Assembly (NCBI RefSeq): GCF_036924595.1
Contig: NZ_JAZHRV010000001.1
Location: forward strand, 1,054,001 to 1,118,000
DNA: 64,000 nucleotides
Reading direction: 5' to 3'
From: Bradyrhizobium algeriense
GTDB lineage: Bacteria; Pseudomonadota; Alphaproteobacteria; Rhizobiales; Xanthobacteraceae
Shown: positions 1 through 64,000 of the stretch, in pieces
How positions within the stretch are numbered: the first letter of the stretch is position 1
Layout of the letters: each line of letters opens with the position of its first letter
The notes under the pieces: generated by a model
Database searches by the model: none
What the model saw: the letters and a program-made list of their open reading frames with translations, nothing else
Told to the model about the DNA's origin: nothing
Position numbers and translations under genes: made by a program

Positions 1-119
1 TCGGAAAAGCTGCACCATTACCATTAGGACAACCTTAGATTCATCTTCGTGGGTTCCCGGACGGGAACTGCAGAGGCATCCTCAGTTCCAGGAACACAAA
101 CCCAGGTCGGAACCAGCCA

Positions 120-281
120 ATGTCGATCATTAGGTCATTTCTTAGGGACGAATCCGGAGCCACCGCCATCGAGTATGGCCTGATTGCAGCCGGGATTGCG
201 ATCGCAATCATTACCGCCGTGCAGGGTGTCGGTAGCAAGCTCAGCAGCAACTTCAACGACATCAGCACGTCGCTGAAATAA
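120..281 (+). CDS. Flp family type IVb pilin (53 aa)
   Basis: A short gene encoding a 53-residue Flp/Fap-type pilin, the major subunit of Tad (tight adherence) pili. The N-terminal region carries the hallmark DESGATAIEYGLIAAGIAIA: a short charged leader, a prepilin-peptidase site with Gly before ATAIEYG, the conserved Glu-Tyr pair and a hydrophobic helix of about 20 residues that anchors the subunit in the inner membrane before assembly. The length matches the family (50-65 aa). The ATG at 120 was chosen because it gives the usual short basic leader. A strong terminator follows 24 bases after the stop, so this is a single-gene transcript at its 3' end. No other tad/cpa genes lie in the window; the assembly genes may lie to the left or elsewhere. 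Confidence 0.9.
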   Translation: MSIIRSFLRDESGATAIEYGLIAAGIAIAIITAVQGVGSKLSSNFNDISTSLK

Positions 282-304
282 CCGCCCTCAGTGGGGCATT
301 CTGG

Positions 305-338
305 GGACCAGGCGCGCCAAGCGCCTGGTCCTTTTTTT
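305..338 (+). terminator. Rho-independent terminator of the pilin gene
   Basis: A perfect 11-bp stem (GGACCAGGCGC paired with GCGCCTGGTCC, loop GCCAA) is followed directly by seven T residues. It starts 24 bases after the pilin stop codon. This is one of the clearest intrinsic terminators in the window and fits a highly expressed monocistronic pilin gene. Confidence 0.93.
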
Positions 339-374
339 GGGGCGGATTGGTCTGCGCGTAATTTGCACCGGCCA

Positions 375-516
375 TCCACAGGCGAACGGGAGTGTTGCCA
401 ACCCGGTTATTCGCGGAAGCACATGGTGTCTTCCACAGCCGCTGCGGCGAGTTTTCGACAACTAGTCCACAGGCTTTTCCCGTCGTTGCCCGCCGGCCTT
501 ACACACATTGTCCACA
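375..516. other. Gene-free stretch with four TCCACA motifs
   Basis: The interval between the pilin terminator and the next stop codon (about 339-610) holds no convincing gene. It contains four TCCACA hexamers on the plus strand (375, 432, 466 and 511) within 142 bases, each resembling the right half of a DnaA box (TTATCCACA). None matches the full 9-mer; the closest is TTGTCCACA. Whether they bind anything is unknown. Confidence 0.3.
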
Positions 517-610
517 CCCGGCGCGCGCACGAGTGCCCAATGCGAGCGGGAGGGAGCTGGTTAAGATGACGTGAGCAGCGTCATGCTGGCGTTGCGCCTT
601 TGCTCTCAGC

Positions 611-2212
611 CTATCCAAATAGCGCGCGGTGATCGCCCAGGATTGTCCGCGCGGCGTTGTGGCCGGGGGCGCCGGTGACGCCGCCGCCGGGGTGGGCGCC
701 TGAGCCGCAATGGTAGAGGCCCTTCAGCGGCCCGCGATAGTCGGCATGGCCCAGCATCGGCCGCGCCGAGAACAATTGATTGAGCGTCAAGGCGCCATGG
801 AAGATGTCGCCGCCGAGCAGGCCGAACTGCCGCTCAAGATCGAGCGGCGACAGCATCTGGCGGCCGATCACGCTTGTCCCAAAGCCCGGCGCGAATTTAT
901 CCACCGTCGCGATCATGAGATCGGCGACCTCCTCGCGATGGTCGTCCCATGATTTCCCGTCCGGCAATTCCGGTGCGACATGCTGGCAGAACAGGCTCGC
1001 GACATGTTGGCCTTCCGGCGCGAGCGAGGAGTCGAGTGTCGAGGGGATCAGCACTTCCACCACGGGCTCGCGGCTCCAGCCGTAGCTGCGCGCATCCTGC
1101 CAGGCGCGATCCATGTAGCCTAAGCTCGGCGCGAGGATGATGCCGGCGGTGAGATGGTCGCCGGCGCCCGGCAATGCGGTGAAGGAGGGCAGGGCGCTCA
1201 ACGCGACGTTCATCCGAAAAGTGCCGGAGGCGTTGCGCCAGCGCGAGATCCGTTCGAGGAATTCCGGCGCCAGCGCGCCCGACGGCACGAGCCGCGTATA
1301 CAGCAATTTCGGATTGACGCCGGAGACGACGTATTTCGCGCGGATCGTCTCGCCATTGTCGAGGATGACGCCCGCGGCGCGGTCGCCTTCGACGATCACC
1401 TCGCGCACGCCGGCCTCGGTTTCGATTTCGGCGCCATGCCCGCGCGCCGCGCGCGCCATCGCTTGCGTGATCGCGCCCATGCCGCCGATCGCGTGGCCCC
1501 ACACGCCCTTCTTGCCGTTCACCTCGCCGAACGCATGGTGCAGCATGACGTAGGCCGAGCCGGCGGCGTAGGGGCTGGCGTAATTGCCGACGATGGCGTC
1601 GAAGCCGAACAGCGCCTTCACCAGGTCGTTCTCGAAACGCTCGTCCAGCATCTCGCCGGCCGAGCGCGTGAACAGGTCGAGCAGATTGCGCTGCTGCTCC
1701 AGTGAAAGCTTGCGCAGGATGCCGGCGGTGCCCAACGCATTGAAGGCTTCGCGGATCGCGCCGATCCCAAATCCCTCGACAATGTTCGGCGGCGCGCGCA
1801 GCACGAATTGCCGCAGCACGTCGGCGATGGCCTCCAGCTCGCGCGAGAAGGCATCAATAGCGGCCGCATCGTGCTGGCTGAGTTTCTCGACCGATTGCGT
1901 AGTGCGGCCCTCGCCGGTCAGGAGATAGCTACCGTCGGGCGCGGGCAGGAAATTTTGCGCACGGCGCTCGACGATGCGCAGGCCGTGATCGGCGAGCTTC
2001 AGGTCGGCCATGATCTGCGGGTTGAGCAGGCTGACAGTGTAGGCGGCCACCGAGTTGCGGAAGCCGGGGTGGAATTCCTCGGTCACCGCGGCGCCGCCGA
2101 CCGCCTTGCGGCGCTCGACCACCTTTACGCGAAGGCCGGCCATCGCGAGATAGGCGGCGCAGGTGAGGCCGTTATGCCCCGCCCCAATGATGACAACGTC
2201 GGTCTCGTTCAT
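611..2212 (-). CDS. Phytoene-dehydrogenase-like FAD oxidoreductase (PYROXD2-like)
   Basis: A 533-aa flavoprotein of the phytoene desaturase / amine oxidase superfamily. The dinucleotide-binding motif is at the extreme N-terminus (VVIIGAGHNGLTCAAYLA, residues 6-23), followed by the ERR-type end of the second strand and the GGAA turn. The C-terminal FAD motif GLYHCGSGAHPGGGVTGAPG is also present. Length (about 520-540 aa) and the closing GHNAA match the bacterial and mitochondrial PYROXD2 group rather than true carotenoid desaturases, and no carotenoid genes are nearby. The substrate cannot be read from the sequence. The start MNETDVV is the natural one because the Rossmann motif begins within five residues. 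No signal peptide is seen, so it is probably cytoplasmic or peripheral to the membrane. Confidence 0.85.
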   Translation of the reverse strand: MNETDVVIIGAGHNGLTCAAYLAMAGLRVKVVERRKAVGGAAVTEEFHPGFRNSVAAYTVSLLNPQIMADLKLADHGLRIVERRAQNFLPAPDGSYLLTGEGRTTQSVEKLSQHDAAAIDAFSRELEAIADVLRQFVLRAPPNIVEGFGIGAIREAFNALGTAGILRKLSLEQQRNLLDLFTRSAGEMLDERFENDLVKALFGFDAIVGNYASPYAAGSAYVMLHHAFGEVNGKKGVWGHAIGGMGAITQAMARAARGHGAEIETEAGVREVIVEGDRAAGVILDNGETIRAKYVVSGVNPKLLYTRLVPSGALAPEFLERISRWRNASGTFRMNVALSALPSFTALPGAGDHLTAGIILAPSLGYMDRAWQDARSYGWSREPVVEVLIPSTLDSSLAPEGQHVASLFCQHVAPELPDGKSWDDHREEVADLMIATVDKFAPGFGTSVIGRQMLSPLDLERQFGLLGGDIFHGALTLNQLFSARPMLGHADYRGPLKGLYHCGSGAHPGGGVTGAPGHNAARTILGDHRALFG

Positions 2213-2380
2213 GCCAGCTTCAGCTTCAAAAAGGTTTGATCGGGATGGGCGCGGCGCGCCCTATCCATGCTTTCTTATCCCGCATTGCTCGCCGTGTCGC
2301 CCTATGCTCCATTGCGGCCCTCCGGCGGCCCTGCCGGGCGTCCCGCCACCGGCGTCCGCCGGTTTCCAGCCGGAGTTTTG

Positions 2381-4666
2381 ATGACTTCTCCCGATCTGTT
2401 CGTTTCAGCGGACCAGCCTTCCGAAAGCCGGAACCGGCTGGTCCTGGTCGTCTACACCGCCGCGATCTTCGTCAGCGCGCTGCTGCTGTTTTCGGTGCAG
2501 CCATTATTCACTAAGATGGTGCTGCCGCGGCTCGGCGGCTCGCCGGCGGTGTGGTCGGTGGCGATGGTGTTCTTCCAGTCGCTGCTTCTCGGCGGCTATG
2601 GCTATGCGCATTTTCTGATGCAGGTCCGCAACCGCACGATTCCCGTGGCGGTCCATCTGCTGCTGCTCGCTTGTGCGATGCTGACGCTGCCGCTGTCGAT
2701 TTCGAGCGGATGGGGCGATCCGCCGATGTCAGGCTATGCGCCTTGGCTGCTCGGCCTGTTTGCGGTGTCGATCGGGTTGCCGTTCTTTGCGCTCGCGGCC
2801 AACAATCCGCTGCTGCAGGCCTGGTTCGTCCGCACCGGCCACCCCAACGGCCCCGACCCGTACTTCCTCTACGCTTCCTCGAATATCGGCAGCTTCCTGG
2901 CGCTGTTGTCCTATCCGGTGCTGCTGGAGCCGATGTTCACGCTGCGCACGCAAAACCTGATCTGGACCGGCGGCTATGGCCTGCTGATCGTGCTGATTGC
3001 AAGCTGTGGCGTGCTGCTGCTGCGCTCGCCGGCGAAGGCGGCAGAGCTGAACATGCCGGCCGACGATGCCAACGCGCCAGCGCCGTCATGGATGTTGCGC
3101 GCCCGCTGGATATTCCTCGCCGCCGTACCGTCGGGGCTGCTGATTGCGGTGACCGCGCATATTTCCACCGACGTCGCCGCTGCGCCCTTACTTTGGGTGC
3201 TGCCGCTGTCGCTCTATCTCCTGACATGGGTGCTGGTGTTCCAGTCGCGGCCATTGCTCCCTCATAAATGGATGCTGCTGGCGCAACCGCTGGCAATTGC
3301 GGGTGTCGTGGTGCTGCTTGCGTTTGGCGGCGAACAGAACCTGCTGCTGACGCTCGGCGGGCATCAGCTGTGCTTCTTCGTCATCGCGATGGCTTGCCAC
3401 GGCGAACTGGCGCGCACCCGTCCGGCGGCGAAGTATCTCACCGGTTTCTATGTCGCGCTGTCGTTCGGCGGCATGGTCGGCGGATTGTTCGCCGGCCTGA
3501 TCGCGCCGTTCACATTCTCATGGGTCGCGGAATATCCGATCCTGCTGGCGCTGGCTGCGCTGTGCCGTCCGACCGGCAACGAGCGGTTACCGCGCTGGAG
3601 CCACTGGTACTGGCCGCTCCTCGCCGCGTTGGCGGTGGCGCTGATCGCACCGACCTGGTCGACCGGCAAACTGTTCACTTGGCTCGACACCAACAGGGTC
3701 TGGGTGATCGGCGCGGTCGGCGTGCTCTCGGCGCTGTTGGCGCTTGCGCTCAACGCCAACCGCTGGAAGATATTTGCGACCGTCGCTGTGGCGCTCGTGC
3801 TGCTGCGCGCCTACCCCTCCGACGAAGGACGGGTGGAGACCGTGCGCAGCTTCTTCGGCGTCCACAAGATCGTGGTGACGCCGAACGGCCAGTATCACGT
3901 GCTGATGCACGGCACCACGATTCATGGCGCCGAGAAATTCAAGAACGACGACGGCACGCCGGTCACCGGCCAGCCGGAGCCGATCACCTACTACCACAAG
4001 GACGGCGGCATCGGTCAGGCGATCGCCGCGATCCGCGAGCGCAAGGGCGCGCCGCTGCGGGTCGCGGTGATCGGGCTCGGCTCCGGCACGCTTGTGTGTG
4101 CTTCGGAGCACGGCGAGGACTGGAAGTTCTTTGAGATCGACCAGTCGATGGTCGATACCGCGCGCGACCCGAAATACTTCACCTACATCCAGGTCTGTGA
4201 GCCGAATCTCGAACCCGTGATCGGCGATGCGCGGCTGACTTTCGCGCGCGAGCCCGATGGCGTCTACGATCTGATCATCGTCGACGCCTATTCCTCGGAT
4301 GCGATCCCGATTCATCTGGCGACCGAAGAGGCGATGGAAATCTACAAGTCCAAGCTGGCGCCGCAGGGGGCTGTGGTGATGCATGTCTCCAACCGGCATC
4401 TGGAACTGTCGAGCGTCGTCGTCGGCATCGCCGACGCCAACGACTTGAAGAGCTGGGTCTACAGCGAAGATTCCGGTCGCGACAATGAATACATCTTCTC
4501 GACCTCGGTCGTGGTCTCGGCGCGCGAAGAGGCCGACGTCGGCAAGCTGGCGTCGTCGGATAAATGGACGCTGACCGAGGCGGAGGATCACCAGCGGGTC
4601 TGGACCGACGATTATTCCAACGTGCTGGGCGCGGTATGGCGACGGCTCAGGAATGGTGAGGAATAG
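2381..4666 (+). CDS. Fused MFS / spermidine-synthase-like membrane protein
   Basis: About 761 aa. Residues 20-510 hold many hydrophobic helices, starting with RLVLVVYTAAIFVSALLLFS, that resemble the N-terminal half of fused MFS/spermidine synthase proteins. From about residue 560 there is a soluble Rossmann-like domain with VAVIGLGSGTLVC (the SAM/dcSAM glycine loop), FEIDQSMVDTA (acidic residue ending strand 2) and LIIVDAYSSDAIPIHL (the aspartate region of spermidine synthases). The family is widespread, but polyamine synthesis has not been demonstrated for most members. The ATG at 2381 was chosen because CGGAG lies a few bases upstream and the protein then begins just before the first helix; an upstream in-frame start at 2267 would add a non-conserved 38-residue tail. 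Confidence 0.82.
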   Translation: MTSPDLFVSADQPSESRNRLVLVVYTAAIFVSALLLFSVQPLFTKMVLPRLGGSPAVWSVAMVFFQSLLLGGYGYAHFLMQVRNRTIPVAVHLLLLACAMLTLPLSISSGWGDPPMSGYAPWLLGLFAVSIGLPFFALAANNPLLQAWFVRTGHPNGPDPYFLYASSNIGSFLALLSYPVLLEPMFTLRTQNLIWTGGYGLLIVLIASCGVLLLRSPAKAAELNMPADDANAPAPSWMLRARWIFLAAVPSGLLIAVTAHISTDVAAAPLLWVLPLSLYLLTWVLVFQSRPLLPHKWMLLAQPLAIAGVVVLLAFGGEQNLLLTLGGHQLCFFVIAMACHGELARTRPAAKYLTGFYVALSFGGMVGGLFAGLIAPFTFSWVAEYPILLALAALCRPTGNERLPRWSHWYWPLLAALAVALIAPTWSTGKLFTWLDTNRVWVIGAVGVLSALLALALNANRWKIFATVAVALVLLRAYPSDEGRVETVRSFFGVHKIVVTPNGQYHVLMHGTTIHGAEKFKNDDGTPVTGQPEPITYYHKDGGIGQAIAAIRERKGAPLRVAVIGLGSGTLVCASEHGEDWKFFEIDQSMVDTARDPKYFTYIQVCEPNLEPVIGDARLTFAREPDGVYDLIIVDAYSSDAIPIHLATEEAMEIYKSKLAPQGAVVMHVSNRHLELSSVVVGIADANDLKSWVYSEDSGRDNEYIFSTSVVVSAREEADVGKLASSDKWTLTEAEDHQRVWTDDYSNVLGAVWRRLRNGEE

Positions 4667-4728
4667 ACGGGTTGCGATCGAGCAAAGCGCGCCTATGATT
4701 GAGTGCGCCCAACGAATGGAAATCCGTC

Positions 4729-5154
4729 ATGGCTGATTTCACTCCCGTATCGGCCGCGATCGGCGGTGTGCTGATCGGGCTTTCCGCTGTCCTGCTGATG
4801 TTGTCGACCGGTCGGATCGCCGGCATCAGTGGCATCTTCAGTGGCCTGTTGAATTTGCGCGGCGAGGACAAGGGCTGGCGCATCGTCTTCGTCGCCGGGC
4901 TCATTCTCGCGCCCATCCTCGCCGGCCTGATTGGTTACGGCATGGCGCAGCCGAAATTGCCATCGAGTTGGGCCGTCATTATCGCAGCAGGACTGCTGGT
5001 CGGATTCGGCACCCGGCTTGGCGGCGGCTGCACCTCCGGCCACGGCATTTGCGGAGTAGCCCGGCTGTCGCCGCGCTCCATCGCGGCCACCGTCGTCTTC
5101 ATGGTGACGGCGGTCATTACGGTCGCGGTCACCCACCATGTGTTGGGAGGTTGA
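4729..5154 (+). CDS. YeeE/YedE-type sulfur transport half-protein (N-terminal partner)
   Basis: A 141-aa protein of four or so membrane helices (for example GVLIGLSAVLLMLSTGRIAG). It has the YeeE signature LVGFGTRLGGGCTSGHGICG, in which the conserved Cys is thought to pass thiosulfate or a related sulfur species through the inner membrane. Its stop is followed after three bases by the ATG of a second half-protein, so the two are translationally coupled and probably form one transporter. The ATG at 4729 has GGAAA upstream; a TTG 30 bases earlier is less likely. Such pairs often sit by sulfide-responsive regulators or persulfide dioxygenases, but none is visible here. Confidence 0.85.
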   Translation: MADFTPVSAAIGGVLIGLSAVLLMLSTGRIAGISGIFSGLLNLRGEDKGWRIVFVAGLILAPILAGLIGYGMAQPKLPSSWAVIIAAGLLVGFGTRLGGGCTSGHGICGVARLSPRSIAATVVFMVTAVITVAVTHHVLGG

Positions 5155-5157
5155 GCC

Positions 5158-5616
5158 ATGTGGATCATCGCTCCCCTGTTGTGCGGCCTGATCTTCGGCG
5201 CGGGCCTGCTGATTTCAGGCATGGTGCAGCCGACCAAGGTTTTGGGCTTTCTGGATATCTTCGGCGCGTGGGATCCGAGCCTCGCGGTGGTGATGGCCGC
5301 GGCGCTCGCGGTATCGGTGCCGGGCTTTATGCTGGCCAATCGCCATTCGCGGCCGTGGTTTGCCGGGCAATACTTCCTGCCGGGCAAATCGGGGATCGAC
5401 TTGCCGCTGGTGGCGGGCGCCGCACTGTTCGGAATCGGGTGGGGTCTTGTCGGCCTGTGCCCGGGACCGGCGCTGGAAAGCCTTGCGACCCTGTCGCCCG
5501 GCATCATCGTTTTCGTCGCGGCGATGGCGGCCGGGATGATTGCGCACGATGCCTGGCAACAGGCGCGGCTGACGGCGCAACGCGACCGCACGCTGGCGAG
5601 CGCGACGGACGGTTAG
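5158..5616 (+). CDS. YeeE/YedE-type sulfur transport half-protein (DUF6691-like)
   Basis: A 152-aa membrane protein forming the second half of the YeeE-like transporter. It has four predicted helices and the paired motifs LISGMVQPTKVLGFLDIFGAWDPSL near the N-terminus and GIGWGLVGLCPGPALESLA near the C-terminus. The Cys in GLCPGPA corresponds to the sulfur-relay Cys of the full-length YeeE fold. It starts three bases after its partner's stop (GGAGG-like ribosome site inside the partner's last codons). Together the two proteins reproduce the pseudo-symmetric halves of a single-chain YeeE. The transported substrate is inferred from the family only. Confidence 0.85.
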   Translation: MWIIAPLLCGLIFGAGLLISGMVQPTKVLGFLDIFGAWDPSLAVVMAAALAVSVPGFMLANRHSRPWFAGQYFLPGKSGIDLPLVAGAALFGIGWGLVGLCPGPALESLATLSPGIIVFVAAMAAGMIAHDAWQQARLTAQRDRTLASATDG

Positions 5617-5661
5617 GATCGCGGCCACGGATAATGCCGCGACCGCGAAAAATTCGCCCAG

Positions 5662-6432
5662 TTAATCCTGATAGCCGAACAGCCCGCGCGGCTGATAAGA
5701 CTGCCGCGGCTGGTAATAGTAGCCCTGCGGCGCCGGCGCGTAGCCGCGGTTGCCGTAATATTGCTGCTGCTGATAGGCTTGGGTGTCGTAGACGCGGCGG
5801 CCCGGTGCAGGATAGCGCGCTTCATTCGAAGAGCCGTCGGCGGGATAGATGTAGCCATCGTCGGCCCGCGCCTGCGGCTGTTGTGGCGGCGTGATCACGA
5901 CGGGATCGCCTGCTGAATCGTATTGCTGTTCATATTGCGGTTGCGGGGCGCGACGCGCGACCGCCGTGTTGGCGCGCGGCCGCGGATTGCGCGCCAGCGC
6001 CACCTGGGAGGAGCCGGTCAACGTCACCGTGGTATTGAGCACACCTTCTTGCTTCACCAGATCCCAGAGCTTTAAGGCATTCTCGCGCGATAGTCGCACA
6101 CAGCCATGCGAGGCCGGGCTGCCGAGACGGTTGACGGAATCGGTGCCGTGAATGGCATGGCCGATCTTCGTGAAGAAGATCGAATGCGGCATCGGCGCGT
6201 CGTCGAATTCCTTGGAGTAGTGGTCTTCTTCCATCCGGAAGGCGCGGAAGCTGCCGTTCGGCGTCTCGTAGGAAGGAATGCCTGACGATACCGGCCAGCG
6301 ATAACGCTCGACGCCGTCGACGGCGACGGTCATCTGCTGGTTATCCTTGTCGACGGTGATGGCGACTTTGGCTTCGGCTGTGCCCGCGGCAAACAGCGTC
6401 AGCGCGGCGACAGCAATGAGGAAGGAACGCAT
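5662..6432 (-). CDS. L,D-transpeptidase (YkuD family)
   Basis: A 256-aa exported enzyme. It has an N-terminal signal peptide (MRSFLIAVAALTLFAAGTAEA), then a YkuD catalytic domain beginning VAITVDKDNQQMTVAVDG, and the diagnostic IHGTDSVNRLGSPASHGCVRLS with the catalytic Cys in SHGCVR at about residue 130. The family makes 3-3 cross-links in peptidoglycan or attaches proteins to it. The C-terminal 110 residues are low-complexity and rich in Gln, Tyr and Pro (QQQQYYGN-like), probably a flexible cell-wall tail. The ATG at 6432 was chosen because it starts the signal peptide; the upstream extension is not hydrophobic. It is monocistronic, preceded by a palindromic repeat. Confidence 0.92.
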   Translation of the reverse strand: MRSFLIAVAALTLFAAGTAEAKVAITVDKDNQQMTVAVDGVERYRWPVSSGIPSYETPNGSFRAFRMEEDHYSKEFDDAPMPHSIFFTKIGHAIHGTDSVNRLGSPASHGCVRLSRENALKLWDLVKQEGVLNTTVTLTGSSQVALARNPRPRANTAVARRAPQPQYEQQYDSAGDPVVITPPQQPQARADDGYIYPADGSSNEARYPAPGRRVYDTQAYQQQQYYGNRGYAPAPQGYYYQPRQSYQPRGLFGYQD

Positions 6433-6630
6433 TTTACCTTTGGCCTCCCAGGCCCCTGTACTAAACGCCGGCTCTCCGTCCCCCGGCATGGACTATGCCC
6501 GGAAACCGGCACTGGTTCCAGTGGCCCGCGCCGCAATCGTTAACGCCGCCCGCGGCGCAAACAAGGCGGCAGGACGGCGCAGGCTGGCTGTGGCGCTGAC
6601 TTTTTCGCGAGCGGAGGATACGGAGGTGCC

Positions 6631-6720
6631 GTAGCCCGGATGGAGCGAAGCGAAATCCGGGGGCCGCTGCCTGTGATTGAACACCGTGTCCCGGATTGCG
6701 CTTCGCTCCATCCGGGCTAC
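6631..6720. repeat. Palindromic intergenic repeat (GTAGCCCGGATGGAGCG family)
   Basis: Ninety bases that begin GTAGCCCGGATGGAGCGAAG and end with its near-perfect complement CTTCGCTCCATCCGGGCTAC, separated by about 40 bases. This palindrome is common between genes in many proteobacteria. It sits 9 bases beyond the stop codon of the ABC permease and upstream of the L,D-transpeptidase gene, both read leftward, and can fold into a long hairpin in either transcript. Confidence 0.85.
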
Positions 6721-6729
6721 GTATCCCCG

Positions 6730-7487
6730 TCAGTTCTTCAGCCGGTAACCGGTCCGGAAAATCCACCACACCAGCGCCATGCAGATGGCGAGGAAGCCGA
6801 GCGTCATGCCAAGGCTCAAGGCTACGCTGACGTCGGCGATCTCGTAGAAACTCCAGCGGAAGCCCGAGATCAGATAGACCACGGGATTGAGCAGCGTGAT
6901 GGTGCGCCAGCCCGAGGGCAGCATGTTCACCGAGTAGAAGCTGCCGCCGAGAAAGGTCAGCGGCGTCACCACCAGCATCGGGATCATCTGTAGTTTCTCG
7001 AAACCGTCGGCCCAGATGCCGATGATGAAGCCGAACAGGCTGAAGGTCACCGCCGTCAGCACCAGGAAGGTCAGCATCCACCAGGGATGCATGATGTGCA
7101 GCGGCACGAACAGCGCCGCGGTGGCGAGAATAATCAGGCCGAGGATGATCGATTTGGTCGCCGCCGCCCCGACATAGCCGATCACGATCTCGATATACGA
7201 AACCGGCGCCGACAATATTTCATAGATGGTGCCGACGAATTTAGGAAAATAGATTCCGAAAGAAGCGTTGGCGATGCTCTGCGTCAGGACCGACAGCATC
7301 ACCAGCCCCGGTACGATGAAGGTGCCATAGCTGACGCCCTCGACTTCCGTGATGCGCGAGCCGATCGCGGCACCGAACACCACGAAATAGAGCGAGGTGG
7401 AAACCACCGGCGAGACGATGCTCTGCAGCAGCGTGCGCCAGGTGCGGGCCATTTCGAACAAATAGATGGCGCGGATCGCACGGTAAT

Positions 7488-7491
<4 letters not shown>
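6730..7491 (-). CDS. ABC-2 type transporter permease (NodJ-like)
   Basis: A 253-aa integral membrane protein with six predicted helices. It has the ABC-2 family features: an N-terminal cytoplasmic stretch [21 protein letters not shown], the internal [22 protein letters not shown] segment (NodJ/KpsM-like) and a final helix [18 protein letters not shown]. Its ATG overlaps the last four bases of the ATPase gene, so the two are co-translated and form one exporter, presumably as a dimer of each subunit. The sequence resembles NodJ-like lipo-oligosaccharide exporters, but this subfamily is broad and no nod genes are present, so the cargo is unknown. Confidence 0.87.
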
Positions 7492-8420
<929 letters not shown>

Positions 8421-8569
8421 GGCAGTCTGAAACGGAAATGGGCGAACGACACAGCGGCGCTTCGGCTGGAATCGACGCGGGGAAGGGGTGGGAACCGGGA
8501 GATAGGGACGAACGTCTCATTCCGCAATAGTAGAATCTGCTTTGCGGAAACGAAGCCTTCGCAATGCAT

Positions 8570-8710
8570 TTATTCTCGGCCAACCTCGAAACGTCGACGG
8601 TCTCCAAACCGCATGTTCTTATGACGCGGGCAACAGCCATTTGCCTTGTGCGGCTTGCACAACAGGCAGCCGGCCCGGGCGGACTTCGGGCGTTTGCGCT
8701 TGTGGTTCAT
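8570..8710 (-). CDS. Small Cys/Arg/Lys-rich protein (46 aa), function unknown
   Basis: A 46-residue gene starting 8 bases after the helicase stop on the same strand. The product begins MNHKRKRPKSARAG and contains CLLCKPHKANGCCPRHKN, that is CxxC followed by CC and two His residues, in a strongly basic background (more than a third Lys/Arg/His). The spacing could bind one zinc ion, but no known family is recognised. Position and strand suggest that it is co-transcribed at the end of the uvrD transcript. The reading frame is short, so it may be missed by automated annotation; its compositional bias argues that it is a real protein. Confidence 0.5.
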   Translation of the reverse strand: MNHKRKRPKSARAGCLLCKPHKANGCCPRHKNMRFGDRRRFEVGRE

Positions 8711-8718
8711 GGGGTGAT

Positions 8719-11409
8719 TTACACCCGCTCCACGAAACTATCGACCACCTTCTTCTCGCCGGCCTTCTCGAACGCAATGGTCAGCTTGTTGCCGTCGATC
8801 TTCACCACGTTGCCGTAGCCGAATTTCTGGTGGAACACGCGGTCGTCGAGCGAGAATTCCGAAACGGTGCCGGTGGATTTTGCGACCAGTTCGCCTTCGA
8901 TCACCATCGGGCCGCGCTTGTTGCGCGAAAAGCCGCCGCCTGAGAAGGTATCGCCGCGCGAGCCGACATCGCTGCGCGAACCTGAGGTATCGCTGCGCGA
9001 ACCAGAAAACGGCGACTGGCTTTCCTCGAAACCGCCGCGGGCCTGTCCGCGGCCGCCCTGTCCGCGGTTGCGGTTGGCCTGGGCGCGCTGCCAGCCCGGG
9101 GTGCTGTAGCTGGAGCCGAAGGATTCGACATTGTCGAAGCGCGACGGGCCGTAGCCGCTGCTGCCGCCCCAGCCGGAGCCGCCCTTGGATTCCGTGATCT
9201 CGACATTGGCCGCCGGCAATTCATCGAGGAAGCGCGACGGGATCGTGGTCGACCACGTTCCGTGGATGCGCCGGTTGGTGGCGAAATAGAGCTTGGCGCG
9301 GCGGCGCGCGCGGGTCAGGCCGACATGAGCGAGGCGCCGTTCTTCTTCGAGGCCGGCGCGGCCCTGTTCGTCGAGCGTGCGCTGGCTCGGAAACAGGCCT
9401 TCTTCCCAGCCGGGCAGGAACACGTTGTCGAATTCCAGTCCCTTGGCCGAATGCAGTGTCATCAGCGACGCGGCTTCATCCTCGGCGCCGCCGTCGCGGT
9501 CCATCACCAGCGAGATATGTTCGAGGAACCCTTGCAGGTTCTCGAACTCTTCCATCGAGCGCACCAGTTCCTTCAAGTTATCCAGCCGGCCCGCGGCGTC
9601 GGCGGAGCGGTCCTTTTGCCACATCTCGGTGTAGCCGCTCTCGTCGAGCACGATTTCGGCCAACTCCGTATGCGAGGTGACCTCGCGGTGGGCGCGCCAG
9701 CGGTCGAATTGTGCGACCAGCTCGCGCAGGCTCCCGCGCGCCTTCGGTTTCAGCTCGTCGGTCTCGACCACGGCGCGTGCCGCCTCGAACAGCGGAATGC
9801 GGCGCTTGCGGGCGTGGTCGTGCAGCATCTGCACGGTGGCGTCGCCAAGGCCGCGCTTCGGCACGTTGATGATGCGCTCAAAGGCGAGATCGTCGGCGGG
9901 CGAATTGATCGTGCGCAGATAGGCCAGCGCGTCGCGGATTTCGGCGCGCTCATAAAACCGCGGACCGCCGATCACGCGGTAGGGCAGGCCGAGGGTGACG
10001 AAACGATCTTCGAACTCGCGCATCTGGAACGAGGCCCGCACCAGGATCGCGACCTCGTTGAGGTTTTCGCCCGCGCGCTGCAGCTCCTCGATCTCCTCGC
10101 CGATGGCGCGGGCTTCCTCTTCCGAATCCCAGGAGCCGGTGACGGTGACTTTCTCGCCGTCGACATCCTCGGTGCGCAGCGTCTTGCCGAGCCGGCCCTC
10201 ATTGTGCGCGATGAGATGCGAGGCGGCGGCGAGGATATGGCCGGTGGAACGGTAATTGCGTTCGAGGCGGATGACTTTTGCGCCGGGAAAGTCGTGCTCG
10301 AAGCGCAGGATGTTGTCGACCTCCGCGCCGCGCCAGCCATAGATCGACTGGTCGTCGTCGCCGACGCAGCAGATGTTTTTGAGGGGGGCGGCGGGCGCCG
10401 CGGCCGCGCTCGCCGTCATTCCGGGATGCGCTGAAAGCGCAGACCCGGAATCTCGAAGTGAGTCTTCGCCTGCTCGAGATTCCAGGTTCACGCCTTCGGC
10501 GTGCCCTGGAATGACAGGAGAATCGGTGCGCCCCGGAATGACGGAGGGCTCCGTCGCTCCCGGAATGATCGCCGAGAGCGGCGCCCCCGGGCGTGACGGC
10601 GCCTGCGACAGCAGCCGCAGCCAAAGATACTGCGCGACGTTGGTGTCCTGGTATTCGTCGACCAGAATGAACTTGAACCGGTTCTGGTACTGCCGCAGCA
10701 CATCGGGGTTCTCACGAAACAGCCGGATGTTCTCCAGCAGGAGATCGCCGAAATCGGCGGCATTGAGGATCTTCAGCCGCTCCTGATAGCTTGCGTAGAG
10801 CTTGCCGCCCTTGCCGTTGCCGAACATCGCGGCCTCGCCCGCCGGCACCTGGCCAGGCGTCAGGCCGCGGTTCTTCCAGCCGTCGATCAGTCCGGCCAGC
10901 ATGCGCGCCGGCCAGCGCTTGTCGTCGATGTTCTCGGCCTGCAGCAATTGCTTCAAGAGCCGCACCTGATCGTCGACATCGAGCACGGTGAAATTGGATT
11001 TGAGCTGCACCAGTTCGGCGTGGATGCGCAGGATGCGGCCGCCGATCGAGTGGAAGGTGCCGAGCCACGGCATGCCTTCCACGGCCTGGCCGAGCATCTG
11101 GCCGAGCCGCAGCTTCATCTCGCGCGCGGCCTTGTTGGTGAAGGTCACCGACAGGATTTCATGCGGCCGCGCCCGGCCCTGACTGAGGATGTGGGCAATC
11201 CGCGTGGTCAGCACCCGCGTCTTGCCGGTGCCGGCGCCGGCCAGCACCAGAACCGGCCCGTCCAGCGTCACGACCGCGTCGCGCTGTTCGGGATTGAGGC
11301 CGTTGAGATATTGCGGACCGGCCGCGGCCCGCGCACGCGCGGCGATGCCGCCAGCCGCAGGCTGGTGCTCGGGGACGCCGTGATGGGGCAGTTTGCTCGG
11401 CTCGGTCAT
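8719..11409 (-). CDS. uvrD: UvrD/PcrA-type superfamily 1 DNA helicase
   Basis: About 896 aa, a 3'-to-5' helicase of nucleotide excision and mismatch repair. Walker A GAGTGKT is at residues 58-64, the motif Ia region reads SVTFTNKAAREM, DEYQDT (Walker B) is at 251-256, GDDDQSIYGWRGAE (motif III) starts near 350, then come RLERNYRST (motif IV), MTLHSAKGLEFDNVFLPG (motif V) and VGLTRARRRAKL (motif VI). DEYQDT and DDDQ are separated by 94 residues, whereas E. coli UvrD has 22. The extra 70 or so residues are Pro/Ala/Ser-rich and coincide with an intergenic-type DNA repeat taken up in frame. The C-terminal region is Gly/Ser/Arg-rich before a final conserved DRVFHQKFGYGNVVKI domain. The ATG at 11409 is preferred over a GTG 30 bases upstream. 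Confidence 0.93.
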   Translation of the reverse strand: MTEPSKLPHHGVPEHQPAAGGIAARARAAAGPQYLNGLNPEQRDAVVTLDGPVLVLAGAGTGKTRVLTTRIAHILSQGRARPHEILSVTFTNKAAREMKLRLGQMLGQAVEGMPWLGTFHSIGGRILRIHAELVQLKSNFTVLDVDDQVRLLKQLLQAENIDDKRWPARMLAGLIDGWKNRGLTPGQVPAGEAAMFGNGKGGKLYASYQERLKILNAADFGDLLLENIRLFRENPDVLRQYQNRFKFILVDEYQDTNVAQYLWLRLLSQAPSRPGAPLSAIIPGATEPSVIPGRTDSPVIPGHAEGVNLESRAGEDSLRDSGSALSAHPGMTASAAAAPAAPLKNICCVGDDDQSIYGWRGAEVDNILRFEHDFPGAKVIRLERNYRSTGHILAAASHLIAHNEGRLGKTLRTEDVDGEKVTVTGSWDSEEEARAIGEEIEELQRAGENLNEVAILVRASFQMREFEDRFVTLGLPYRVIGGPRFYERAEIRDALAYLRTINSPADDLAFERIINVPKRGLGDATVQMLHDHARKRRIPLFEAARAVVETDELKPKARGSLRELVAQFDRWRAHREVTSHTELAEIVLDESGYTEMWQKDRSADAAGRLDNLKELVRSMEEFENLQGFLEHISLVMDRDGGAEDEAASLMTLHSAKGLEFDNVFLPGWEEGLFPSQRTLDEQGRAGLEEERRLAHVGLTRARRRAKLYFATNRRIHGTWSTTIPSRFLDELPAANVEITESKGGSGWGGSSGYGPSRFDNVESFGSSYSTPGWQRAQANRNRGQGGRGQARGGFEESQSPFSGSRSDTSGSRSDVGSRGDTFSGGGFSRNKRGPMVIEGELVAKSTGTVSEFSLDDRVFHQKFGYGNVVKIDGNKLTIAFEKAGEKKVVDSFVERV
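10410..10605. repeat. Palindromic repeat inserted in frame inside uvrD
   Basis: This stretch contains CGTCATTCCGGGATGCGC with an inverted partner ending CCCTGGAATGACAG near 10515, plus an internal AATCTCGA...CTCGAGATT palindrome. Two further fragments with CCCGGAATGA follow (around 10530 and 10560). The same type of element lies between genes at 54854-54973. Here it is translated as repeated VIPGxT/IPGHAE-like residues between helicase motifs II and III, and no stop or frameshift results. Confidence 0.75.
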
Positions 11410-11699
11410 GCTCGAATCGCGTTGGCCCCACGATGGCACCGTGAGGCGGTAAAGGGGAGCCTTCTTAGCAGGGATTGAGGGGCATATAGGGCCCGTCCGG
11501 CCGTTTTGACAGGTTTTATCCGGTCGCGTTTTCAGGCCCTGATCTCAGGGCTTTGCGGCGATTTTGTTCCGCTTAAATCGTCAAATTTCGGGATTTTGCG
11601 GCCCGGAACCATCATTCCCGGCCCGGATTGGTCCTGCAGGCGATGCGCGACGCGTCAGCCGCTGCCATCGCGAGAGCAACAGCCAATCGAGGTCGTGTC

Positions 11700-11873
11700 A
11701 TGCTGAGCTGGGTCGTTACGTTTCTGATCATTGCGTTGATCGCGGGTATTCTGGGCTTCGGCGGCATCGCCGGCGCCTCCGTCGAGATCGCCAAGGCGAT
11801 CTTCTTTATCGCCGTGATCCTGTTCCTGATCTCGGCTGTGGTCGGACTGGTGCGCGGACGCAGCAACGTCTAG
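11700..11873 (+). CDS. UPF0391 (DUF1328) small membrane protein
   Basis: A 57-aa protein of two hydrophobic helices, [20 protein letters not shown] and a second from [20 protein letters not shown], separated by the conserved [12 protein letters not shown]. This is the characteristic pattern and length of the UPF0391/DUF1328 family (including E. coli YtjA-like proteins), which are often stress-induced but of unknown function. The ATG at 11700 has GAGG about eight bases upstream; a longer in-frame start at 11628 would add non-conserved residues. Confidence 0.88.
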
Positions 11874-11887
11874 CGACCCGGAATGGG

Positions 11888-12412
11888 CTATCCTGAAGGC
11901 ATCGCGACCTTGCGGCCGACGCCTTCGGGCCGCGGCACGGCTGCATGCGAATCCACCACCGCCTGGATGCGGGCGCGAATGTCCGGCGGGAAAGGCGCAA
12001 CTTTCCGCGCATTCATATCCATGTGGAGCGTCATGTTTTCCGAGGTGGCGGAGAGCCAGCCTTCGGTCGCGTGGCGCAGTTCCTCGAACGTATGCAGCCG
12101 CTTCTCATCATGACCTAACAGATAAACCGAAATCTGAACGGGATCGCCGAGGTGAATCTCGCGTATGTAGCGTACATGGCATTCGGCGGTGAAGGTCGAG
12201 CTGTGGCGCTCCTTCATGTAGGCCGGCCCGATCCCGAGTTGCAGCCACATCTCGTCGATCGCGCGGTCCATCATCACGTTGTAATAGGCCATGTTGAGAT
12301 GGCCGTTATAGTCGATCCATTGCGGCTCGATCTGCATCACCGAGGACAGGAACGGAGCCGGCGGCAGCGGCATATTCTTCAGGCGGTCGCCGGCGGCGGC
12401 AACGGTCGTCAT
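11888..12412 (-). CDS. Acyl-CoA thioesterase, hot-dog fold (4HBT)
   Basis: A 174-aa single hot-dog-domain protein. It has the 4HBT motif WIDYNGHLNMAYYNVMMDRAIDEM with the Asp/Asn-Gly-His-x-Asn catalytic turn near residue 33, then the strand YIREIHLGDPVQISVYLLG. Members hydrolyse acyl-CoA or related thioesters in the cytoplasm. The start at 12412 is supported by GGGATGG seven bases upstream; a second ATG lies immediately 5' (12415). It is divergent from the flavoprotein gene at 12495, with about 80 bases between them that must hold both promoters. The natural substrate is unknown. Confidence 0.85.
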   Translation of the reverse strand: MTTVAAAGDRLKNMPLPPAPFLSSVMQIEPQWIDYNGHLNMAYYNVMMDRAIDEMWLQLGIGPAYMKERHSSTFTAECHVRYIREIHLGDPVQISVYLLGHDEKRLHTFEELRHATEGWLSATSENMTLHMDMNARKVAPFPPDIRARIQAVVDSHAAVPRPEGVGRKVAMPSG

Positions 12413-12494
12413 CATCCATCCCTTTGTTTTTGCGGGTCTCTTGACCCCCCTTATATCCTTTGCCACGGTCCGCTCAAATCCGGAGGAATTTGGC

Positions 12495-13913
12495 GTGGCG
12501 ATGACGATAACAGGTAGTGTGAAGCGGCCGGAGCCGGAGGCGCTGGCAAGCGCGGTCGAGGCGCTGGCGGCGCGATTCGGCAACCGGCTGATTACCTCGC
12601 AGGCGGTGCGCGAGCAGCACGCCCATACCACCACATGGCTTCCGACGCAGCCGCCCGACGCGGTGGTGATGGCGCAGGAAACGTCTGATATCCAGGACGT
12701 GGTGCGGATCTGTGCCAAGCACGGCGTTCCCGTGATCGCGTTCGGTACGGGTACGTCGCTGGAGGGCCAGGTCAACGCGCCGGCCGGCGGCGTCTGCATC
12801 GATTTGCGCGACATGAACCGGATTCTCGAAGTTCATGCCGAGGATCTGGATTGCGTGATCCAGCCGGGCGTCACCCGCAAGGCGCTGAACGAGCATCTGC
12901 GCGACCAGGGGCTGTTCTTCCCGATCGATCCCGGCGCCGACGCCTCGCTCGGCGGCATGGCTTCGACGCGGGCCTCAGGGACCAATGCGGTGCGTTACGG
13001 CACCATCCGCGACAACGTGCTGGCGCTCAAAGTGGTGCGCGGCGACGGCGAGATCATCACGACCGGCACGCGGGCGAAAAAATCAGCGGCCGGTTACGAC
13101 CTGACGCATCTGTTCGTCGGCGCCGAGGGTACGCTCGGTATCATCTCCGAACTCACCATCAAGCTGCGCGGCATCCCCGAGACGATCGCGGCCGCCGCCT
13201 GTTCGTTCGAGACCGTGCGCGGCGCCTGTCAGGCCACGATCCTCGCCATCCAGACCGGGATTCCGCTCGCGCGGATCGAACTGCTCAACGCCGAGCAGGT
13301 TCGCGCCTGCAATGCCTATTCGAAGCTGACCTTGCCGGAGACGCCGCTGCTGCTGCTGGAATTCCATGGCAGCGAGGTCGAGGTGGCCGAGCAGTCGAGG
13401 AATTTCAGCGAGATCGCCAAGGAATGCGGCGGCGGCGATTTCACCTGGACCACCAAGCCGGAGGACCGCACCAAGCTGTGGCAGGCGCGACATGACGCCT
13501 ATTGGTCGGTGAAGGCGCTGCGTCCCGGCGCGGGCGTGGTGGCGACCGATGTCTGCGTGCCGATCTCGAGGCTTGCCGATTGTGTCACCGAGACCGAGGA
13601 CGATCTGAAGCGGCTCAATCTGTTGTCGCCGATCGTCGGCCATGTCGGCGACGGCAACTTCCACTGCTCGCTGGTCTGCGACATCGACAATTCGGAGGAA
13701 ATGGCCCGCGGTGAGGACTTCATGCATCGCCTGGTCGAGCGCGCGCAGGCGATGGGCGGCACATGCACCGGCGAACACGGCATCGGGCAGGGCAAGCAGA
13801 AATACCTCGAGGCCGAGCTCGGCCCCGAGGCGATCGACGCCATGCGCGCGCTGAAGCTGGCGCTCGATCCGCAGAACATTTTCAATCCCGGCAAGATCCT
13901 GCCGGCGAACTAG
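12495..13913 (+). CDS. FAD-linked oxidase, D-lactate/glycolate dehydrogenase family
   Basis: A 472-aa flavoprotein with a PCMH-type FAD domain (about residues 45-225: PDAVVMAQETSDIQDVVRIC, then PVIAFGTGTSLEGQ and DPGADASLGGMASTRASGTN). The C-terminal oxidase domain has VGHVGDGNFHCSLV, CTGEHGIGQGKQKYL and the closing LDPQNIFNPGKIL. This pattern fits D-lactate dehydrogenase (cytochrome) / GlcD / D-2-hydroxyglutarate dehydrogenase relatives; the exact 2-hydroxyacid cannot be fixed from sequence. A GTG at 12495 was chosen because GGAGG lies eight bases upstream; the ATG six bases later is the alternative. A small hairpin repeat follows the stop. Confidence 0.9.
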   Translation: MAMTITGSVKRPEPEALASAVEALAARFGNRLITSQAVREQHAHTTTWLPTQPPDAVVMAQETSDIQDVVRICAKHGVPVIAFGTGTSLEGQVNAPAGGVCIDLRDMNRILEVHAEDLDCVIQPGVTRKALNEHLRDQGLFFPIDPGADASLGGMASTRASGTNAVRYGTIRDNVLALKVVRGDGEIITTGTRAKKSAAGYDLTHLFVGAEGTLGIISELTIKLRGIPETIAAAACSFETVRGACQATILAIQTGIPLARIELLNAEQVRACNAYSKLTLPETPLLLLEFHGSEVEVAEQSRNFSEIAKECGGGDFTWTTKPEDRTKLWQARHDAYWSVKALRPGAGVVATDVCVPISRLADCVTETEDDLKRLNLLSPIVGHVGDGNFHCSLVCDIDNSEEMARGEDFMHRLVERAQAMGGTCTGEHGIGQGKQKYLEAELGPEAIDAMRALKLALDPQNIFNPGKILPAN

Positions 13914-13917
13914 GGCA

Positions 13918-13936
13918 CCCCGGATCAAGTCCGGGG
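13918..13936. repeat. Short hairpin repeat CCCCGGA-TCAAG-TCCGGGG
   Basis: A 7-bp perfect stem with a TCAAG loop lies five bases after the flavoprotein stop. This short palindrome is common in alphaproteobacterial intergenic DNA. It has no T-run, so it is a repeat or an RNA-stabilising hairpin rather than a proven terminator. The rest of the 280-base gap to the next gene shows nothing recognisable. Confidence 0.6.
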
Positions 13937-14193
13937 CATGCATCGCTCAAAAACGCTACAGCCCTGCCCAGCGACAGCCACCTTCGTGTTGAAACCGCTG
14001 GTGGTGGGCGAGGGCTTGCAACGGCGTTGTTCGCTCAAGGGTTGTACATTGTGGCGACCGTCGCAGTTTGGTTCCAAACATAGCCTCGTTTCAACACAGC
14101 GCCGCCCGACTTAAACATCGTCGCGCCCGAAGTTCCCTCTTCAGCTTGGTTCCGCAACATGTGTTGCGTGTGCGTGCGTGATGAGGTGCGTTG

Positions 14194-14892
14194 ATGCGTT
14201 TTCTTTCCTGGGGGATTGTTGCCGCTTGTGGCTTTTTACTGGCAGGTCCGGCGGCGAAGGCTGCCGAAATCCGTATTCCGGACCTGCCTTCGCCTCAATA
14301 CAACTGGACCGGGTTCTATGCGGGCGTTTACGGCGGTGGCGCGTATGCCGCGTGGGCGGCCGATTACTGCCGAAATGGTGCTTGTCGTCATGCGGAGGGG
14401 CAGGCCGGCGGCTTCGCCATCGGCGTCTATGGCGGCTACAACTATCAATTCGCCAACCGCTTTGTGATCGGCGGCGAACTCGATTGGGGCAAGTCCACGT
14501 CGTCACGGGACGAGCACGTCTTTGGCGACAGCGCGTTGCTGTCGAGCTTCGGCGCATTCGGCTCCGCCCGCCTGCGCGCAGGCTACGCGTTCGACCGCCT
14601 GCTGGCGTTTGGTGCAGTCGGTGTCGGCGTGGCCAGCATCGGCAACGGCTACCGCTACACCGTTCAGAAGGGGTGTGACACCATAGAGCAGGTTATCTGG
14701 GATGAACAGGTCAAGGCCGGGCTGATCGCGGGCGGCGGCTTCGAGTATGCTTTCACCAAGCATTTCGTCGGGCGCGGTGAATATCTCTACGCTAATTATG
14801 GCAGCGTCACGCTGTCCAGCCGGGACCGCACCCGCACTGAATTCCGCAACGAGATGCATCTCGTGCGCGTCGGCGCCAGCTACCGGTTCTGA
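14194..14892 (+). CDS. Outer-membrane beta-barrel protein (Omp25/RopB-like porin family)
   Basis: A 232-aa exported protein. It has a signal peptide (MRFLSWGIVAACGFLLAGPA, cleaved after AKA), then the hallmark NWTGFYAGVYGGGAYAAWA of alphaproteobacterial Omp25/Omp31-like barrels. Alternating Gly/Tyr-rich strands follow, with GAFGSARLRAGYAFDRLLAF in the middle and a terminal strand MHLVRVGASYRF ending in Phe as required for BAM recognition. It probably forms an eight-stranded barrel that stabilises the outer membrane. GAGG lies seven bases before the ATG. Two Cys pairs (DYCRNGACRH and KGCDTIE) are unusual for this family and could form a periplasmic disulfide. Confidence 0.88.
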   Translation: MRFLSWGIVAACGFLLAGPAAKAAEIRIPDLPSPQYNWTGFYAGVYGGGAYAAWAADYCRNGACRHAEGQAGGFAIGVYGGYNYQFANRFVIGGELDWGKSTSSRDEHVFGDSALLSSFGAFGSARLRAGYAFDRLLAFGAVGVGVASIGNGYRYTVQKGCDTIEQVIWDEQVKAGLIAGGGFEYAFTKHFVGRGEYLYANYGSVTLSSRDRTRTEFRNEMHLVRVGASYRF

Positions 14893-14914
14893 TACTCCGC
14901 TTGGGCTTGAACGT

Positions 14915-15078
14915 GATCCGCCACCCCGGGATGAACGCAATTGCGTTCACCCTGAGGTGGCCGCGCGCAGTGCGGCCCTCGAAGGGCGACGGCCACAACT
15001 CGGGCCGCTCATCCTTCGAGGCTCGCTTCGCTCGCGCCTCCAGCGACAACGGCGAAGCCGTTGCGCAGGGATGACGGA
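14915..15078. repeat. Long inverted intergenic repeat
   Basis: It begins CACCCCGGGATGAACGC and closes with a CAGGGATGACGG segment. Inside are paired arms CCCTCGAAGGGCGACGGCC and GGGCCGCTCATCCTTCGAGG and a GGCTCGCTTCGCTCGCGCC palindrome. It resembles the GAGGTG...CTTCGAGG...GGATGACGG repeats scattered in Bradyrhizobium-type genomes. It occupies much of the 565-base gene-poor gap between the porin and the NmrA-like gene; the rest of that gap shows only a very short open frame. Confidence 0.7.
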
Positions 15079-15154
15079 GATAGTGAGAACGCATTACCTC
15101 GATCTAATAGCGCGTTGACGCAGAAACAAAATTTGGTCGAGCGCATTTTTCTGT

Positions 15155-15244
15155 ATGAGCAGAGATTGGTTCAATATCTTCGCTTTGACAGTCGGGGCCC
15201 TGCTGCCCATTGCGCTCGTTGTTGTCGTGTTCGCTCTACGTTAG
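15155..15244 (+). CDS. Possible 29-aa single-helix membrane peptide
   Basis: A short open frame encoding MSRDWFNIFALTVGALLPIA followed by a Val-rich end and a terminal Arg. It reads as a basic/aromatic start and one strong transmembrane helix, a plausible small membrane protein. No convincing ribosome site is seen upstream and the length is below normal gene-calling limits, so it may be chance. It lies in the gap between the repeat element and the NmrA-like gene. Confidence 0.25.
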   Translation: MSRDWFNIFALTVGALLPIALVVVVFALR

Positions 15245-15457
15245 AGCCTGACAAATCATTTCCGACGCCGCATGAGCTATGCAGGTGCCTCCACAAATCA
15301 ATCAGTAGTGCTGACCAGTCGACGACGTCTGGGAAGCCGCGCGCGGCATGTCATGCTGGTAACATTTTGTCTCAGTAGCTTTCGAACCGTCTTCTCGAAC
15401 TCATTTAAGGACTTCCAATCATCCAGGATCTCCAGTCATCGACAAGGGAGGTCAACC

Positions 15458-16210
15458 ATGAAGATCGTCGTGATCGGCGGCACCGGCCTGATCGGCTCGA
15501 AGACCGTCGCCATTCTGCGCCAAGGTGGCCACGAAGTCCTCGCCGCCTCGCCCAACGGCGGCGTCAACACCATCACCGGCGAGGGGCTCAATGAGGCCCT
15601 GGCCGGCGCGCAGGTCGTGATCGACCTGGCCAATTCGCCCTCATTTGAAGACAAGGCGGTGCTGGAGTTCTTCGAGACCTCCGGCCGCAACCTTCTCGCA
15701 GCGGAGGCCGCAGCCGGAGTCCGACACCATGTCGCGCTCTCCATCGTCGCAATCGACCGAACAGACAATGGCTATTTCCGCGCCAAGGTCGCCCAAGAGA
15801 AACTGATCGAGACCTCCGGCATCCCATACACCATCGTCCGCTCAACCCAGTTCCTGGAATTCCTCCGCGGCGTCGCCGATTCAAGTGCGGACGGAAGCCT
15901 GGTCAGGCTCCCGCCCATCCTGTTCCAGCCGATCGCGGCAGACGACGTTGCTGCCATCGTTGCCGATGTGGCACTCGCGGCGCCGCGAAGCGGCATCGTG
16001 GAGATCGCCGGCCCGGAACGAGCGCCGTTCAACGAAATCGTCGCCCGTTATCTGAAGGCTGTTGGCGACCCGCGTGAGGTAGTGAGCGATCCCGAGGCCC
16101 GATACTGGGGCGGCCGGGTCGAGGAGCACTCGCTCGTGCCGTTGGGCGAAGCACGCCTCGGCCGCATCGGTTTCGACGAATGGTTCCGCCGCTCACAGGC
16201 TGCAACCTGA
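15458..16210 (+). CDS. NmrA-like / atypical SDR NAD(P)-binding oxidoreductase
   Basis: A 250-aa Rossmann-fold protein. KIVVIGGTGLIGSKTVAILR at residues 2-21 contains the GGTGxIG nucleotide-binding loop. YFRAKVAQEKLIETSGIPYTIVRSTQF carries the Tyr/Lys-like segment and the STQF turn seen in NmrA-like proteins, and a C-terminal substrate region has IAGPERAPFNEIVARYL. These proteins act as NAD(P) sensors or reductases of unknown substrate. AGGGAG lies ten bases before the ATG at 15458. It is followed after 65 bases by a secreted cupin on the same strand, and the two are probably one transcript. Confidence 0.87.
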   Translation: MKIVVIGGTGLIGSKTVAILRQGGHEVLAASPNGGVNTITGEGLNEALAGAQVVIDLANSPSFEDKAVLEFFETSGRNLLAAEAAAGVRHHVALSIVAIDRTDNGYFRAKVAQEKLIETSGIPYTIVRSTQFLEFLRGVADSSADGSLVRLPPILFQPIAADDVAAIVADVALAAPRSGIVEIAGPERAPFNEIVARYLKAVGDPREVVSDPEARYWGGRVEEHSLVPLGEARLGRIGFDEWFRRSQAAT

Positions 16211-16275
16211 CCCCGATCGGAGGTACGCCCTGTCCGTCACGAGCGTGTCCCGGGCAACGAACGAAGGAGGCGACC

Positions 16276-16665
16276 ATGACGATCAAACTCGTTGCGTTGG
16301 TTCTTCTGTGCCTCATGACGGGCACGGCGGCGGCACAGGAGCCCAAGGTCACGTCACTCATGTCTAAGGATCTTCCGGAGAATCCCGGCAGGGAAGCTCT
16401 GATGATCACAGTCGAGCATGCGCCCGGCGGGTCGAGCGCTATCCACCGACACAATGCACATGCGTTTGTTTACGCGCTGGAGGGCTCCGTCGTGATGCAG
16501 CTGAAGGGTGGACAACAGGTGACACTGACACCAGGACAGTCCTTCTATGAAGGCCCTGACGATGTTCATGTCGTCGACCGGAACGCAAGCGGCACCCAGC
16601 CGGCGAAATTCCTGGTGCTCTTGATCAAGGACAAGGGCGCCCCCGCACTCGTGCCCGCACAGTGA
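16276..16665 (+). CDS. Secreted cupin-domain protein
   Basis: A 129-aa protein with a signal peptide (MTIKLVALVLLCLMTGTAAA, cleaved before QEPKV) and a single cupin barrel. The first cupin motif is GSSAIHRHNAHAFVYALEGSV, with two metal-ligand His and a Glu, and the second is TPGQSFYEGPDDVHVVDRNAS with the last His. It is therefore likely to bind a metal ion in the periplasm. GAAGGAGG lies seven bases upstream of the ATG. It follows the NmrA-like gene, a common pairing in Rhizobiales, but no function for the pair is established. Confidence 0.85.
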   Translation: MTIKLVALVLLCLMTGTAAAQEPKVTSLMSKDLPENPGREALMITVEHAPGGSSAIHRHNAHAFVYALEGSVVMQLKGGQQVTLTPGQSFYEGPDDVHVVDRNASGTQPAKFLVLLIKDKGAPALVPAQ

Positions 16666-16847
16666 CTGTTACGGCAACCCAAGTACACGAAAGGTAAGGC
16701 AATCAGCAGGGACGGACCCGAACTTGAACTTGCCGCGGGCCGGGCGGTTGGCCCTGCGACTGGATGCCGCCGGCATCGATTTTTCGTCCGTGACCGACGT
16801 GGCGCTTACCCGCTAATGAGTTCACGGCCTAACTAAATCATCGCGCT

Positions 16848-17840
16848 TTAGTCGTTCGACCGCGGCGCCGTGATTGCCTTGCGGATCGCTGTGAGCGGCG
16901 CGGTGTCGTCGAATTCGAGATCTTCGCCAATCCGCTTCAGTCCGAGGTCGCGCCAGAGCGCAGCAAGATCTGGCGTCACCGGCTTCGGCCCCATCTCGTC
17001 GTGGAGCCGGGTCAGCACGTCGACGCCGACGGCCTTGTCAGCGGTTGCAAGAATGCGCTCGATCGACCAGTCCTGCTCATGACTGCCGCCGGCGGCGAGC
17101 ACGCCGCGCATCGCGTCCTGTAGCCCGCGGCGATTATTCGTCGCTTTGCGGATTTCGATATCGGCCAGCAGGCAGAACATCGCGCCGCCCCAGTATCTGC
17201 GCCCCCAGGTGGGCGTGTTGTCGAGGCCCTGGTCGCCGGCCTGCGGCAAACCTTTGGGCATGTCGCGCATCATCGCCTGCCAGATTTCACGCTCGTTAAG
17301 GTCTCCGGCCTGCACCCGCGCGACCGGCTCGACATAGACGGCCAGTCCTTCCGACAGCCATGCGTAGCGATCGGGCATGTCGGGCAGGGCGGTATGCACC
17401 ATCTCGTGCACCATCACCCAGTCGCGCTGCAAGACATCCTCGGTGGAATCGCGGCCGAGCGGAATGCGAATGGCGGCGCCGCGATAGCCCCACGTCGTGC
17501 CGCCGCGGATGCGCCCGCCATCGACGGGCACCAATAATAGCCGCAGCGAGGCGACGGGAAACCGCCCGTAATAGGTCGTGACGGCCCGGGCCGACATCCT
17601 GATCCAGCCGAGCAGTTTTTCCCTGGGGAGTGCGATGTCGCCCGGCGCGAACGCGACATGGATGGTGCCGCCAGGCACTTCAAGATCGGTCCTGGGCAGC
17701 CGGTCGAACGCATCGTAGGGCATGCGGTCGCCGCGCATATATTCCGATTGCGCGTCGGCGCGGAACGATAGGGCGCTTGCCAGCATCGCGGCGAGGACGG
17801 CGGCAGCAACGGTCCAGCGAAAGGCGCCGGCGGATTTCAT
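16848..17840 (-). CDS. Exported HExxH metallopeptidase-like protein
   Basis: A 330-aa protein with an N-terminal signal peptide or anchor (WTVAAAVLAAMLASALSFRADA). The zinc-binding motif is VMVHEMVHTALPDMPDRYAWLSEGLAVYVEP at about residues 143-173: HEMVH is the HExxH pair, and the Glu in WLSEGLAVY is the third ligand of a gluzincin (peptidase MA-like fold). No specific substrate family is recognised. Its ATG overlaps the last four bases of the creatininase-like gene, which itself starts 17 bases after bufC, so it is the last gene of the bufferin transcript. A processing or clean-up peptidase role in the periplasm is an inference from this position. Confidence 0.75.
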   Translation of the reverse strand: MKSAGAFRWTVAAAVLAAMLASALSFRADAQSEYMRGDRMPYDAFDRLPRTDLEVPGGTIHVAFAPGDIALPREKLLGWIRMSARAVTTYYGRFPVASLRLLLVPVDGGRIRGGTTWGYRGAAIRIPLGRDSTEDVLQRDWVMVHEMVHTALPDMPDRYAWLSEGLAVYVEPVARVQAGDLNEREIWQAMMRDMPKGLPQAGDQGLDNTPTWGRRYWGGAMFCLLADIEIRKATNNRRGLQDAMRGVLAAGGSHEQDWSIERILATADKAVGVDVLTRLHDEMGPKPVTPDLAALWRDLGLKRIGEDLEFDDTAPLTAIRKAITAPRSND

Positions 17841-18625
17841 CGCAGCACGCTTTGCACTACGGCAGGTCGGTGCTGCTCGGTGCCTTGCGCGATGAAGGCG
17901 GCGGCCTGTTCGTGGAGATCGTCAAGCATGGCGGCGAGCAAGGCTTCGCCCTTGGCCGATGTCGCCCGCGTCGGATCGCCATAGCTGCCGGAGCGGCTGT
18001 AGTTCGGTGAATTCGGGTCCGACGGTGTTAATGCGCCCGGCGTCCCCTGTTTCAGCTCAGGGCTGGCTTCGGCGCGCGTCATGTCGACCACGTGCGGCGC
18101 CAACGCCAGCATCAGCGACGTTTCCAGTTCGTCGGCATGGCTGCCGTGGCTCTGCTCGGCCAATTGCCTGGCCACGCGGGGATAGCGCGGACCTTCGTGG
18201 ATCCACAAATGCTTGATCCGCTCGCTGGCGAGGCGCGCCAGGGCGCGGTCTACCGGCGCCAGCGTGCTGATCCCGGTATTGAGCACGAGCAGCTTTGGGC
18301 ATGCGCTGCCGAGAATCTGCCCCGCCACCTCGCGCACGAGCGCCTCGAAGGTCGAAATCGAAAGGCTGCTGCTGCCGGCATATTCGACGAAGGCGGGGTA
18401 ATGGCCATAGGTCAGCGTCGGCCAGATCAGCGCGTCGATTTTTTCCGCCATCCGGCCGGCGAGCCATTCGGCCTGAATGCGGTCGGTATTGAGGGGGAGG
18501 TGGAAGCCGTGCTGCTTGGCCGCGGCGCCGATCGGCAATATGGCCACCGCGCCATCATTGATGCGCTGCGCGACTTCGTCCCAATGCATGCGCTCGATGA
18601 AATGGCGATCGGTGTCTATTCCCAT
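17837..18625 (-). CDS. Divergent creatininase-family protein
   Basis: A 262-aa protein with the creatininase fold motifs AILPIGAAAKQHGFHLPLNTD (residues 29-49) and SHADELETSLMLALAPHVVD. In the typical family the first motif reads xEQHGxHLPLxTD and its Glu and His bind metal; here the Glu is Lys (AKQHG). The usual VNGHGGN loop, which supplies another metal His, reads VLNTGISTLAP. Some ligands (His in KQHG, Asp of NTD, Glu of DELETS) remain. The active site is therefore altered or the protein is a non-catalytic relative. The creatininase family includes MftE, which trims the mycofactocin precursor; here the gene begins 17 bases after bufC in a RiPP operon. Confidence 0.8.
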   Translation of the reverse strand: MGIDTDRHFIERMHWDEVAQRINDGAVAILPIGAAAKQHGFHLPLNTDRIQAEWLAGRMAEKIDALIWPTLTYGHYPAFVEYAGSSSLSISTFEALVREVAGQILGSACPKLLVLNTGISTLAPVDRALARLASERIKHLWIHEGPRYPRVARQLAEQSHGSHADELETSLMLALAPHVVDMTRAEASPELKQGTPGALTPSDPNSPNYSRSGSYGDPTRATSAKGEALLAAMLDDLHEQAAAFIAQGTEQHRPAVVQSVLR

Positions 18626-18642
18626 TCGCCGGGCGCCCCTCT

Positions 18643-19428
18643 TTATGAACCGACGGAAACATCCGTCAAAAGTCCTGCCGTGATCCAGCCGTGCAGATAG
18701 CCCGCGCCGCGGCCCGCCGCGCTGTCGGGATCGTCATAGGTAGCTAGCATTTCGCAGAGCACGCCAAACGGAATGCCGTTCGCGGCCTCGTCCCACATCA
18801 TCGCCTCTTCCGCCGAAAGTTCGCGGAACATCGGCGTGACGTCCTGGCGCCAGATCAGGAGATGCGCGGGCTGCTGCAGCCCGGTCGCGTCCGGCGGCGC
18901 CTCGTCGTTCTTGAGCGCAAGCCAGATTGCAGCCGCATTGGTCGCAACGTCGAGCCGGAATGCAGTGGGATGCGGCCGGAATCGGAGGCCCGACCATGCT
19001 TCGGGCGCAAAGCCTGCCATGTCGGTCAACGCGACGATCTTGCCTTCCGCGGCGTCGAAGGCGTCGTTGAGCGCCTTTTCGAGTGCGGCGAGATCGGACA
19101 GCTCGGGATGGTCGGAGTAGGGGGCGGTCGATTTGAGGAACGCCGGCAGGCCTTGCGAGAACCAGCGCAGGTTCGGATGCCCGGACGGGCGCGCCTTGAC
19201 GTAAGCGTGGCCCATCTCATCGAACACCTCGTCGCCGAGATAAAGATGCAGCAGCTCATGGTCGTTGCGCATGGCCTCGACCAGCCGCGAGCCATAGGCA
19301 TAGCGATAGACGCCGAACAGCACCTCGCGCTTCTCCCGCGGGCTGTCGAGGATTTCAGCCAGCACCTTTTCGTCGCCATCAAGGATGCCGCGCTGAAACT
19401 CGGCCTGCTGTCGCGCGAAGTCGCTCAT
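18643..19428 (-). CDS. bufC: DUF2063 protein, bufferin maturation partner
   Basis: A 261-aa protein of the DUF2063 (HvfC/BufC) family. The N-terminal domain MSDFARQQAEFQRGILDGD...YRYAYGSRLVEAMRNDHELLHLYLGDEVFDEM carries the helical DUF2063 signature. The C-terminal half (WSGLRFRPHPTAFRLDVATN, LLIWRQDVTPMFRELSAEEA) resembles the domain that in this family delivers the peptide substrate to the MNIO enzyme. Its ATG overlaps the bufB stop (ATGA), giving tight translational coupling. Known bufferin clusters have the order precursor, bufB, bufC, exactly as here. Role inferred: RiPP recognition during conversion of precursor Cys residues. Confidence 0.88.
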   Translation of the reverse strand: MSDFARQQAEFQRGILDGDEKVLAEILDSPREKREVLFGVYRYAYGSRLVEAMRNDHELLHLYLGDEVFDEMGHAYVKARPSGHPNLRWFSQGLPAFLKSTAPYSDHPELSDLAALEKALNDAFDAAEGKIVALTDMAGFAPEAWSGLRFRPHPTAFRLDVATNAAAIWLALKNDEAPPDATGLQQPAHLLIWRQDVTPMFRELSAEEAMMWDEAANGIPFGVLCEMLATYDDPDSAAGRGAGYLHGWITAGLLTDVSVGS

Positions 19429-20330
19429 CCCGTCTGCTTGCCTGCCGGCAGAATTTTTTCGGCCATCTCGCGGGTCCTGGCAATCTCGATCAGCAGTTCG
19501 TCGAGCGGCGGAATGTTGTCGTCGCGCTCGATCATGGTCGAGACCCGGCCAAAGCGTTTCAGGGCTGCGGCATAGAGCTCCCAGACATCCTCGCACACCG
19601 GGTGGTCGTGGGTGTCGATGATATGGGTGCCCATGTGGCTGTGGCCGGCCATGTGAAACTGCACCACGCGATCCGCCGGAATTCCATTGAGGAAGGTCAT
19701 GGGATCGTAGCCGTGGTTGAAGGCGCTGACATAGACGTTGTTGACGTCGAACAACAGCCAGCATCCGGCGCGTCGCGACAACTCGGACAGGAATTCCCAT
19801 TCCGGCATTTCGGAATTGTTGAACTGAACGTAGGTCGAGACATTCTCCAGCACGATGGCGCGGCCGAGGAAGTCCTGCACCAGCTGGACGCGGCTGACGA
19901 CGTGATCGAGCGCTTCCTTCGTGTAAGGAATCGGCAAGAGATCATGCAGGTTCTTGCCGTGGACGCCGGTCCAGCATAGATGGTCCGACACCCATTTCGG
20001 CTCGACGCGCTTGGCGAGATCCTTCAAGGCTTGCAGATATTCGAAATTCGGCGGCGCGGTGGAGGCGATCGACATCGACACGCCGTGCATCACCACGGGA
20101 TAGCGTTCGCAAATGCGATCGAGCGTGCGCAGCGGTTGGCCGCCGGGCAGCATGTAATTTTCGCTGATGACCTCGAACCAGTCGATCGGCGGATTGCCGC
20201 CCAGGATTTCGTCGTAATGCTGGTGGCGCAGGCCGAGCCCGAAACCGAGGAAGGGCGGCTTGGCCGATGTCGCCGGACGGTCTGCAAGCGCGGCCGCCGA
20301 AGTGTCTGGCAATCTGCTCGCGACGTTCAT
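19425..20330 (-). CDS. bufB: MNIO (DUF692) iron enzyme of the bufferin pathway
   Basis: A 301-aa TIM-barrel protein of the multinuclear non-heme iron oxidase (DUF692) family. Expected metal ligands are visible in order: HGVSMSI (His), WVSDHLCW (Asp/His), IVLENVSTYVQF (Glu), LFDVNNVYVSAFNHGYD (Asp, Asn, His), FHMAGHSHMG (His), IDTHDHPVCEDVWELY (Asp/His) and STMIERDDNIP (Glu). Known relatives oxidise Cys residues in a precursor peptide to thio-heterocycles, giving copper-binding bufferins. GGAGACGAG before the ATG at 20330 supports this start; an upstream start would add 19 non-conserved residues. It lies between the precursor genes and bufC. Confidence 0.92.
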   Translation of the reverse strand: MNVASRLPDTSAAALADRPATSAKPPFLGFGLGLRHQHYDEILGGNPPIDWFEVISENYMLPGGQPLRTLDRICERYPVVMHGVSMSIASTAPPNFEYLQALKDLAKRVEPKWVSDHLCWTGVHGKNLHDLLPIPYTKEALDHVVSRVQLVQDFLGRAIVLENVSTYVQFNNSEMPEWEFLSELSRRAGCWLLFDVNNVYVSAFNHGYDPMTFLNGIPADRVVQFHMAGHSHMGTHIIDTHDHPVCEDVWELYAAALKRFGRVSTMIERDDNIPPLDELLIEIARTREMAEKILPAGKQTG

Positions 20331-20438
20331 CTCGTCTCCGCTCGAACGGCACCGCCATACAATGCGTGTCCCAAACTGTGCCGTCAACCTAGCATGGATG
20401 CGAGGCCCGGCCTACACCGGGCCCCGATGGGACCGCCA

Positions 20439-20696
20439 CTAGGACGGCATGAACTTGCCCTTGGCGGCGTCGCACTTTTCCTTGGTCATGGCCGAGAAGC
20501 CCTGGCCCTTGCAGGCGTTCTGGCCCTTGCAGGCATTTGCCCCGCCCTTGCATGCGCTCTGGCCCTTGCAGGCGTTGGCGCCGACGCACTTGCCTTCGCC
20601 GGCTGCGTAGGTAGGGCTCGACATGGTGGCGCCCGCCAGGAACAGGGTGGCTGCGGCGGCGGCAATGGCGGTGCCGGACTTGGATGTCATCTTCAT
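20439..20696 (-). CDS. bufA: Bufferin-type Cys-rich precursor peptide, copy 1
   Basis: An 85-aa exported peptide. It has a signal peptide (KSGTAIAAAAATLFLAGATM, cleaved near TYA-AG) followed by a core with six Cys at residues 37, 43, 49, 56, 62 and 75. Four of them lie in ACKG repeats (NACKGQSACKG, then NACKGQNACKG), and the last is in KEKCDAAKG. This matches BufA (DUF2282-like) precursors whose core Cys residues are modified by the MNIO enzyme encoded next. GGAGG lies six bases upstream of the ATG. The copy at 20894 is nearly identical across the repeat core. Likely role: binding copper or another thiophilic metal in the periplasm. Confidence 0.9.
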   Translation of the reverse strand: MKMTSKSGTAIAAAAATLFLAGATMSSPTYAAGEGKCVGANACKGQSACKGGANACKGQNACKGQGFSAMTKEKCDAAKGKFMPS

Positions 20697-20845
20697 GGGT
20701 ATCCTCCAAAAGAAGTGAGAGGGTGCATCGCCCGCAAGCCGCGACAGTTCCAGCCGACAAACGGCACCCGAAGGTAGTTACGCGGTGGATCTGGCCCTGG
20801 TTACGCGCGGGGCCGAATTTATTTCAGCCGCCGGATCGAAACAAC

Positions 20846-20873
20846 GAGGGCCCGGCAGCAGCGCCGAGCCCTC
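20846..20873 (-). terminator. GC-rich hairpin between the two precursor genes
   Basis: On the minus strand, GAGGGCTCGGC pairs with GCCGGGCCCTC (one G-T wobble) about 21 bases after the stop of precursor copy 2; GTTGTTTC follows. It may act as a partial terminator or RNA stabiliser, keeping the precursor mRNA more abundant than the enzyme mRNA. A similar GGGCCCGG...CCGGGCCT hairpin, without a T-run, lies at about 20402-20424 between copy 1 and bufB. Confidence 0.45.
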
Positions 20874-20893
20874 CCTCGCACCTGGTCCGCCGA

Positions 20894-21157
20894 TCAACCC
20901 TTGACGAACTTGGCACCCTTGGCGGCGCACTCCTTTTCGGAGGCCATCGAGAAGCCGGTGCCCTTGCAGGCGTTCTGGCCCTTGCAGGCATTGGCCCCGC
21001 CCTTGCAAGCGCTCTGGCCCTTGCAGGCGTTGCCGGCCATGCACTTGCCCGCAGCGGCGTTCGCTGATGTCGACACTGTCGACACCACCGAGCCGGCGAG
21101 GAACAGGGTGGCAGCGGCAGCGGCAAGCGTCGCACCGGACTTGGAATTCAACTTCAT
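20894..21157 (-). CDS. bufA: Bufferin-type Cys-rich precursor peptide, copy 2
   Basis: An 87-aa paralogue of the next gene and the first gene of the cluster. It has a signal peptide (KSGATLAAAAATLFLAGSVV), cleavage near NAAAG, and six Cys at residues 39, 45, 51, 58, 64 and 77 with the same four ACKG units and a terminal KECAAKGAKF. The two precursors are identical through the whole repeat core and differ in the signal peptide, the spacer (ADVDTV-like versus none) and the C-terminal tail, pointing to a tandem duplication. GAGGAG lies six bases before the ATG at 21157. An ECF-like promoter lies about 165 bases upstream. Confidence 0.9.
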   Translation of the reverse strand: MKLNSKSGATLAAAAATLFLAGSVVSTVSTSANAAAGKCMAGNACKGQSACKGGANACKGQNACKGTGFSMASEKECAAKGAKFVKG

Positions 21158-21321
21158 GACGATCTCCTCGATGATTGTTTGAAGACAATACGCCGTGCGC
21201 ACCCGTTGATCTCTCGATCACGGACCCCACAACGCAAGCGATGTGACGGATGGCAATCGGGTCGCGGAGGCCTGCCGTAAACGGTGGGTCTCCGTGACCT
21301 TGGTGCTCATCCAGAGCCAGC

Positions 21322-21347
21322 TACGGGGCATCGGGCGATTTGGTTAC
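21322..21347 (-). promoter_or_regulatory. Putative ECF-sigma promoter of the bufferin operon
   Basis: On the minus strand GTAACC (21347-21342) is followed by exactly 16 bases and CGTA (21325-21322). This resembles extracytoplasmic-function sigma promoters (GTAACC, N16, CG-rich -10); SigF-type ECF factors control related clusters in Caulobacter. The -10 lies about 165 bases before the first precursor ATG. The surrounding 380-base interval (21158-21538) contains an AT-rich run (AAAGAAAATTTTCTTTTTTTC) and no gene. No sigma factor gene is in the window. Confidence 0.35.
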
Positions 21348-21538
21348 AAAGTTTCAAAAGAAAATTTTCTTTTTTTCATTTGGACATCCCGCCCATATCT
21401 AACCCCGGCGGTTCCAAAGTATTTCGTTGCGCATGACAGAGACCTTCGCGGCACGTGCGCCGTGCGGAAAGCGCAGCGCTTCAACGGATTAGCCGGGATG
21501 CGGCGGTCGGTTGCATTGCACAACGAGATTCAATCAAG

Positions 21539-23323
21539 CTATCCACGCACAGGTTTCAGCCTTGCCATCTGCGCAACCGTGGCCCGCAACTCCTCGGCAT
21601 TGAAGGAGGGAAACGAACAGATGCGGTTGCTGCAGGCGAACGCCGCGGGTTCGCCAAGGTCGGGATATTCGACGTCGGAGTTGGGCAGCTTGCCCTCGCG
21701 CAGATCGAGCCACTCCAGCCGCTTGTAGCGGGCCGGCAGCGCGCGGGCCAGGGCATGCAAGCTTTTCGCGCGGGCGTCGTCCTTGTGTCCGACGATTGTC
21801 ATGTGGGTCGGCTCGGCCGCGAGTTCTTCGTCGGCGAGCAGGACGCCGGGTACGGGACGCATCATTCCGGCCGCGGCACTGGCGAGATAGCGCATCGCGT
21901 GCGCGGCGTGCTCGCGATAGGTCTCGCTGCCGAAGTAGCGGTTGAGCAGGTTCGTGAACCTTGCGACCTGCACCTGGTCGTCAATCAGCTTGGCGGGTTT
22001 TGCGAGCACGCCGGTCTTGCCTTCCGCGGTCTTCGAGGTCACGAAGCCGCCGGCCTCATCCCGGAAGGTCGCGACGAAATCGCCGGCCTTGGCGGCGGCG
22101 GTGAGCCAGTTGCGACTTCCCGTGGCGGCATAGAGATCGAGGAAGGCCTGGCCCATCGAGAGCGTGTCGGCCAGAAATGGTCCGCCGCGATCCTTCTCGC
22201 CATGACGGAAACCGCCATCCGGCAGCGCGCGGTTGTCGATCACCCATTTCGCAGCGCGTTCCGCGACCGCCAGCACCTTGGGATCATTGGTAACGTTGTA
22301 GTACGCGGCAAGTCCTGAAATGGCCCAGCCATTTTCGCGCGCGTATAAATTCTTGTCGATGCGCGGCATGCCCAGTTTGCGGCGCTCGCCGTCCGGGAGC
22401 GCGTAATATTTGTGCCCATCGGTATCGTGGTCGAGATCGGCGTCCTGGCTGACATAGAACGCACCGTCAGGGCTGGTCAAAAACTCCGCGAGATAGCGTT
22501 CGATGTTGCGTGCTGCGGCAAGATATTTTGGATCCTTCCACAGCGCATAGGCCTGGCTGTACTGCCGGAGATATTGCGCCTGGAACGACATGATCTTTTC
22601 GAAATGCGCGCGGGTCCAGGAGCCGCCTTCGGAATACTGGTACACGCCGCCCCATACCGGATCGATCAGCGCGATAGCGGCATCCAGGGTCTGCCGGGCG
22701 CGCTTGATTGCCACGGCGTCGCCGGCCTCGGCGCGGGTGATCGCAAGATCCATGCTGTCGGCGTCGATGAATTTCTGGTTCTCGCCCCAGCCGCCGAGTT
22801 TTTCCTCGTAGGATTCGTCGACATTCTTCGTCAACGCGGCGCGCTGCGCCTTGTCGAGGAAGGCCGAGGTCGACGGCTTGACCTCAAAGGCTTCGCCGAC
22901 CGACGGTCCGGGTGAGGGATCGTCGATGATCGCCTTGAGAAGCGCCTGCATCCGCTCCGGCTCGATATAGCCCCTGATCTTGGCGATCTCGGTGCCGTCG
23001 GGGCCGAACACGATGGTCGCCGGCCAGCCCCAGTCACCATAGCGGCTCGACAGATCCGGGTTGGCGTCCTGATCGACCCGCACCGGCAGATATTTCGCGG
23101 CGAGCAATTCCCTGACCTCGGGATTGGCGTAGGTCGTCTTCTCCATGACATGGCACCAGTGGCACCACACCGCCTCGAGATCGAGGATGACGAAGCGCTG
23201 CTCGGCCTGCGCGCGGGCGAACAGATCGTCGCTCCATTCACTCCATTTCGGCCCGTCCGAAGCGAACGACGGAGACGCGGCAAAGGCGGCGAGGGCGAAG
23301 GCGGCAAGGCGGACGAGTTTCAT
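21539..23323 (-). CDS. Exported thioredoxin-fold DUF255 protein (YyaL/SSP411-like)
   Basis: About 594 aa. It has a signal peptide (MKLVRLAAFALAAFAASPSF) and an N-terminal thioredoxin-like domain with LEAVWCHWCHVMEKTTYANPEV, the CxxC of the DUF255 family. A long C-terminal alpha/alpha-barrel resembling glycosidase or epimerase folds (for example ENGWAISGLAAYYNVTNDPKVL) follows. Most relatives are 650-700 aa and cytoplasmic; this one is shorter and has an export signal, so it is probably periplasmic. The ATG at 23323 starts the signal peptide. It is read in the same direction as the DoxX gene 90 bases upstream, and CcdA, which supplies electrons to periplasmic thioredoxin folds, is encoded just beyond. 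Confidence 0.82.
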   Translation of the reverse strand: MKLVRLAAFALAAFAASPSFASDGPKWSEWSDDLFARAQAEQRFVILDLEAVWCHWCHVMEKTTYANPEVRELLAAKYLPVRVDQDANPDLSSRYGDWGWPATIVFGPDGTEIAKIRGYIEPERMQALLKAIIDDPSPGPSVGEAFEVKPSTSAFLDKAQRAALTKNVDESYEEKLGGWGENQKFIDADSMDLAITRAEAGDAVAIKRARQTLDAAIALIDPVWGGVYQYSEGGSWTRAHFEKIMSFQAQYLRQYSQAYALWKDPKYLAAARNIERYLAEFLTSPDGAFYVSQDADLDHDTDGHKYYALPDGERRKLGMPRIDKNLYARENGWAISGLAAYYNVTNDPKVLAVAERAAKWVIDNRALPDGGFRHGEKDRGGPFLADTLSMGQAFLDLYAATGSRNWLTAAAKAGDFVATFRDEAGGFVTSKTAEGKTGVLAKPAKLIDDQVQVARFTNLLNRYFGSETYREHAAHAMRYLASAAAGMMRPVPGVLLADEELAAEPTHMTIVGHKDDARAKSLHALARALPARYKRLEWLDLREGKLPNSDVEYPDLGEPAAFACSNRICSFPSFNAEELRATVAQMARLKPVRG

Positions 23324-23413
23324 GGCGGCTCCCGGAAACGCTGGCGTTTCGCCAGCTACGCGGCAGGCGAAATCCGGGCTCAGCTTTTCGGGCGCTGTCA
23401 CAGCATTGTGAGA

Positions 23414-23878
23414 TCAGGTCGATTTCTCACTGCGGCCGGCCGCATTCACCAGCAGCCGGTCCAGTGACACGGCGCCGGGACCGCAGATCGCCAACCACAT
23501 GAAGCCGGCGAAGTAGACTGCCTCCTCGAAGCCGAGCAGCGTCTCCAGCGAATCGACGTCGCCCCATTTCGCCGCCTTGATGGCAACGACCATGACCACC
23601 GCCAGCATCGCGGCCGGGATTCGCGTGAACAGGCCGAGGATCAGCATGGTGCCGCCGAAGAATTCGACGCCGGCTACGAAGGGGGTGAGGATGTTCGGGA
23701 ATGGAATGCCCCAGCCGACAAAATTTTCGGTCACCTGCTCAAGATGGGTGAGCTTGCCCCAGCCGGACAGCATGAAGGTGTAGCCGACGATCAGCCGCAT
23801 GATCAGGGGCCCGGCCCAGGAAAAATACGATGCGATTTGCGCGGGCAGCAGGATGAGCAGATGGACGATGAAATACAT
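23414..23878 (-). CDS. DoxX family membrane protein
   Basis: A 154-aa protein with four predicted helices. The DoxX features are the N-terminal LIMRLIVGYTFMLSGWGKLTHLEQVTENF, a helix in GVEFFGGTMLILGLFTRIPAAMLAVVMVVAI and a C-terminal FAGFMWLAICGPGAVSLDRLL. DoxX proteins are linked to thiosulfate or quinone redox and often accompany MNIO/bufferin clusters and gold- or copper-induced operons. Here DoxX lies two genes upstream of the precursors on the same strand. A direct role in the bufferin pathway is inferred from that association only. Confidence 0.85.
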   Translation of the reverse strand: MYFIVHLLILLPAQIASYFSWAGPLIMRLIVGYTFMLSGWGKLTHLEQVTENFVGWGIPFPNILTPFVAGVEFFGGTMLILGLFTRIPAAMLAVVMVVAIKAAKWGDVDSLETLLGFEEAVYFAGFMWLAICGPGAVSLDRLLVNAAGRSEKST

Positions 23879-24016
23879 GCGAATCCCCCTTTAACTATTG
23901 GCGATGCCGCAACCTGCGGCTTCTTTCAATCCAGTGCGCACAAAAAGCCACGGCCGCGATTGCGGCGATCTGGTCCTGACAGGAATTTCGCAATGGCTGG
24001 CCCGCTTGTTACGGGC

Positions 24017-24748
24017 CTAACCGAAATTTTGCAGTGCGGGGAAAGTCTCCAGCAGCCAGATGCTGATGCTGGTGACGGAACCGGTCAGGAAGCCGATGCC
24101 GGTGATCACCATCAGGATGCCCATGGCATGCTCGACCTTGCCGAGGTGCCGCTTCATCCGCGCGAACAGCGAGGAGAACTGCTCGATCATGAAGGCTGCC
24201 AGCAGGAACGGAATTCCGAGCCCGGCGGAATAGACCGCGAGCAGGCCGGCGCCCTTGGTGACGGTGGCCTCAGCGGCTGCGATCGACAGGATCGCTGCCA
24301 GAATGGGGCCGATGCAGGGCGTCCAGCCGAAGGCGAAGGCGAGGCCCATGGCATAGGCGCCCCACAGGCCGACCGGCTTCGGCATCGTCATCCGTCCCTC
24401 GCGCATCAACAGCCCGATCCGGGTCAGGCCAAGGAAATGCAGGCCCATGATGATGATCACGATGCCGGCCAGGATCGAGAGTTCTGCCGACCAGGCGCGG
24501 ATCAGGCCGCCGATCAGGGAAGCGCTGGCGCCGAGCGCCACGAAGACGGTGGAAAAGCCCAGCACGAACATCAGCGCCGAAGCCATCACCGCCCGCCTGG
24601 AGGTCTTCGCGGTCTCCTCATTGGCGACATGCTCGATGGTCGCGCCGGTGAGATAGATCAGATAGGGCGGCACCAGCGGCAGCACGCAAGGGGACAGGAA
24701 GCTGACGAGACCGGCAATCAGGGCCGCCGGGATGGAAACATCGTGCAT
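24017..24748 (-). CDS. ccdA: Cytochrome c biogenesis protein CcdA (DsbD-like membrane domain)
   Basis: A 243-aa inner-membrane protein of six helices. Its two redox Cys are in the conserved LVSFLSPCVLPLVPPYL (residues 14-30) and AFAFGWTPCIGPILAAIL segments. CcdA moves reducing equivalents from cytoplasmic thioredoxin to periplasmic thiol proteins, for haem attachment or other disulfide reduction. The ATG at 24748 is favoured by GAAGG a few bases upstream and by the position of the first helix. No cytochrome c maturation genes are near; the neighbouring exported DUF255 thioredoxin-fold protein is a possible client. Confidence 0.9.
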   Translation of the reverse strand: MHDVSIPAALIAGLVSFLSPCVLPLVPPYLIYLTGATIEHVANEETAKTSRRAVMASALMFVLGFSTVFVALGASASLIGGLIRAWSAELSILAGIVIIIMGLHFLGLTRIGLLMREGRMTMPKPVGLWGAYAMGLAFAFGWTPCIGPILAAILSIAAAEATVTKGAGLLAVYSAGLGIPFLLAAFMIEQFSSLFARMKRHLGKVEHAMGILMVITGIGFLTGSVTSISIWLLETFPALQNFG

Positions 24749-24949
24749 TGCATGACCTTCGAGAATTGCCACAAGGCATAGCGCCGTACTGGCTTGTACG
24801 GAACAGACAATCGATAAGTTTCGTCGCCATTACGGCTCAAGTTCGGTCACAGAGGCGTGTCCGGGGTGCCGAAACGGCCTCGCGGCTGAAACATACGCTG
24901 GTATGGTCGCGTAAAAGCCGGTAAGCGGCCCCGCGAAACAGGACCCTGC

Positions 24950-26989
24950 ATGCGCCTCGGCATCCGCACCGCCATTTCCGCCCTCGTGCTGACGTCCATC
25001 GTCGTCAGCGCCGTCGGCGTGCATTTGTTGTGGTGGCGCACCGCCCATCAGGTGAGCCAGACGCTGGCCAACACCATCAACGACCAGATCGTTTCGGCAG
25101 TGGGTGACGAACTGCAATCGGTCACGACGGAGGCGCGCTCGTCGATGATGGCGGTGCGAACGCTACTCGCCGAAAAAGTGTTCGATCCGCGCGATGCCCG
25201 AAAACGCGAAGTCGTTTTCCGGTCGCAATTGCTGTCGCAGCCGACCATCTCCTGGGTGGCGTTCGGATGGCCGGATGGATCGTTCTTTGCCGGCCACAAA
25301 GCCGGCGACGGTGTGATCGAAATGCTGGAGATCGCGCCCGACCGCAACATGCGCATCAATCGCTACGAATTCGTCGGCAACGATCTTCGGCTCAAGGCCA
25401 GCTGGTTCGAAGAAACCGACTATTCCGTGACGGAGCAAGAATGGTTTCGGGTCGCCAAAGAGACCAACGATGAATACTGGTCGACGCTGACGACGCATCC
25501 GCGCGGCGAACGGCTGGCAGCGGCTTTTTCGGCCCCTCTCGACATCGATAAGAAGCCGGCCGGCGTCATCGCCATCATCATCGAACTGACGCGGGTGTCG
25601 AATTTCCTGTCGCAGCTCACGGTCGGAAAATCCGCCGGCGCCTTCATCCTCGAGCGGAACGGCAAGGTGGTGGCCTCACCCGATCCGAACGCCAACGAGG
25701 CGGTGGCGCTGAAAACCGATCATCCGCTGTTTCCCATTGCGGTCGAGGCGATACAGAACGCCAGTGCTTACGAACCGGGTGAAGGGCAGCCGTTCAACAC
25801 CAAGGTGGTTCGCGACGGCAAGGCCTATCAGGCGGTGCTGACGCCGATTTCGTTTCCGGGCTGGTCGCTGGTGACGGTGGTGCCGGAATCGGAATTTCTC
25901 GGACCGGTGCAGATGACGATCCGGAATTTGCTGATCGGGCTGGCGGTGTTGATCGTTTTCGCCGGGCTCTTGTCGGCATGGCTCGCCCAGCGCCTGATCG
26001 CCGCGCCGCTGATCAAGGTGGTCAACGAGATCAGGCATGTCGAGCGTTTTGATCTCGACAAGGTGCAGCGGCATCCGTCGCGGCTGACCGAGATCGGGAA
26101 TCTTTCAGGCGCCATCGGCGACATGGCGCAGGGGCTTGCCGCGTTCCGTAAATACATTCCGGCCGACCTGGTGAGGCGGCTGATCAGCGACGGTAATGGT
26201 GCGCGCCTCGGTGGTGCGATACGGCCGATGAGCGTGATGTTCATCGATCTCGCCGGCTTTACCGGCATGTCGGAGCGTCTCGGCGACCGCATCATTCCGC
26301 TGCTGTCGCGCTATTTCGACAGCGTCTCGGTGCAGATTCAAAACCAGAACGGCACCATCGACAAATTCATCGGCGATGCCGTGATGGCGTTCTGGGGCGC
26401 GCCGGCGCCGAATCCCGATCATGCCGTCGATTGCTGCCGGGCGGCCCTGGCATGCCGGCACGCGGTGGAAGAGGCCGGCCTCGTCGACGACCACGGCGAG
26501 AGCGTCAAGATTCGCATCGGCATCAATTCCGGCGACATGCTGGTCGGCAATATCGGATCGGAAGTCCGGCTGAATTACACCGTGATCGGCGATGCCGTGA
26601 ATATTGCGAGCCGGCTGGAGAGCACCAACAAGGCGTACGGCTCCACGATCATCATCGGCCCCGAAACGCGCCGGCTGGCGGGGAAAAGCATCGTGGTTCG
26701 CGAACTCGACCGGCTGGCGGTCTATGGCCGCGCCGGCGGACTGCAGATCTATGAATTATTGGGCATGGCCGGTGAGTTCGGCGGCGCCCCCGACTGGGTG
26801 GCCTCGTATGAATCCGGCCTCGCCGCCTTCCGCGCGCGTGATTTCAAGGCCGCGATTGCTGCGTTCGAGAGCGTGCTGGAAATCCGTAACGATGCTGCGT
26901 CATCGGCGATGATCGAACGCTGCCGGCAGCAGCTCGAAAATCCCGCCGGTGAAGATTGGGACGGTACGACGGTCGCCCGATCCAAGTAG
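24950..26989 (+). CDS. Membrane-bound class III adenylate/guanylate cyclase with Cache sensor
   Basis: A 679-aa transmembrane cyclase. Helix 1 is near residues 5-25, followed by a periplasmic dCache-like sensor of about 280 residues (WFRVAKETNDEYWSTLTTHPRGERLAAAFSAPL). Helix 2 (LLIGLAVLIVFAGLLSAWLA, about residue 325) leads to a HAMP-like linker and then the catalytic domain: MSVMFIDLAGFTGMSERLG supplies the first metal Asp, IDKFIGDAVMAFWGAP the second, and YTVIGDAVNIASRLE the transition-state Asn/Arg. All catalytic residues appear intact. The C-terminal 70 residues (YESGLAAFRARDFKAAIAAFE) resemble a single TPR. It probably makes cAMP in response to a periplasmic ligand; the ligand is unknown. 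Confidence 0.9.
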   Translation: MRLGIRTAISALVLTSIVVSAVGVHLLWWRTAHQVSQTLANTINDQIVSAVGDELQSVTTEARSSMMAVRTLLAEKVFDPRDARKREVVFRSQLLSQPTISWVAFGWPDGSFFAGHKAGDGVIEMLEIAPDRNMRINRYEFVGNDLRLKASWFEETDYSVTEQEWFRVAKETNDEYWSTLTTHPRGERLAAAFSAPLDIDKKPAGVIAIIIELTRVSNFLSQLTVGKSAGAFILERNGKVVASPDPNANEAVALKTDHPLFPIAVEAIQNASAYEPGEGQPFNTKVVRDGKAYQAVLTPISFPGWSLVTVVPESEFLGPVQMTIRNLLIGLAVLIVFAGLLSAWLAQRLIAAPLIKVVNEIRHVERFDLDKVQRHPSRLTEIGNLSGAIGDMAQGLAAFRKYIPADLVRRLISDGNGARLGGAIRPMSVMFIDLAGFTGMSERLGDRIIPLLSRYFDSVSVQIQNQNGTIDKFIGDAVMAFWGAPAPNPDHAVDCCRAALACRHAVEEAGLVDDHGESVKIRIGINSGDMLVGNIGSEVRLNYTVIGDAVNIASRLESTNKAYGSTIIIGPETRRLAGKSIVVRELDRLAVYGRAGGLQIYELLGMAGEFGGAPDWVASYESGLAAFRARDFKAAIAAFESVLEIRNDAASSAMIERCRQQLENPAGEDWDGTTVARSK

Positions 26990-27058
26990 CCCGACGCGGC
27001 CGCCGCAGCCTTGCGCGAGGCGGCGGCTTTGCCATAGATGTGCCGGCCGTGACGCCAC

Positions 27059-28066
27059 ATGTCATGGCGATCGACAGGGAAGCCGCCAGCGTTGAAAATC
27101 CTGCTGACCCATACGCCCCAGTCTCGCGCCCAGTATTATGGCGCGCGCAGCCTCGAGGGGCTGCAAGCCATCGCACAGGTCAAGCTGCATCAATCAAGCG
27201 ACGCGCTCGACGCCACCGGCCTGATCGAGGCCGCAGGCGACGTCGACGTCATCGTCGCCGACCGGCTCACGGCGGGGCCAAGCGAGATATTTCCAGCGCT
27301 GCCAAAACTGCGCGCCTTCGTTCGCTGCGCGGTCGATATCCGCAATATCGATGTCGAAGCCGCGTCCGCGGCCGGCGTGCTGGTGACGCGGGCCGGGCCG
27401 GGCTTCGTCCAATCGGTCGCCGAACTCGCGGTCGGCTTCATGGTCGATCTGTCGCGCGGTGTCTCGCGCGCGACCGCCGACTACCATTCGGAGCGCAAGC
27501 CCGAGATCATCATGGGCCGGCAACTGGCCGGCAGCCGCCTCGGCATTGTCGGCTACGGCAGCATCGGCCGTTACCTGGCTGATATCGCGAAGGTGCTGAG
27601 GATGGAGGTGCTGGTCGCTGATCCCTTTGCAACCGTGAGCGATGCCACGATCCGGCATGTGCCGCTCGACGATCTGCTGGCGCGCGCTGACTTTGTCGTC
27701 TGTCTCGCTATTGCCAACGAGCAAACCGAAAACCTGATCGGGCAGGCGGCGCTGGCGCGCATGCAGAGCCATGCCTTCTTCATCAACCTGTCGCGCGGCA
27801 ATCTCGTCGACGAGGCCGCGTTGTCAGCGGCGTTGCGCGAAAACCGCATCGCCGGTGCCGCGATGGATGTCGGCCGCGCGCTGGACCAGATGCCGTCGCC
27901 TGAGCTGGCAAAACTGCCGAACGTCATCGCAACGCCGCATATCGGCGGACTGACGCCGCCGGCGATCGAGAGCCAGTCGCTGGAAACGGTGCGGCAGGTG
28001 GAGCAGATTGTCGCCGGCAAGATACCGATCGGCGCGGTCAACGCCGATCGCTGGATACGGAGATGA
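27059..28066 (+). CDS. D-isomer-specific 2-hydroxyacid dehydrogenase
   Basis: About 325-335 aa, an NAD(P)-dependent dehydrogenase of the PGDH/phosphonate-dehydrogenase type. Cofactor loop: LGIVGYGSIGRYLADIAKVL followed by LVADP. Catalytic Arg is in FINLSRGNLVDEAAL and the catalytic His in NVIATPHIGGLTPPAIES. The Cys in LRAFVRCAVDIRNIDVEAA is as in relatives. The start is uncertain: an ATG at 27059 lacks a ribosome site, while a TTG at 27092 begins the conserved core (KILLTHTPQS) and has AGGGA upstream. It follows the cyclase gene in the same direction with a 70-base gap. Its substrate is unknown. Confidence 0.85.
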   Translation: MSWRSTGKPPALKILLTHTPQSRAQYYGARSLEGLQAIAQVKLHQSSDALDATGLIEAAGDVDVIVADRLTAGPSEIFPALPKLRAFVRCAVDIRNIDVEAASAAGVLVTRAGPGFVQSVAELAVGFMVDLSRGVSRATADYHSERKPEIIMGRQLAGSRLGIVGYGSIGRYLADIAKVLRMEVLVADPFATVSDATIRHVPLDDLLARADFVVCLAIANEQTENLIGQAALARMQSHAFFINLSRGNLVDEAALSAALRENRIAGAAMDVGRALDQMPSPELAKLPNVIATPHIGGLTPPAIESQSLETVRQVEQIVAGKIPIGAVNADRWIRR

Positions 28067-28092
28067 TTGTCACGCTCGGCGCCCAACTCGCC

Positions 28093-30129
28093 CTATGGCG
28101 GGTCTACATTGCCGCCGCCCCGTTTGTGCTGCTCGATTGTCGTGCTGGGGGCGTCGCGCACTGGTAGGGTCGGGTGATCCGCAAGGTGCCGCGCCAGTTG
28201 CGGTGCCGCGGTGCTGGTGCCTATCAGGCGAAACACGGCGCCGCTCCTGGTGCCTCCGGCGCGTATGCCCTGAAGAGCGTACGACTCGTCGCAGGGCAGC
28301 ACATAGTCGGGACCGACGCGTGGTGAGTAGGGGCGCGCTGGGCCCGCGGACGAATAAGGCGACTTCCGCCTATCCAGGATCACGTAACCACCGGCGACGT
28401 GCACGTCGGCGTCGTAGGCGGTTGCAATCCCGTTGAGGGTGCCGAGGCGATGGATCAGCGACCCGGCTTTGTCGAACTCTCCGTCGACGCGGGTGCAACT
28501 GGCCGCTGCCGACCGGGTTCGCTCCCACTCGGGGTCGACAAAATACGAAAGCTTGGCGCCTGTGCGAACGCCCATGTTCGGGTCGCTGCGTGCGACGTAT
28601 GCGTGGACATCGGCGTAATGGTGATGGTCGTGGGGCACACCGGCGACGCTGATTCTATAGTCCCCATGCTCCGCCACGAGTCCGGCTGAAGCGACGGTGG
28701 ATTTCACTTCAAGCCGCCACATCGTGTCATCGGCGTCCCACGTGATCGGCCCGTCCACCCCGGCAAGCGAGGTAGCGGTGCTTGGCATTGTGTAAGGAAT
28801 ACCGCTGGGCGATGTCAGGGTCACAGTAACACCGCTGGCATGGGCTGTCTTCATCCACACCTCGCAGAAGCAAAGCACCGTATTGTCCGGAGGAAGGCGC
28901 CAGATCCATTCGACGTGGTCAGGCTGGTCATGGTGCCTGTGGAAGACCACGTGGCCCTCGGTAAGGTAGGAATTGCCCGCCGCGAGGAAGATCTCGAGGT
29001 TGGGTTTCCCGCCGCTCCCATTGTAGTCGGCAACGAGCGCGCTCAATGCCTCCTCCAGCAACCCCATGCCATCGTGCGGTCCGGTCGTCGGTCCGTAGCT
29101 GAGATTGATGAGCACGCGCTCGGTGACGTTTGGCTTGGCAAACGACAGCACATACTGGATGCCCTGGACGACATAGGTCGGGAGCCAGACGCCGGTCGCG
29201 TCACGGAGGTTGTCCTCCGAGAATTGCACAAACACCACCTCGGCGCTCGAGGCAACGTCGGTGCCCGGCCTCCAGCTCGGCGGGTCGCGCCGGTCACCCG
29301 GAGGCGAGGGACCAATACGCGAAGAGGTCGGAATCCGCCCCGCAAGCACATCCATCACATGCGCACCGTGCGCCTCCCGGTACTTGAGACTGGTGAAGTC
29401 AGCCTCTGCGTAACAGTGTTCCTCGTTAATGCGGTTTTGTGACGTCGAATGCAATCCTATCCATTCGTCAAGACCGATTTCCCCGGGCGCAAGAAGAGTT
29501 GCGAAATCGCGCCGGTACTCGAGACCGTAACCGAAATCCGTTAGCCGCTTGCCGAAATCGCGTCCGTTGATTGTGACCGGCTGCTTGTCCTGGTTCTGGT
29601 CCCAGATGGCCCGCACCCGCGTGCTGACAGCACCGGTCGTCTTGAGAAAATGTGCCGCGGCGAACGGGCAGCCATCGTCGAGCATGCCGATCAATAGTGC
29701 TCCGGGCGGATCCTTGCCCTCATCGTAGCGATCCGCAAGGACAGCTTTCCTATTGAGTATTTCCGGGGACGACGGCCGCACCGGAAGCGACAGCTCAACC
29801 CTGGAAACATACTCCCTCCAAATCGGGAATGCTCCATGCTCGTCGGTCACCGCCGCTTTGCGGCAGCGCATCGTGACATATCGGGTATTGCCAACGTCGG
29901 GGCCGAACTCGACGCCGAAATCTTCGCGCGCAATCATGGCACTCTCGAACGTGCGCACGAATTCAACCTGCTTCAACTCCACAAGCAGGAGCAACCTGAA
30001 ACGATCTTCATCGAAAAACCGAAACTTCTTCCCGAAATCCTCGAAGTCGGTCGAGAAGTTCGCGAAGTCAGAATCGATTGCGTACCGGAGGTACGGGCCA
30101 AAGCAGTTCGGAAATTCCCTGTCGGCCAT
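28093..30129 (-). CDS. Cytoplasmic subtilisin-like (S8) peptidase with N-terminal extension
   Basis: A 678-aa subtilase. The catalytic triad is visible: Asp in ALLIGMLDDGCPF (about 151), His in REAHGAHVMDVLAG (254) and Ser in LIGTSTAAPQLARHL (639), with the oxyanion region AAGNSY near 390. A novel N-terminal domain (residues 1-120, including LLLLVELKQVEF) precedes it, and an insert of about 190 residues between the oxyanion Asn and the Ser looks like a beta-rich P/Ig-like domain (VTVTLTSPSGIPY). No signal peptide or membrane helix is seen, so it should work inside the cell. It lies 124 bases downstream of the haloperoxidase-like gene on the same strand. Base composition is lower in GC than the flanks, suggesting acquisition. 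Confidence 0.85.
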   Translation of the reverse strand: MADREFPNCFGPYLRYAIDSDFANFSTDFEDFGKKFRFFDEDRFRLLLLVELKQVEFVRTFESAMIAREDFGVEFGPDVGNTRYVTMRCRKAAVTDEHGAFPIWREYVSRVELSLPVRPSSPEILNRKAVLADRYDEGKDPPGALLIGMLDDGCPFAAAHFLKTTGAVSTRVRAIWDQNQDKQPVTINGRDFGKRLTDFGYGLEYRRDFATLLAPGEIGLDEWIGLHSTSQNRINEEHCYAEADFTSLKYREAHGAHVMDVLAGRIPTSSRIGPSPPGDRRDPPSWRPGTDVASSAEVVFVQFSEDNLRDATGVWLPTYVVQGIQYVLSFAKPNVTERVLINLSYGPTTGPHDGMGLLEEALSALVADYNGSGGKPNLEIFLAAGNSYLTEGHVVFHRHHDQPDHVEWIWRLPPDNTVLCFCEVWMKTAHASGVTVTLTSPSGIPYTMPSTATSLAGVDGPITWDADDTMWRLEVKSTVASAGLVAEHGDYRISVAGVPHDHHHYADVHAYVARSDPNMGVRTGAKLSYFVDPEWERTRSAAASCTRVDGEFDKAGSLIHRLGTLNGIATAYDADVHVAGGYVILDRRKSPYSSAGPARPYSPRVGPDYVLPCDESYALQGIRAGGTRSGAVFRLIGTSTAAPQLARHLADHPTLPVRDAPSTTIEQHKRGGGNVDPP

Positions 30130-30253
30130 GGAACGTTCTCCACTTCGGGTTACAAATGATCCCTGGCCGATAGCGTTTTCGAGCGAGGAGGATTCCGGTT
30201 CGCGTGACGAAAGCGCGTCGAAACAAGAATCTAGTACTTTGGTTCTGAATCAA

Positions 30254-31387
30254 TCAGAGCCCAAATTTGCCATCCCACTCATCCTGCGCCTTGTCCCATA
30301 CATGCTCCATCAAATCCGACTTCACGATGCTCGCTCCCGCGGTTGCCGAGTAGAATGACCCGGTGCCGAGCGCCTGGGCAGGGTCGAACGGATTGAAGTC
30401 GGTGGTGGGAGCGCCGTCGATTCCGGTGGCGATGAACCTCCGGCTCATGAATGTCTCGACCCCCGTGCAACGCCCGACGAAATACTCGCCTAACGCCACG
30501 CCCAACATGCGTCCTGCCATGCTGTCGACAGGGAAGTGGACTCCCGCTACGACACGGTTGGTTGCGATGCGCGCCGCCTGGCGGTCGAGCTGTGCGGTCA
30601 CTGTTGGGAATCCCGTACCGAGATTTAGCAGCCTTTTCAGCACGTAGACTACCGCATGGACCTGCGTTGCGTGTCCGCTCGGGAAGGCCCCATGCCCCGG
30701 GGTCGTGATCATCGGCTGGACCTGGGCGTTGTATTCGACCGGGCGCCAGCACGCCAAGGCATGCTTGAAGCGCATCTCCACGTAAACGCAGAATTGCAAC
30801 ACCATGTTGATGAGTTCGAATGTGCGCTTGGTCCGGTCGGGATGCATGTAGATGATCGACGACCAGAAAGCGTACGTGGGATCGATCTGCGCCAGGATTT
30901 CGGTCGCACGTTCGTTACGCAGTTCGGCCCAGCTAAGTACCATCGGGATTTGTGCCCTGAACGTCAGTTCTTGCGGACGTCCGATTTCCGCAATCAAGGA
31001 TGCGCCCGACAAGACCCGGAATGCGGTGCTGGTCGCCTGAAAGTCGATCCCCCGCATCATCTCGCCGATCGCCGTGTAGGCGCGAACCCACGGCTCCCAG
31101 CGTTCCATCTGGCTCTCGCCATCGATGGGCGTCGGCAATGTCGGTCCGTAGTACGTAAAGTACGGGGACGTCGGATTCTCGGGAATAACGATCGTTCCTT
31201 CGCGCCCACGGATGAGCGCATCCACCATGATCGAATTGGCATAGGCATCGGCCATCGTGCCAAGGAATGATCCACCGGCCCCACCAGCGCCGCCGGCCCC
31301 ACCAGCGCCGCCGGCTCCGCCTGCACCCCCTGCGCCGCCCGCGCCACCAGCTCCGCCTGCACCTCCCGCTCCGCCCAGTTGAGCCAT
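30254..31387 (-). CDS. Vanadium-haloperoxidase / PAP2-fold protein with Gly-Gly-Ala N-terminus
   Basis: A 377-aa soluble protein of the vanadium haloperoxidase / PAP2 acid phosphatase superfamily. All three phosphate/vanadate-binding motifs are present: KHALACWRP (K208, R215, P216), FPSGHAT (S237-H239) and NRVVAGVHFPVD (R278, H284, D288). It has no transmembrane helices, unlike lipid-phosphatase PAP2 proteins, and matches the soluble haloperoxidase layout. After MAQL come eleven Gly-Gly-Ala units plus Gly-Gly, an unusual tail that may be flexible or polyglycine-like. It is followed downstream by the subtilase and preceded by a cyclase/TPR gene. Whether it is a peroxidase or a phosphatase cannot be told from sequence. 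Confidence 0.82.
   Translation of the reverse strand: MAQLGGAGGAGGAGGAGGAGGAGGAGGAGGAGGAGGAGGSFLGTMADAYANSIMVDALIRGREGTIVIPENPTSPYFTYYGPTLPTPIDGESQMERWEPWVRAYTAIGEMMRGIDFQATSTAFRVLSGASLIAEIGRPQELTFRAQIPMVLSWAELRNERATEILAQIDPTYAFWSSIIYMHPDRTKRTFELINMVLQFCVYVEMRFKHALACWRPVEYNAQVQPMITTPGHGAFPSGHATQVHAVVYVLKRLLNLGTGFPTVTAQLDRQAARIATNRVVAGVHFPVDSMAGRMLGVALGEYFVGRCTGVETFMSRRFIATGIDGAPTTDFNPFDPAQALGTGSFYSATAGASIVKSDLMEHVWDKAQDEWDGKFGL
31271..31375 (-). repeat. Coding tandem repeat (Gly-Gly-Ala)n
   Basis: One hundred and five bases made of 9-base units that encode eleven Gly-Gly-Ala triplets plus Gly-Gly at the N-terminus of the haloperoxidase-like protein. Synonymous codons vary from unit to unit, so the peptide repeat is being kept despite DNA divergence; a fresh slippage run would be uniform. 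Such tracts can change length between strains. Confidence 0.85.
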
Positions 31388-31523
31388 TTCTGCCTCCTCT
31401 GTGAGTAAGTCAGCCCTGTGAGTAAGTCGGCTTTCCGCCAGTAAGCGCGTGATTTAAACTTGTCCGCTTGTGCTCGTTCCGAATGTGTACTGCTTCACAC
31501 GAGCGAGATATTTTTCTCCAGGA

Positions 31524-33449
31524 TCAGTGCCGGTTCGAGTTGCCGTTTCCCGATGGCAACCCCGCCATGGCCAGACAGCACGCCCATTGCCGGCCGGTTT
31601 CGAGCGCCGCATTCGGCATGCGCGCAAGATATCGCTCCACCGTCAATTGCGGCTCGAGCTGTCGCAGCCTGGCGAGCGCCTCGCGCGCTTCATCCATTCG
31701 ATCCTGCGCCACGAGCGAGATCGTCAGGGCCCGCCATGTGGAAGAATGCATGCGGTGGTGCACAAGCGATGAGCGCGCAAGCCTTTCAGCATTCTCGTAT
31801 TGATGCGCGGAAAGCTCTGCCGCCGCGCCAAGGCACTCGAAGTAGTAGCGTTGCGGATCGAGCGGAGAGAGCTCTATCGCGCGGCGTGTCGCGTCCACAG
31901 CCGCTTTCCCTTCCCCCATGAACGCGTTAACGGTGCCGAGATAGAGCCAGCCGAGGGCGTGGCTGGGGTTGGCATTCACAGCCTCGTTGCAGCGCTTGCG
32001 AGCGGTCTCCAGATCCTTCAACAAGTGACAGTAGACAAAGCCCTCGGTCGCCAGCGCAAGCGCGTCCGACGGATCCCGGTCGAGGGCGGCGTGGGTTGCG
32101 CTTAAGGCCTCGACCGCCTCGCGCTTGCGGTCCTCAGACCAGCCGCGTGTCACCTGCAGAATGTACCAGTTGCCGAGCCACGCGCGCGGTGCCGCGATCC
32201 GGCTATGCCGGTTAATCAGTTCGTCAAGAATTCTCCGCGTCTGGAGAAACTCCTCCTTGCTGGAGCGGTGCATCAACTTGATGCTGCCAAGCAGCAGCGA
32301 GTAGCTCTCGAGGGTCGGCAGCGGCTGGGTCAAAATATGCTCGACCTCAGCGTCGAGGACGGACAAATGCACTGCCTGGGCGATGCGATCCGCCAGCTCG
32401 CTTTCCGGCCTCAGCAGATCGCCGATTTCGCCGTTCAGTCGGTCGGTCCAGACCACTTGGTTGTTGCGCGCTTCGGAGAGTTCGGCACTCACCATGATCT
32501 TGCCGGCATCCGCAACATACGCGCCGCTGAGGACATAGGTGGCGCCGAGATGTGCCGACACCTCTCCGACATCGCTCGCGCGGCCGCGGAAAACGGCGGT
32601 CGACAGACGTGAAATCACCTTCAGGTCCGCTGCCTTCGACAGTCGCCAGATCACGCTGTCGGCAATCAGGTTGCCGACATCGAAAATCGCTGGGCTGTCG
32701 CTCCTCGCAGAGAAGGGGATCACGGCAATGGTCGGCTGCATGGCCGTTCCATAGTCGCGCCGCCGAGTAAGGCTTGGAAGCGGACTAGGCGGGCCAACGC
32801 GATAGGCCCGAACCGGCTTGTCAAAATGTTTGAGAATGCATTCTCCAAGGTCTTCGCACGACGCGTCAACACCATGCGTAAGCTCGTCGCGTGCTGTGGC
32901 GCTGCCGATGGTCTCGCCGGGGTTCGCAAGGCTTGCCAGGGCGGCCGCCAGTTGCTCATGCGCTGAGGCGCTGGCAATCGTCTCGCCCGGGCCGGCCAGC
33001 GTTGCCAGCCGCGCCGCCAGGTTTACGCCGGTCCCGTAGATATCGATCCCGTCGCTCCATGCCATCGCGGCGTTGATTCCGGCGCGCAGGTCGAAATGCT
33101 GGTCTTCGGGCATGCCGACGTTCTGCGCGGCAAGTGTCCGATGCATCGCGGCGGCGGCATCAGCGGCGTCAGGCACCGTCTCGAAACGCGCCAGAAGACC
33201 ATCACCGAGACTCTTCACCAGGACGCCGCGATAGCGCGGCAGTATCTCAGTAGTGACGATGCCGACAAAGTCTGCCCATCGGCGAACGGTGAAAGCTTCG
33301 TGCTCTCGCATGAGCCGCACCGATTCCACGAGATCGACCAGCAGCACGACGGTCTCTTGACGCACGAGTGCAACGCCTGCACCCGGTACAGCAAATCGCC
33401 CGGTCCGGGCGGCTTGTTCTTCGCCTTTGTCCACCGCTTCATCGTTCAT
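31524..33449 (-). CDS. Class III cyclase domain protein with TolB-like and TPR regions
   Basis: A 641-aa protein. Residues 30-190 form a class III cyclase domain: VVLLVDLVESVRLMREHE (first metal Asp), LVKSLGDGLLARF (GDG loop) and YGTGVNLAARLATLA (Asn/Arg pair). Around residues 150-185 the segment PGETIASASAHEQL is duplicated as PGETIGSATARDEL. The middle (about 240-370) is a TolB-N/FlgO-like domain (TIAVIPFSARSDSPAIFDVGNLIADSVIWRLS). The C-terminal half contains several TPRs, for example LGWLYLGTVNAFMGEGKAAVDATRRAIELSP. No membrane helix is seen. This architecture is common in Bradyrhizobium as multi-copy signalling proteins. It lies 136 bases upstream of the haloperoxidase gene, same strand. 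Confidence 0.85.
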   Translation of the reverse strand: MNDEAVDKGEEQAARTGRFAVPGAGVALVRQETVVLLVDLVESVRLMREHEAFTVRRWADFVGIVTTEILPRYRGVLVKSLGDGLLARFETVPDAADAAAAMHRTLAAQNVGMPEDQHFDLRAGINAAMAWSDGIDIYGTGVNLAARLATLAGPGETIASASAHEQLAAALASLANPGETIGSATARDELTHGVDASCEDLGECILKHFDKPVRAYRVGPPSPLPSLTRRRDYGTAMQPTIAVIPFSARSDSPAIFDVGNLIADSVIWRLSKAADLKVISRLSTAVFRGRASDVGEVSAHLGATYVLSGAYVADAGKIMVSAELSEARNNQVVWTDRLNGEIGDLLRPESELADRIAQAVHLSVLDAEVEHILTQPLPTLESYSLLLGSIKLMHRSSKEEFLQTRRILDELINRHSRIAAPRAWLGNWYILQVTRGWSEDRKREAVEALSATHAALDRDPSDALALATEGFVYCHLLKDLETARKRCNEAVNANPSHALGWLYLGTVNAFMGEGKAAVDATRRAIELSPLDPQRYYFECLGAAAELSAHQYENAERLARSSLVHHRMHSSTWRALTISLVAQDRMDEAREALARLRQLEPQLTVERYLARMPNAALETGRQWACCLAMAGLPSGNGNSNRH

Positions 33450-33772
33450 GTTGAACCAATTTCGCGATCCGGGCGCTACATCTTAGATGGTATGGAACCA
33501 CACGCAAGAGCTGCGCGAAAAGCACTCCGAATCAAGAGCTGCCAACCATGAGGCCCCTCGACAAGCGAAACGATCGAGGCGCGTCACAATTCTAAAGCGA
33601 TTAAGTGGTGAAACACCGGATAAGGTTGTGCATCGAAACCACATCCGGGTACGGTCCCTGAGAAATTCGTGTCATCTTGAGTCGCGGATGCGAAGGTGAT
33701 GGTCGATCAGACTATTGCCAAGAACATCCTCATTGCCGAGACATCGAAGAAAATGCACACGAAAATCCCCCC
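33450..33772. other. Gene-free divergent intergenic region
   Basis: About 320 bases between the leftward cyclase/TPR gene and the rightward MFS gene. It is less GC-rich than the surroundings and should contain both promoters. No open frame, repeat, hairpin with a T-run or RNA gene is recognisable in it. Confidence 0.6.
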
Positions 33773-35074
33773 ATGCATCTCCCCTTCTTCTACGGCTGGC
33801 TGATTGTCGTCGTGACGTTCGTCACCATGGCGATCGGCGTCAATGCGCGGACGGCGTTCTCGCTGTTCTTTCCGCCGATCATTTCCGAGTTCGGATGGGA
33901 GCGCGGCGTCACGGCCGGCGCCTTCTCCTTCGGCTTCGTGGTGTCGGGTGCCGTCAGTCCGCTGATCGGGCGCATGATGGATCGCCTCGGGCCGCGCGCG
34001 GTGATGGAGCTCGGCGTCGCGCTGATGGGCGGCGGGTTGTTGCTCGCGCCGCTGACGACGCAGCCATGGCATCTCTATCTCACGATTGGCGTGCTGGTCG
34101 GCGCGGGTAGCGTCTGCCTCGGCTATTCCGGCCAATCGCTGTTTCTGCCGAACTGGTTCATTCGCCGCCGCGGGCTCGCCATGGGGCTCGCCTTTGCCGG
34201 CGTCGGCATCGGCTCGGTAACGTTGCTGCCGTGGGTGCAGCATTTGATCGAGCAGACCGGCTGGCGCACCGCCTGTACAGCGATGGGCATCCTGGTGCTC
34301 GCCGTGCTCGCGCCGATCAATTTCTTGCTGCGCAAGCGCCCCGAGGATATCGGCTTGCTGCCGGATGGCGATGCGGCGCCGTCGGCGACATCGGCCGCGC
34401 CTCGCTCGAACGTCGTCGATCCCGTGTGGGCCGGCACTGACTGGACGCTTGGCCGCGCGCTGCGCACCGCGCGGTTCTGGTGGATTGCGATCGGTTACTT
34501 CTGTGGCCTGTACATCTGGTACGCGGTGCAGGTGCACCAGACCAAATTTCTGCTCGACATCGGCTTCAGCGCAAACGTCGCGGTGTGGGCGCTCGGCGTC
34601 GTCAGCCTGCTCGGCATTCCCGGCCAGATCTGGCTCGGGCATCTTTCCGACCGGATCGGGCGCGAATGGATCTGGGCTATCAGCTGCGCCGGCTTTGCGA
34701 TCTGTTTCGCCGCGCTGATCGCCTTGAAATTCGCGCCGGTGTTGCCGCTGGTCTATCTCATGATCTTCACGCAGGGCGCTCTCGGTTATGGACTGACGTC
34801 GATCATGGGCGCGGTGGTGCTGGAAATCTTTCAGGGCAAGCAATATGGCAGCATCTTCGGCACCATCATGCTGGCGGCGCTGGCCGGCGGCGCCGCGGGC
34901 CCGTGGGCGACCGGGGTGCTGTACGATCTTTCGGGCAGCTACACGTCAGCCTTTGCGATCGGCATCGCCGTCAGCATCCTGTCGGCGGTTGCGATCTGGC
35001 GGGCGTCGCCGGGCAAGGTGAGGGCGGTCGCGGGACAAATGCACAAGGCGCACATCAGAAGCGACGCGGGTTAG
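33773..35074 (+). CDS. MFS transporter (oxalate/formate-antiporter or monocarboxylate type)
   Basis: A 433-aa twelve-helix permease. The start MHLPFFYGWLIVVVTFVTMAIG is the conserved YGW entry of the OxlT/MCT-like branch. The MFS signature loop between helices 2 and 3 reads GRMMDRLGPRAVMELG, repeated in the second half as GHLSDRIGREWIWAIS. The central loop PEDIGLLPDGDA is also typical. The ATG at 33773 was chosen because it starts the first helix; the upstream extension is polar and not conserved. These carriers move organic anions; the substrate here is unknown. It is convergent with the TetR gene. Confidence 0.87.
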   Translation: MHLPFFYGWLIVVVTFVTMAIGVNARTAFSLFFPPIISEFGWERGVTAGAFSFGFVVSGAVSPLIGRMMDRLGPRAVMELGVALMGGGLLLAPLTTQPWHLYLTIGVLVGAGSVCLGYSGQSLFLPNWFIRRRGLAMGLAFAGVGIGSVTLLPWVQHLIEQTGWRTACTAMGILVLAVLAPINFLLRKRPEDIGLLPDGDAAPSATSAAPRSNVVDPVWAGTDWTLGRALRTARFWWIAIGYFCGLYIWYAVQVHQTKFLLDIGFSANVAVWALGVVSLLGIPGQIWLGHLSDRIGREWIWAISCAGFAICFAALIALKFAPVLPLVYLMIFTQGALGYGLTSIMGAVVLEIFQGKQYGSIFGTIMLAALAGGAAGPWATGVLYDLSGSYTSAFAIGIAVSILSAVAIWRASPGKVRAVAGQMHKAHIRSDAG

Positions 35075-35186
35075 CTGCCGTTATTGCAAGGCTCGCGATC
35101 GCCGCTCATCGGGCGCGCGCTTCAATGTCGAACGTCTTTCGCAGCACTTCCGCACCGTCTCCGATCACGAGGCGGATATTTTCGTC

Positions 35187-35798
35187 TCAGGTCGATGAAA
35201 TTCCCATCGTCCTCTGCAGGTCGCCGATGGCGCGAAAAAAGCTGTCGGGTGGCGTGGTCTCGGGGTCGATCAGGCGGTGCAGGCGGAAGCCGTCCTCCAG
35301 CGCCAGCACCAGCGCGCCGGCCCATGTCGGGTTGAGAATGGTCGTCCTGCCGCTGTTCCTGGCCGTGGTCTCGATGATGTCGGTGACCAGCTTTCGCCGG
35401 GCGCGCAGCCGCTTGGCGAGTTCAGGCCGGCGCTTTTCGGCGCGCGCCACGAACAGGATCATTTCCATGTGCAAGAGGGGAGAGCGGCCGAGCGGATCCT
35501 GCTGGCTGCGGTTCATGGTCTTCAGCGCATCGATGAAATCCGCAAGGTTCCTGTGCCTCTCAAGCAGGTCGCGGATGCGCCCGATGGATTGCTCGACGTG
35601 ATCCTCGAGCATGGCGATGATCAGTTCGTCCTTGCTCTTGAAGTTCGAATAGAACGCCCCGCGCGTGAAGCCGGCCGCCGCCGCGATCGCCTCGATGCTG
35701 GCGCCGCCGATTCCCTGTTCCTCGAACACGCGCGCCGCCGCTTCGAACAGCTTTTCGCGGGTGTCGTCCCTGGTGGGTCTCGTTCGCACTCTTGACAT
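35187..35798 (-). CDS. TetR family transcriptional regulator
   Basis: A 203-aa repressor with an N-terminal helix-turn-helix (TREKLFEAAARVFEEQGIGGASIEAIAAAAGFTRGAFYSNFKSKDELI, residues 13-56), closely following the TetR pattern including the GxFYxxFxSKxEL end. The C-terminal ligand domain is all helical and without recognisable specificity. It is divergent from the P450 gene, and the 109 bases between them contain an 11-bp inverted repeat that is the likely operator. It probably represses itself and the P450 until a ligand binds. Confidence 0.92.
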   Translation of the reverse strand: MSRVRTRPTRDDTREKLFEAAARVFEEQGIGGASIEAIAAAAGFTRGAFYSNFKSKDELIIAMLEDHVEQSIGRIRDLLERHRNLADFIDALKTMNRSQQDPLGRSPLLHMEMILFVARAEKRRPELAKRLRARRKLVTDIIETTARNSGRTTILNPTWAGALVLALEDGFRLHRLIDPETTPPDSFFRAIGDLQRTMGISST

Positions 35799-35821
35799 CT
35801 GCCCAGTTTAGGCGAGAATGC

Positions 35822-35847
35822 AACTCAATACAACAATGTATCGAGTT
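35822..35847. promoter_or_regulatory. Inverted repeat, likely TetR operator
   Basis: AACTCAATACA and TGTATCGAGTT face each other across ACAA; the arms are complementary at 10 of 11 positions. The site lies 24 bases from the TetR start codon and 60 bases before the P450 ATG. Size and symmetry are typical of TetR-family operators, and the position would block transcription in both directions. Confidence 0.7.
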
Positions 35848-35907
35848 TCGATCGCTCGACCCGGGGGAAACGCGCTGTACTGCGCATAGCAACCAGTTGA
35901 GGTCACC

Positions 35908-37140
<1,233 letters not shown>

Positions 37141-37141
37141 G

Positions 37142-37162
37142 GCCCCCCGGCGGGGCGTTTTT
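37142..37162 (+). terminator. Terminator after the P450 gene
   Basis: GCCCC pairs with GGGGC across a short CCGGC loop and is followed by G and five T residues. It starts two bases after the P450 stop codon and separates that gene from the AsmA gene 150 bases further on. Confidence 0.7.
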
Positions 37163-37312
37163 AACCCTCGGCTCCGGTGCTTGGAGCCGGTTGGGGCGTC
37201 TGTCAGTATGCCGCTGTGACATCGCCGCACTTGCCTCTATATTCCGGGCTGCTCCGGGGCCGGGTTCGGCGTAGCGCGGCCTGCGCGCCGGGGCGGTTCA
37301 AGGGGAGATACC

Positions 37313-40300
37313 GTGCAGACGACGCTGCTCGGCCTGGCAATCGCCTTCATCATTGCGTTGATTGCCGCGCTCGTCGGGCCATATTTCATTGACTGGAACC
37401 AGTTCCGGCCGCAATTCGAGGCTGAGGCGACGCGAATCGTTGGCGCGCCGGTCCGGGTCGGCGGCAAGCTCGACGCACGGCTGTTGCCGGCGCCGTCCCT
37501 GCAACTGCGCTCGGTCGTGGTCGGCGGCGCCAACGATCTCGGCAAGGTTCGCGCCGACAAGCTCGACGTGGAATTCAGCCTGGGCTCGCTGATGCGCGGC
37601 GAGGTGCGCGCCACCGAACTGACGATCAACGGCATGTCGGTCGATCTCGGGCTCGACGCGAAGGGGCGGATCGACTGGCCGGCGACGACCGGGACGGTCA
37701 ATCTGGGTTCGCTGGCGATCGACCGGCTCAATCTCACCGGGCGCATCGCCCTCCATGACGCGGCCAGCCGCAGCACGCTCGAACTGAACGATATCGCCTT
37801 CAGTGGCGACGTGCGCTCGCTGGCCGGCTCGGTCCGCGGCGACGGCAACTTCATGCTGTCGGGCACGCGCTATCCGTTCCGCGTCTCCTCGGGGCAGGGC
37901 CCTGACGGCAATGGCACCCGCATTCATCTCAATATCGACCCGGGCCAGCGCCTGCTCCTGGCAGATCTCGACGGCGTGCTGAACTTCGATTCCCGCAGCC
38001 CCCGCTTCGAAGGCGCGATCACGCTGGCCGCTCCTCCCGGCCAGAAAGGCAAGGGTAACGATCCACCGTGGCGCATTGCCGGGAAGGTCAAGGCCGATTA
38101 TTCGGCGGCGCGACTCGATCAAATCGAGGTGACCTATGGCGCCGAGGAGCGCGCGCTGAAACTTTCAGGCAATGGCGACATCCGTTTCGGGGTGGCGCCG
38201 CTGTTGCGCGCGGCGCTATCGGCGCGTCAGCTCGATGCCGACAGGTTCGTCGCCAAGGACAATGTCAAGGATAATGCCACTGAGCCGGTTCGCGCGTTAC
38301 CGGCGCTGCGGGCGCTCACATCAGTCATTCCGCATCTGCCGATCCCCGCGCAGGTCGAACTCGCTTCCGAGCAGGTCATGCTGGGCGGACGCCCGTTGCA
38401 GGACATCGCTGCCGAGCTGCATGGTGACGACAAATTCTGGCATCTGCGAAGACTGGAGTTCCGCGCGCCCGGCGCCACCAGGGTTTCGCTCAGCGAGGCC
38501 AGTGCGACGGTCGCTGCGCCGGACCGCTTCAAGGCCGCGCTCAGCGTCGAATCCTCCGATCCCGAGGCGCTGCTGACCTGGCTGCAGGGCCGCGGCGAGA
38601 TCGCCTATCGCAGCCAGAAGCCGCTTCGGCTGCGCGGCGATGTGACCGTTGCGCCTGAGGGCTTTGCCATCGACGCCATGAAAGCCGACATCGAGGGCGG
38701 CACGGTGGAGGGGCGGGTGGTGGTGTCGCACCGGCAAGCCATTCACGGCTCCCGGGTCGATGCGGAACTGAAGGCGGAGCGTCTCGATCTCGATGCCGCC
38801 ACGGCCTTTGCGCGGTCGCTGGCGGGTCCGCAAGGCGAGTGGCCGGATGAGGGAAAGCTTTCGCTCGACATCGGCCGCGCCACCTCCGCCGGCCAGGAGC
38901 TTAGTCCGCTGCTCGCCAGACTGGCCTACTCGCCGGCGAAGATATCGCTCGAGCAGTTGAAGATCGGCCAGCTTGAAAGCGTGACGCTGGACGGTGCGGG
39001 CAATTTCGACCGCGTCAGCGCGACGGGATGGTTCGCGCTCAATTCGAGCGCCGCCTCGCTCAGTCGGTTGACCAGCCTGATCGTCCCCTTTTCACCGGCG
39101 CTGGCCGCGCGGCTCAATGCGATGGCGCCCGGCACGGGCCCGGCGCGCCTGAAACTGGCGCTCGATCTCACCAGGATTGCCGGACAGTCCGATCGCGTCC
39201 AGGCGCGCGCCACGGCCGACCTCGACTCGGCGCTGCTCAAGGGCGTCACCACGATCACCGCAAGGCCAACTGTGGCGGCCATCCAGGGCATCGATCTCAC
39301 CGCGCTCCGGCAGAGTGATGTCGGGATCGAATCGAAATTGTCGTCCGAGCAGGGCCGCGCGCTGCTTGTCCTGCTCGGCCTCGATCGCGCGGTGGCGGCG
39401 GGCGACGGCCCGGCGCAATTCGAGGGCAGTGCGACAGGCACGTGGGGCGGGCCGTTGCGGCTCAAGGCAAAGATCTCGGGAACGGGACTTGAAGCCGAAG
39501 CGGAAGGCTCCGCCGAACCATGGGCGCAGGAGGCCAACGGCAGTCTCTCCTTGAAGATTCGCCGCGCCGATTTCGGGCCGCTGCTCGATCTCAAGCCGGC
39601 GGATACGCTGGCGCAGAACATCGGCCTGTCTTCGCGCGTGCAGCTCACCGGAAACAGGTTGACCTTCGACGACCTCGACAGCAGCCTCGGCGGTTCGCGC
39701 CTGCGCGGCAGCCTCGCCGTGACGCTCGGCGAGGAGAAGGAGATCGAGGGCGAAATCGGCGCCGAGCAGCTCGCGCTGGCGCCGGCCTTTGCCCTGGCGC
39801 TCGGCGCCGCCGGACACGATGCCGCCGAGCCGCTCAGCACCGGGCTCGCGAAGGGCTGGCGCGGCAGGATCGCGTTTCAGGCATTGCGCGGCCTGCTGCC
39901 GGGCGGAAGCGAATTGCAGCCGGTGAGCGGCGTGGTCAAGAGCGACGGCCAGTCGCTGACCTTCGATGCCATCAAGGGCAAGATCGGCGGCGGCGAGGTC
40001 ACCGCCAGTGTGGATGCGAAGCCGGGCGCGAACGGCATTGCGTTGAACGCGAGCGTCCAGTTCTCCGGTATCGACGGCACGGCGCTGCGTTATCGCAACC
40101 TCGCGATGCCTGCCGGCCGCGCGTCGATGCAGATGACGCTGACGAGTCAGGGCCGCAGCGCCTCGGCGCTGGCGGGCGCGCTGTCCGGCAGCGGAACGCT
40201 GACGCTGGAGGCGGCGCGGATCTCAGGCCTCGATCCGCGCGCCTTCGAAGTAGCGGTCCGCGCCAATGACAGCGGGCAGGCAAAGGACGACGTCCGATTG

Positions 40301-40966
40301 AAGCAGATCGTCGAAGCCGCCCTTCCGGCCGGCGCGCTCGCGGTTCCTTCCGCGCAGATCCCGTTCACCGTCAGGGACGGCCGGCTTCGCGTGGGCGCCA
40401 CGACGCTGGACGGCAATGGCGTGCGGGCCACCGTCTCCGGCGGATACGATATCGCCGCCGATCAGGCCGATATCCGCGCCGCGCTTTCCCTGACGATGAC
40501 GACCGGGCGTCCGGAGATTCAACTGCTTGCCGTGGGCACGCCCGACGCGCTGAGCCGCAGTGTCGACGTTGCCCCTTTGGCGTCATGGCTGGCGGTCCGC
40601 GCGATCGATCACGAAACCCGAAGGCTCGATGCCATCGAACGTGGCGAACCGCCGCCGCCGGCGCCGGCGCCGATCGTGCTGCCGCCCGTGGATGGACAAT
40701 TGCCGATCCCGGAAGCGACGCTGCCGCCCGCACTGGTGACGCCAAAGGGTCGCGACCCACGGCGGCCTCCGGCGAAGAAGGCGACGGCGCCGCGTCCACC
40801 CGTGGTCAATGCGCCGCCCGCGCCCGTCGCGGGCCAGCCGCAGGTTGCGCCGCTGCCGCCGCCGATCGACGTGAGGCCCGCGCCGGGCGCCGCCAAGCCG
40901 AGGCCGCCGCGTCCGCCGCTTGCGCTGACGCCGCAGGTCGCCAATCCGCCGCCGCGCTCGAACTAG
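37313..40966 (+). CDS. AsmA family inner-membrane-anchored protein
   Basis: A 1217-aa protein with an N-terminal anchor (TLLGLAIAFIIALIAALVGPYF) followed directly by the AsmA signature DWNQFRPQFEAEATRIVGAPVRVGGKLDARLLPAPSL. A very long beta-rich region follows, and the C-terminal AsmA-like domain (YRNLAMPAGRASMQMTLTSQGRSASALAGALSGSGTLTLE) lies near residues 920-960. The last 120 residues are Pro/Ala-rich (for example PPPPAPAPIVLPPVDG). AsmA-like proteins are thought to form bridges that carry phospholipid between inner and outer membranes. The GTG start has GGGGAGA seven bases upstream. It overlaps the convergent ABC-F gene by four bases. Confidence 0.9.
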   Translation: MQTTLLGLAIAFIIALIAALVGPYFIDWNQFRPQFEAEATRIVGAPVRVGGKLDARLLPAPSLQLRSVVVGGANDLGKVRADKLDVEFSLGSLMRGEVRATELTINGMSVDLGLDAKGRIDWPATTGTVNLGSLAIDRLNLTGRIALHDAASRSTLELNDIAFSGDVRSLAGSVRGDGNFMLSGTRYPFRVSSGQGPDGNGTRIHLNIDPGQRLLLADLDGVLNFDSRSPRFEGAITLAAPPGQKGKGNDPPWRIAGKVKADYSAARLDQIEVTYGAEERALKLSGNGDIRFGVAPLLRAALSARQLDADRFVAKDNVKDNATEPVRALPALRALTSVIPHLPIPAQVELASEQVMLGGRPLQDIAAELHGDDKFWHLRRLEFRAPGATRVSLSEASATVAAPDRFKAALSVESSDPEALLTWLQGRGEIAYRSQKPLRLRGDVTVAPEGFAIDAMKADIEGGTVEGRVVVSHRQAIHGSRVDAELKAERLDLDAATAFARSLAGPQGEWPDEGKLSLDIGRATSAGQELSPLLARLAYSPAKISLEQLKIGQLESVTLDGAGNFDRVSATGWFALNSSAASLSRLTSLIVPFSPALAARLNAMAPGTGPARLKLALDLTRIAGQSDRVQARATADLDSALLKGVTTITARPTVAAIQGIDLTALRQSDVGIESKLSSEQGRALLVLLGLDRAVAAGDGPAQFEGSATGTWGGPLRLKAKISGTGLEAEAEGSAEPWAQEANGSLSLKIRRADFGPLLDLKPADTLAQNIGLSSRVQLTGNRLTFDDLDSSLGGSRLRGSLAVTLGEEKEIEGEIGAEQLALAPAFALALGAAGHDAAEPLSTGLAKGWRGRIAFQALRGLLPGGSELQPVSGVVKSDGQSLTFDAIKGKIGGGEVTASVDAKPGANGIALNASVQFSGIDGTALRYRNLAMPAGRASMQMTLTSQGRSASALAGALSGSGTLTLEAARISGLDPRAFEVAVRANDSGQAKDDVRLKQIVEAALPAGALAVPSAQIPFTVRDGRLRVGATTLDGNGVRATVSGGYDIAADQADIRAALSLTMTTGRPEIQLLAVGTPDALSRSVDVAPLASWLAVRAIDHETRRLDAIERGEPPPPAPAPIVLPPVDGQLPIPEATLPPALVTPKGRDPRRPPAKKATAPRPPVVNAPPAPVAGQPQVAPLPPPIDVRPAPGAAKPRPPRPPLALTPQVANPPPRSN

Positions 40967-42552
40967 CCGAGCACGATCTCGCGGCTAATCCCGATTGCCT
41001 GCAGAAATGCCTCGTCGTGGCTGACGGCGATCAGCGCGCCATCGAATCCTTGCAGCGCATTTTCCAGTTCCTCGATGGAAGCGAGATCGAGATGGTTGGT
41101 CGGCTCGTCCAGCAGCAGGAGGAACGGCGGTTGCGGGCGCGCGAATACGCAGGCGAGGCCCGCGCGCAGCCGCTCGCCGCCTGAGAGCGTGGCTGCGGTC
41201 TGCAGCGCCGCCCGGTTGCGGAACGCAAACCGCGCCAGCGCGGCGTGGGCCTCGTTGGCCGAGAGCTCCGGATTCAGGTGGCGCAGATTGTCGAGAATGC
41301 TTAAGCAGGGGTCGAGCAGGCCGATATGCTGATCGAGCACGGCAATGCGGTCGGTGCGGCGGCCGATGTCGCCGCGCGCAGGTTTCAGCTCGCCGGTGAG
41401 CAGGCGGAACAGGGTGGTCTTGCCACTCCCGTTGGCGCCGCGGATAGCGATCCGCTCGGGTCCGCGCACATCGAACGACAGCGGTCCGAACAGATGGCGC
41501 TCGCCGAAGGCCATCACCACGTCTTTGAAGGCGATGAGTTCGCGCCCACCGGGCAGATCGGTGCGCGGCAAATCGATCGATAGCGGCGTCAGGATCTCGA
41601 CTTGCGCCCTGGCTTTTTCCAGCGCCTCGGCGCGCTCGCCGAGCAGGCGGCCGGCGAGCTGGCTCTCGCGCGCGGCGCTGTTCTCGGCGCGCTCCTTCTC
41701 GCGGTCCATGAACATCTTGTCCTCGATGCCCTTGGCGCGCCAGGCGCGGCCGGCCTTGTCGCGGCGCGCCTTCTTTTCCCGCGCCTTCTGCAGCGTGCGC
41801 TCGGTATTGCGCAGGGCATCCGAGGCGCGGTCGAGGTCATCAGCGGCGCGGGCGCGGGCCGCCTCGCGCGCTTCGGCAAAGGCGGACCACGCGCCGCCGA
41901 ATATGCTGATGCCGACCGGCGTCAGTTCGACGATGCGGTCGACGCGTTCCAGCAGCGCGCGGTCATGGCTGGCGACGAGGACGCCGCCCCGCCAGCGTTC
42001 GAGCAACTGCGCCACGGCCTGCCGGCCGTCGGTATCGAGATTGTTGGTGGGCTCGTCCAGCAGTAAGAGATCCGGCGCCTCGATCAGGAGGCGCGCCAGC
42101 GCGAGGCGCGTTCGCTCGCCGCCGCTCAAGGAGACGATCGGGCGATGCAGCGGCAGTGACGGCAGTCCGGCATCAGTCAGCGCCGCCTGCATCCGCGGTT
42201 CCAGCGTCCAGTCCGCTTCGGTTGCGTCATCAAGCGATTCTTGAAGCGATCCTTCGCCGCGTTCGAGCCGGCGCAGGCGGGCAAGATCGCCGGCGACGCC
42301 GAGCGCCTCGTCGACCGTCAGCCGTTCATCGGTCAGCTGCGCGAGCATGCCGATCGAGCCGATGCGTTGCAGCGATCCGCCCGCAGGTTCGATCTCGCCC
42401 GCGATCAGGCGAAGCAATGTGGATTTGCCGCAGCCGTTGCTGCCGACAAGGCCGGTGCGCTCGCGCCCGATGGCAAGCGTCAATCCATCGAACAGCGGGC
42501 GCCCGTCAGGCGTGGCCAGCGAGATGGAATCCAGAACGAGAAAGGCAGGCAT
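40963..42552 (-). CDS. ABC-F family ATPase (ribosome-associated)
   Basis: A 529-aa protein with two ABC domains and no membrane part. Domain 1: Walker A GSNGCGKST (about 37-45), signature LSGGERTRLALARLL, Walker B LLLLDEPTNNLD. Then comes a charged helical linker (ARAADDLDRASDALRNTERTLQKAREKKARRDKAGRAWRAKG). Domain 2: Walker A GANGSGKTT, signature LSGGERLRAGLACVF, Walker B LLLLDEPTNHLD. The linker lies between the domains where ABC-F proteins insert into the ribosomal exit site. ABC-F proteins help stalled ribosomes or give resistance to antibiotics; the subfamily here is not identified. The gene overlaps the asmA 3' end. Confidence 0.92.
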   Translation of the reverse strand: MPAFLVLDSISLATPDGRPLFDGLTLAIGRERTGLVGSNGCGKSTLLRLIAGEIEPAGGSLQRIGSIGMLAQLTDERLTVDEALGVAGDLARLRRLERGEGSLQESLDDATEADWTLEPRMQAALTDAGLPSLPLHRPIVSLSGGERTRLALARLLIEAPDLLLLDEPTNNLDTDGRQAVAQLLERWRGGVLVASHDRALLERVDRIVELTPVGISIFGGAWSAFAEAREAARARAADDLDRASDALRNTERTLQKAREKKARRDKAGRAWRAKGIEDKMFMDREKERAENSAARESQLAGRLLGERAEALEKARAQVEILTPLSIDLPRTDLPGGRELIAFKDVVMAFGERHLFGPLSFDVRGPERIAIRGANGSGKTTLFRLLTGELKPARGDIGRRTDRIAVLDQHIGLLDPCLSILDNLRHLNPELSANEAHAALARFAFRNRAALQTAATLSGGERLRAGLACVFARPQPPFLLLLDEPTNHLDLASIEELENALQGFDGALIAVSHDEAFLQAIGISREIVLG

Positions 42553-42862
42553 GGAGAGCTTCCGAAAATGGACTGAGGTCGCGAGGCGCGGTCAGCTTTG
42601 CGATGTCCATTTCTCTCTCCAGGGTTTCTCTGTGACGGGTCTTCTTCCGTCGGTCGTCGTCTTCCGTCGGTCGTCGGGTTCCGCCCGCCAGTTAGGCAGG
42701 GAACCGCAACGGCCAATCAATTAGATACATTGCCGTCATTCGTCCAGCCTGCCGCAACGCGCAGCGCCTCTGCGCGGCAGGCGGAATACTTGCCGCCCGG
42801 CGGGGTCTGTACCTGCGGCTGGACCATGGATTCGCTCACGCAGGAAACCGGAGGGTTCGCGG
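42553..42862. other. Gene-free divergent region with a 17-bp tandem repeat
   Basis: The 310 bases between the ABC-F and TPR genes hold two adjacent 17-base copies of CTTCCGTCGGTCGTCGT (42644-42677, last base differs) and a GGTTCC...GGAACC inverted repeat nearby (about 42678-42706). On the ABC-F strand a 34-codon open frame starts near 42605 and runs into the ABC-F start; whether it is a translated leader is unknown. No other feature is seen. Confidence 0.45.
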
Positions 42863-43453
42863 ATGAAATCAGCAATCAAGCTCGCAACGCTGGCACTGTT
42901 TTCGGTGGCTCTGATCGCATCGCCGCCATCCGTTCCGGCCTTTGCCGCGGGGGGCGGAGGCGGCGGAGGCGGCGGTGATCCGCCTTCGGCCAGCCCGCCG
43001 CCGCCGGACACCAGGTCCGCTCCCAGGTCGAGCTCCAAATCCAGGAAGAAGCCTACTAAACAGTCGAACGCCGACGATGCCGCCTTCCGACAGGGATACC
43101 GTGCTGCTCACGCGACGATCTACGAGCGCAACGATTATGCTGCCGCCATCGATCAGCTCAAGGCGCTCGGCCACGACGATAACGCCGGCGTCGCCAACCT
43201 GATCGGCTATTCCTATCGCAAGCTCGGCGACTACAAGCTGTCGCAGACCTGGTACGAGCGCGCGCTGAAGGCGGACCCGAACCACGTGCTGACCTGGCAG
43301 TATTACGGCCTGTGGCAGATCGAGCAGGGCAATCGCGACCAGGCGTCGTATCATCTGAGCCGGATCGCAGCGATTTGCGGCACGGGCTGCGACGAATATC
43401 GGTCGTTGGCTGCGGCGCTCGAAAAGCCGCCCGGCACCGGACTCGTTTATTGA
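42863..43453 (+). CDS. Exported TPR-repeat protein
   Basis: A 196-aa protein with a signal peptide (KLATLALFSVALIASPPSVPAFA), a run of nine Gly residues with a Pro/Ser-rich linker, then TPRs. The clearest are DYAAAIDQLKALGHDDNAGVANLIGYSYRKLGDYKLSQTWYERALKADPNHVLTWQYYGL and the following repeat QIEQGNRDQASYHLSRIAAI. The C-terminus has two Cys (ICGTGCDEYRSLAAALE), probably a disulfide. The family is common in Rhizobiales and is likely a periplasmic scaffold. The start has AACCGGAGG before the ATG. Confidence 0.82.
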   Translation: MKSAIKLATLALFSVALIASPPSVPAFAAGGGGGGGGGDPPSASPPPPDTRSAPRSSSKSRKKPTKQSNADDAAFRQGYRAAHATIYERNDYAAAIDQLKALGHDDNAGVANLIGYSYRKLGDYKLSQTWYERALKADPNHVLTWQYYGLWQIEQGNRDQASYHLSRIAAICGTGCDEYRSLAAALEKPPGTGLVY

Positions 43454-43514
43454 GCGTTGCTCTATTGAACGCGCTATGGAGCAGGGCGGGGGCGCGCTCG
43501 CGCTGATCGAAGCC

Positions 43515-43772
43515 TTAAGCCTGCGGCCGCGGCGCGTCCGGCGCGGCAGCCGGCATGGCGCGGGTGCGGAAATAGTCGAGCACGAAGAGACGGATCGCCG
43601 AGGACAGATTGCCCTGTTGGCGATTGCTGTCGATCTCGCCGACCAGTTCGGACAGCGTCATGTTCCGCAGGCTCGAGATTTCCTTCATGCCGTTCCAGAA
43701 AGCCTCTTCGAGGCTGACGCTGGTCTTGTGGCCGGCGACCACGATCGAGCGCTTGACGACGGGTGACTTCAT
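43515..43772 (-). CDS. Ribbon-helix-helix domain protein
   Basis: An 85-aa protein of the RHH (ribbon-helix-helix_4) type. The N-terminal strand reads VKRSIVVAGHKTSVSLEEAF, followed by helices WNGMKEISSLRNMTLSELVGEIDSNRQQGNLSSAIRLFVLDYFR. Members bind DNA as dimers or act in small regulatory pairs. Its start overlaps the stop of the upstream DUF4169 gene by four bases, so the two are co-translated. The same DUF4169/RHH pair commonly flanks fumC and the SspB-like gene in Bradyrhizobium-type genomes; the regulated target is unknown. Confidence 0.85.
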   Translation of the reverse strand: MKSPVVKRSIVVAGHKTSVSLEEAFWNGMKEISSLRNMTLSELVGEIDSNRQQGNLSSAIRLFVLDYFRTRAMPAAAPDAPRPQA

Positions 43773-43975
43773 GACGCGTCTCCGTCATCGAGCTTGTGCT
43801 GGTCCAGGAGCTTGTGCTGATCCAAGAGATCGCCGGCGCGATCCTTGCGACGTTCATCGAGAGCGCGTTCGGCCTTGGTGCGGCCGAACCGTGCGCGGTT
43901 GGCATCGGCTCGCTTTGCCGATTGTTCCCGCTCGCTGCGCTTCTTGAACCGCTTCAGGTTGATCAGGTCTGCCAT
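43769..43975 (-). CDS. DUF4169 family small basic protein
   Basis: A 68-aa protein that begins with the DUF4169 signature MADLINLKRFKKRSEREQSA, followed by KRADANRARFGRTKAERALD. It is very rich in Lys, Arg and Asp and probably helical. Near the C-terminus LLDQHK is duplicated in tandem (LLDQHKLLDQHKL), matching a repeated GAGCTTGTGCTG block in the DNA. It is co-translated with the RHH gene. The ATG at 43975 was chosen because it starts the conserved motif. The 282 bases upstream to fumC are AT-rich for this genome and show no gene. Confidence 0.85.
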   Translation of the reverse strand: MADLINLKRFKKRSEREQSAKRADANRARFGRTKAERALDERRKDRAGDLLDQHKLLDQHKLDDGDAS

Positions 43976-44257
43976 GTGCGCTTCCATCATCCGGCGACTC
44001 GAAGGCATGATGATCGATGACTTAAGCAAATATTTTCGCGCGGCGCGCAAGCAAACTCGACCGTCATTCAGAATCCCCGTATGGTACTCTGTGATAGCAC
44101 CAAAAAATATATTTCGCTCTGCGAAAACCGAACAATGCTTGCTCCTACCATGCGTCGACGCAACCGCGATAGATGATCAACCTCATTCTTCAGCAATGAT
44201 CCATAATATTTATATCTCTCACCCCGTAGTTTCCCGGGGGGAGCGCCGCCGCGGCGA

Positions 44258-45673
44258 TCAGCCCGGGTGTGTCATTTTGTCCGGCTGCACCAGGCGTTCG
44301 AATTCGGCGTCGTTGACAAGGCCGAGGCGTACAGCCTCTTCCTTCAATGTTGTTCCGCGCGCATGCGCCGATTTGGCGACCTTCGCCGCGTTGTCGTATC
44401 CGATCTTGGGAGCCAGCGCGGTGACCAGCATCAGCGAGCGCTCCATCAATTCGCGAATTCGCTTTTCGTCGGCGCGTATGCCCACCACGCAGTGTTCGGT
44501 GAACGAACGCGTCGCGTCCGACAGCAGTTGAATGGAATGCATCATACTATATGCCAATACGGGCTTGTAAACATTCAGTTCGAAATGCCCCTGGCTCCCG
44601 GCAACGGTGACGGTCGTCTGGTTACCGAACACCTGACAGCAGACCATGGTCATCGCTTCGCACTGGGTCGGGTTGACCTTGCCGGGCATGATCGACGAGC
44701 CCGGTTCGTTTTCCGGCAGGATCAATTCGCCGAGACCGGAACGCGGGCCCGAGCCCAGCAGGCGAATGTCGTTGGCGATCTTGAACAGGCCGGTCGCCAC
44801 CGAATTGATTGCGCCATGCACCGAGACATAAGCGTCGTTGGAAGCCAGTGCCTCGAACTTGTTGGGCGCGCTGGTGAACGGCAGTTGTGTGATTTTCGCG
44901 GCGTGCCCGGCGAACAGTTTCGCAAATCTCGGTTTCGAGTTGAGGCCGGTGCCGACAGCCGTTCCGCCCTGCGCCAGCGGGAACAAATCCTTCACCGCGA
45001 TGCGCAGCCGCGCCATGCCGCTTTCGACCTGCGCGGCGTAGCCCGAGAATTCCTGTCCCAGCGTCAATGGCGTTGCGTCCTGGGTGTGGGTTCGCCCGAT
45101 CTTGACGATTTTTGCGAAGGCCTTTTCCTTCTTGCGCAATTCGCGATGCAATTCGTCGAGCGCCGGAATCAGGTCGGCGATGATGCGTCCGGCGGCAGCG
45201 ATATGCATCGCCGTCGGAAATGAATCGTTCGACGACTGACTCATATTGACGTGATCGTTGGGATGAACCGGTTTCTTGGCGCCGAGTTCGCCGCCCAGCA
45301 TCTGGTTGGCGCGGTTGGCGATCACCTCGTTCAGGTTCATGTTGGTCTGGGTGCCGGAGCCGGTCTGCCAGACGACCAGAGGAAAGTGATCGTCAAGCTT
45401 GCCTTCGATCACCTCGCGTGCGGCACGGATGATGGCGCCGGCGCGGCGCGCATCGAGCAATCCGAGTTCCCGGTTGGTTTGGGCGGCGGCGAGTTTGACG
45501 ATGCCGAGCGCATGGACGATCGCGATCGGCATGCGGTCCTGGCCAATCTTGAAATTCTGTCGCGAGCGCTCGGTTTGCGCGCCCCAATAGCGATCGGCGG
45601 GAACGTCGATCGGACCGAAGCTGTCGGTCTCACTGCGGGTGGATTTGTTTCCAGATGTTTCTGTGCGGGCCAT
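44258..45673 (-). CDS. fumC: Class II fumarate hydratase
   Basis: A 471-aa cytoplasmic enzyme of the TCA cycle that interconverts fumarate and malate. Conserved motifs: the signature [20 protein letters not shown] near residue 325 with the catalytic Ser loop, [14 protein letters not shown], and [21 protein letters not shown] with the catalytic His. The N-terminal block [20 protein letters not shown] is typical of class II fumarases; the length (about 465-470) agrees and there is no iron-sulfur cluster motif. The first 15 residues ([14 protein letters not shown]) are a variable extension. Confidence 0.96.
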
Positions 45674-45744
45674 GCGTCATGTCCGTTGCGCCGTGAAGTG
45701 GCGGAACGTTTACACTACAGCGTAGCCGATTTCTCGCGCTTGGA

Positions 45745-46260
45745 TTATTTCTTGCGGAAACGATCCAGCCGAACCACTTCAGCGCCTTCGCTCGTCTTCG
45801 CCGGCTCGTCCTTGCTTTCCGCGGCGGGCTCCGGCGCGGCGACGGGCAGGGCGGACGGAGCGGGGACAGCCGGCAGCTTCGCCGCCGGTGCCTCGGCCGC
45901 CGTCTCCGACGGCTCGAACTGCAGGCCGAACTGCACCGAAGGATCGAGGAAGCTCTTGATCGCCGCGAACGGAACCACCAGCCGCTCGGGGATGCCGCCG
46001 AATGACAGGCCGACCTCGAAACGATCCTCCGTCACCACCAGGTCCCAGAACTGATGCTGCAGGATGATCGTCATTTCTTCCGGATATTGCGCGAGCAGCC
46101 GCGGCGACAGCTTCACGCCGTCGGCGGTGGAAAGGAAGGTGATGAAGAAATGGTGCTCGCCCGGCAGGCCGTGTTCGGCGGCGTCGGTGAGCACGCGGCG
46201 CAGGACCCCGCGCAGCGCGTCGCGCGCCAGCACGTCATAACGGATGTGATCGGTCGCCAT
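45745..46260 (-). CDS. sspB: SspB-like ClpXP adaptor (alphaproteobacterial)
   Basis: A 171-aa protein. The N-terminal 110 residues (IRYDVLARDALRGVLRRVLTDAAEHGLPGEHHFFITFLSTADGV...EEMTIILQHQFWDLVVTEDRFEVGLSFGGIPERLVVPFAAIKSFLDP) form the SspB ssrA-peptide-binding domain. A Pro/Ala/Glu-rich linker follows, ending in the short basic EVVRLDRFRKK that should dock on ClpX. It delivers tmRNA-tagged proteins to ClpXP. The gene lies directly downstream of ssrA on the same strand, so tag RNA and adaptor are encoded side by side. The ATG at 46260 starts the conserved domain. Confidence 0.92.
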   Translation of the reverse strand: MATDHIRYDVLARDALRGVLRRVLTDAAEHGLPGEHHFFITFLSTADGVKLSPRLLAQYPEEMTIILQHQFWDLVVTEDRFEVGLSFGGIPERLVVPFAAIKSFLDPSVQFGLQFEPSETAAEAPAAKLPAVPAPSALPVAAPEPAAESKDEPAKTSEGAEVVRLDRFRKK

Positions 46261-46404
46261 GGTCGTCCTGTATGGTCGTCCTGTTACGTTGGATGGCCGC
46301 CGGTCCCCCGACTCGCCCCTTTGCGCCATGCTACCCCGGGGGGAGCCGCAGGTCAGCAGGCGTGACGGAGCGAATTTGCGGCAGAACGGCGTCGTCGGCC
46401 GGAA

Positions 46405-46748
46405 ATAAAAAGAATAAAGTGGAGGCTTCTGTTGCCAGGTGCCTCCGAACCCCGCCTAGCGGAGCTTAACCCACTAGGACTTTAGACTTGGTCTTTCAAA
46501 CTGCGTTACGCAGCCTGAGCAACCGGAGCATAGTTGTCGTTTGCAACTATTGCATAGCCCGATAACGGCGGAACCATACCGGGAAAAAACTCGCCCTTTA
46601 CGCCCTCGTCGATCCTGGTTCGCCCCCGCCGAAACCCATGCTGCAAGGTGGGCAAGGGTGGGCTTGGGTGGAGGCGCCGGGTACTGCCCCCGGGTCCGAA
46701 TGGTTTATTGCGACGGTCATTTATTTCCATAGCCGGCGAACCGGCACC
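46405..46748 (-). ncRNA. ssrA: tmRNA, circularly permuted two-piece form
   Basis: Read on the minus strand, the acceptor piece comes first and ends CGCCTCC followed by A and CC (46676-46667). After an intervening segment, the coding piece starts GGGGGCGAACCAGGATCGAC (46627 leftward). GGGGGCG pairs with CGCCTCC into a 7-bp acceptor stem with the G3-U pair required by alanyl-tRNA synthetase. The tag frame follows at 46544-46506. The gene ends with GGAGGC...GCCTCC (46446-46421) and a T-rich tract. TATATT at 46757-46752 is a likely -10 box. The terminal A of CCA is not encoded. Order acceptor-then-coding is the alphaproteobacterial permuted arrangement. Confidence 0.94.
46506..46544 (-). other. 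tmRNA proteolysis tag reading frame
   Basis: Thirteen codons inside ssrA encode ANDNYAPVAQAA followed by TAA, the peptide added to stalled proteins; the final AA and the AND start are typical of alphaproteobacterial tags. The 3' end is recognised by the neighbouring SspB-like adaptor and ClpXP. Confidence 0.95.
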
Positions 46749-47167
46749 CCCAATATAGGGCGCAATTTTGGAGAAAAACAGGGGCCGAAGGCGCTGAACA
46801 AGAGGGGAACACGAGGTAATACTTTCGGTTTGATGTCGCTCAGTTGCGGTTTCGCCACGAATTCGACCGTTCCTGGTGCGACGGGTGCCGATCGCGTCCC
46901 GGCGCTGCATGAATTTTCGCCAGCAGGCCGTGCGGATCGCGCGGCCGATCGCCAATCGTTCGGGGGCTGCGATGCACCAATCGAAGGTTGCGATCTGCGG
47001 CCCCGTTGCTGGGCCTGATTGCAGCTTTGCATTTCATTTGCCATTCGGCTTGGAAGCGTTTTGGGTTTTGCTGGCGTTGTCTGAGGAAACTCGCTAGCAA
47101 GTTTCCGGGACAAGCATCCAGGTTATCCAAGCAACGGGCTCGAAGCCCGCTTTGGGGAGGAGTATCC
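46749..47167. other. Gene-free region between ssrA and the tct operon
   Basis: About 420 bases without a credible gene. The left end holds the ssrA promoter. Near the tct start are two small hairpins: GAAACT...AGTTTC (about 47089-47105) and CGGGCT-CGA-AGCCCG (47135-47149), the latter ten bases before the GGGGAGGAG ribosome site of tctB and so possibly affecting its translation. Nothing else is recognised. Confidence 0.5.
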
Positions 47168-47668
47168 ATGAACGCCACGCCGGGCCATACGCCGGTTGAA
47201 TCTATCTTGCCGAAATGGGTCCGCGGCCCGCAGGATTTTATCGGCGGCCTTGCGCTGATGGCCATCGCCCTGTTCGCCCTTTGGGCGTCGAGCGACCTGC
47301 AGGGCATGCGCGGATTTTCGTTCGGTGCCGGCACGGCGCCCCGGATGTTCGGATTTCTGCTGCTGGGCCTGGGCGCTGCCATCGCCCTCGTCGGCGTTTT
47401 CACCGAAGGCGCTCACCTCGCGAAATACCACTGGCGGGGTCCTCTGTTTGTGTCGCTGGCGATCCTGTCGTTTGCCTTCACGATCCGGCCGATGGGAATG
47501 ATCTTCGCGGCCATGGCAAGCTTCGTCATCGCGGCATGCGGAACACCGGAGACACGGTGGGTGGAAACACTGATCGTCGGCGCCTGCCTGACGGCGTTCT
47601 GCAGCCTTTTGTTTCCTTACGCGCTCGGTCTGCCTTTGCAGCTCCTGCCGACTTTCTTGATCCGTTGA
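47168..47668 (+). CDS. tctB: Tripartite tricarboxylate transporter small membrane subunit TctB
   Basis: A 166-aa membrane protein with four predicted helices. The TctB pattern is DFIGGLALMAIALFALWASSDL (helix 1 ending in the polar loop), GTAPRMFGFLLLGLGAAIALVG (helix 2 with the conserved GxAPRMFG) and two C-terminal helices. TctB is the small partner of TctA. GGGGAGGAG lies seven bases before the ATG. Eight bases separate its stop from the tctA ATG, so the two are co-translated. Confidence 0.9.
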   Translation: MNATPGHTPVESILPKWVRGPQDFIGGLALMAIALFALWASSDLQGMRGFSFGAGTAPRMFGFLLLGLGAAIALVGVFTEGAHLAKYHWRGPLFVSLAILSFAFTIRPMGMIFAAMASFVIAACGTPETRWVETLIVGACLTAFCSLLFPYALGLPLQLLPTFLIR

Positions 47669-47675
47669 GGGCGTG

Positions 47676-49241
47676 ATGGGAGATATTTTCTCAAACCTTG
47701 GACTCGGCTTCGGTGTCGTTTTCAACCTCGTGCAGTGGACGCCGGCCTTTCTTGGCGGGACCTCCATTCCGATCCCCGTCAACATTCTGCTGTGCCTGAT
47801 CGGCGCGCTGGTCGGCACGCTGGTGGGCGTGCTGCCGGGCATCGGCACCATCGCCACCGTGGCCATGCTGCTTCCGATCACGTTCGGCCTGCCGCCGGTC
47901 GGCGCGCTGATCATGCTGGCCGGCATCTATTATGGGGCGCAGTATGGCGGCTCGACCACGTCGATCCTGGTCAACATTCCCGGTGAGGCCGGCTCGGTGG
48001 TCACCGCGCTCGATGGCTTCCAGATGGCCAAACAAGGTCGCGCCGGTCCGGCACTGGCGATCGCGGCGATTGGATCGTTCTTCGCCGGCTGCGTCGCGAC
48101 CGTTCTGATTGCCGTGCTGGGCGCGCCGCTCACCAAGCTCGCGCTGGCATTCGGGCCTGCCGAATATTTCTCGCTGATGGTGCTCGGCCTGATCTTCGCG
48201 GTCGTGCTCGCAAAGGGCTCGGTGCTGAAGGCGATCGCGATGATCGTGCTCGGACTGCTGCTGTCGATGGTGGGATCCGACATCGAAACCGGCGCATCGC
48301 GCATGGCTTTCAACATTCCCGAACTGGCTGACGGTCTCGGCTTCGCCACGGTGGCGATGGGACTGTTCGGTTTTGCGGAGATCATCCGCAATCTCGATGC
48401 CGGCGGTGAAAGCGATCGCCAGTTGGTTCAGCAAAAGGTCTCGGGCCTGATGCCGACGGCAAAGGATCTCAAGGATGCGGCGCCCGCGATCGGGCGCGGC
48501 ACCGTGCTTGGATCGATCCTCGGCATTCTGCCGGGCGGCGGCGCCGTGATCGCATCGTTCGCGGCCTACACGCTCGAAAAGAAGATTTCGAAAACGCCCC
48601 AGAAGTTCGGCCGCGGCGCGATCCAGGGCGTTGCGGCGCCCGAAAGCGCCAACAATGCCGCCGCCCAGACCTCGTTCATCCCGCTCTTGACGCTCGGCAT
48701 TCCGCCGAACGCGGTGATGGCGCTGATGGTCGGCGCGATGACCATTCACGGCATCGTGCCCGGTCCTCAGGTGATGCAGAAGCAGCCGGAACTCGTCTGG
48801 GGCATGATCGCCTCGATGTGGGTCGGCAATTTGATGCTGCTCATCATCAACCTGCCGCTGGTCGGCATCTGGGTGCGGCTGCTGCGGGTGCCGTATCGCC
48901 TGATGTTCCCGTCCATCGTGATCTTCTGTTCCATCGGCATCTACTCGGTGAACAACGCCCCGGTCGACGTCATGCTTGCCGGTGCATTCGGGCTGGTCGG
49001 CTACTGGCTGATCAAGCACGATTTCGAGCCGGCGCCGTTGCTGCTCGGCATGGTGCTCGGGCCGTTGATGGAAGAGAACCTGCGAAGGGCGCTTCTGATC
49101 TCGCGCGGTGACTGGTCAGTGTTCCTGACCCGCCCGTTGTCGGCGGTGCTGATGGCGATTGCCGCTGCCCTGCTGGTGCTTGCGGTACTGCCTTCGCTGC
49201 GCAAGAAGCGCGATGAGGTGTTTGTGGAGTCAGAAAACTGA
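47676..49241 (+). CDS. tctA: Tripartite tricarboxylate transporter large membrane subunit TctA
   Basis: A 521-aa protein with about twelve helices and the duplicated TctA signatures: LVGVLPGIGTIATVAMLLPITFGLPP and YYGAQYGGSTTSILVNIPGEAGSVVTALDG in the first half, and GSILGILPGGGAVIASFAAYTLEKK and GVAAPESANNAAAQTSFIPLLTLGIPPNAVMALM in the second. It forms the sodium- or proton-coupled pore with TctB and takes substrate from the TctC-type binding protein encoded 114 bases downstream. The ATG at 47676 (GAGGG four bases before it) is favoured over the adjacent GTG. Confidence 0.93.
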   Translation: MGDIFSNLGLGFGVVFNLVQWTPAFLGGTSIPIPVNILLCLIGALVGTLVGVLPGIGTIATVAMLLPITFGLPPVGALIMLAGIYYGAQYGGSTTSILVNIPGEAGSVVTALDGFQMAKQGRAGPALAIAAIGSFFAGCVATVLIAVLGAPLTKLALAFGPAEYFSLMVLGLIFAVVLAKGSVLKAIAMIVLGLLLSMVGSDIETGASRMAFNIPELADGLGFATVAMGLFGFAEIIRNLDAGGESDRQLVQQKVSGLMPTAKDLKDAAPAIGRGTVLGSILGILPGGGAVIASFAAYTLEKKISKTPQKFGRGAIQGVAAPESANNAAAQTSFIPLLTLGIPPNAVMALMVGAMTIHGIVPGPQVMQKQPELVWGMIASMWVGNLMLLIINLPLVGIWVRLLRVPYRLMFPSIVIFCSIGIYSVNNAPVDVMLAGAFGLVGYWLIKHDFEPAPLLLGMVLGPLMEENLRRALLISRGDWSVFLTRPLSAVLMAIAAALLVLAVLPSLRKKRDEVFVESEN

Positions 49242-49355
49242 CCTGCGTCGGTGCGTCGCAGCTCGAAGTCTGGGCGACTTCGGGCTAACTGATGTGAGAA
49301 GCGAATGCCGGCTCGGGAGCGCCAGCATTTACGAATATCTCGGGAGGAAATCAAA

Positions 49356-50339
49356 ATGAACTGGTATGGTCGCTCGCTTGCGAGCGGTTGCTTGGCTGCG
49401 CTTGCCGGACTGGCTGTGTTTACTGCGCAGGCGCAGGCTCAAGCCTATCCGACACGCAGCATCACCATGATCGTGCCGTTTGCGGCTGGCGGTCCGACCG
49501 ATGTCATCTCGCGCATCGTCACCGGCCATATGGCGCAGACGCTCGGTCAAACCATCATCATCGAGAACGTGGTCGGCGCCGGCGGCACCACCGCCACCAC
49601 ACGCGCCTCGAAGGCAGCCAATGACGGCTATACGCTGATCACCGGGCATATGGGGACGCATGCGGCCTCCGTACCGCTTTATCCCAAGCTGGCCTATCAT
49701 CCGGAGAAGGATTTCGAGCCTGTCGGCCTGCTCGCCGGCACGCCGATCCTGATCCTGGCGCGGAAGGATTTCCCGCCGAAGGACCTCAAGGAATTCATCA
49801 CCTATGTGAAAGCGAATGAATCCAAGGTCAACGCGGCGCATGCCGGCGTCGGTTCGGTCTCGAACGTATCGTGCGAATTGTTGAACTCGATCCTGGGGGT
49901 CAAGCCGATCGGCGTTCCCTTCAACGGCACCGGGCCTGCGATGAACGCGCTGGTGGGCGGGCAGGTCGATTACATGTGCGACCAGATCGTCAATGCGGTG
50001 CCGCAGATCAACGGCGGCACGATCAAGGCCTATGCCGTGGCGACGGCGGAGCGCAATCCATCCCTGCCTGATGTTCCGACCACCACCGAGGCCGGTCTGC
50101 CGGCCTTCCAGGCTCAGGCGTGGAACGCGATTTTTGCGCCCAAGGGAACGCCAGCGGACGTCGTTGCCAAGTTGAACGCCGCGATCGTCAAGGCGCTGGA
50201 GGACGAGGGCGTGCGCAAGCGCCTGCTCGATCTCGGCAGCGTTATCCCGGCTGCCGCGGATCGCACCCCGGCTGCGTTGGGAACCCTGGTGAAGAACGAG
50301 GTCGCGAAGTGGACGCCGGTGCTCAAGCCGGTGAATTAA
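49356..50339 (+). CDS. tctC: Periplasmic substrate-binding protein of the tct transporter (Bug family)
   Basis: A 327-aa exported protein with a signal peptide ending AQAQAQA before YPTRSITMIVPFAAGGPTDVISRIV, the Bug-family opening. Further conserved segments: VVGAGGTTATTRASKAANDGYT, GTPADVVAKLNAAIVKALEDEGVRKRL and PTTTEAGLPAFQAQAWNAIFAPKG. It captures a carboxylate or related ligand in the periplasm for TctA/TctB. CGGGAGGAAA lies a few bases before the ATG at 49356. The ligand cannot be read from sequence. A terminator follows the stop. Confidence 0.93.
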   Translation: MNWYGRSLASGCLAALAGLAVFTAQAQAQAYPTRSITMIVPFAAGGPTDVISRIVTGHMAQTLGQTIIIENVVGAGGTTATTRASKAANDGYTLITGHMGTHAASVPLYPKLAYHPEKDFEPVGLLAGTPILILARKDFPPKDLKEFITYVKANESKVNAAHAGVGSVSNVSCELLNSILGVKPIGVPFNGTGPAMNALVGGQVDYMCDQIVNAVPQINGGTIKAYAVATAERNPSLPDVPTTTEAGLPAFQAQAWNAIFAPKGTPADVVAKLNAAIVKALEDEGVRKRLLDLGSVIPAAADRTPAALGTLVKNEVAKWTPVLKPVN

Positions 50340-50364
50340 CCCATACAATCAAGACAATGAGCGA

Positions 50365-50397
50365 GGGGCGGGACGCAGGTTCCGCCCCTTGTCGTTT
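50365..50397 (+). terminator. Terminator of the tct operon
   Basis: GGGGCGGGAC pairs with GTTCCGCCCC (one G-T wobble) across GCAG, followed by TTGTCGTTT. It begins 26 bases after the tctC stop codon and ends the tctBAC transcript ahead of thyA. Confidence 0.75.
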
Positions 50398-50513
50398 GCG
50401 CGCGGGATGATCATTTTTCCGGGTATAATCGGTGTGCGAAGCCGAATCGGCGTGTCGATCGGATGTCCCGACCGCTAAATTCGCCGTTCTGACAAAGGCC
50501 TGAAGCACCTGCC

Positions 50514-51308
50514 ATGAACCAGTACCACGATCTGCTCGAACGGATTCTCTCAGACGGCGCGGAGAAGCACGACCGCACCGGCACCGGCACGCTGTCGATC
50601 TTCGGTCACCAGATGCGGTTCAACCTGTCGGTCGGGTTTCCGATGCTGACCACCAAGCGGTTGCCGCTGAAGGCGATCGTGCACGAATTGCTGTGGTTCC
50701 TCGCCGGCGACACCAACATCAAATATCTCAAGGACAATGGCGTTTCGATCTGGGATGAATGGGCCGACGCCAACGGCGATCTGGGTCCGGTCTACGGATC
50801 GCAGTGGCGCTCCTGGCCGGCGCCGGACGGGCGCAGCATCGACCAGATTTCCAACGTCATCGACATGATCAAGCGCAACCCGGATTCGCGGCGGCTGATC
50901 GTGAGCGCGTGGAATCCGGCCGACGTCGACAAGATGGCGCTGCCGCCCTGTCATTGCCTGTTTCAGTTCTATGTCGCCAACGGCAAGCTGTCCTGCCAGC
51001 TCTATCAGCGCTCGGCCGACGTGTTCCTCGGTGTCCCCTTCAACATCGCGTCCTATTCGTTGCTGACCATGATGGTCGCGCAGGTGACGGGATTGAAGCC
51101 CGGCGATTTCGTGCACTCGTTCGGCGATACGCATCTCTACTCCAACCACCTCGAGCAGGCGCGGCTGCAACTGACGCGGCCGACGCGTCAATTGCCGGTC
51201 ATGAAGATCAATCCGGACGTGAAGGATATCTTTGCATTCCGGTACGAGGATTTTGCTCTCGAGGCCTACGATCCGCACCCGCACATCAAGGCCGAAGTCG
51301 CCGTATGA
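50514..51308 (+). CDS. thyA: Thymidylate synthase
   Basis: A 264-aa enzyme converting dUMP to dTMP with methylene-tetrahydrofolate. Conserved parts: the N-terminal [19 protein letters not shown] (dUMP-binding Arg loop), [16 protein letters not shown], the active-site Cys in [13 protein letters not shown] near residue 146, and [23 protein letters not shown]. The length equals E. coli ThyA (264). A GNAT gene lies between it and folA, which regenerates the folate cofactor consumed here. Confidence 0.97.
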
Positions 51309-51330
51309 GCAGCAGCGGTGTGAGCATCTG

Positions 51331-51816
51331 ATGTCCCTTCTGATCCGCCGCGCGCGGCCGGGCGAAGCGGGACTCGTCCTGTCCTTTGTTCGCGAACTCG
51401 CCGAATACGAAAAGCTGCTTCACGAAATGGAGGCGACGGAGGCCGACATCGATGCGGCGCTGTTCGGCGCCAATCCGCGATTGTTCTGCGAGATCGCCGA
51501 ATGGGACGGGATGCCTGCCGGCTTCGCGGTCTGGTTCGTCAATTTCTCGACCTTCAGCGGCCGCTCCGGGATCTATCTGGAAGACCTGTTCGTTCGCCCC
51601 GCACTGCGCGGCAAGGGTATCGGCAAGGCGCTGCTGGTGCATCTCGCAAGGGAATGCGTGGCAAACGGCTGGTCGCGTTTGCAATGGTCGGTGCTCGACT
51701 GGAACACGCCGTCGATCGAATTCTACAAATCGCTCGGCGCCGAACTGATGGACGAGTGGACGATTTGCCGGGTCGGCGGTCCTGATCTGACGGCGCTGGC
51801 GCAAGGGACGCGGTAA
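51331..51816 (+). CDS. GNAT N-acetyltransferase (spermidine-acetyltransferase-like)
   Basis: A 161-aa protein of the GCN5-related family. The acetyl-CoA-binding motif is VRPALRGKGIGKALLVHLAREC at about residues 90-110, preceded by SGIYLEDLFV and followed by WSRLQWSVLDWNTPSIEFYKSLGAELMDEW. This resembles the diamine acetyltransferase (SAT1-like) branch, but the substrate is not determined. Its ATG lies 22 bases after the thyA stop, and the stop overlaps the folA ATG (TAATG), so it is embedded in the thymidylate operon. Confidence 0.88.
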   Translation: MSLLIRRARPGEAGLVLSFVRELAEYEKLLHEMEATEADIDAALFGANPRLFCEIAEWDGMPAGFAVWFVNFSTFSGRSGIYLEDLFVRPALRGKGIGKALLVHLARECVANGWSRLQWSVLDWNTPSIEFYKSLGAELMDEWTICRVGGPDLTALAQGTR

Positions 51817-52328
51817 TGGAAATCGTTCTCATCGTGGCAGTCGCCGAGAACGGCGTGATCGGGGCCAGCGGCGCCATGCCGTGGCGGCTGAAGTCCGACA
51901 TGGCGCGCTTCAAGGCGCTGACAACGGGAAGGCCTGTGGTGATGGGGCGCAAGACCTTCGTCACGATCGGCCGGCCGCTTCCCGGACGGACCAATATCGT
52001 CGTCACCCGCGACGTGGGCTTTCGCGCCGGCGGCGTTGTGGTCGCCAACTCCTTCGCGGATGCGAGGGCGATCGCCACCGGCGATGCGCTGCGACGTTTC
52101 GCCACTGAGATCGCTGTGATCGGCGGCGCGGAAATCTATGCCCAGTGGATGGAGGACGCCGATCGCCTCGAGATTACCGAGGTGCACGCCCGGCCCGATG
52201 GCGACACGCGTTTCCCACCCGTCGATCCAACCGCATGGGAAGAGGTGGCGCGCGTGCGGAATCCGGCCGGGCCGCACGACAGTGCCGATTTCTCCTATGT
52301 GACATTTCGCCGGCGCGGGAAGCGCTAA
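51816..52328 (+). CDS. folA: Dihydrofolate reductase
   Basis: A 170-aa enzyme that reduces dihydrofolate with NADPH. Family motifs in order: IVLIVAVAENGVIGASGAMPWRLKSDMARFKALT (conserved Pro-Trp and the catalytic acidic Asp in KSDM), VVMGRKTFVTIGRPLPGRTNIVVTRD and VIGGAEIYAQWMEDADRLEITEV. The length is typical of chromosomal enzymes. It is translationally coupled to the GNAT gene and recycles the dihydrofolate made by thyA. A short GGGACC-TAGC-GGTCCC hairpin without a T-run lies at 52416-52431 in the 184-base gap after it. Confidence 0.96.
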   Translation: MEIVLIVAVAENGVIGASGAMPWRLKSDMARFKALTTGRPVVMGRKTFVTIGRPLPGRTNIVVTRDVGFRAGGVVVANSFADARAIATGDALRRFATEIAVIGGAEIYAQWMEDADRLEITEVHARPDGDTRFPPVDPTAWEEVARVRNPAGPHDSADFSYVTFRRRGKR

Positions 52329-52512
52329 TCGTCGCGTTAACCTCGCTAACCAATGTTTGCATTGACAATTATGGCGTCAGGCATAGCTGCTTCGAGCAGT
52401 AAGCTTGCGTTGTAAGGGACCTAGCGGTCCCCTATAAAGCCGGGCGGATATGCGAGGCTTTAAGGCATCCTGCCCCACAGGCGGACCCGGCCACCCGCAG
52501 AGGAGAGTTTAT

Positions 52513-53658
52513 ATGCCGTGGAAGAATCAAGGCGGGGGCCCCTGGGGCCAGGGTCCCAAAGGACCATGGGGCGGCGGTCCGCAATCGGTCGGGCCAAGGC
52601 CCCCCGATCTGGAGGACCTCCTGCGGCGCGGCCAGGACAAGCTGCAGCAGCTTCTGCCCGGCGGGCATTTCAGCGGCATGGGCATCGCGCTGGTGCTGGT
52701 TGGCGCGCTGGCGATCTGGGGGTTGTCCGGATTCTTCCGCGTGCAGTCGGAAGAGCTCGGCGTCGTGCTGCGCTTCGGCAAGCACGTGCGCACCGTTCAG
52801 CCCGGCCTGAACTATCATCTGCCCTATCCGATCGAGGCCGTGCTGCTTCCGAAGGCGTTGCGCGTCTCCACCCTCTCGATCGGCATGTCGCTGATCGACG
52901 ATCCGGCACGGCGCGGCCGCACCATGCGGGACGTGCCGGAAGAAAGCCTTATGCTGACCGGCGACGAAAACATCGTCGACGTCGACTTTACCGTGTTGTG
53001 GCGGATCAAGCCCGACGGCGTCGGCAATTTCCTGTTCAACATCCAAAACCCCGAAGGCACCGTGAAGGCAGTGGCCGAAAGCGCGATGCGCGAGGTGATC
53101 GGGCGTTCGCAGATCCAGCCGATCCTCACCGGCGCCCGCAATACGACCGAGCAGGCGGTCCAGGAACTGATGCAGAAGACGCTGGATACCTACGGCTCCG
53201 GCGTGCAGATCACGCAGGTGCAGATGCAGAAGGTCGACCCGCCCGCGCAGGTCATCGACGCGTTCCGCGACGTGCAGGCCGCGCGTGCCGACTTCGAGCG
53301 GCTGCAGAACGAGGCGCAGAGCTATGCCAACCGCGTCGTTCCCGACGCGCGCGGACGCGCCGCGCAGATCCTGCAGGTCGCCGAAGGTTACAAGGAACAG
53401 GCGGTCGCCGAGGCCAAGGGCCAGAGCGCGCGCTTCACGAAAGTCTACGACGAATACAAGAAGGCGCCTGACGTGACGCGGCAGCGAATTTACCTGGAGA
53501 CGATGGAGCGGATTCTCGGCGGGTCCGAGAAGCTGGTCTATGACGGCGGCAACTCCGGACAAGGCCAAGGCCTCGTGCCGTATCTGCCGCTCAGCGAATT
53601 GACGCCGCGCCGTCCGGCGCCGACGGCTGGCCAGCAGCAGACCGGAGGCACCCGATGA
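52513..53658 (+). CDS. hflK: HflK, SPFH-domain regulator of FtsH
   Basis: A 381-aa inner-membrane protein. It has a Gly/Pro-rich cytoplasmic start (WKNQGGGPWGQGPKGPWGGG) and one helix (MGIALVLVGALAIWGLSGFF, residues 57-76). The SPFH/band-7 domain is RVQSEELGVVLRFGKHVRTVQPGLNYHLPYPIE...ADFERLQNEAQSYANRVVPDARG, followed by a helical end. With HflC it forms a large cage around the FtsH protease and restrains degradation of membrane proteins. The ATG at 52513 has AGGAGAG upstream; the stop overlaps the hflC ATG by four bases. Confidence 0.95.
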   Translation: MPWKNQGGGPWGQGPKGPWGGGPQSVGPRPPDLEDLLRRGQDKLQQLLPGGHFSGMGIALVLVGALAIWGLSGFFRVQSEELGVVLRFGKHVRTVQPGLNYHLPYPIEAVLLPKALRVSTLSIGMSLIDDPARRGRTMRDVPEESLMLTGDENIVDVDFTVLWRIKPDGVGNFLFNIQNPEGTVKAVAESAMREVIGRSQIQPILTGARNTTEQAVQELMQKTLDTYGSGVQITQVQMQKVDPPAQVIDAFRDVQAARADFERLQNEAQSYANRVVPDARGRAAQILQVAEGYKEQAVAEAKGQSARFTKVYDEYKKAPDVTRQRIYLETMERILGGSEKLVYDGGNSGQGQGLVPYLPLSELTPRRPAPTAGQQQTGGTR

Positions 53659-54554
53659 GGTCTCCCGTTGCAGGTATTGTCACCCTGATCCTGCTGTTTC
53701 TCGCGGCGATCGTGGGCTACAGCTCGATCTTCACGGTGTCGCAGACCGAACAGGCGCTCGTGGTTCGGCTCGGCCGGCCGGTCGACGTCGTGTCGGAGCC
53801 GGGCCTTAACTTCAAGGCGCCGTTCATCGACACCGTCATCAGCATCGACAAGCGCATCCTCGATCTGGAAAATCCGTCGCAGGAAGTCATCGCTTCCGAC
53901 CAGAAGCGGCTCGTCGTCGACGCCTTCGCCCGCTACCGGATCAAGAACCCGTTGCGCTTCTATCAGAGCATCGGCTCGATCCAGGCCGCCAACATCCAGC
54001 TCACCACGCTCTTGAACGCGGCGCTGCGCCGCGTGCTGGGCGAGGTCACCTTCATCAATGTGGTGCGCGACGAGCGCGAGGGCCTGATGACGCGCATCCG
54101 CGAGCAGCTCGACCGGGAGGCCGATCAGTACGGCATCCAGGTGGTCGACGTGCGTATCCGCCGCGCCGATCTGCCGGAACAGAACAGCCAGGCGGTCTAC
54201 AAGCGCATGCAGACCGAACGTGAGCGCGAGGCCCAGGAATTCCGCGCCCAGGGCGGCCAGAAATCGCAGGAGATCCGCTCCAAGGCCGATCGCGAGGCGA
54301 CCGTCATCGTTGCGGAGGCCAATTCGACCGCCGAGCAGACCCGCGGTGTCGGCGACGCCGAACGCAACCGTCTGTTCGCCGAGGCCTATGGCAGGGATCC
54401 GGATTTCTTCGCCTTCTACCGTTCGATGTCGGCCTACGAGACCGGGCTCCGTTCCAACGACACCCGCTTCCTGCTGCGGCCGGATTCCGAGTTCTTCCGC
54501 TTCTTCGCCAATCCGTCGGGCCATCCGCCGGCGGCTGCGGCACCGAAGCCTTAA
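53655..54554 (+). CDS. hflC: HflC, SPFH-domain regulator of FtsH
   Basis: A 299-aa partner of HflK. It has an N-terminal helix (GIVTLILLFLAAIVGYSSIF) and a band-7 domain starting TVSQTEQALVVRLGRPVDVVSEPGLNFKAPFIDTV. A coiled stretch rich in Glu/Arg (QTEREREAQEFRAQGGQKSQEIRSKADREATVIVAEA) and the terminal YEXGLRSNDTRFLLRPDSEFFRFF-like segment typical of HflC follow. Overlapping start and stop codons couple it to hflK. A perfect palindrome lies in the 93-base gap before the next gene. Confidence 0.95.
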   Translation: MRSPVAGIVTLILLFLAAIVGYSSIFTVSQTEQALVVRLGRPVDVVSEPGLNFKAPFIDTVISIDKRILDLENPSQEVIASDQKRLVVDAFARYRIKNPLRFYQSIGSIQAANIQLTTLLNAALRRVLGEVTFINVVRDEREGLMTRIREQLDREADQYGIQVVDVRIRRADLPEQNSQAVYKRMQTEREREAQEFRAQGGQKSQEIRSKADREATVIVAEANSTAEQTRGVGDAERNRLFAEAYGRDPDFFAFYRSMSAYETGLRSNDTRFLLRPDSEFFRFFANPSGHPPAAAAPKP

Positions 54555-54580
54555 GAACGTCCGGCCGGATACACGCGTTA

Positions 54581-54604
54581 CGGCGAAGCGGGTCCGCTTC
54601 GCCG
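54581..54604. repeat. Perfect inverted repeat after hflC
   Basis: CGGCGAAGCGG and CCGCTTCGCCG form an 11-bp perfect palindrome with a two-base centre, 26 bases after the hflC stop. There is no T-run, so it is likely an RNA-stabilising hairpin or a small repeat rather than a terminator. Confidence 0.6.
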
Positions 54605-54647
54605 GCATAAAAGCAAAAGACGCTGAATAGCGGGGGGTTGTTTTCCG

Positions 54648-54848
54648 ATGAGGTCCATAGCGTTCACCGACTTCCTCATCGGTGTGGGTATCCTCTTTGT
54701 GCTCGAAGGCCTGATGTTCGCCGCCAGTCCGGCCTGGATGCGCCGGGCGATGAAGAGCGCGCTGGCAACGCCGGACAATGTCCTGCGGATCGTCGGCATC
54801 GTTTCGGCGGTCGTGGGTCTGGTGCTGATCTGGTTTGTGCGGCGGTAG
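54648..54848 (+). CDS. DUF2065 family small membrane protein
   Basis: A 66-aa protein of two helices: FTDFLIGVGILFVLEGLMFAASPAWMRRAM and VLRIVGIVSAVVGLVLIWFVRR, the usual DUF2065 pattern, in which the second helix ends in Arg-Arg. This family almost always follows hflC in proteobacteria and is presumed to belong to the HflK/HflC membrane quality-control group, although its role is unknown. A GGGGGG tract precedes the ATG. Confidence 0.88.
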   Translation: MRSIAFTDFLIGVGILFVLEGLMFAASPAWMRRAMKSALATPDNVLRIVGIVSAVVGLVLIWFVRR

Positions 54849-54853
54849 ATATT

Positions 54854-54973
54854 CACCGTCATTCCGGGATGGTCCGAAGGACCAGACCTCAGCTGTGCAA
54901 GTGCACACCGGGGAACCCAAAGGTTCTAAGATGTGCAATTGCATCTTAGTTTGACTTCGCGCCCCGGAATGAC
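54854..54973. repeat. Palindromic intergenic repeat (GTCATTCCGGG family)
   Basis: It begins CCGTCATTCCGGGATGG and ends CGCGCCCCGGAATGACGG, its inverted partner, with CTAAGATG...CATCTTAG and GTGCA/TGCAC sub-palindromes in between. It is the same family as the element embedded in uvrD. It fills much of the 269-base gap between the DUF2065 and degP genes, where it would appear in the transcript as nested hairpins. Confidence 0.8.
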
Positions 54974-55117
54974 GGCAATAAACGGCCCGCAACTAGCTGT
55001 GACGCCAACGCAATCGTGAGCCGGTTTTTCGCCGGAATATCAGGCGCAGATGCTTGCGCCTCGGACCCGTTCGGGCGCACTGTAGGCCCGAATTCACCCC
55101 CTTGGAGACAAGCCGAC

Positions 55118-56629
55118 ATGACCGGTGCCAGACCCGCCTTGAGCCGCCGCCTGTGCCTGATGGGGATTGCGATCTCGCTCAGTGCCGCCAGCTTGCTGGC
55201 GTCGGCGCCGGCTAGCGCGCGCGGGCCGGACGGCATCGCCGACATTGCCGAAAAGGTGATCGATTCCGTCGTCAATATCTCGACCTCGCAGAACGTCGAG
55301 GCCAAAGGCGGCGGCAACAACAGGGAAGCGATGCCGCAATTGCCGCCGGGCTCGCCGTTCGAAGAGTTCTTCGACGATTTCTTCAAGAACCGTCGCGGCG
55401 GCGCCCCCAAGGACGGCGACAAGAGCGGTGAGTTGCAGCGCCGCAAGACCAATTCGCTCGGCTCCGGTTTCATCATCGACGCCGCAGGCGTCGTCGTCAC
55501 CAACAATCACGTCATCGCGGATGCCGACGAGATCAACGTGATCATGAATGACGGCACCAAGATCAAGGCCGAACTGGTCGGCGTCGACAAGAAGACCGAC
55601 ATTGCGGTGCTGAAGTTCAAGCCGGTGAAGCCGGTGAACGCGGTGAAGTTCGGCGATTCCGACAAGCTGCGGCTCGGCGAGTGGGTGATCGCGATCGGCA
55701 ATCCGTTCAGCCTCGGCGGCTCGGTCACGGCCGGCATCGTGTCGGCGCGCAACCGCGACATCAGCCAGGGACCGTATGACAGCTACATCCAGACCGATGC
55801 ATCGATCAATCGCGGCAATTCCGGCGGGCCGCTGTTCAACCTCGAAGGCGAGGTGGTCGGCGTCAACACGCTGATCATTTCACCGACCGGCGGTTCGATC
55901 GGCCTCGGCTTCGCGGTGCCGTCGAAGACGGTGGCAGGCGTGGTCGATCAGCTCCGGCAGTTCGGCGAACTGCGCCGCGGCTGGCTCGGCGTGCGGATCC
56001 AGCAGGTCACCGAGGAGATCGCCGAAAGCCTCAACATCAAGCCTGCGCGCGGCGCGCTGGTTGCCGGCGTCGACGACAAGGGGCCGGCCAAGCCGGCCGG
56101 CATCGAGCCCGGCGACGTCGTCGTCAAGTTCGACGGCAAGGACGTCAAGGACCCGAAGGATCTCTCGCGCGTCGTCGCCGACACTGCGGTCGGCAAGGAA
56201 GTCGACGTGGTGATCATCCGCAAGGGCAAGGAGGAAAGCCGCAAGGTCATGCTCGGGCGCCTCGAGGATACTGAAAAGGTGCAGCAGGCCGCCGCCAAGA
56301 CCAAGGAAGACCCCGTCGAGAAGCCGGTGACGCAAAAGGCGCTCGGCCTCGATCTCGCCGCGCTGAGCAAGGACCTGCGCACCAGGTACAAGATCAAGGA
56401 CAGCGTGAAGGGCGTGATCGTCACCGGCGTCGACAACGGTTCCGATGCCGCCGAAAAGCGGCTCTCCGCCGGCGACGTCATCGTCGAGGTGGCGCAGGAA
56501 GCGGTCAGCAACGCGGCCGACATCAAGAAGCGCGTCGATCAGCTCAAGAAGGACGGCAAGAAGTCGGTGCTGCTGCTGGTCTCGAACGGCGAAGGCGAAT
56601 TGAGGTTCGTGGCGCTGAGCGTGCAGTAG
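55118..56629 (+). CDS. degP: Periplasmic serine protease/chaperone of the Do (DegP/HtrA) family
   Basis: A 503-aa exported protease. It has a signal peptide (residues 1-34, ending SAPASA) and a trypsin-like domain with the catalytic His in VVVTNNHVIADADEI, Asp in KKTDIAVLKFKP and Ser in INRGNSGGPLFN. Two PDZ domains follow (first RRGWLGVRIQQVTEEIAESLNI, second GVIVTGVDNGSDAAEKRLSAGDVIVEVA). It degrades or refolds misfolded envelope proteins and sits beside hflKC, so several quality-control genes are clustered here. The ATG at 55118 has GGAGA upstream and starts the signal peptide. Three repeat blocks follow the stop. Confidence 0.94.
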   Translation: MTGARPALSRRLCLMGIAISLSAASLLASAPASARGPDGIADIAEKVIDSVVNISTSQNVEAKGGGNNREAMPQLPPGSPFEEFFDDFFKNRRGGAPKDGDKSGELQRRKTNSLGSGFIIDAAGVVVTNNHVIADADEINVIMNDGTKIKAELVGVDKKTDIAVLKFKPVKPVNAVKFGDSDKLRLGEWVIAIGNPFSLGGSVTAGIVSARNRDISQGPYDSYIQTDASINRGNSGGPLFNLEGEVVGVNTLIISPTGGSIGLGFAVPSKTVAGVVDQLRQFGELRRGWLGVRIQQVTEEIAESLNIKPARGALVAGVDDKGPAKPAGIEPGDVVVKFDGKDVKDPKDLSRVVADTAVGKEVDVVIIRKGKEESRKVMLGRLEDTEKVQQAAAKTKEDPVEKPVTQKALGLDLAALSKDLRTRYKIKDSVKGVIVTGVDNGSDAAEKRLSAGDVIVEVAQEAVSNAADIKKRVDQLKKDGKKSVLLLVSNGEGELRFVALSVQ

Positions 56630-56647
56630 GGGGCGCGCCGCCACGCG

Positions 56648-56754
56648 CTAGAGCATGATCCGGAAAAGTGGGTACCGGTTTTCCGAAAAGATCATGCGTA
56701 AATCAAAGAGATAGAGTGGGATGACGATTCGAAGAAAAGTCATCCCGCTCTAGC
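56648..56754. repeat. Rhizobiales GAGCATGATCCGGAAAAGTG repeat
   Basis: TAGAGCATGATCCGGAAAAGTGG-type sequence with a paired TTTTCCGAAAAGATCATGC, followed by a second palindrome GAGTGGGATGACG...TCATCCCGCTC and CTAG at the end. This composite repeat is common between genes in Rhizobiales. It begins 19 bases after the degP stop. Confidence 0.8.
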
Positions 56755-56858
56755 TGTCATACTCCGCGAAGGCGGAGTATCCAATACGCCGCGGCCCTTC
56801 GGTTCTATCGCTGACGTCTCTGGAATACTGGATCACCCGCCTTCGCGGGTGATGACAG
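56755..56858. repeat. TGTCATACTCCGCGAAGGCGG repeat
   Basis: TGTCATACTCCGCGAAGGCG, then a GTATCCAATACGCCG segment, closing with GGAATACTGGATCACCCGCC and TTCGCGGGTGATGACAG. The ends are inverted copies of each other. It directly abuts the previous repeat and precedes the serB-like remnant. Confidence 0.75.
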
Positions 56859-56879
56859 TTGGGCACTACCTCCCACCCT

Positions 56880-56955
56880 GCGAACTCCTCGCGCCGATAC
56901 CTTGCAACGCGGTGAGATCGCCGTCGATCCGCGCGCCCGCGGCCAGCGTCACCGC
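56880..56955 (-). pseudogene. Remnant copy of the serB 3' end
   Basis: The first 22 bases (56880-56901) are identical to 57993-58014 inside the 3' end of serB. After a short deletion, CAACGCGGTGAG, TCGCCG and TCGATCCGCGCG also match in order. In the minus-strand frame it reads as a worn version of the SerB ending [11 protein letters not shown]...GYRREEFA with several codons missing. It is not translated as part of any intact gene. Confidence 0.75.
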
Positions 56956-56984
56956 GAACTCTTCGGTAGTAATGCGCGAATGCC

Positions 56985-57887
56985 TCAGGTGAGCGAGACG
57001 ACGGCCAGAAAGTGGATTGGTTCAAGGCGAAGCTTCGATCGCTTGACTTCAGGTATCTTGCTGTAGTGCTGCAGCCATAGTTCAAGAAAGCGGTCGAGGT
57101 CGACCAGTTCGATGTGAACGGCGCCGTGGCCTGCTTCGCGACGCGCCTCCCGTGAGAAGCCGCCGGAAGAAACAAACAGGCCAATTTCCCGATCGCCCCG
57201 AATGATGCCTCGAAGTGCCGCGACATCTTCACGCGAAGCTGTCTGGTCTCGATGCTTTACTTGAACGCGGATATGCGGCGTCTGCGCGCCCAGCGGATCG
57301 ATATAGGCAAGGATATCCGTTCCTCCATCCGAGCCTGGTTTTGAGACGGTGCTGGTGGCGTATCCCATCCCTTCAAGCAAGGCCGCCACGAGGTTCTGAA
57401 ATTCGTAGCCCGAGAGGGTGTCGAGATAGGTGTCGATTTCTTCGCGCGCCTTCTCCTTGGCATCTTCGAACAAAACCGAAGTGTCGAGTGGCGCCGTTTC
57501 GTCGGCAGCGTTTGCAATTCCGGCTTCCGGCTTGCCCTTCGGGTGGCTCCAGCGCCATTCGCGGTAGCGGGATCGCATCAGCCGCTTGAGTTCGTAATCC
57601 GGCAGCGTCACGAACTTCTGGCCTTCGTCGGTCACCCGCCATCGTCCGTCCGACTTGACGAGCAATACAGCCTTCGTCGCAGCGACAGAGTGGAAATGGA
57701 GGGCGGCTCGCCACCGCGGCAGCCCCGACCCCTTCATCGTCTCCTTGTCGAAATCATCCAAAGGCAGCTTTGATTCGATCTCCGCGTAGATGTCGCGTGG
57801 GCGCATGCCGTCCGGGTGAGCCCTTAGAAGTCCAAGCACGAATTTGATGAATGAAACGCCACGATCAACCGTCTTAGGTTGGCTCAT
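56985..57887 (-). CDS. Mrr-like restriction endonuclease
   Basis: A 300-aa protein. The N-terminal part (residues 1-110, GVSFIKFVLGLLRAHPDGMRPRDIYAEIE and DGRWRVTDEGQKFV) resembles the Mrr_N winged-helix DNA-binding domain. The C-terminal nuclease domain has the PD-(D/E)xK-like pattern YEFQNLVAALLEGMGYATSTVSKPGSDGGTDILAYIDPLGAQTPHIRVQVKHRDQTAS, with Glu, the Asp of GGTD and QVK. Mrr-type enzymes cut methylated or foreign DNA. It is bracketed by a 22-bp direct repeat from the serB end, and neither neighbour is a methylase, so it looks like a recently inserted single-gene defence module of the type IV kind. Confidence 0.85.
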   Translation of the reverse strand: MSQPKTVDRGVSFIKFVLGLLRAHPDGMRPRDIYAEIESKLPLDDFDKETMKGSGLPRWRAALHFHSVAATKAVLLVKSDGRWRVTDEGQKFVTLPDYELKRLMRSRYREWRWSHPKGKPEAGIANAADETAPLDTSVLFEDAKEKAREEIDTYLDTLSGYEFQNLVAALLEGMGYATSTVSKPGSDGGTDILAYIDPLGAQTPHIRVQVKHRDQTASREDVAALRGIIRGDREIGLFVSSGGFSREARREAGHGAVHIELVDLDRFLELWLQHYSKIPEVKRSKLRLEPIHFLAVVSLT

Positions 57888-57985
57888 TGCGACCCCTTAA
57901 GATGCTCATTCGTAGCAAGCTACTTAAGGTTGCTCATCGTCGCAATAGGTTCACGTTGCTGGCGTGAGCAACGAACCGATTTCAA

Positions 57986-58888
57986 TTAGTCCGCGAACTC
58001 CTCGCGCCGATACCCCTGCGCATACAACAACGCGGTGAGGTCGCCGTAGTCGATCCGCGCGGCGGCGGCAGCCGCGACTGCCGGCTTGGCGTGATAGGCG
58101 ACGCCGAGCCCCGCCGCCTGGATCATGCCGAGATCGTTGGCGCCGTCGCCGGTCACCAGCGTGTCGATCTCGTCGAGGTCGAAGGACTCGCGAAGCTCGA
58201 TCAGCGTGGCCAGCTTGGCGGCGCGGCCGAGGATCGGCTCTGCGACTTCGCCGCTGAACTTGCCGTCGCGTACCATCAACGTGTTGGCGCGGTTCTCTTG
58301 GAAGCCGATCTTGGCGGCGACCGCATGGGTGAACAGCGTGAAGCCGCCCGAGATCAGGCAGGTGTAAGCGCCGCTGGCGCGCATGGTCATCACCAGCTCG
58401 CGGCCGCCCGGCGTCGGCGTGATGCGTTTTGCCAAGACCTCGTCGACCACGCCGACAGGCAGATCTTTCAAGAGCGCAACGCGCTCGCGCAGCGCCGGCT
58501 CGAATTCGATTTCGCCGCGCATCGCCCGTTCGGTGATCCCGGCGACATGCGCCTTCAGCCCGCCGAAATCGGCCAGCTCGTCGATGCATTCCTGGCCGAT
58601 CATGGTGGAATCCATGTCGGCCAGAAAAAGCTTCTTGCGCCTGAAAGCTACAGGCTGCACGACAATGTCGATCGGCAGGTCGCCGCGCGCCTGTTGCAGG
58701 CGGGCTTCGATCGCCTTGATGTCATCAGGGCTCTTGACCCGATAGTCGAAGGGAATGTCGACTGCCACCTCGTCGAACAGCCATTGCGCCGTTCCCGGCG
58801 AGGGGAGAACGGCCAGCGCGCCGTCGACGATGGTGGTGTCGAGCGCGGGATTGGCCGGGTTGCAGATAAGGGTGGCGACGAGGGACAT
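57986..58888 (-). CDS. serB: Phosphoserine phosphatase
   Basis: A 300-aa haloacid-dehalogenase-type enzyme for the last step of serine synthesis. Motifs: [20 protein letters not shown] (nucleophile Asp and acid/base Asp), [14 protein letters not shown] (motif II Ser), then [27 protein letters not shown] (motif IV Asp pair). The N-terminal 90 residues ([17 protein letters not shown]...) form the ACT-like domain seen in Rhizobiales SerB. Its ATG at 58888 overlaps the possible start of miaA on the other strand. Its last 22 bases upstream of the stop are duplicated at 56880. The C-terminus is complete. Confidence 0.95.
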
Positions 58889-58904
58889 GCAGGCGAATTC
58901 GCTA

Positions 58905-59816
58905 ATGTTGAGCAAGGCCGTGCTTATCGCAGGACCGACCGCCAGCGGCAAGTCGGCCCTGGCGCTCGAATTGGCGCAAAAGGCCGGCGGTATCATCATC
59001 AACACCGATTCCATGCAGGTCTATCGCGATCTCCGCATCATCACGGCGCGGCCGACGGTGGAGGAGGAGGCCCGCGCGCCGCACCGGCTCTATGGCCATG
59101 TCGACGCGTCAGTCAATTTCTCGGCCGGCGCCTGGGTCGCGGACGCTGCCAAAGTGCTAGCGGAGGCGCGGGCGGAAAAGCGCTTGGCCGTCTTCATCGG
59201 GGGCTCCGGCCTGTACTTCAAGGCGTTGACGCGCGGTCTTTCCGCGGTGCCGCCGATCCCGGCCGAGGTGCGCGAGGCTGTTCGCGCCCGGCTGGAGCGT
59301 GACGGTGTCGAAGCGCTGCATGCAGACCTGGCGCGGCGCGATTCCGTCTCGGCCGAGCGCCTGAAGCCGCGCGACCGCACACGGATTGCGCGCGCGCTGG
59401 AGGTCGTGGAGGCCACTGGCCGTACGCTGCCGGACTGGCATCGCGAAAGCCTGCCGCCGCTGCTGCCTCGGAGCGAATTCACCGCCCTGTTCCTCGCGCC
59501 CGAACGGGACCAGCTTTATGCGCGGATCGATGCGCGGTTCGGCACGATGCTGGACGCCGGCGCGCTGGAGGAAGTCGCGGCGCTTGCCGCGCGAAAGCTC
59601 GATCCCCTGCTGCCAGCAATGAAGGCCCACGGCGTGCCCGCGCTGATCCGCTTCCTCCGCGGCGAAATCACGCGCGAACAGGCCGCCGAAATCGGCCGCG
59701 CCGACACCCGCCATTACGCCAAGCGCCAATTCACCTGGTTCAGGCATCAACTGCCGGAGTTCGAGTGGGTGAAGCCGGAGACGGCGAGGGAGTGGGTGGA
59801 AAGCCATCTGCCGTAG
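58905..59816 (+). CDS. miaA: tRNA dimethylallyltransferase
   Basis: A 303-aa enzyme that adds a dimethylallyl group to A37 of tRNAs reading UNN codons. It has the P-loop [19 protein letters not shown] near the N-terminus, then [37 protein letters not shown] and [14 protein letters not shown], and the C-terminal [19 protein letters not shown]. The ATG at 58905 starts the conserved core; another ATG at 58887 lies on the complement of the serB start codon, so the two genes begin within 20 bases of each other in opposite directions. Confidence 0.94.
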
Positions 59817-59964
59817 CCCGCATGGCTGCACGCATAAAAATCCCACTCGCCGAACCGCCGGAACACAGTTACACTGCCTAAATCGCGCAAATGGCGGTCC
59901 TTCCCTTGACTTCCGGGGACTGGGCGGTATAACCGCGCAACCTTTGGGAAGTCCGAGCCGCCGA

Positions 59965-60030
59965 ATGCGCAATATTATTACCAAACTCCTTATCGTAGTC
60001 GTACCCAGGCGCACCGCCGGGGGTGGCTGA
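59965..60030 (+). CDS. ilvL: ilv leader peptide (21 aa)
   Basis: A 22-codon frame encoding MRNIITKLLIVVVPRRTAGG followed by Gly and a stop. Eight of codons 4-13 are Ile, Leu or Val (two Ile, then Leu-Leu, Ile, Val-Val-Val), the typical control-codon run of a branched-chain leader. It lies 125 bases before ilvI. Ribosome stalling at these codons when charged branched-chain tRNAs are scarce would decide which downstream RNA hairpin forms. It was found by reading the leader directly, not from any gene-length criterion. Confidence 0.88.
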   Translation: MRNIITKLLIVVVPRRTAGGG

Positions 60031-60081
60031 GGCCATCCCAAATTCAGGCGGTGTGCATGGGGCCTCTCGGGCCCTTTTTTT
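60008..60081 (+). promoter_or_regulatory. ilv attenuator (alternative hairpins and terminator)
   Basis: Near the end of the leader peptide GCGCACCGCC (60010-60019) can pair with GGCGGTGTGC (60047-60056), one mismatch. Immediately downstream GGGGCC...GGGCCC forms a short stem (60059-60074), followed by seven T residues (60075-60081), a complete intrinsic terminator. Stalling at the Ile/Leu/Val codons would free the left arm and prevent the terminator. The arrangement is the standard branched-chain attenuator; the exact pairing scheme is inferred. Confidence 0.8.
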
Positions 60082-60154
60082 ATTCCCTGAAAGAAATTCG
60101 AAAAGAAACTCGAAACCGAAAAAAGCCGCTGGCAGCAGTGCACCGGAGCAGACC

Positions 60155-61930
60155 ATGACCGACAAGAGCCACGATCCGAACCAGATGACCGGCGCTGCGA
60201 TGATCGTGCGCGCGCTCATCGATCATGGTGTCGAGCACCTGTTCGGCTATCCCGGCGGCGCAGTGCTTCCGATCTATGACGAGATTTTCCAGCAGAGCGA
60301 CGTCGAGCACATCCTGGTGCGGCACGAGCAGGGCGCCGGCCATGCGGCCGAGGGCTATGCGCGCTCGACCGGCAAGCCCGGCGTGGTGTTGGTGACGTCG
60401 GGCCCCGGCGCCACCAACATGGTGACGCCGCTGACGGACGCCCTGATGGATTCGATTCCCCTGGTCTGCATCACCGGGCAGGTGCCGACGCATCTGATCG
60501 GCAACGACGCGTTCCAGGAGTGCGACACCGTCGGCATCACCCGTCCCTGCACCAAGCACAACTGGCTGGTGCGTGACGTCAACGATCTCGCCAAGGTGCT
60601 GCACGAGGCGTTCTACGTCGCGACCACGGGCCGTCCCGGACCCGTGCTGGTCGACGTGCCCAAGGACGTGCAGTTTGCAACCGGTACCTATCATCCGCCG
60701 CGCAGGGACGACGTGCACGTTTCCTACACGCCGCGCGTGAAGGGCGATGCGACGCAGATTCGCAAAGCCGTCGCGCTGCTGGCTTCGGCCAGGCGGCCGG
60801 TGATCTACTCCGGCGGCGGCGTCATCAATGCCGGGCCTGAGGCGTCAAAGCTGTTGCGCGAGCTGGTCGAGGTCACGGGATTCCCGATCACTTCGACCCT
60901 GATGGGCCTCGGCGCCTATCCCGCGACCGGCAAGAACTGGCTGGGCATGCTCGGCATGCACGGCACCTACGAGTCCAACATGGCGATGCATGGTTGCGAC
61001 GTCATGCTGTGCGTCGGCGCGCGCTTCGACGACCGCATCACCGGCCGCGTCGATGCGTTCTCGCCGGGCTCCAAGAAGATCCACATCGATATCGATCCGT
61101 CCTCGATCAACAAGAACATCCATGTCGACGTGCCGATCATCGGCGACGCCGGCAATGTGCTCGGCGATTTGCTGCAGGTGTTCAAGGCGGAAGCGAAGAA
61201 GCCCGACATCAAGAGTTGGTGGCAGGAGATTGCCACCTGGCGCGCGCGTAATTCGCTCGCCTACAAGAAGAGCAACGACGTCATCCTGCCGCAGTATGCC
61301 ATCCAGAAGCTGTTCGAGGCGACGCGCGGCCATGACACCTACATCACGACCGAAGTCGGCCAGCACCAGATGTGGGCGGCGCAGTTCTTCGGGTTCGAGG
61401 AGCCGCACCGCTGGATGACGTCGGGTGGCCTGGGCACCATGGGCTACGGCCTGCCGGCAGCACTTGGCGTGCAGGTCGCGCATCGCGACAGCCTCGTGAT
61501 TGATATCGCAGGCGACGCCTCGGTGCAGATGACGATGCAGGAGATGTCGACGGCCGTTCAGTTTGAATTGCCGATCAAGATCTTCATCCTGAACAACCAG
61601 TACATGGGCATGGTGCGGCAGTGGCAGCAGCTCCTGCATGGCAACCGGCTGTCGCATTCTTACTCCGAGGCGCTGCCGGATTTCGTCAAGCTCGCGGACG
61701 CGTTCGGCTGCGTCGGTTTGCAGGCGATCAAGCCCGGCGATCTCGACGGCGCGCTCAAGGAGATGATCAAGGTCAAGCGCCCGGTGCTGTTCGATTGCCG
61801 CGTCGCTGCGCTGGAAAACTGCTTCCCGATGATTCCGTCCGGCAAGGCGCATAACGAAATGCTGCTGCCGGCGGAAGCCACCGACGAAGCCACCGCCGCC
61901 GCGTTCGCCGGCGGCAAGGCGCTGGTGTGA
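60155..61930 (+). CDS. ilvI: Acetolactate synthase, large catalytic subunit
   Basis: A 591-aa thiamine-diphosphate enzyme for the first common step of valine and isoleucine synthesis. The catalytic Glu loop reads HEQGAGHAAEGYARSTGKPG near residue 50, the FAD/ThDP domain has VLGDLLQVFKAEAKK, and the ThDP-binding loop is DIAGDASVQMTMQEMSTAVQFELPIKIFILNNQYMGM. RQWQQLLHGNRLSHSY near the C-terminus is also typical. CCGGAG lies seven bases before the ATG at 60155. The transcript carries the attenuator. A PLP dehydratase gene separates it from the regulatory subunit gene. Confidence 0.96.
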   Translation: MTDKSHDPNQMTGAAMIVRALIDHGVEHLFGYPGGAVLPIYDEIFQQSDVEHILVRHEQGAGHAAEGYARSTGKPGVVLVTSGPGATNMVTPLTDALMDSIPLVCITGQVPTHLIGNDAFQECDTVGITRPCTKHNWLVRDVNDLAKVLHEAFYVATTGRPGPVLVDVPKDVQFATGTYHPPRRDDVHVSYTPRVKGDATQIRKAVALLASARRPVIYSGGGVINAGPEASKLLRELVEVTGFPITSTLMGLGAYPATGKNWLGMLGMHGTYESNMAMHGCDVMLCVGARFDDRITGRVDAFSPGSKKIHIDIDPSSINKNIHVDVPIIGDAGNVLGDLLQVFKAEAKKPDIKSWWQEIATWRARNSLAYKKSNDVILPQYAIQKLFEATRGHDTYITTEVGQHQMWAAQFFGFEEPHRWMTSGGLGTMGYGLPAALGVQVAHRDSLVIDIAGDASVQMTMQEMSTAVQFELPIKIFILNNQYMGMVRQWQQLLHGNRLSHSYSEALPDFVKLADAFGCVGLQAIKPGDLDGALKEMIKVKRPVLFDCRVAALENCFPMIPSGKAHNEMLLPAEATDEATAAAFAGGKALV

Positions 61931-61944
61931 GGTGAGACCGCAAA

Positions 61945-62931
61945 ATGTTTGACCTCGAGGAGCTCGAACGCGCGCACGAAATCGTAGGGCAGGCGGTGCC
62001 GCCGACGCCGGCGCATGCGTGGCCGTTGCTTAGCGAGCGGCTCGGCGCTGATGTCGTGGTCAAGCATGAGAACCACACGCCGATCGGCGCCTTCAAGGTG
62101 CGCGGCGGGCTGGTCTATCTCGACCGGCTGAAGCGGGAGCGGCCGAATACGCCCGGGATCATTTCCGCCACGCGCGGCAATCACGGGCAGAGCCTCGCCT
62201 TCGCGGCCGGCCGCCACGGTGTTCCGGCCGTGATTTATGTGCCGCGCGGCAATTCGGTGGAGAAGAACCGCGCCATGCGCGCGTTCGGTGCCGAACTGGT
62301 CGAACATGGCGAGGACTTTCAGGCGGCAGCCGAAGAAGCCGCGCGCCATGCCCAGTTCGCCGGCCTTCACATGGTGCCGTCATTCCATCCCGACCTCGTG
62401 CTCGGCGTCGCGACCTATGCGCTCGAATTGCTGCGCGCGGCGCCCGCCCTAGACGTGCTCTACGTGCCGATCGGGCAGGGTTCTGGCATCTGCGGCTGCA
62501 TCATGGCGCGCGATCTGCTCGGGCGCAAAACCGAGATCGTCGGCGTGCAGTCGACCGAAGCGCCATCCTATGCGCTGTCGTTTGCGGCCGGCACGGTCGT
62601 GACGACTGAGTCCAGCAACACGCTGGCCGACGGCATGGCCACCCGCGTTCCCGTGGCCGAAGCGCTTGCGGTCATCCGCAAGGGTGCCTCGCGCATCGTG
62701 CAGGTCACGGACGATGAGGTCGCCGCGGCGGTGCGCGCCTACTGGACCGACACGCACAATCTCGCCGAAGGCGCGGGCGCGGCTGCGCTCGCAGCGGCGC
62801 TGCAGGAGAAGGCCAAGCTCGCCGGCAAGCGCGTCGGCCTGATCCTGAGCGGTGGCAATATCGATTTCGATCTGTTCCAAAAATGGATCGGGACAGACAT
62901 CACTGCTACCGCCCAACGGGCGATGGTGTGA
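61945..62931 (+). CDS. Threonine/serine dehydratase-like PLP enzyme
   Basis: A 328-aa fold-type II PLP enzyme of the threonine dehydratase family. The PLP lysine is in PIGAFKVRGGLVYLDRL (usually SFKxRGA), the phosphate loop reads ATRGNHGQSLAFAA, and the Gly-rich loop is VPIGQGSGICGCIMA. It is 14 bases after ilvI and 25 before ilvH, so it is part of the operon. A dehydratase would supply 2-oxobutyrate, the isoleucine-branch substrate of the flanking synthase. It lacks the C-terminal regulatory ACT-like domain of biosynthetic IlvA, so isoleucine feedback would not act on it. Other activities in this family cannot be excluded. Confidence 0.82.
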   Translation: MFDLEELERAHEIVGQAVPPTPAHAWPLLSERLGADVVVKHENHTPIGAFKVRGGLVYLDRLKRERPNTPGIISATRGNHGQSLAFAAGRHGVPAVIYVPRGNSVEKNRAMRAFGAELVEHGEDFQAAAEEAARHAQFAGLHMVPSFHPDLVLGVATYALELLRAAPALDVLYVPIGQGSGICGCIMARDLLGRKTEIVGVQSTEAPSYALSFAAGTVVTTESSNTLADGMATRVPVAEALAVIRKGASRIVQVTDDEVAAAVRAYWTDTHNLAEGAGAAALAAALQEKAKLAGKRVGLILSGGNIDFDLFQKWIGTDITATAQRAMV

Positions 62932-62956
62932 CGAGAGGACATTTGAGGGGACGATA

Positions 62957-63499
62957 ATGAACCAGCCCGCATCCGCCTACTTCCTGGAAGAGCGCCACGA
63001 TCCCAACGAGACGCACACGCTCTCGGTCCTGGTGCAGAACGAGCCGGGCGTGCTCGCGCGCGTGATCGGGCTGTTCTCCGGCCGCGGCTACAACATCGAG
63101 AGCCTCACGGTCTCTGAAACTGAAAGCCAGAAACATCTCTCGCGCATCACCATCGTCACGACAGGCACGCCGATGGTGATCGAGCAGATCAAGCACCAGC
63201 TCGACCGCATGGTGCCGGTCTATCGCGTCGTCGACATGACGATCACTGGCCGCTCGATCGAACGGGAGCTCGCGATGGTGAAGGTGCGTGGCGGCGGCGA
63301 CCACCGGGTCGAGGCGCTGCGGCTGGCGGATGCGTTCCGCGCCCGCGTGATCGACGCCACCACCGAGAGTTTTGTGTTCGAGATCACAGGCAATTCTTCC
63401 AAAATCAGTCAATTCATCGACCTGATGCGCCCGCTCGGCCTTGTCGAAGTGTCGCGCACCGGCGTTGCTGCGATCGGGCGCGGGCCTGAGGGGATGTGA
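62957..63499 (+). CDS. ilvH: Acetolactate synthase, small regulatory subunit
   Basis: A 180-aa subunit that activates the large subunit and makes it sensitive to valine. The ACT domain is THTLSVLVQNEPGVLARVIGLFSGRGYNIESLTV at residues 19-52, followed by the second ALS-specific domain (ERELAMVKVRGGGDHRVEALRLADAFRARVID...). The length is normal for the single-ACT form. GAGGGG lies ten bases before the ATG. It is the third gene of the attenuated ilv operon. Confidence 0.95.
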   Translation: MNQPASAYFLEERHDPNETHTLSVLVQNEPGVLARVIGLFSGRGYNIESLTVSETESQKHLSRITIVTTGTPMVIEQIKHQLDRMVPVYRVVDMTITGRSIERELAMVKVRGGGDHRVEALRLADAFRARVIDATTESFVFEITGNSSKISQFIDLMRPLGLVEVSRTGVAAIGRGPEGM

Positions 63500-63502
63500 A
63501 AC

Positions 63503-64000
63503 ATGCTGGCGCGGGACTGGTATTACAATCAAAGGCGGCAACTCGGGCTCGATTCCGCGGTCGCCTCGATCTACGACCGGCATGACGACAGCGACCTCCG
63601 CGCCCGCGCCGCGCTGACCATGCTCGGCGTGCAGAAGGGCTGGCGGGTGGCCGATATCGGCTGCGGCAACGGCGTACTGGCCTGCGAGGCGGCGCTGCTG
63701 GGCGCCGAAGTCGACGCGATCGACATTTCGCCGGCGATGCTGGCGCTCGCCAACATCCAGGCCCGCGACCGCAAGGTGGCGATCCGCACCCAGCCGGCCG
63801 GCATGCTGAGCTTCGCCTACCAGCCGAATTCCTATGACCTGATCGTCAGCGAATTCACGCTGCACCATTTGCCGGATTTCTGGAAGGCTGTGTCGCTGGC
63901 AAGAATCTATGCGGCGCTGAAGCCCGGCGCCAATTTCTACCTGCGCGACATCGTGTTCGTCAGCACGCCGGACGGCACCGAGCGCGATGTCGAGCAGTGG
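63503..64000 (+). CDS. SAM-dependent methyltransferase (partial, runs off the window)
   Basis: The first 166 residues of a class I methyltransferase. The SAM loop reads WRVADIGCGNGVLACEAALLGAEVDAIDIS near residues 48-77, and YDLIVSEFTLHHLPDFWKAVSLARIYAALKPGANFYLRDIVFV is the usual methyltransferase second half. The reading frame is still open at base 64000. It starts three bases after the ilvH stop (ATG at 63503), so it may be co-transcribed. The methylated substrate is unknown and the C-terminus is not in the window. Confidence 0.8.
   Translation, partial: MLARDWYYNQRRQLGLDSAVASIYDRHDDSDLRARAALTMLGVQKGWRVADIGCGNGVLACEAALLGAEVDAIDISPAMLALANIQARDRKVAIRTQPAGMLSFAYQPNSYDLIVSEFTLHHLPDFWKAVSLARIYAALKPGANFYLRDIVFVSTPDGTERDVEQW

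Follow-up and report, generated by a model that had tools for sequence, protein, structure and literature searches.

Bufferins are widespread, and their peptide products are known to bind copper. Several features of the gene clusters involved have been described before. In the accessible part of PMC12452194, tandem precursors in bufferin clusters are already reported, genes for a sigma factor and NrsF are found in Buf1 and not in Buf2 clusters, and additional conserved genes occur in extremely low proportions. The available text on the sigma-F regulon of Caulobacter (PMC3511200) describes the motif GTAACC-N16-CGAA as driving DUF2282-DUF692-DUF2063 operons, and PMC13097082, to the extent that its text was accessible, assigns BufA2B2C2 to the Cys-Lys group, the residue that contacts the substrate Lys being an Asp. 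A description of the fate of bufferins after export was not found in the bufferin literature searched, part of whose text was available. Below we describe a bufferin locus in a stretch of 64,000 nucleotides from the soil bacterium Bradyrhizobium algeriense (hereafter the window; coordinates refer to its first letter).

Family assignment and the precursor pair

The gene order is precursor, precursor, MNIO, DUF2063 protein, all on the minus strand, and the coordinates agree with the initial annotation. The upstream precursor (20894..21157, minus strand; 87 amino acids counted from the ATG) and the downstream precursor (20439..20696, minus strand; 85 amino acids) contain six Cys each and reach 73.5 and 83.3 bits, respectively, against NF050166, the NCBIfam model for BufA2 (cut-off 60). 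The MNIO enzyme BufB (DUF692/PF05114; 19425..20330, minus strand) matches PF05114 and scores 386.1 bits against the BufB model NF050167 (cut-off 310), and its gene overlaps by 4 bases with that of BufC, the DUF2063 partner protein (PME-type 1; 18643..19428, minus strand; PF09836, 60 bits, cut-off 27.2). Both NCBIfam models are equivalog models with curated cut-offs; the scores of the precursors and the MNIO enzyme above these exclude chance and establish that this Bradyrhizobium locus is of the BufA2 (Buf2, 'Cys-Lys') bufferin type, in keeping with the identity that had been proposed. BufB was recovered in all 65 tandem loci and BufC in 62 of them, the remaining three being cut by contig ends, and the motif ERDDNIP is present in 70 of the 77 BufB matches from loci (cut and distant loci counted). 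Considering the published tandem precursors, the RiPP part of the locus is ordinary.

Both precursors start with a hydrophobic segment that, judged by eye, is like a Sec signal peptide. The spacing of the six Cys is the same in both, and four of the Cys lie within ACKG, as had been noted initially. The earlier description of the precursors as nearly identical is true of the core only: 24 residues (NACKGQSACKGGANACKGQNACKG) are the same in both, whereas identity over the whole protein is 64%. Line-specific residues occur near Cys1, near Cys6 and in the tail. A genome-wide search with the downstream precursor as query returned the two copies and no others.

Within the genus, 75 of 265 genomes were BufA2-positive, and 65 of these carry the tandem pair (66 counting the contracted upstream copy in L089, which fell outside a precursor pattern requiring three CK motifs and was found separately). 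In a tree that included 14 added proteins, chosen from among the matches listed, all 68 upstream copies used (64 from the genus and 4 added) form one clade with a support of 0.989; the upstream copy of L071, truncated where its contig begins, does not enter the tree, the identity comparison or the promoter counts. The upstream line includes copies from Afipia and further organisms outside Bradyrhizobium and has stayed distinct. The precursor pair is one old duplication that was stably kept; a recent duplication of the pair was rejected on the clade of upstream copies and the genus-wide retention.

The identical core, from which the initial annotation had argued that dose or two tailored forms matter, is not peculiar to this pair. 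Exact agreement between upstream and downstream cores is the exception, occurring in 9 of the 65 tandem loci (residue before GF left out). Core identity is 0.881 within genomes versus 0.862 between genomes (z 8.07), and the identity of synonymous codons in the core is 0.832 versus 0.808 (0 of 300 shuffles), whereas the signal-peptide segment shows no within-genome excess (z -0.03). Between the lines, compared between genomes, the core (0.862) is more alike than the signal peptide (0.802). Constraint thus accounts for most of the core identity, with a weak contribution from concerted evolution that does not extend beyond the core, and in the window's pair, too, most of the identity is general constraint.

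Promoter-like elements and hairpins around the precursors

The promoter-like elements, like the flanking genes discussed further below, are additions to what had been annotated. The element GTAACC-N16-CGTA lies 5' of the upstream precursor (21322..21347, minus strand), where 62 of 64 tandem loci have it in exact form, and 5' of the downstream precursor (20779..20804, minus strand), where 14 of the 64 have it in exact form and 37 with at most one mismatch; in a shuffled control for this second element, 2 of 1280 regions reached the latter threshold. The 8.1-Mb genome contains five exact sites, two of them at the bufferin locus, and 13 sites of a reversed control pattern; no bufferin-like ORF was found within 400 nt of the three remaining exact sites (L226, L229 and L230). 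A search of 22 kb around the locus found the element only 5' of the precursors and not before the genes for DUF255, DoxX and CcdA, and co-regulation of these genes with the precursors is therefore unsupported.

Compared with the sigma-F promoter, the -35 sequence and the spacing match and the -10 sequence is CGTA instead of CGAA. The CGAA form precedes a sigma-like gene at one of the two NrsF loci of the genome. Co-occurrence with NrsF was considered as a pointer to the regulator and is uninformative, as NrsF is found in 262 of 265 genomes. In this comparison, for which NrsF was split into two types by E-value and L239 was left out, eight BufA2-positive genomes with a single NrsF showed no GTAACC-N16-CG site in the NrsF surroundings.

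Both precursor genes are followed by a GC-rich inverted repeat. The one 3' of the upstream precursor (20846..20873, minus strand) was read from the sequence, the window's own 45-nt piece stopping inside the repeat; in 13 relatives this region folds at -14.7 to -31.4 kcal/mol. The hairpin 3' of the downstream precursor (20401..20426, minus strand) folds at -24.2 kcal/mol in the window. Of the 26 loci prepared, 24 were aligned and share a 9-bp consensus, with almost no covariation; the alignment omits L051 and L059, in which the 45-nt piece forms only a weak fold (-13.7 and -6.8 kcal/mol, respectively).

Secreted proteins and other products of the flanking genes

Two genes for secreted proteins accompany the locus. 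One product is a thioredoxin-like DUF255/Thioredox_DsbH protein with a WCHWC motif (21539..23401, minus strand; PF03190), the true start of which is probably an internal ATG 5' of a signal-like segment. At E<=1e-100 it was found in 65 of the 265 genus genomes, all BufA2-positive, one of which (G178) has only a 44% paralogue located elsewhere. WCHWC is present in 58 of 63 copies from genus loci and in all nine distant loci read. The other is a HEMVH...E protein with an M61/M1-peptidase-like fold (16848..17840, minus strand), which carries no Pfam or NCBIfam name (no match to either at E<=0.01) and was found in 70 of the 265 genomes, again all BufA2-positive. HEMVH...WLSEGLA is present in 66 of 67 copies, the exception being a 110-aa piece. 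The AlphaFold2 model (pLDDT 78.5) has M61/M1 aminopeptidases as its best PDB matches, with a query TM of 0.39-0.53 among the 50 matches listed, and the predicted peptidase appears to combine the gluzincin features, namely HExxH, a downstream Glu and a gluzincin-like fold. Many relatives, those of at most 57% identity among the matches listed, sit away from bufferin genes.

The peptidase-like gene overlaps by 4 bases with that of a creatininase-family protein (17837..18625, minus strand; PF02633, 159 bits), which lies 17 bp 3' of bufC and is present in 54 of the 65 tandem loci. A DoxX family protein (23414..23878, minus strand; PF07681) scores 65.8 bits against the HvfX family model, below the cut-off of 80; it is found in 60 of the 65 tandem loci, and the DUF255 gene stands between DoxX and bufA. 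A CcdA/DsbD-TM-like protein (24017..24772, minus strand; PF02683) is a frequent neighbour. Of the 265 genus genomes, 264 have a match to it at E<=1e-40, which makes it a core gene of the genus, so that its adjacency carries little weight and a role as specific bufferin partner was ruled out. A different CcdA-like protein (28-30% identity) is encoded near DoxX in L040, L056, L061, L105 and L106.

In 20 genomes of the class outside the family, 7 of 17 DUF255 matches (the seven best), 5 of 16 peptidase-like matches and 4 of 19 creatininase matches lie in BufA2 loci, where the order and strand of the helper genes vary. Among 22 distant class loci, several of them cut by contig ends, 15 are without DUF255, 17 without the peptidase and 18 without the creatininase. 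The DUF255 and peptidase-like genes therefore recur beside BufA2 in a minority of distant loci, and the two secreted helpers may represent an overlooked part of the bufferin system. The literature searched, outside of which most subscription journals fall, yielded no report of bufferin-associated thioredoxin-like or peptidase helper genes.

Proposed mechanism, rival readings and known systems

We consider it quite likely that this BufA2 locus comprises an extended gene set and a stress-driven mechanism, with two precursors chiefly for dose. Envelope or metal stress would activate an ECF-type sigma factor that, judging from the motif, reads GTAACC-N16-CGTA 5' of each precursor gene, and both precursors would be made in excess over the enzymes, aided by the hairpin 3' of each gene. 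As known for the family, BufB and BufC would oxidise the four central ACKG Cys to 5-thiooxazoles before export, after which the peptides, exported by Sec, would hold copper in the periplasm. The helper-gene roles are hypotheses drawn from co-inheritance: the WCHWC protein, perhaps fed via DoxX or CcdA, could maintain the redox state of the bufferin thiols, and the M61-like peptidase and the creatininase-like protein could trim the peptides or turn them over. The two precursors would mainly raise the dose of one common core chemistry. More tentatively, some bufferins might be the core of a periplasmic upkeep system, with thiol reset by a secreted WCxxC protein, trimming or recycling by a secreted M61-like peptidase with a creatininase-family partner and an ECF-type promoter for each precursor, rather than passive copper sponges.

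The initial annotation had suggested that either dose or two tailored forms matter. The duplication is old and kept in 65-66 of the 75 BufA2-positive genomes, so that retention of both copies is favoured. A dose reading would fit the element 5' and the hairpin-forming sequence 3' of each precursor in the window, whereas the second element, missing at the one-mismatch threshold in 27 of 64 loci, counts against it. Two forms with a common modified core, directed to different places, metals or partners by the signal peptide, the surroundings of Cys1 and Cys6 and the tail, are possible but rather doubtful: they would fit the distinct upstream line, the line-specific residues and the separate elements in 37 of 64 loci, but the lines resemble each other more in the core, which holds the family's modified Cys, than in the signal peptide, and concerted evolution, though weak, is seen in the core. 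In addition, the extra copies in L153/L217, which by length are one contig (as are L149/L215), resemble plain amplification. That the identical cores stem from a recent duplication or gene conversion of the window's pair is very improbable, given that the duplication is old by its clade and the within-genome excess in core residues and synonymous codons, the one point in favour, is about 2% and absent from the signal-peptide segment.

The locus might also be a plain two-precursor cluster, with DUF255, creatininase and peptidase as no more than neighbours that are inherited alongside it on a mobile or ancestral island and serve another purpose. The extremely low proportions of additional conserved genes in the accessible text of PMC12452194 and the creatininase-peptidase pairs that four class genomes carry outside bufferin loci are in line with this, as is the shared descent of the Bradyrhizobium loci, which reduces 65 or 70 genomes to far fewer independent events. 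We nevertheless think this reading somewhat unlikely, as DUF255 and peptidase also accompany BufA2 in distant genomes of the class, where gene order and strand differ, and further in Methylobacterium haplocladii (L164) and a Rudaea MAG (L155).

Should the secreted proteins that are co-inherited in the preferred, extended locus, one of redox type and the other peptidase-like, act on bufferins, the fate of bufferins after export becomes testable. Furthermore, the promoter element makes a concrete prediction of when a Buf2 locus is switched on despite the lack of a sigma gene in the cluster, and the kept precursor pair is a natural setting in which dose can be tested against tailoring.

Periplasmic thiol systems of the Scs/DsbD type combine a membrane electron carrier with a periplasmic CxxC protein and are linked to copper tolerance. 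The likeness would be a functional analogy only, as the CxxC protein of the window belongs to DUF255 and would act on a RiPP. The remaining comparisons follow the available text of each source. The Lys-Cys type captophorins, such as fontiphorin (PMC13097082), also have an MNIO enzyme with a DUF2063 partner and 5-thiooxazoles on Cys, but fontiphorin has EGKCG repeats and its enzyme FonB a Phe at the contact to the substrate Lys, whereas the window has ACKG repeats and ERDDNIP (unaligned to FonB). The Caulobacter sigma-F operons CC2907-2905 and CC3254-3257 (PMC3511200) have the same precursor-MNIO-DUF2063(-DoxX) order and the same -35 GTAACC and 16-bp spacing; they differ in their DUF2282 (Buf1) precursors and -10 CGAA, against BufA2 and CGTA in the window, and in the sigma factor and negative regulator encoded beside one operon, which the window locus lacks. 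With the Buf2 clusters (BufA2, Buf_6/12Cys; NF050166/NF050167; PMC12452194) the locus shares the six-Cys precursor with signal peptide, the MNIO enzyme, the DUF2063 partner, DoxX and tandem precursors, but it differs from these, as published, in its stable old pair, in the ECF-type promoter element that precedes each precursor and in the DUF255 and M61-like genes inherited along with it.

Identity, distribution and age of the tandem precursors

The RiPP locus belongs to a known family. Both the upstream precursor (87 aa; 20894-21157) and the downstream precursor (85 aa; 20439-20696) passed the BufA2 equivalog cut-off (NF050166, 60 bits), the MNIO gene (19425-20330) passed that for BufB (NF050167, 310 bits) and the DUF2063 gene (bufC; 18643-19428) the Pfam cut-off. 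All four are located on the minus strand, which bears out the single-strand order precursor, precursor, MNIO, DUF2063 given in the initial annotation; the cysteine count and spacing claimed for both precursors were likewise recovered. The precursors had also been called nearly identical, which holds for the core but not for the whole protein; given a whole-protein identity of 64%, the near-identity is limited to the core. The window genome is a single contig of 8.10 Mb, and a precursor search of it returned only the two window copies.

Within the genus, 108 of 265 genomes matched BufA2 at E<=0.001 and 75 exceeded the cut-off. From 74 of these 75 genomes, 79 loci were fetched, and with the window standing for the 75th genome a set of 80 loci was obtained, across which a pattern search recovered 148 precursors. 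Tandem pairs, defined as two same-strand precursors, were present at 65 loci (65 genomes), 172-266 bp apart. Locus L089 (6561-6782) constitutes a 66th, in which the upstream copy lacks two ACKG repeat units and has four Cys left, next to an intact neighbour.

In a tree with 14 added relatives, all the upstream copies used (68: 64 of genus origin plus four at loci L149, L150, L214 and L217, assigned by position) formed one clade with a support of 0.989; they also grouped together in the first, smaller tree (support 0.469). The downstream copies formed no exclusive clade, the best split comprising all 65 plus 15 single or spaced copies. Because the upstream copies form one clade, the upstream line stems from a single old duplication, barring transfer of the cluster between genera. 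At L153 and L217, which by length are the same contig, the precursors stand three in a row: a single upstream-type copy and a pair of near-identical downstream-type ones.

The upstream and downstream cores were identical in amino acid sequence at 9 of the 65 loci, where random pairing gives 3.7%. Core DNA identity was 0.881 within versus 0.862 between genomes (z 8.07, 64 loci), and on synonymous codons alone it was 0.832, a value that none of 300 shuffles (mean 0.808; 65 loci) reached, with the limitation that shuffling controls relatedness incompletely (excess 0.003 in close relatives at a BufB distance <=0.06, rising to 0.021 in distant pairs). No within-genome excess was seen in the signal-peptide segment of these genes (z -0.03). 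Judged from these sequence comparisons, the pattern fits a strongly constrained core that has also undergone rare, short conversion events. At locus L104 (6046-6765) the fourth CKG is changed to CKS in both paralogues, which is what a transfer of core changes from one copy to the other would produce.

Neighbouring genes within and beyond the genus

The 65 tandem loci contained BufB (65), BufC (62), the secreted DUF255 protein (61), the secreted peptidase-like protein (61), DoxX (60), CcdA (59) and creatininase (54). Where BufC (three loci) or the peptidase (four loci) was missing, the contig was short or cut; at L057 a DUF255 match was absent across 14.7 kb and at L054 it lay ~8 kb further away. 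Eight loci (L034, L035, L041, L051, L067, L096, L098 and L099) possessed the peptidase gene in the absence of the creatininase gene. Four-base overlaps connected BufB and BufC at 57 of 62 loci, and creatininase and peptidase at 47 of 53. A 517-aa database protein (P0078) joins creatininase and peptidase-like parts; as the two genes overlap by 4 bases, this fusion may be a frameshift artefact.

Of the 265 genus genomes, 70 have the peptidase-like gene and 65 a DUF255 match at E<=1e-100, every one of them BufA2-positive (Fisher 1e-58 and 1e-51, respectively, p-values that overstate independence, as the genomes are related). The sole DUF255 of genome G178 is a 44% paralogue located elsewhere. A CcdA match was found in 264 of the 265 genomes, and five divergent BufA2 loci (L040, L056, L061, L105 and L106) carry a different CcdA-like protein (28-30% identity) near DoxX.

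For the peptidase the best 80 loci of a longer list were scanned; the contents of 47 were inspected, and the remaining 33 carry Bradyrhizobium names. Among the 47, relatives of at least 60% identity adjoined bufferin genes in Afipia, Hyphomicrobiales MAGs, Methylobacterium haplocladii and a Rudaea MAG, except at L176, which is cut by a contig end, and at L148, a contig of 4.6 kb whose 1.4 kb of upstream and 2.3 kb of downstream sequence contain no bufferin gene. The inspected relatives at <=57% identity had no adjacent bufferin genes.

BufA2 exceeded the cut-off in 21 of 385 class genomes, including the window's own. The other 20 supplied 22 loci to the distant sample, and family genomes outside the genus another four over the cut-off, three of them, judged by length, being contigs already in the peptidase scan. 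All four family loci had DUF255, creatininase, peptidase, DoxX and CcdA. At the 22 class loci we found DUF255 in 7 (47-51% identity; 15 without a match), peptidase in 5 (32-40%; 17 without) and creatininase in 4 (18 without), in varying order and strand. Taken as a whole, these 20 class genomes yielded 17 DUF255, 16 peptidase and 19 creatininase rows, two DUF255 rows of genome G331 looking like a single broken gene. The seven DUF255 rows inside BufA2 loci were the seven best of the 17; by simple arithmetic, chance alone would place <1% of copies of a gene within a given ~16 kb in a genome of 4-5 Mb.

The peptidase model (pLDDT 78.5) matched aminopeptidases of the M61 and M1 families, the best at E 3.9e-8, with a query TM of 0.39-0.53 among the 50 matches listed. 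WCHWC was present in 58 of 63 genus DUF255 copies, the others being one WCKWC and three short pieces plus one other reading without WCHWC, and in all nine distant-locus copies, each time following a signal-like segment. Bufferin-helper functions of the neighbouring genes are putative.

Signals around the precursors and relation to known systems

Of 64 loci, 62 have the promoter-like element GTAACC-N16-CGTA before the upstream precursor. In front of the downstream precursor, the element was exact at 14 of the 64 and had at most one mismatch at 37, 34 of which place it 105-111 nt from the ATG; shuffled control regions had it at <=1 mismatch in 2 of 1280 cases. Besides the precursor sites there was none in 22 kb around the locus. 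The whole genome has five exact sites, two of them at the locus, and 13 of the reversed control pattern. In precursor regions of other loci, GTAACC-N16-CG was exact in 9 of 62 (one, L196, outside the family; two loci counted twice), and the majority of class-locus precursor regions lacked it. A GC-rich inverted repeat follows each precursor. The downstream-gene hairpin has a 9-bp consensus (-16.6 kcal/mol) at 24 of 26 prepared loci, with covariation almost nil and weak folding at that position in L051 and L059.

PMC3511200 describes the Caulobacter sigma-F promoter as GTAACC-N16-CGAA, with 5' RACE for CC2907 and CC3254, whereas the window element ends in CGTA. The CGAA form lies 17 nt 5' of a sigma-like gene (named by eye) at L225, one of the window genome's two NrsF loci, and likewise precedes the sigma-like genes at the other nine NrsF loci examined that scored high. 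Eight BufA2-positive genomes whose only NrsF scored lower had no such site in 4.6 kb. NrsF loci L218-L223 and L246 have a second CGAA site ~30-40 nt past nrsF, which in L218-L223 precedes the gene of a small protein (84-102 aa) that looks secreted.

With its extended recurrent gene set and a promoter-like element before each precursor, the locus represents a variant of a known family that deserves tests. Genome G230 (loci L080, L107, L108 and L109) has nine BufA2 matches, several with no bufB close by; six exceed the cut-off, compared with at most four Buf_6-12Cys genes per complete genome in the landscape paper (PMC12452194). In PMC13097082, BufA2B2C2 is placed in the Cys-Lys group and the substrate-Lys contact in this group is an Asp in place of Phe, with which, judged by eye only, the ERDDNIP motif of the window BufB agrees.
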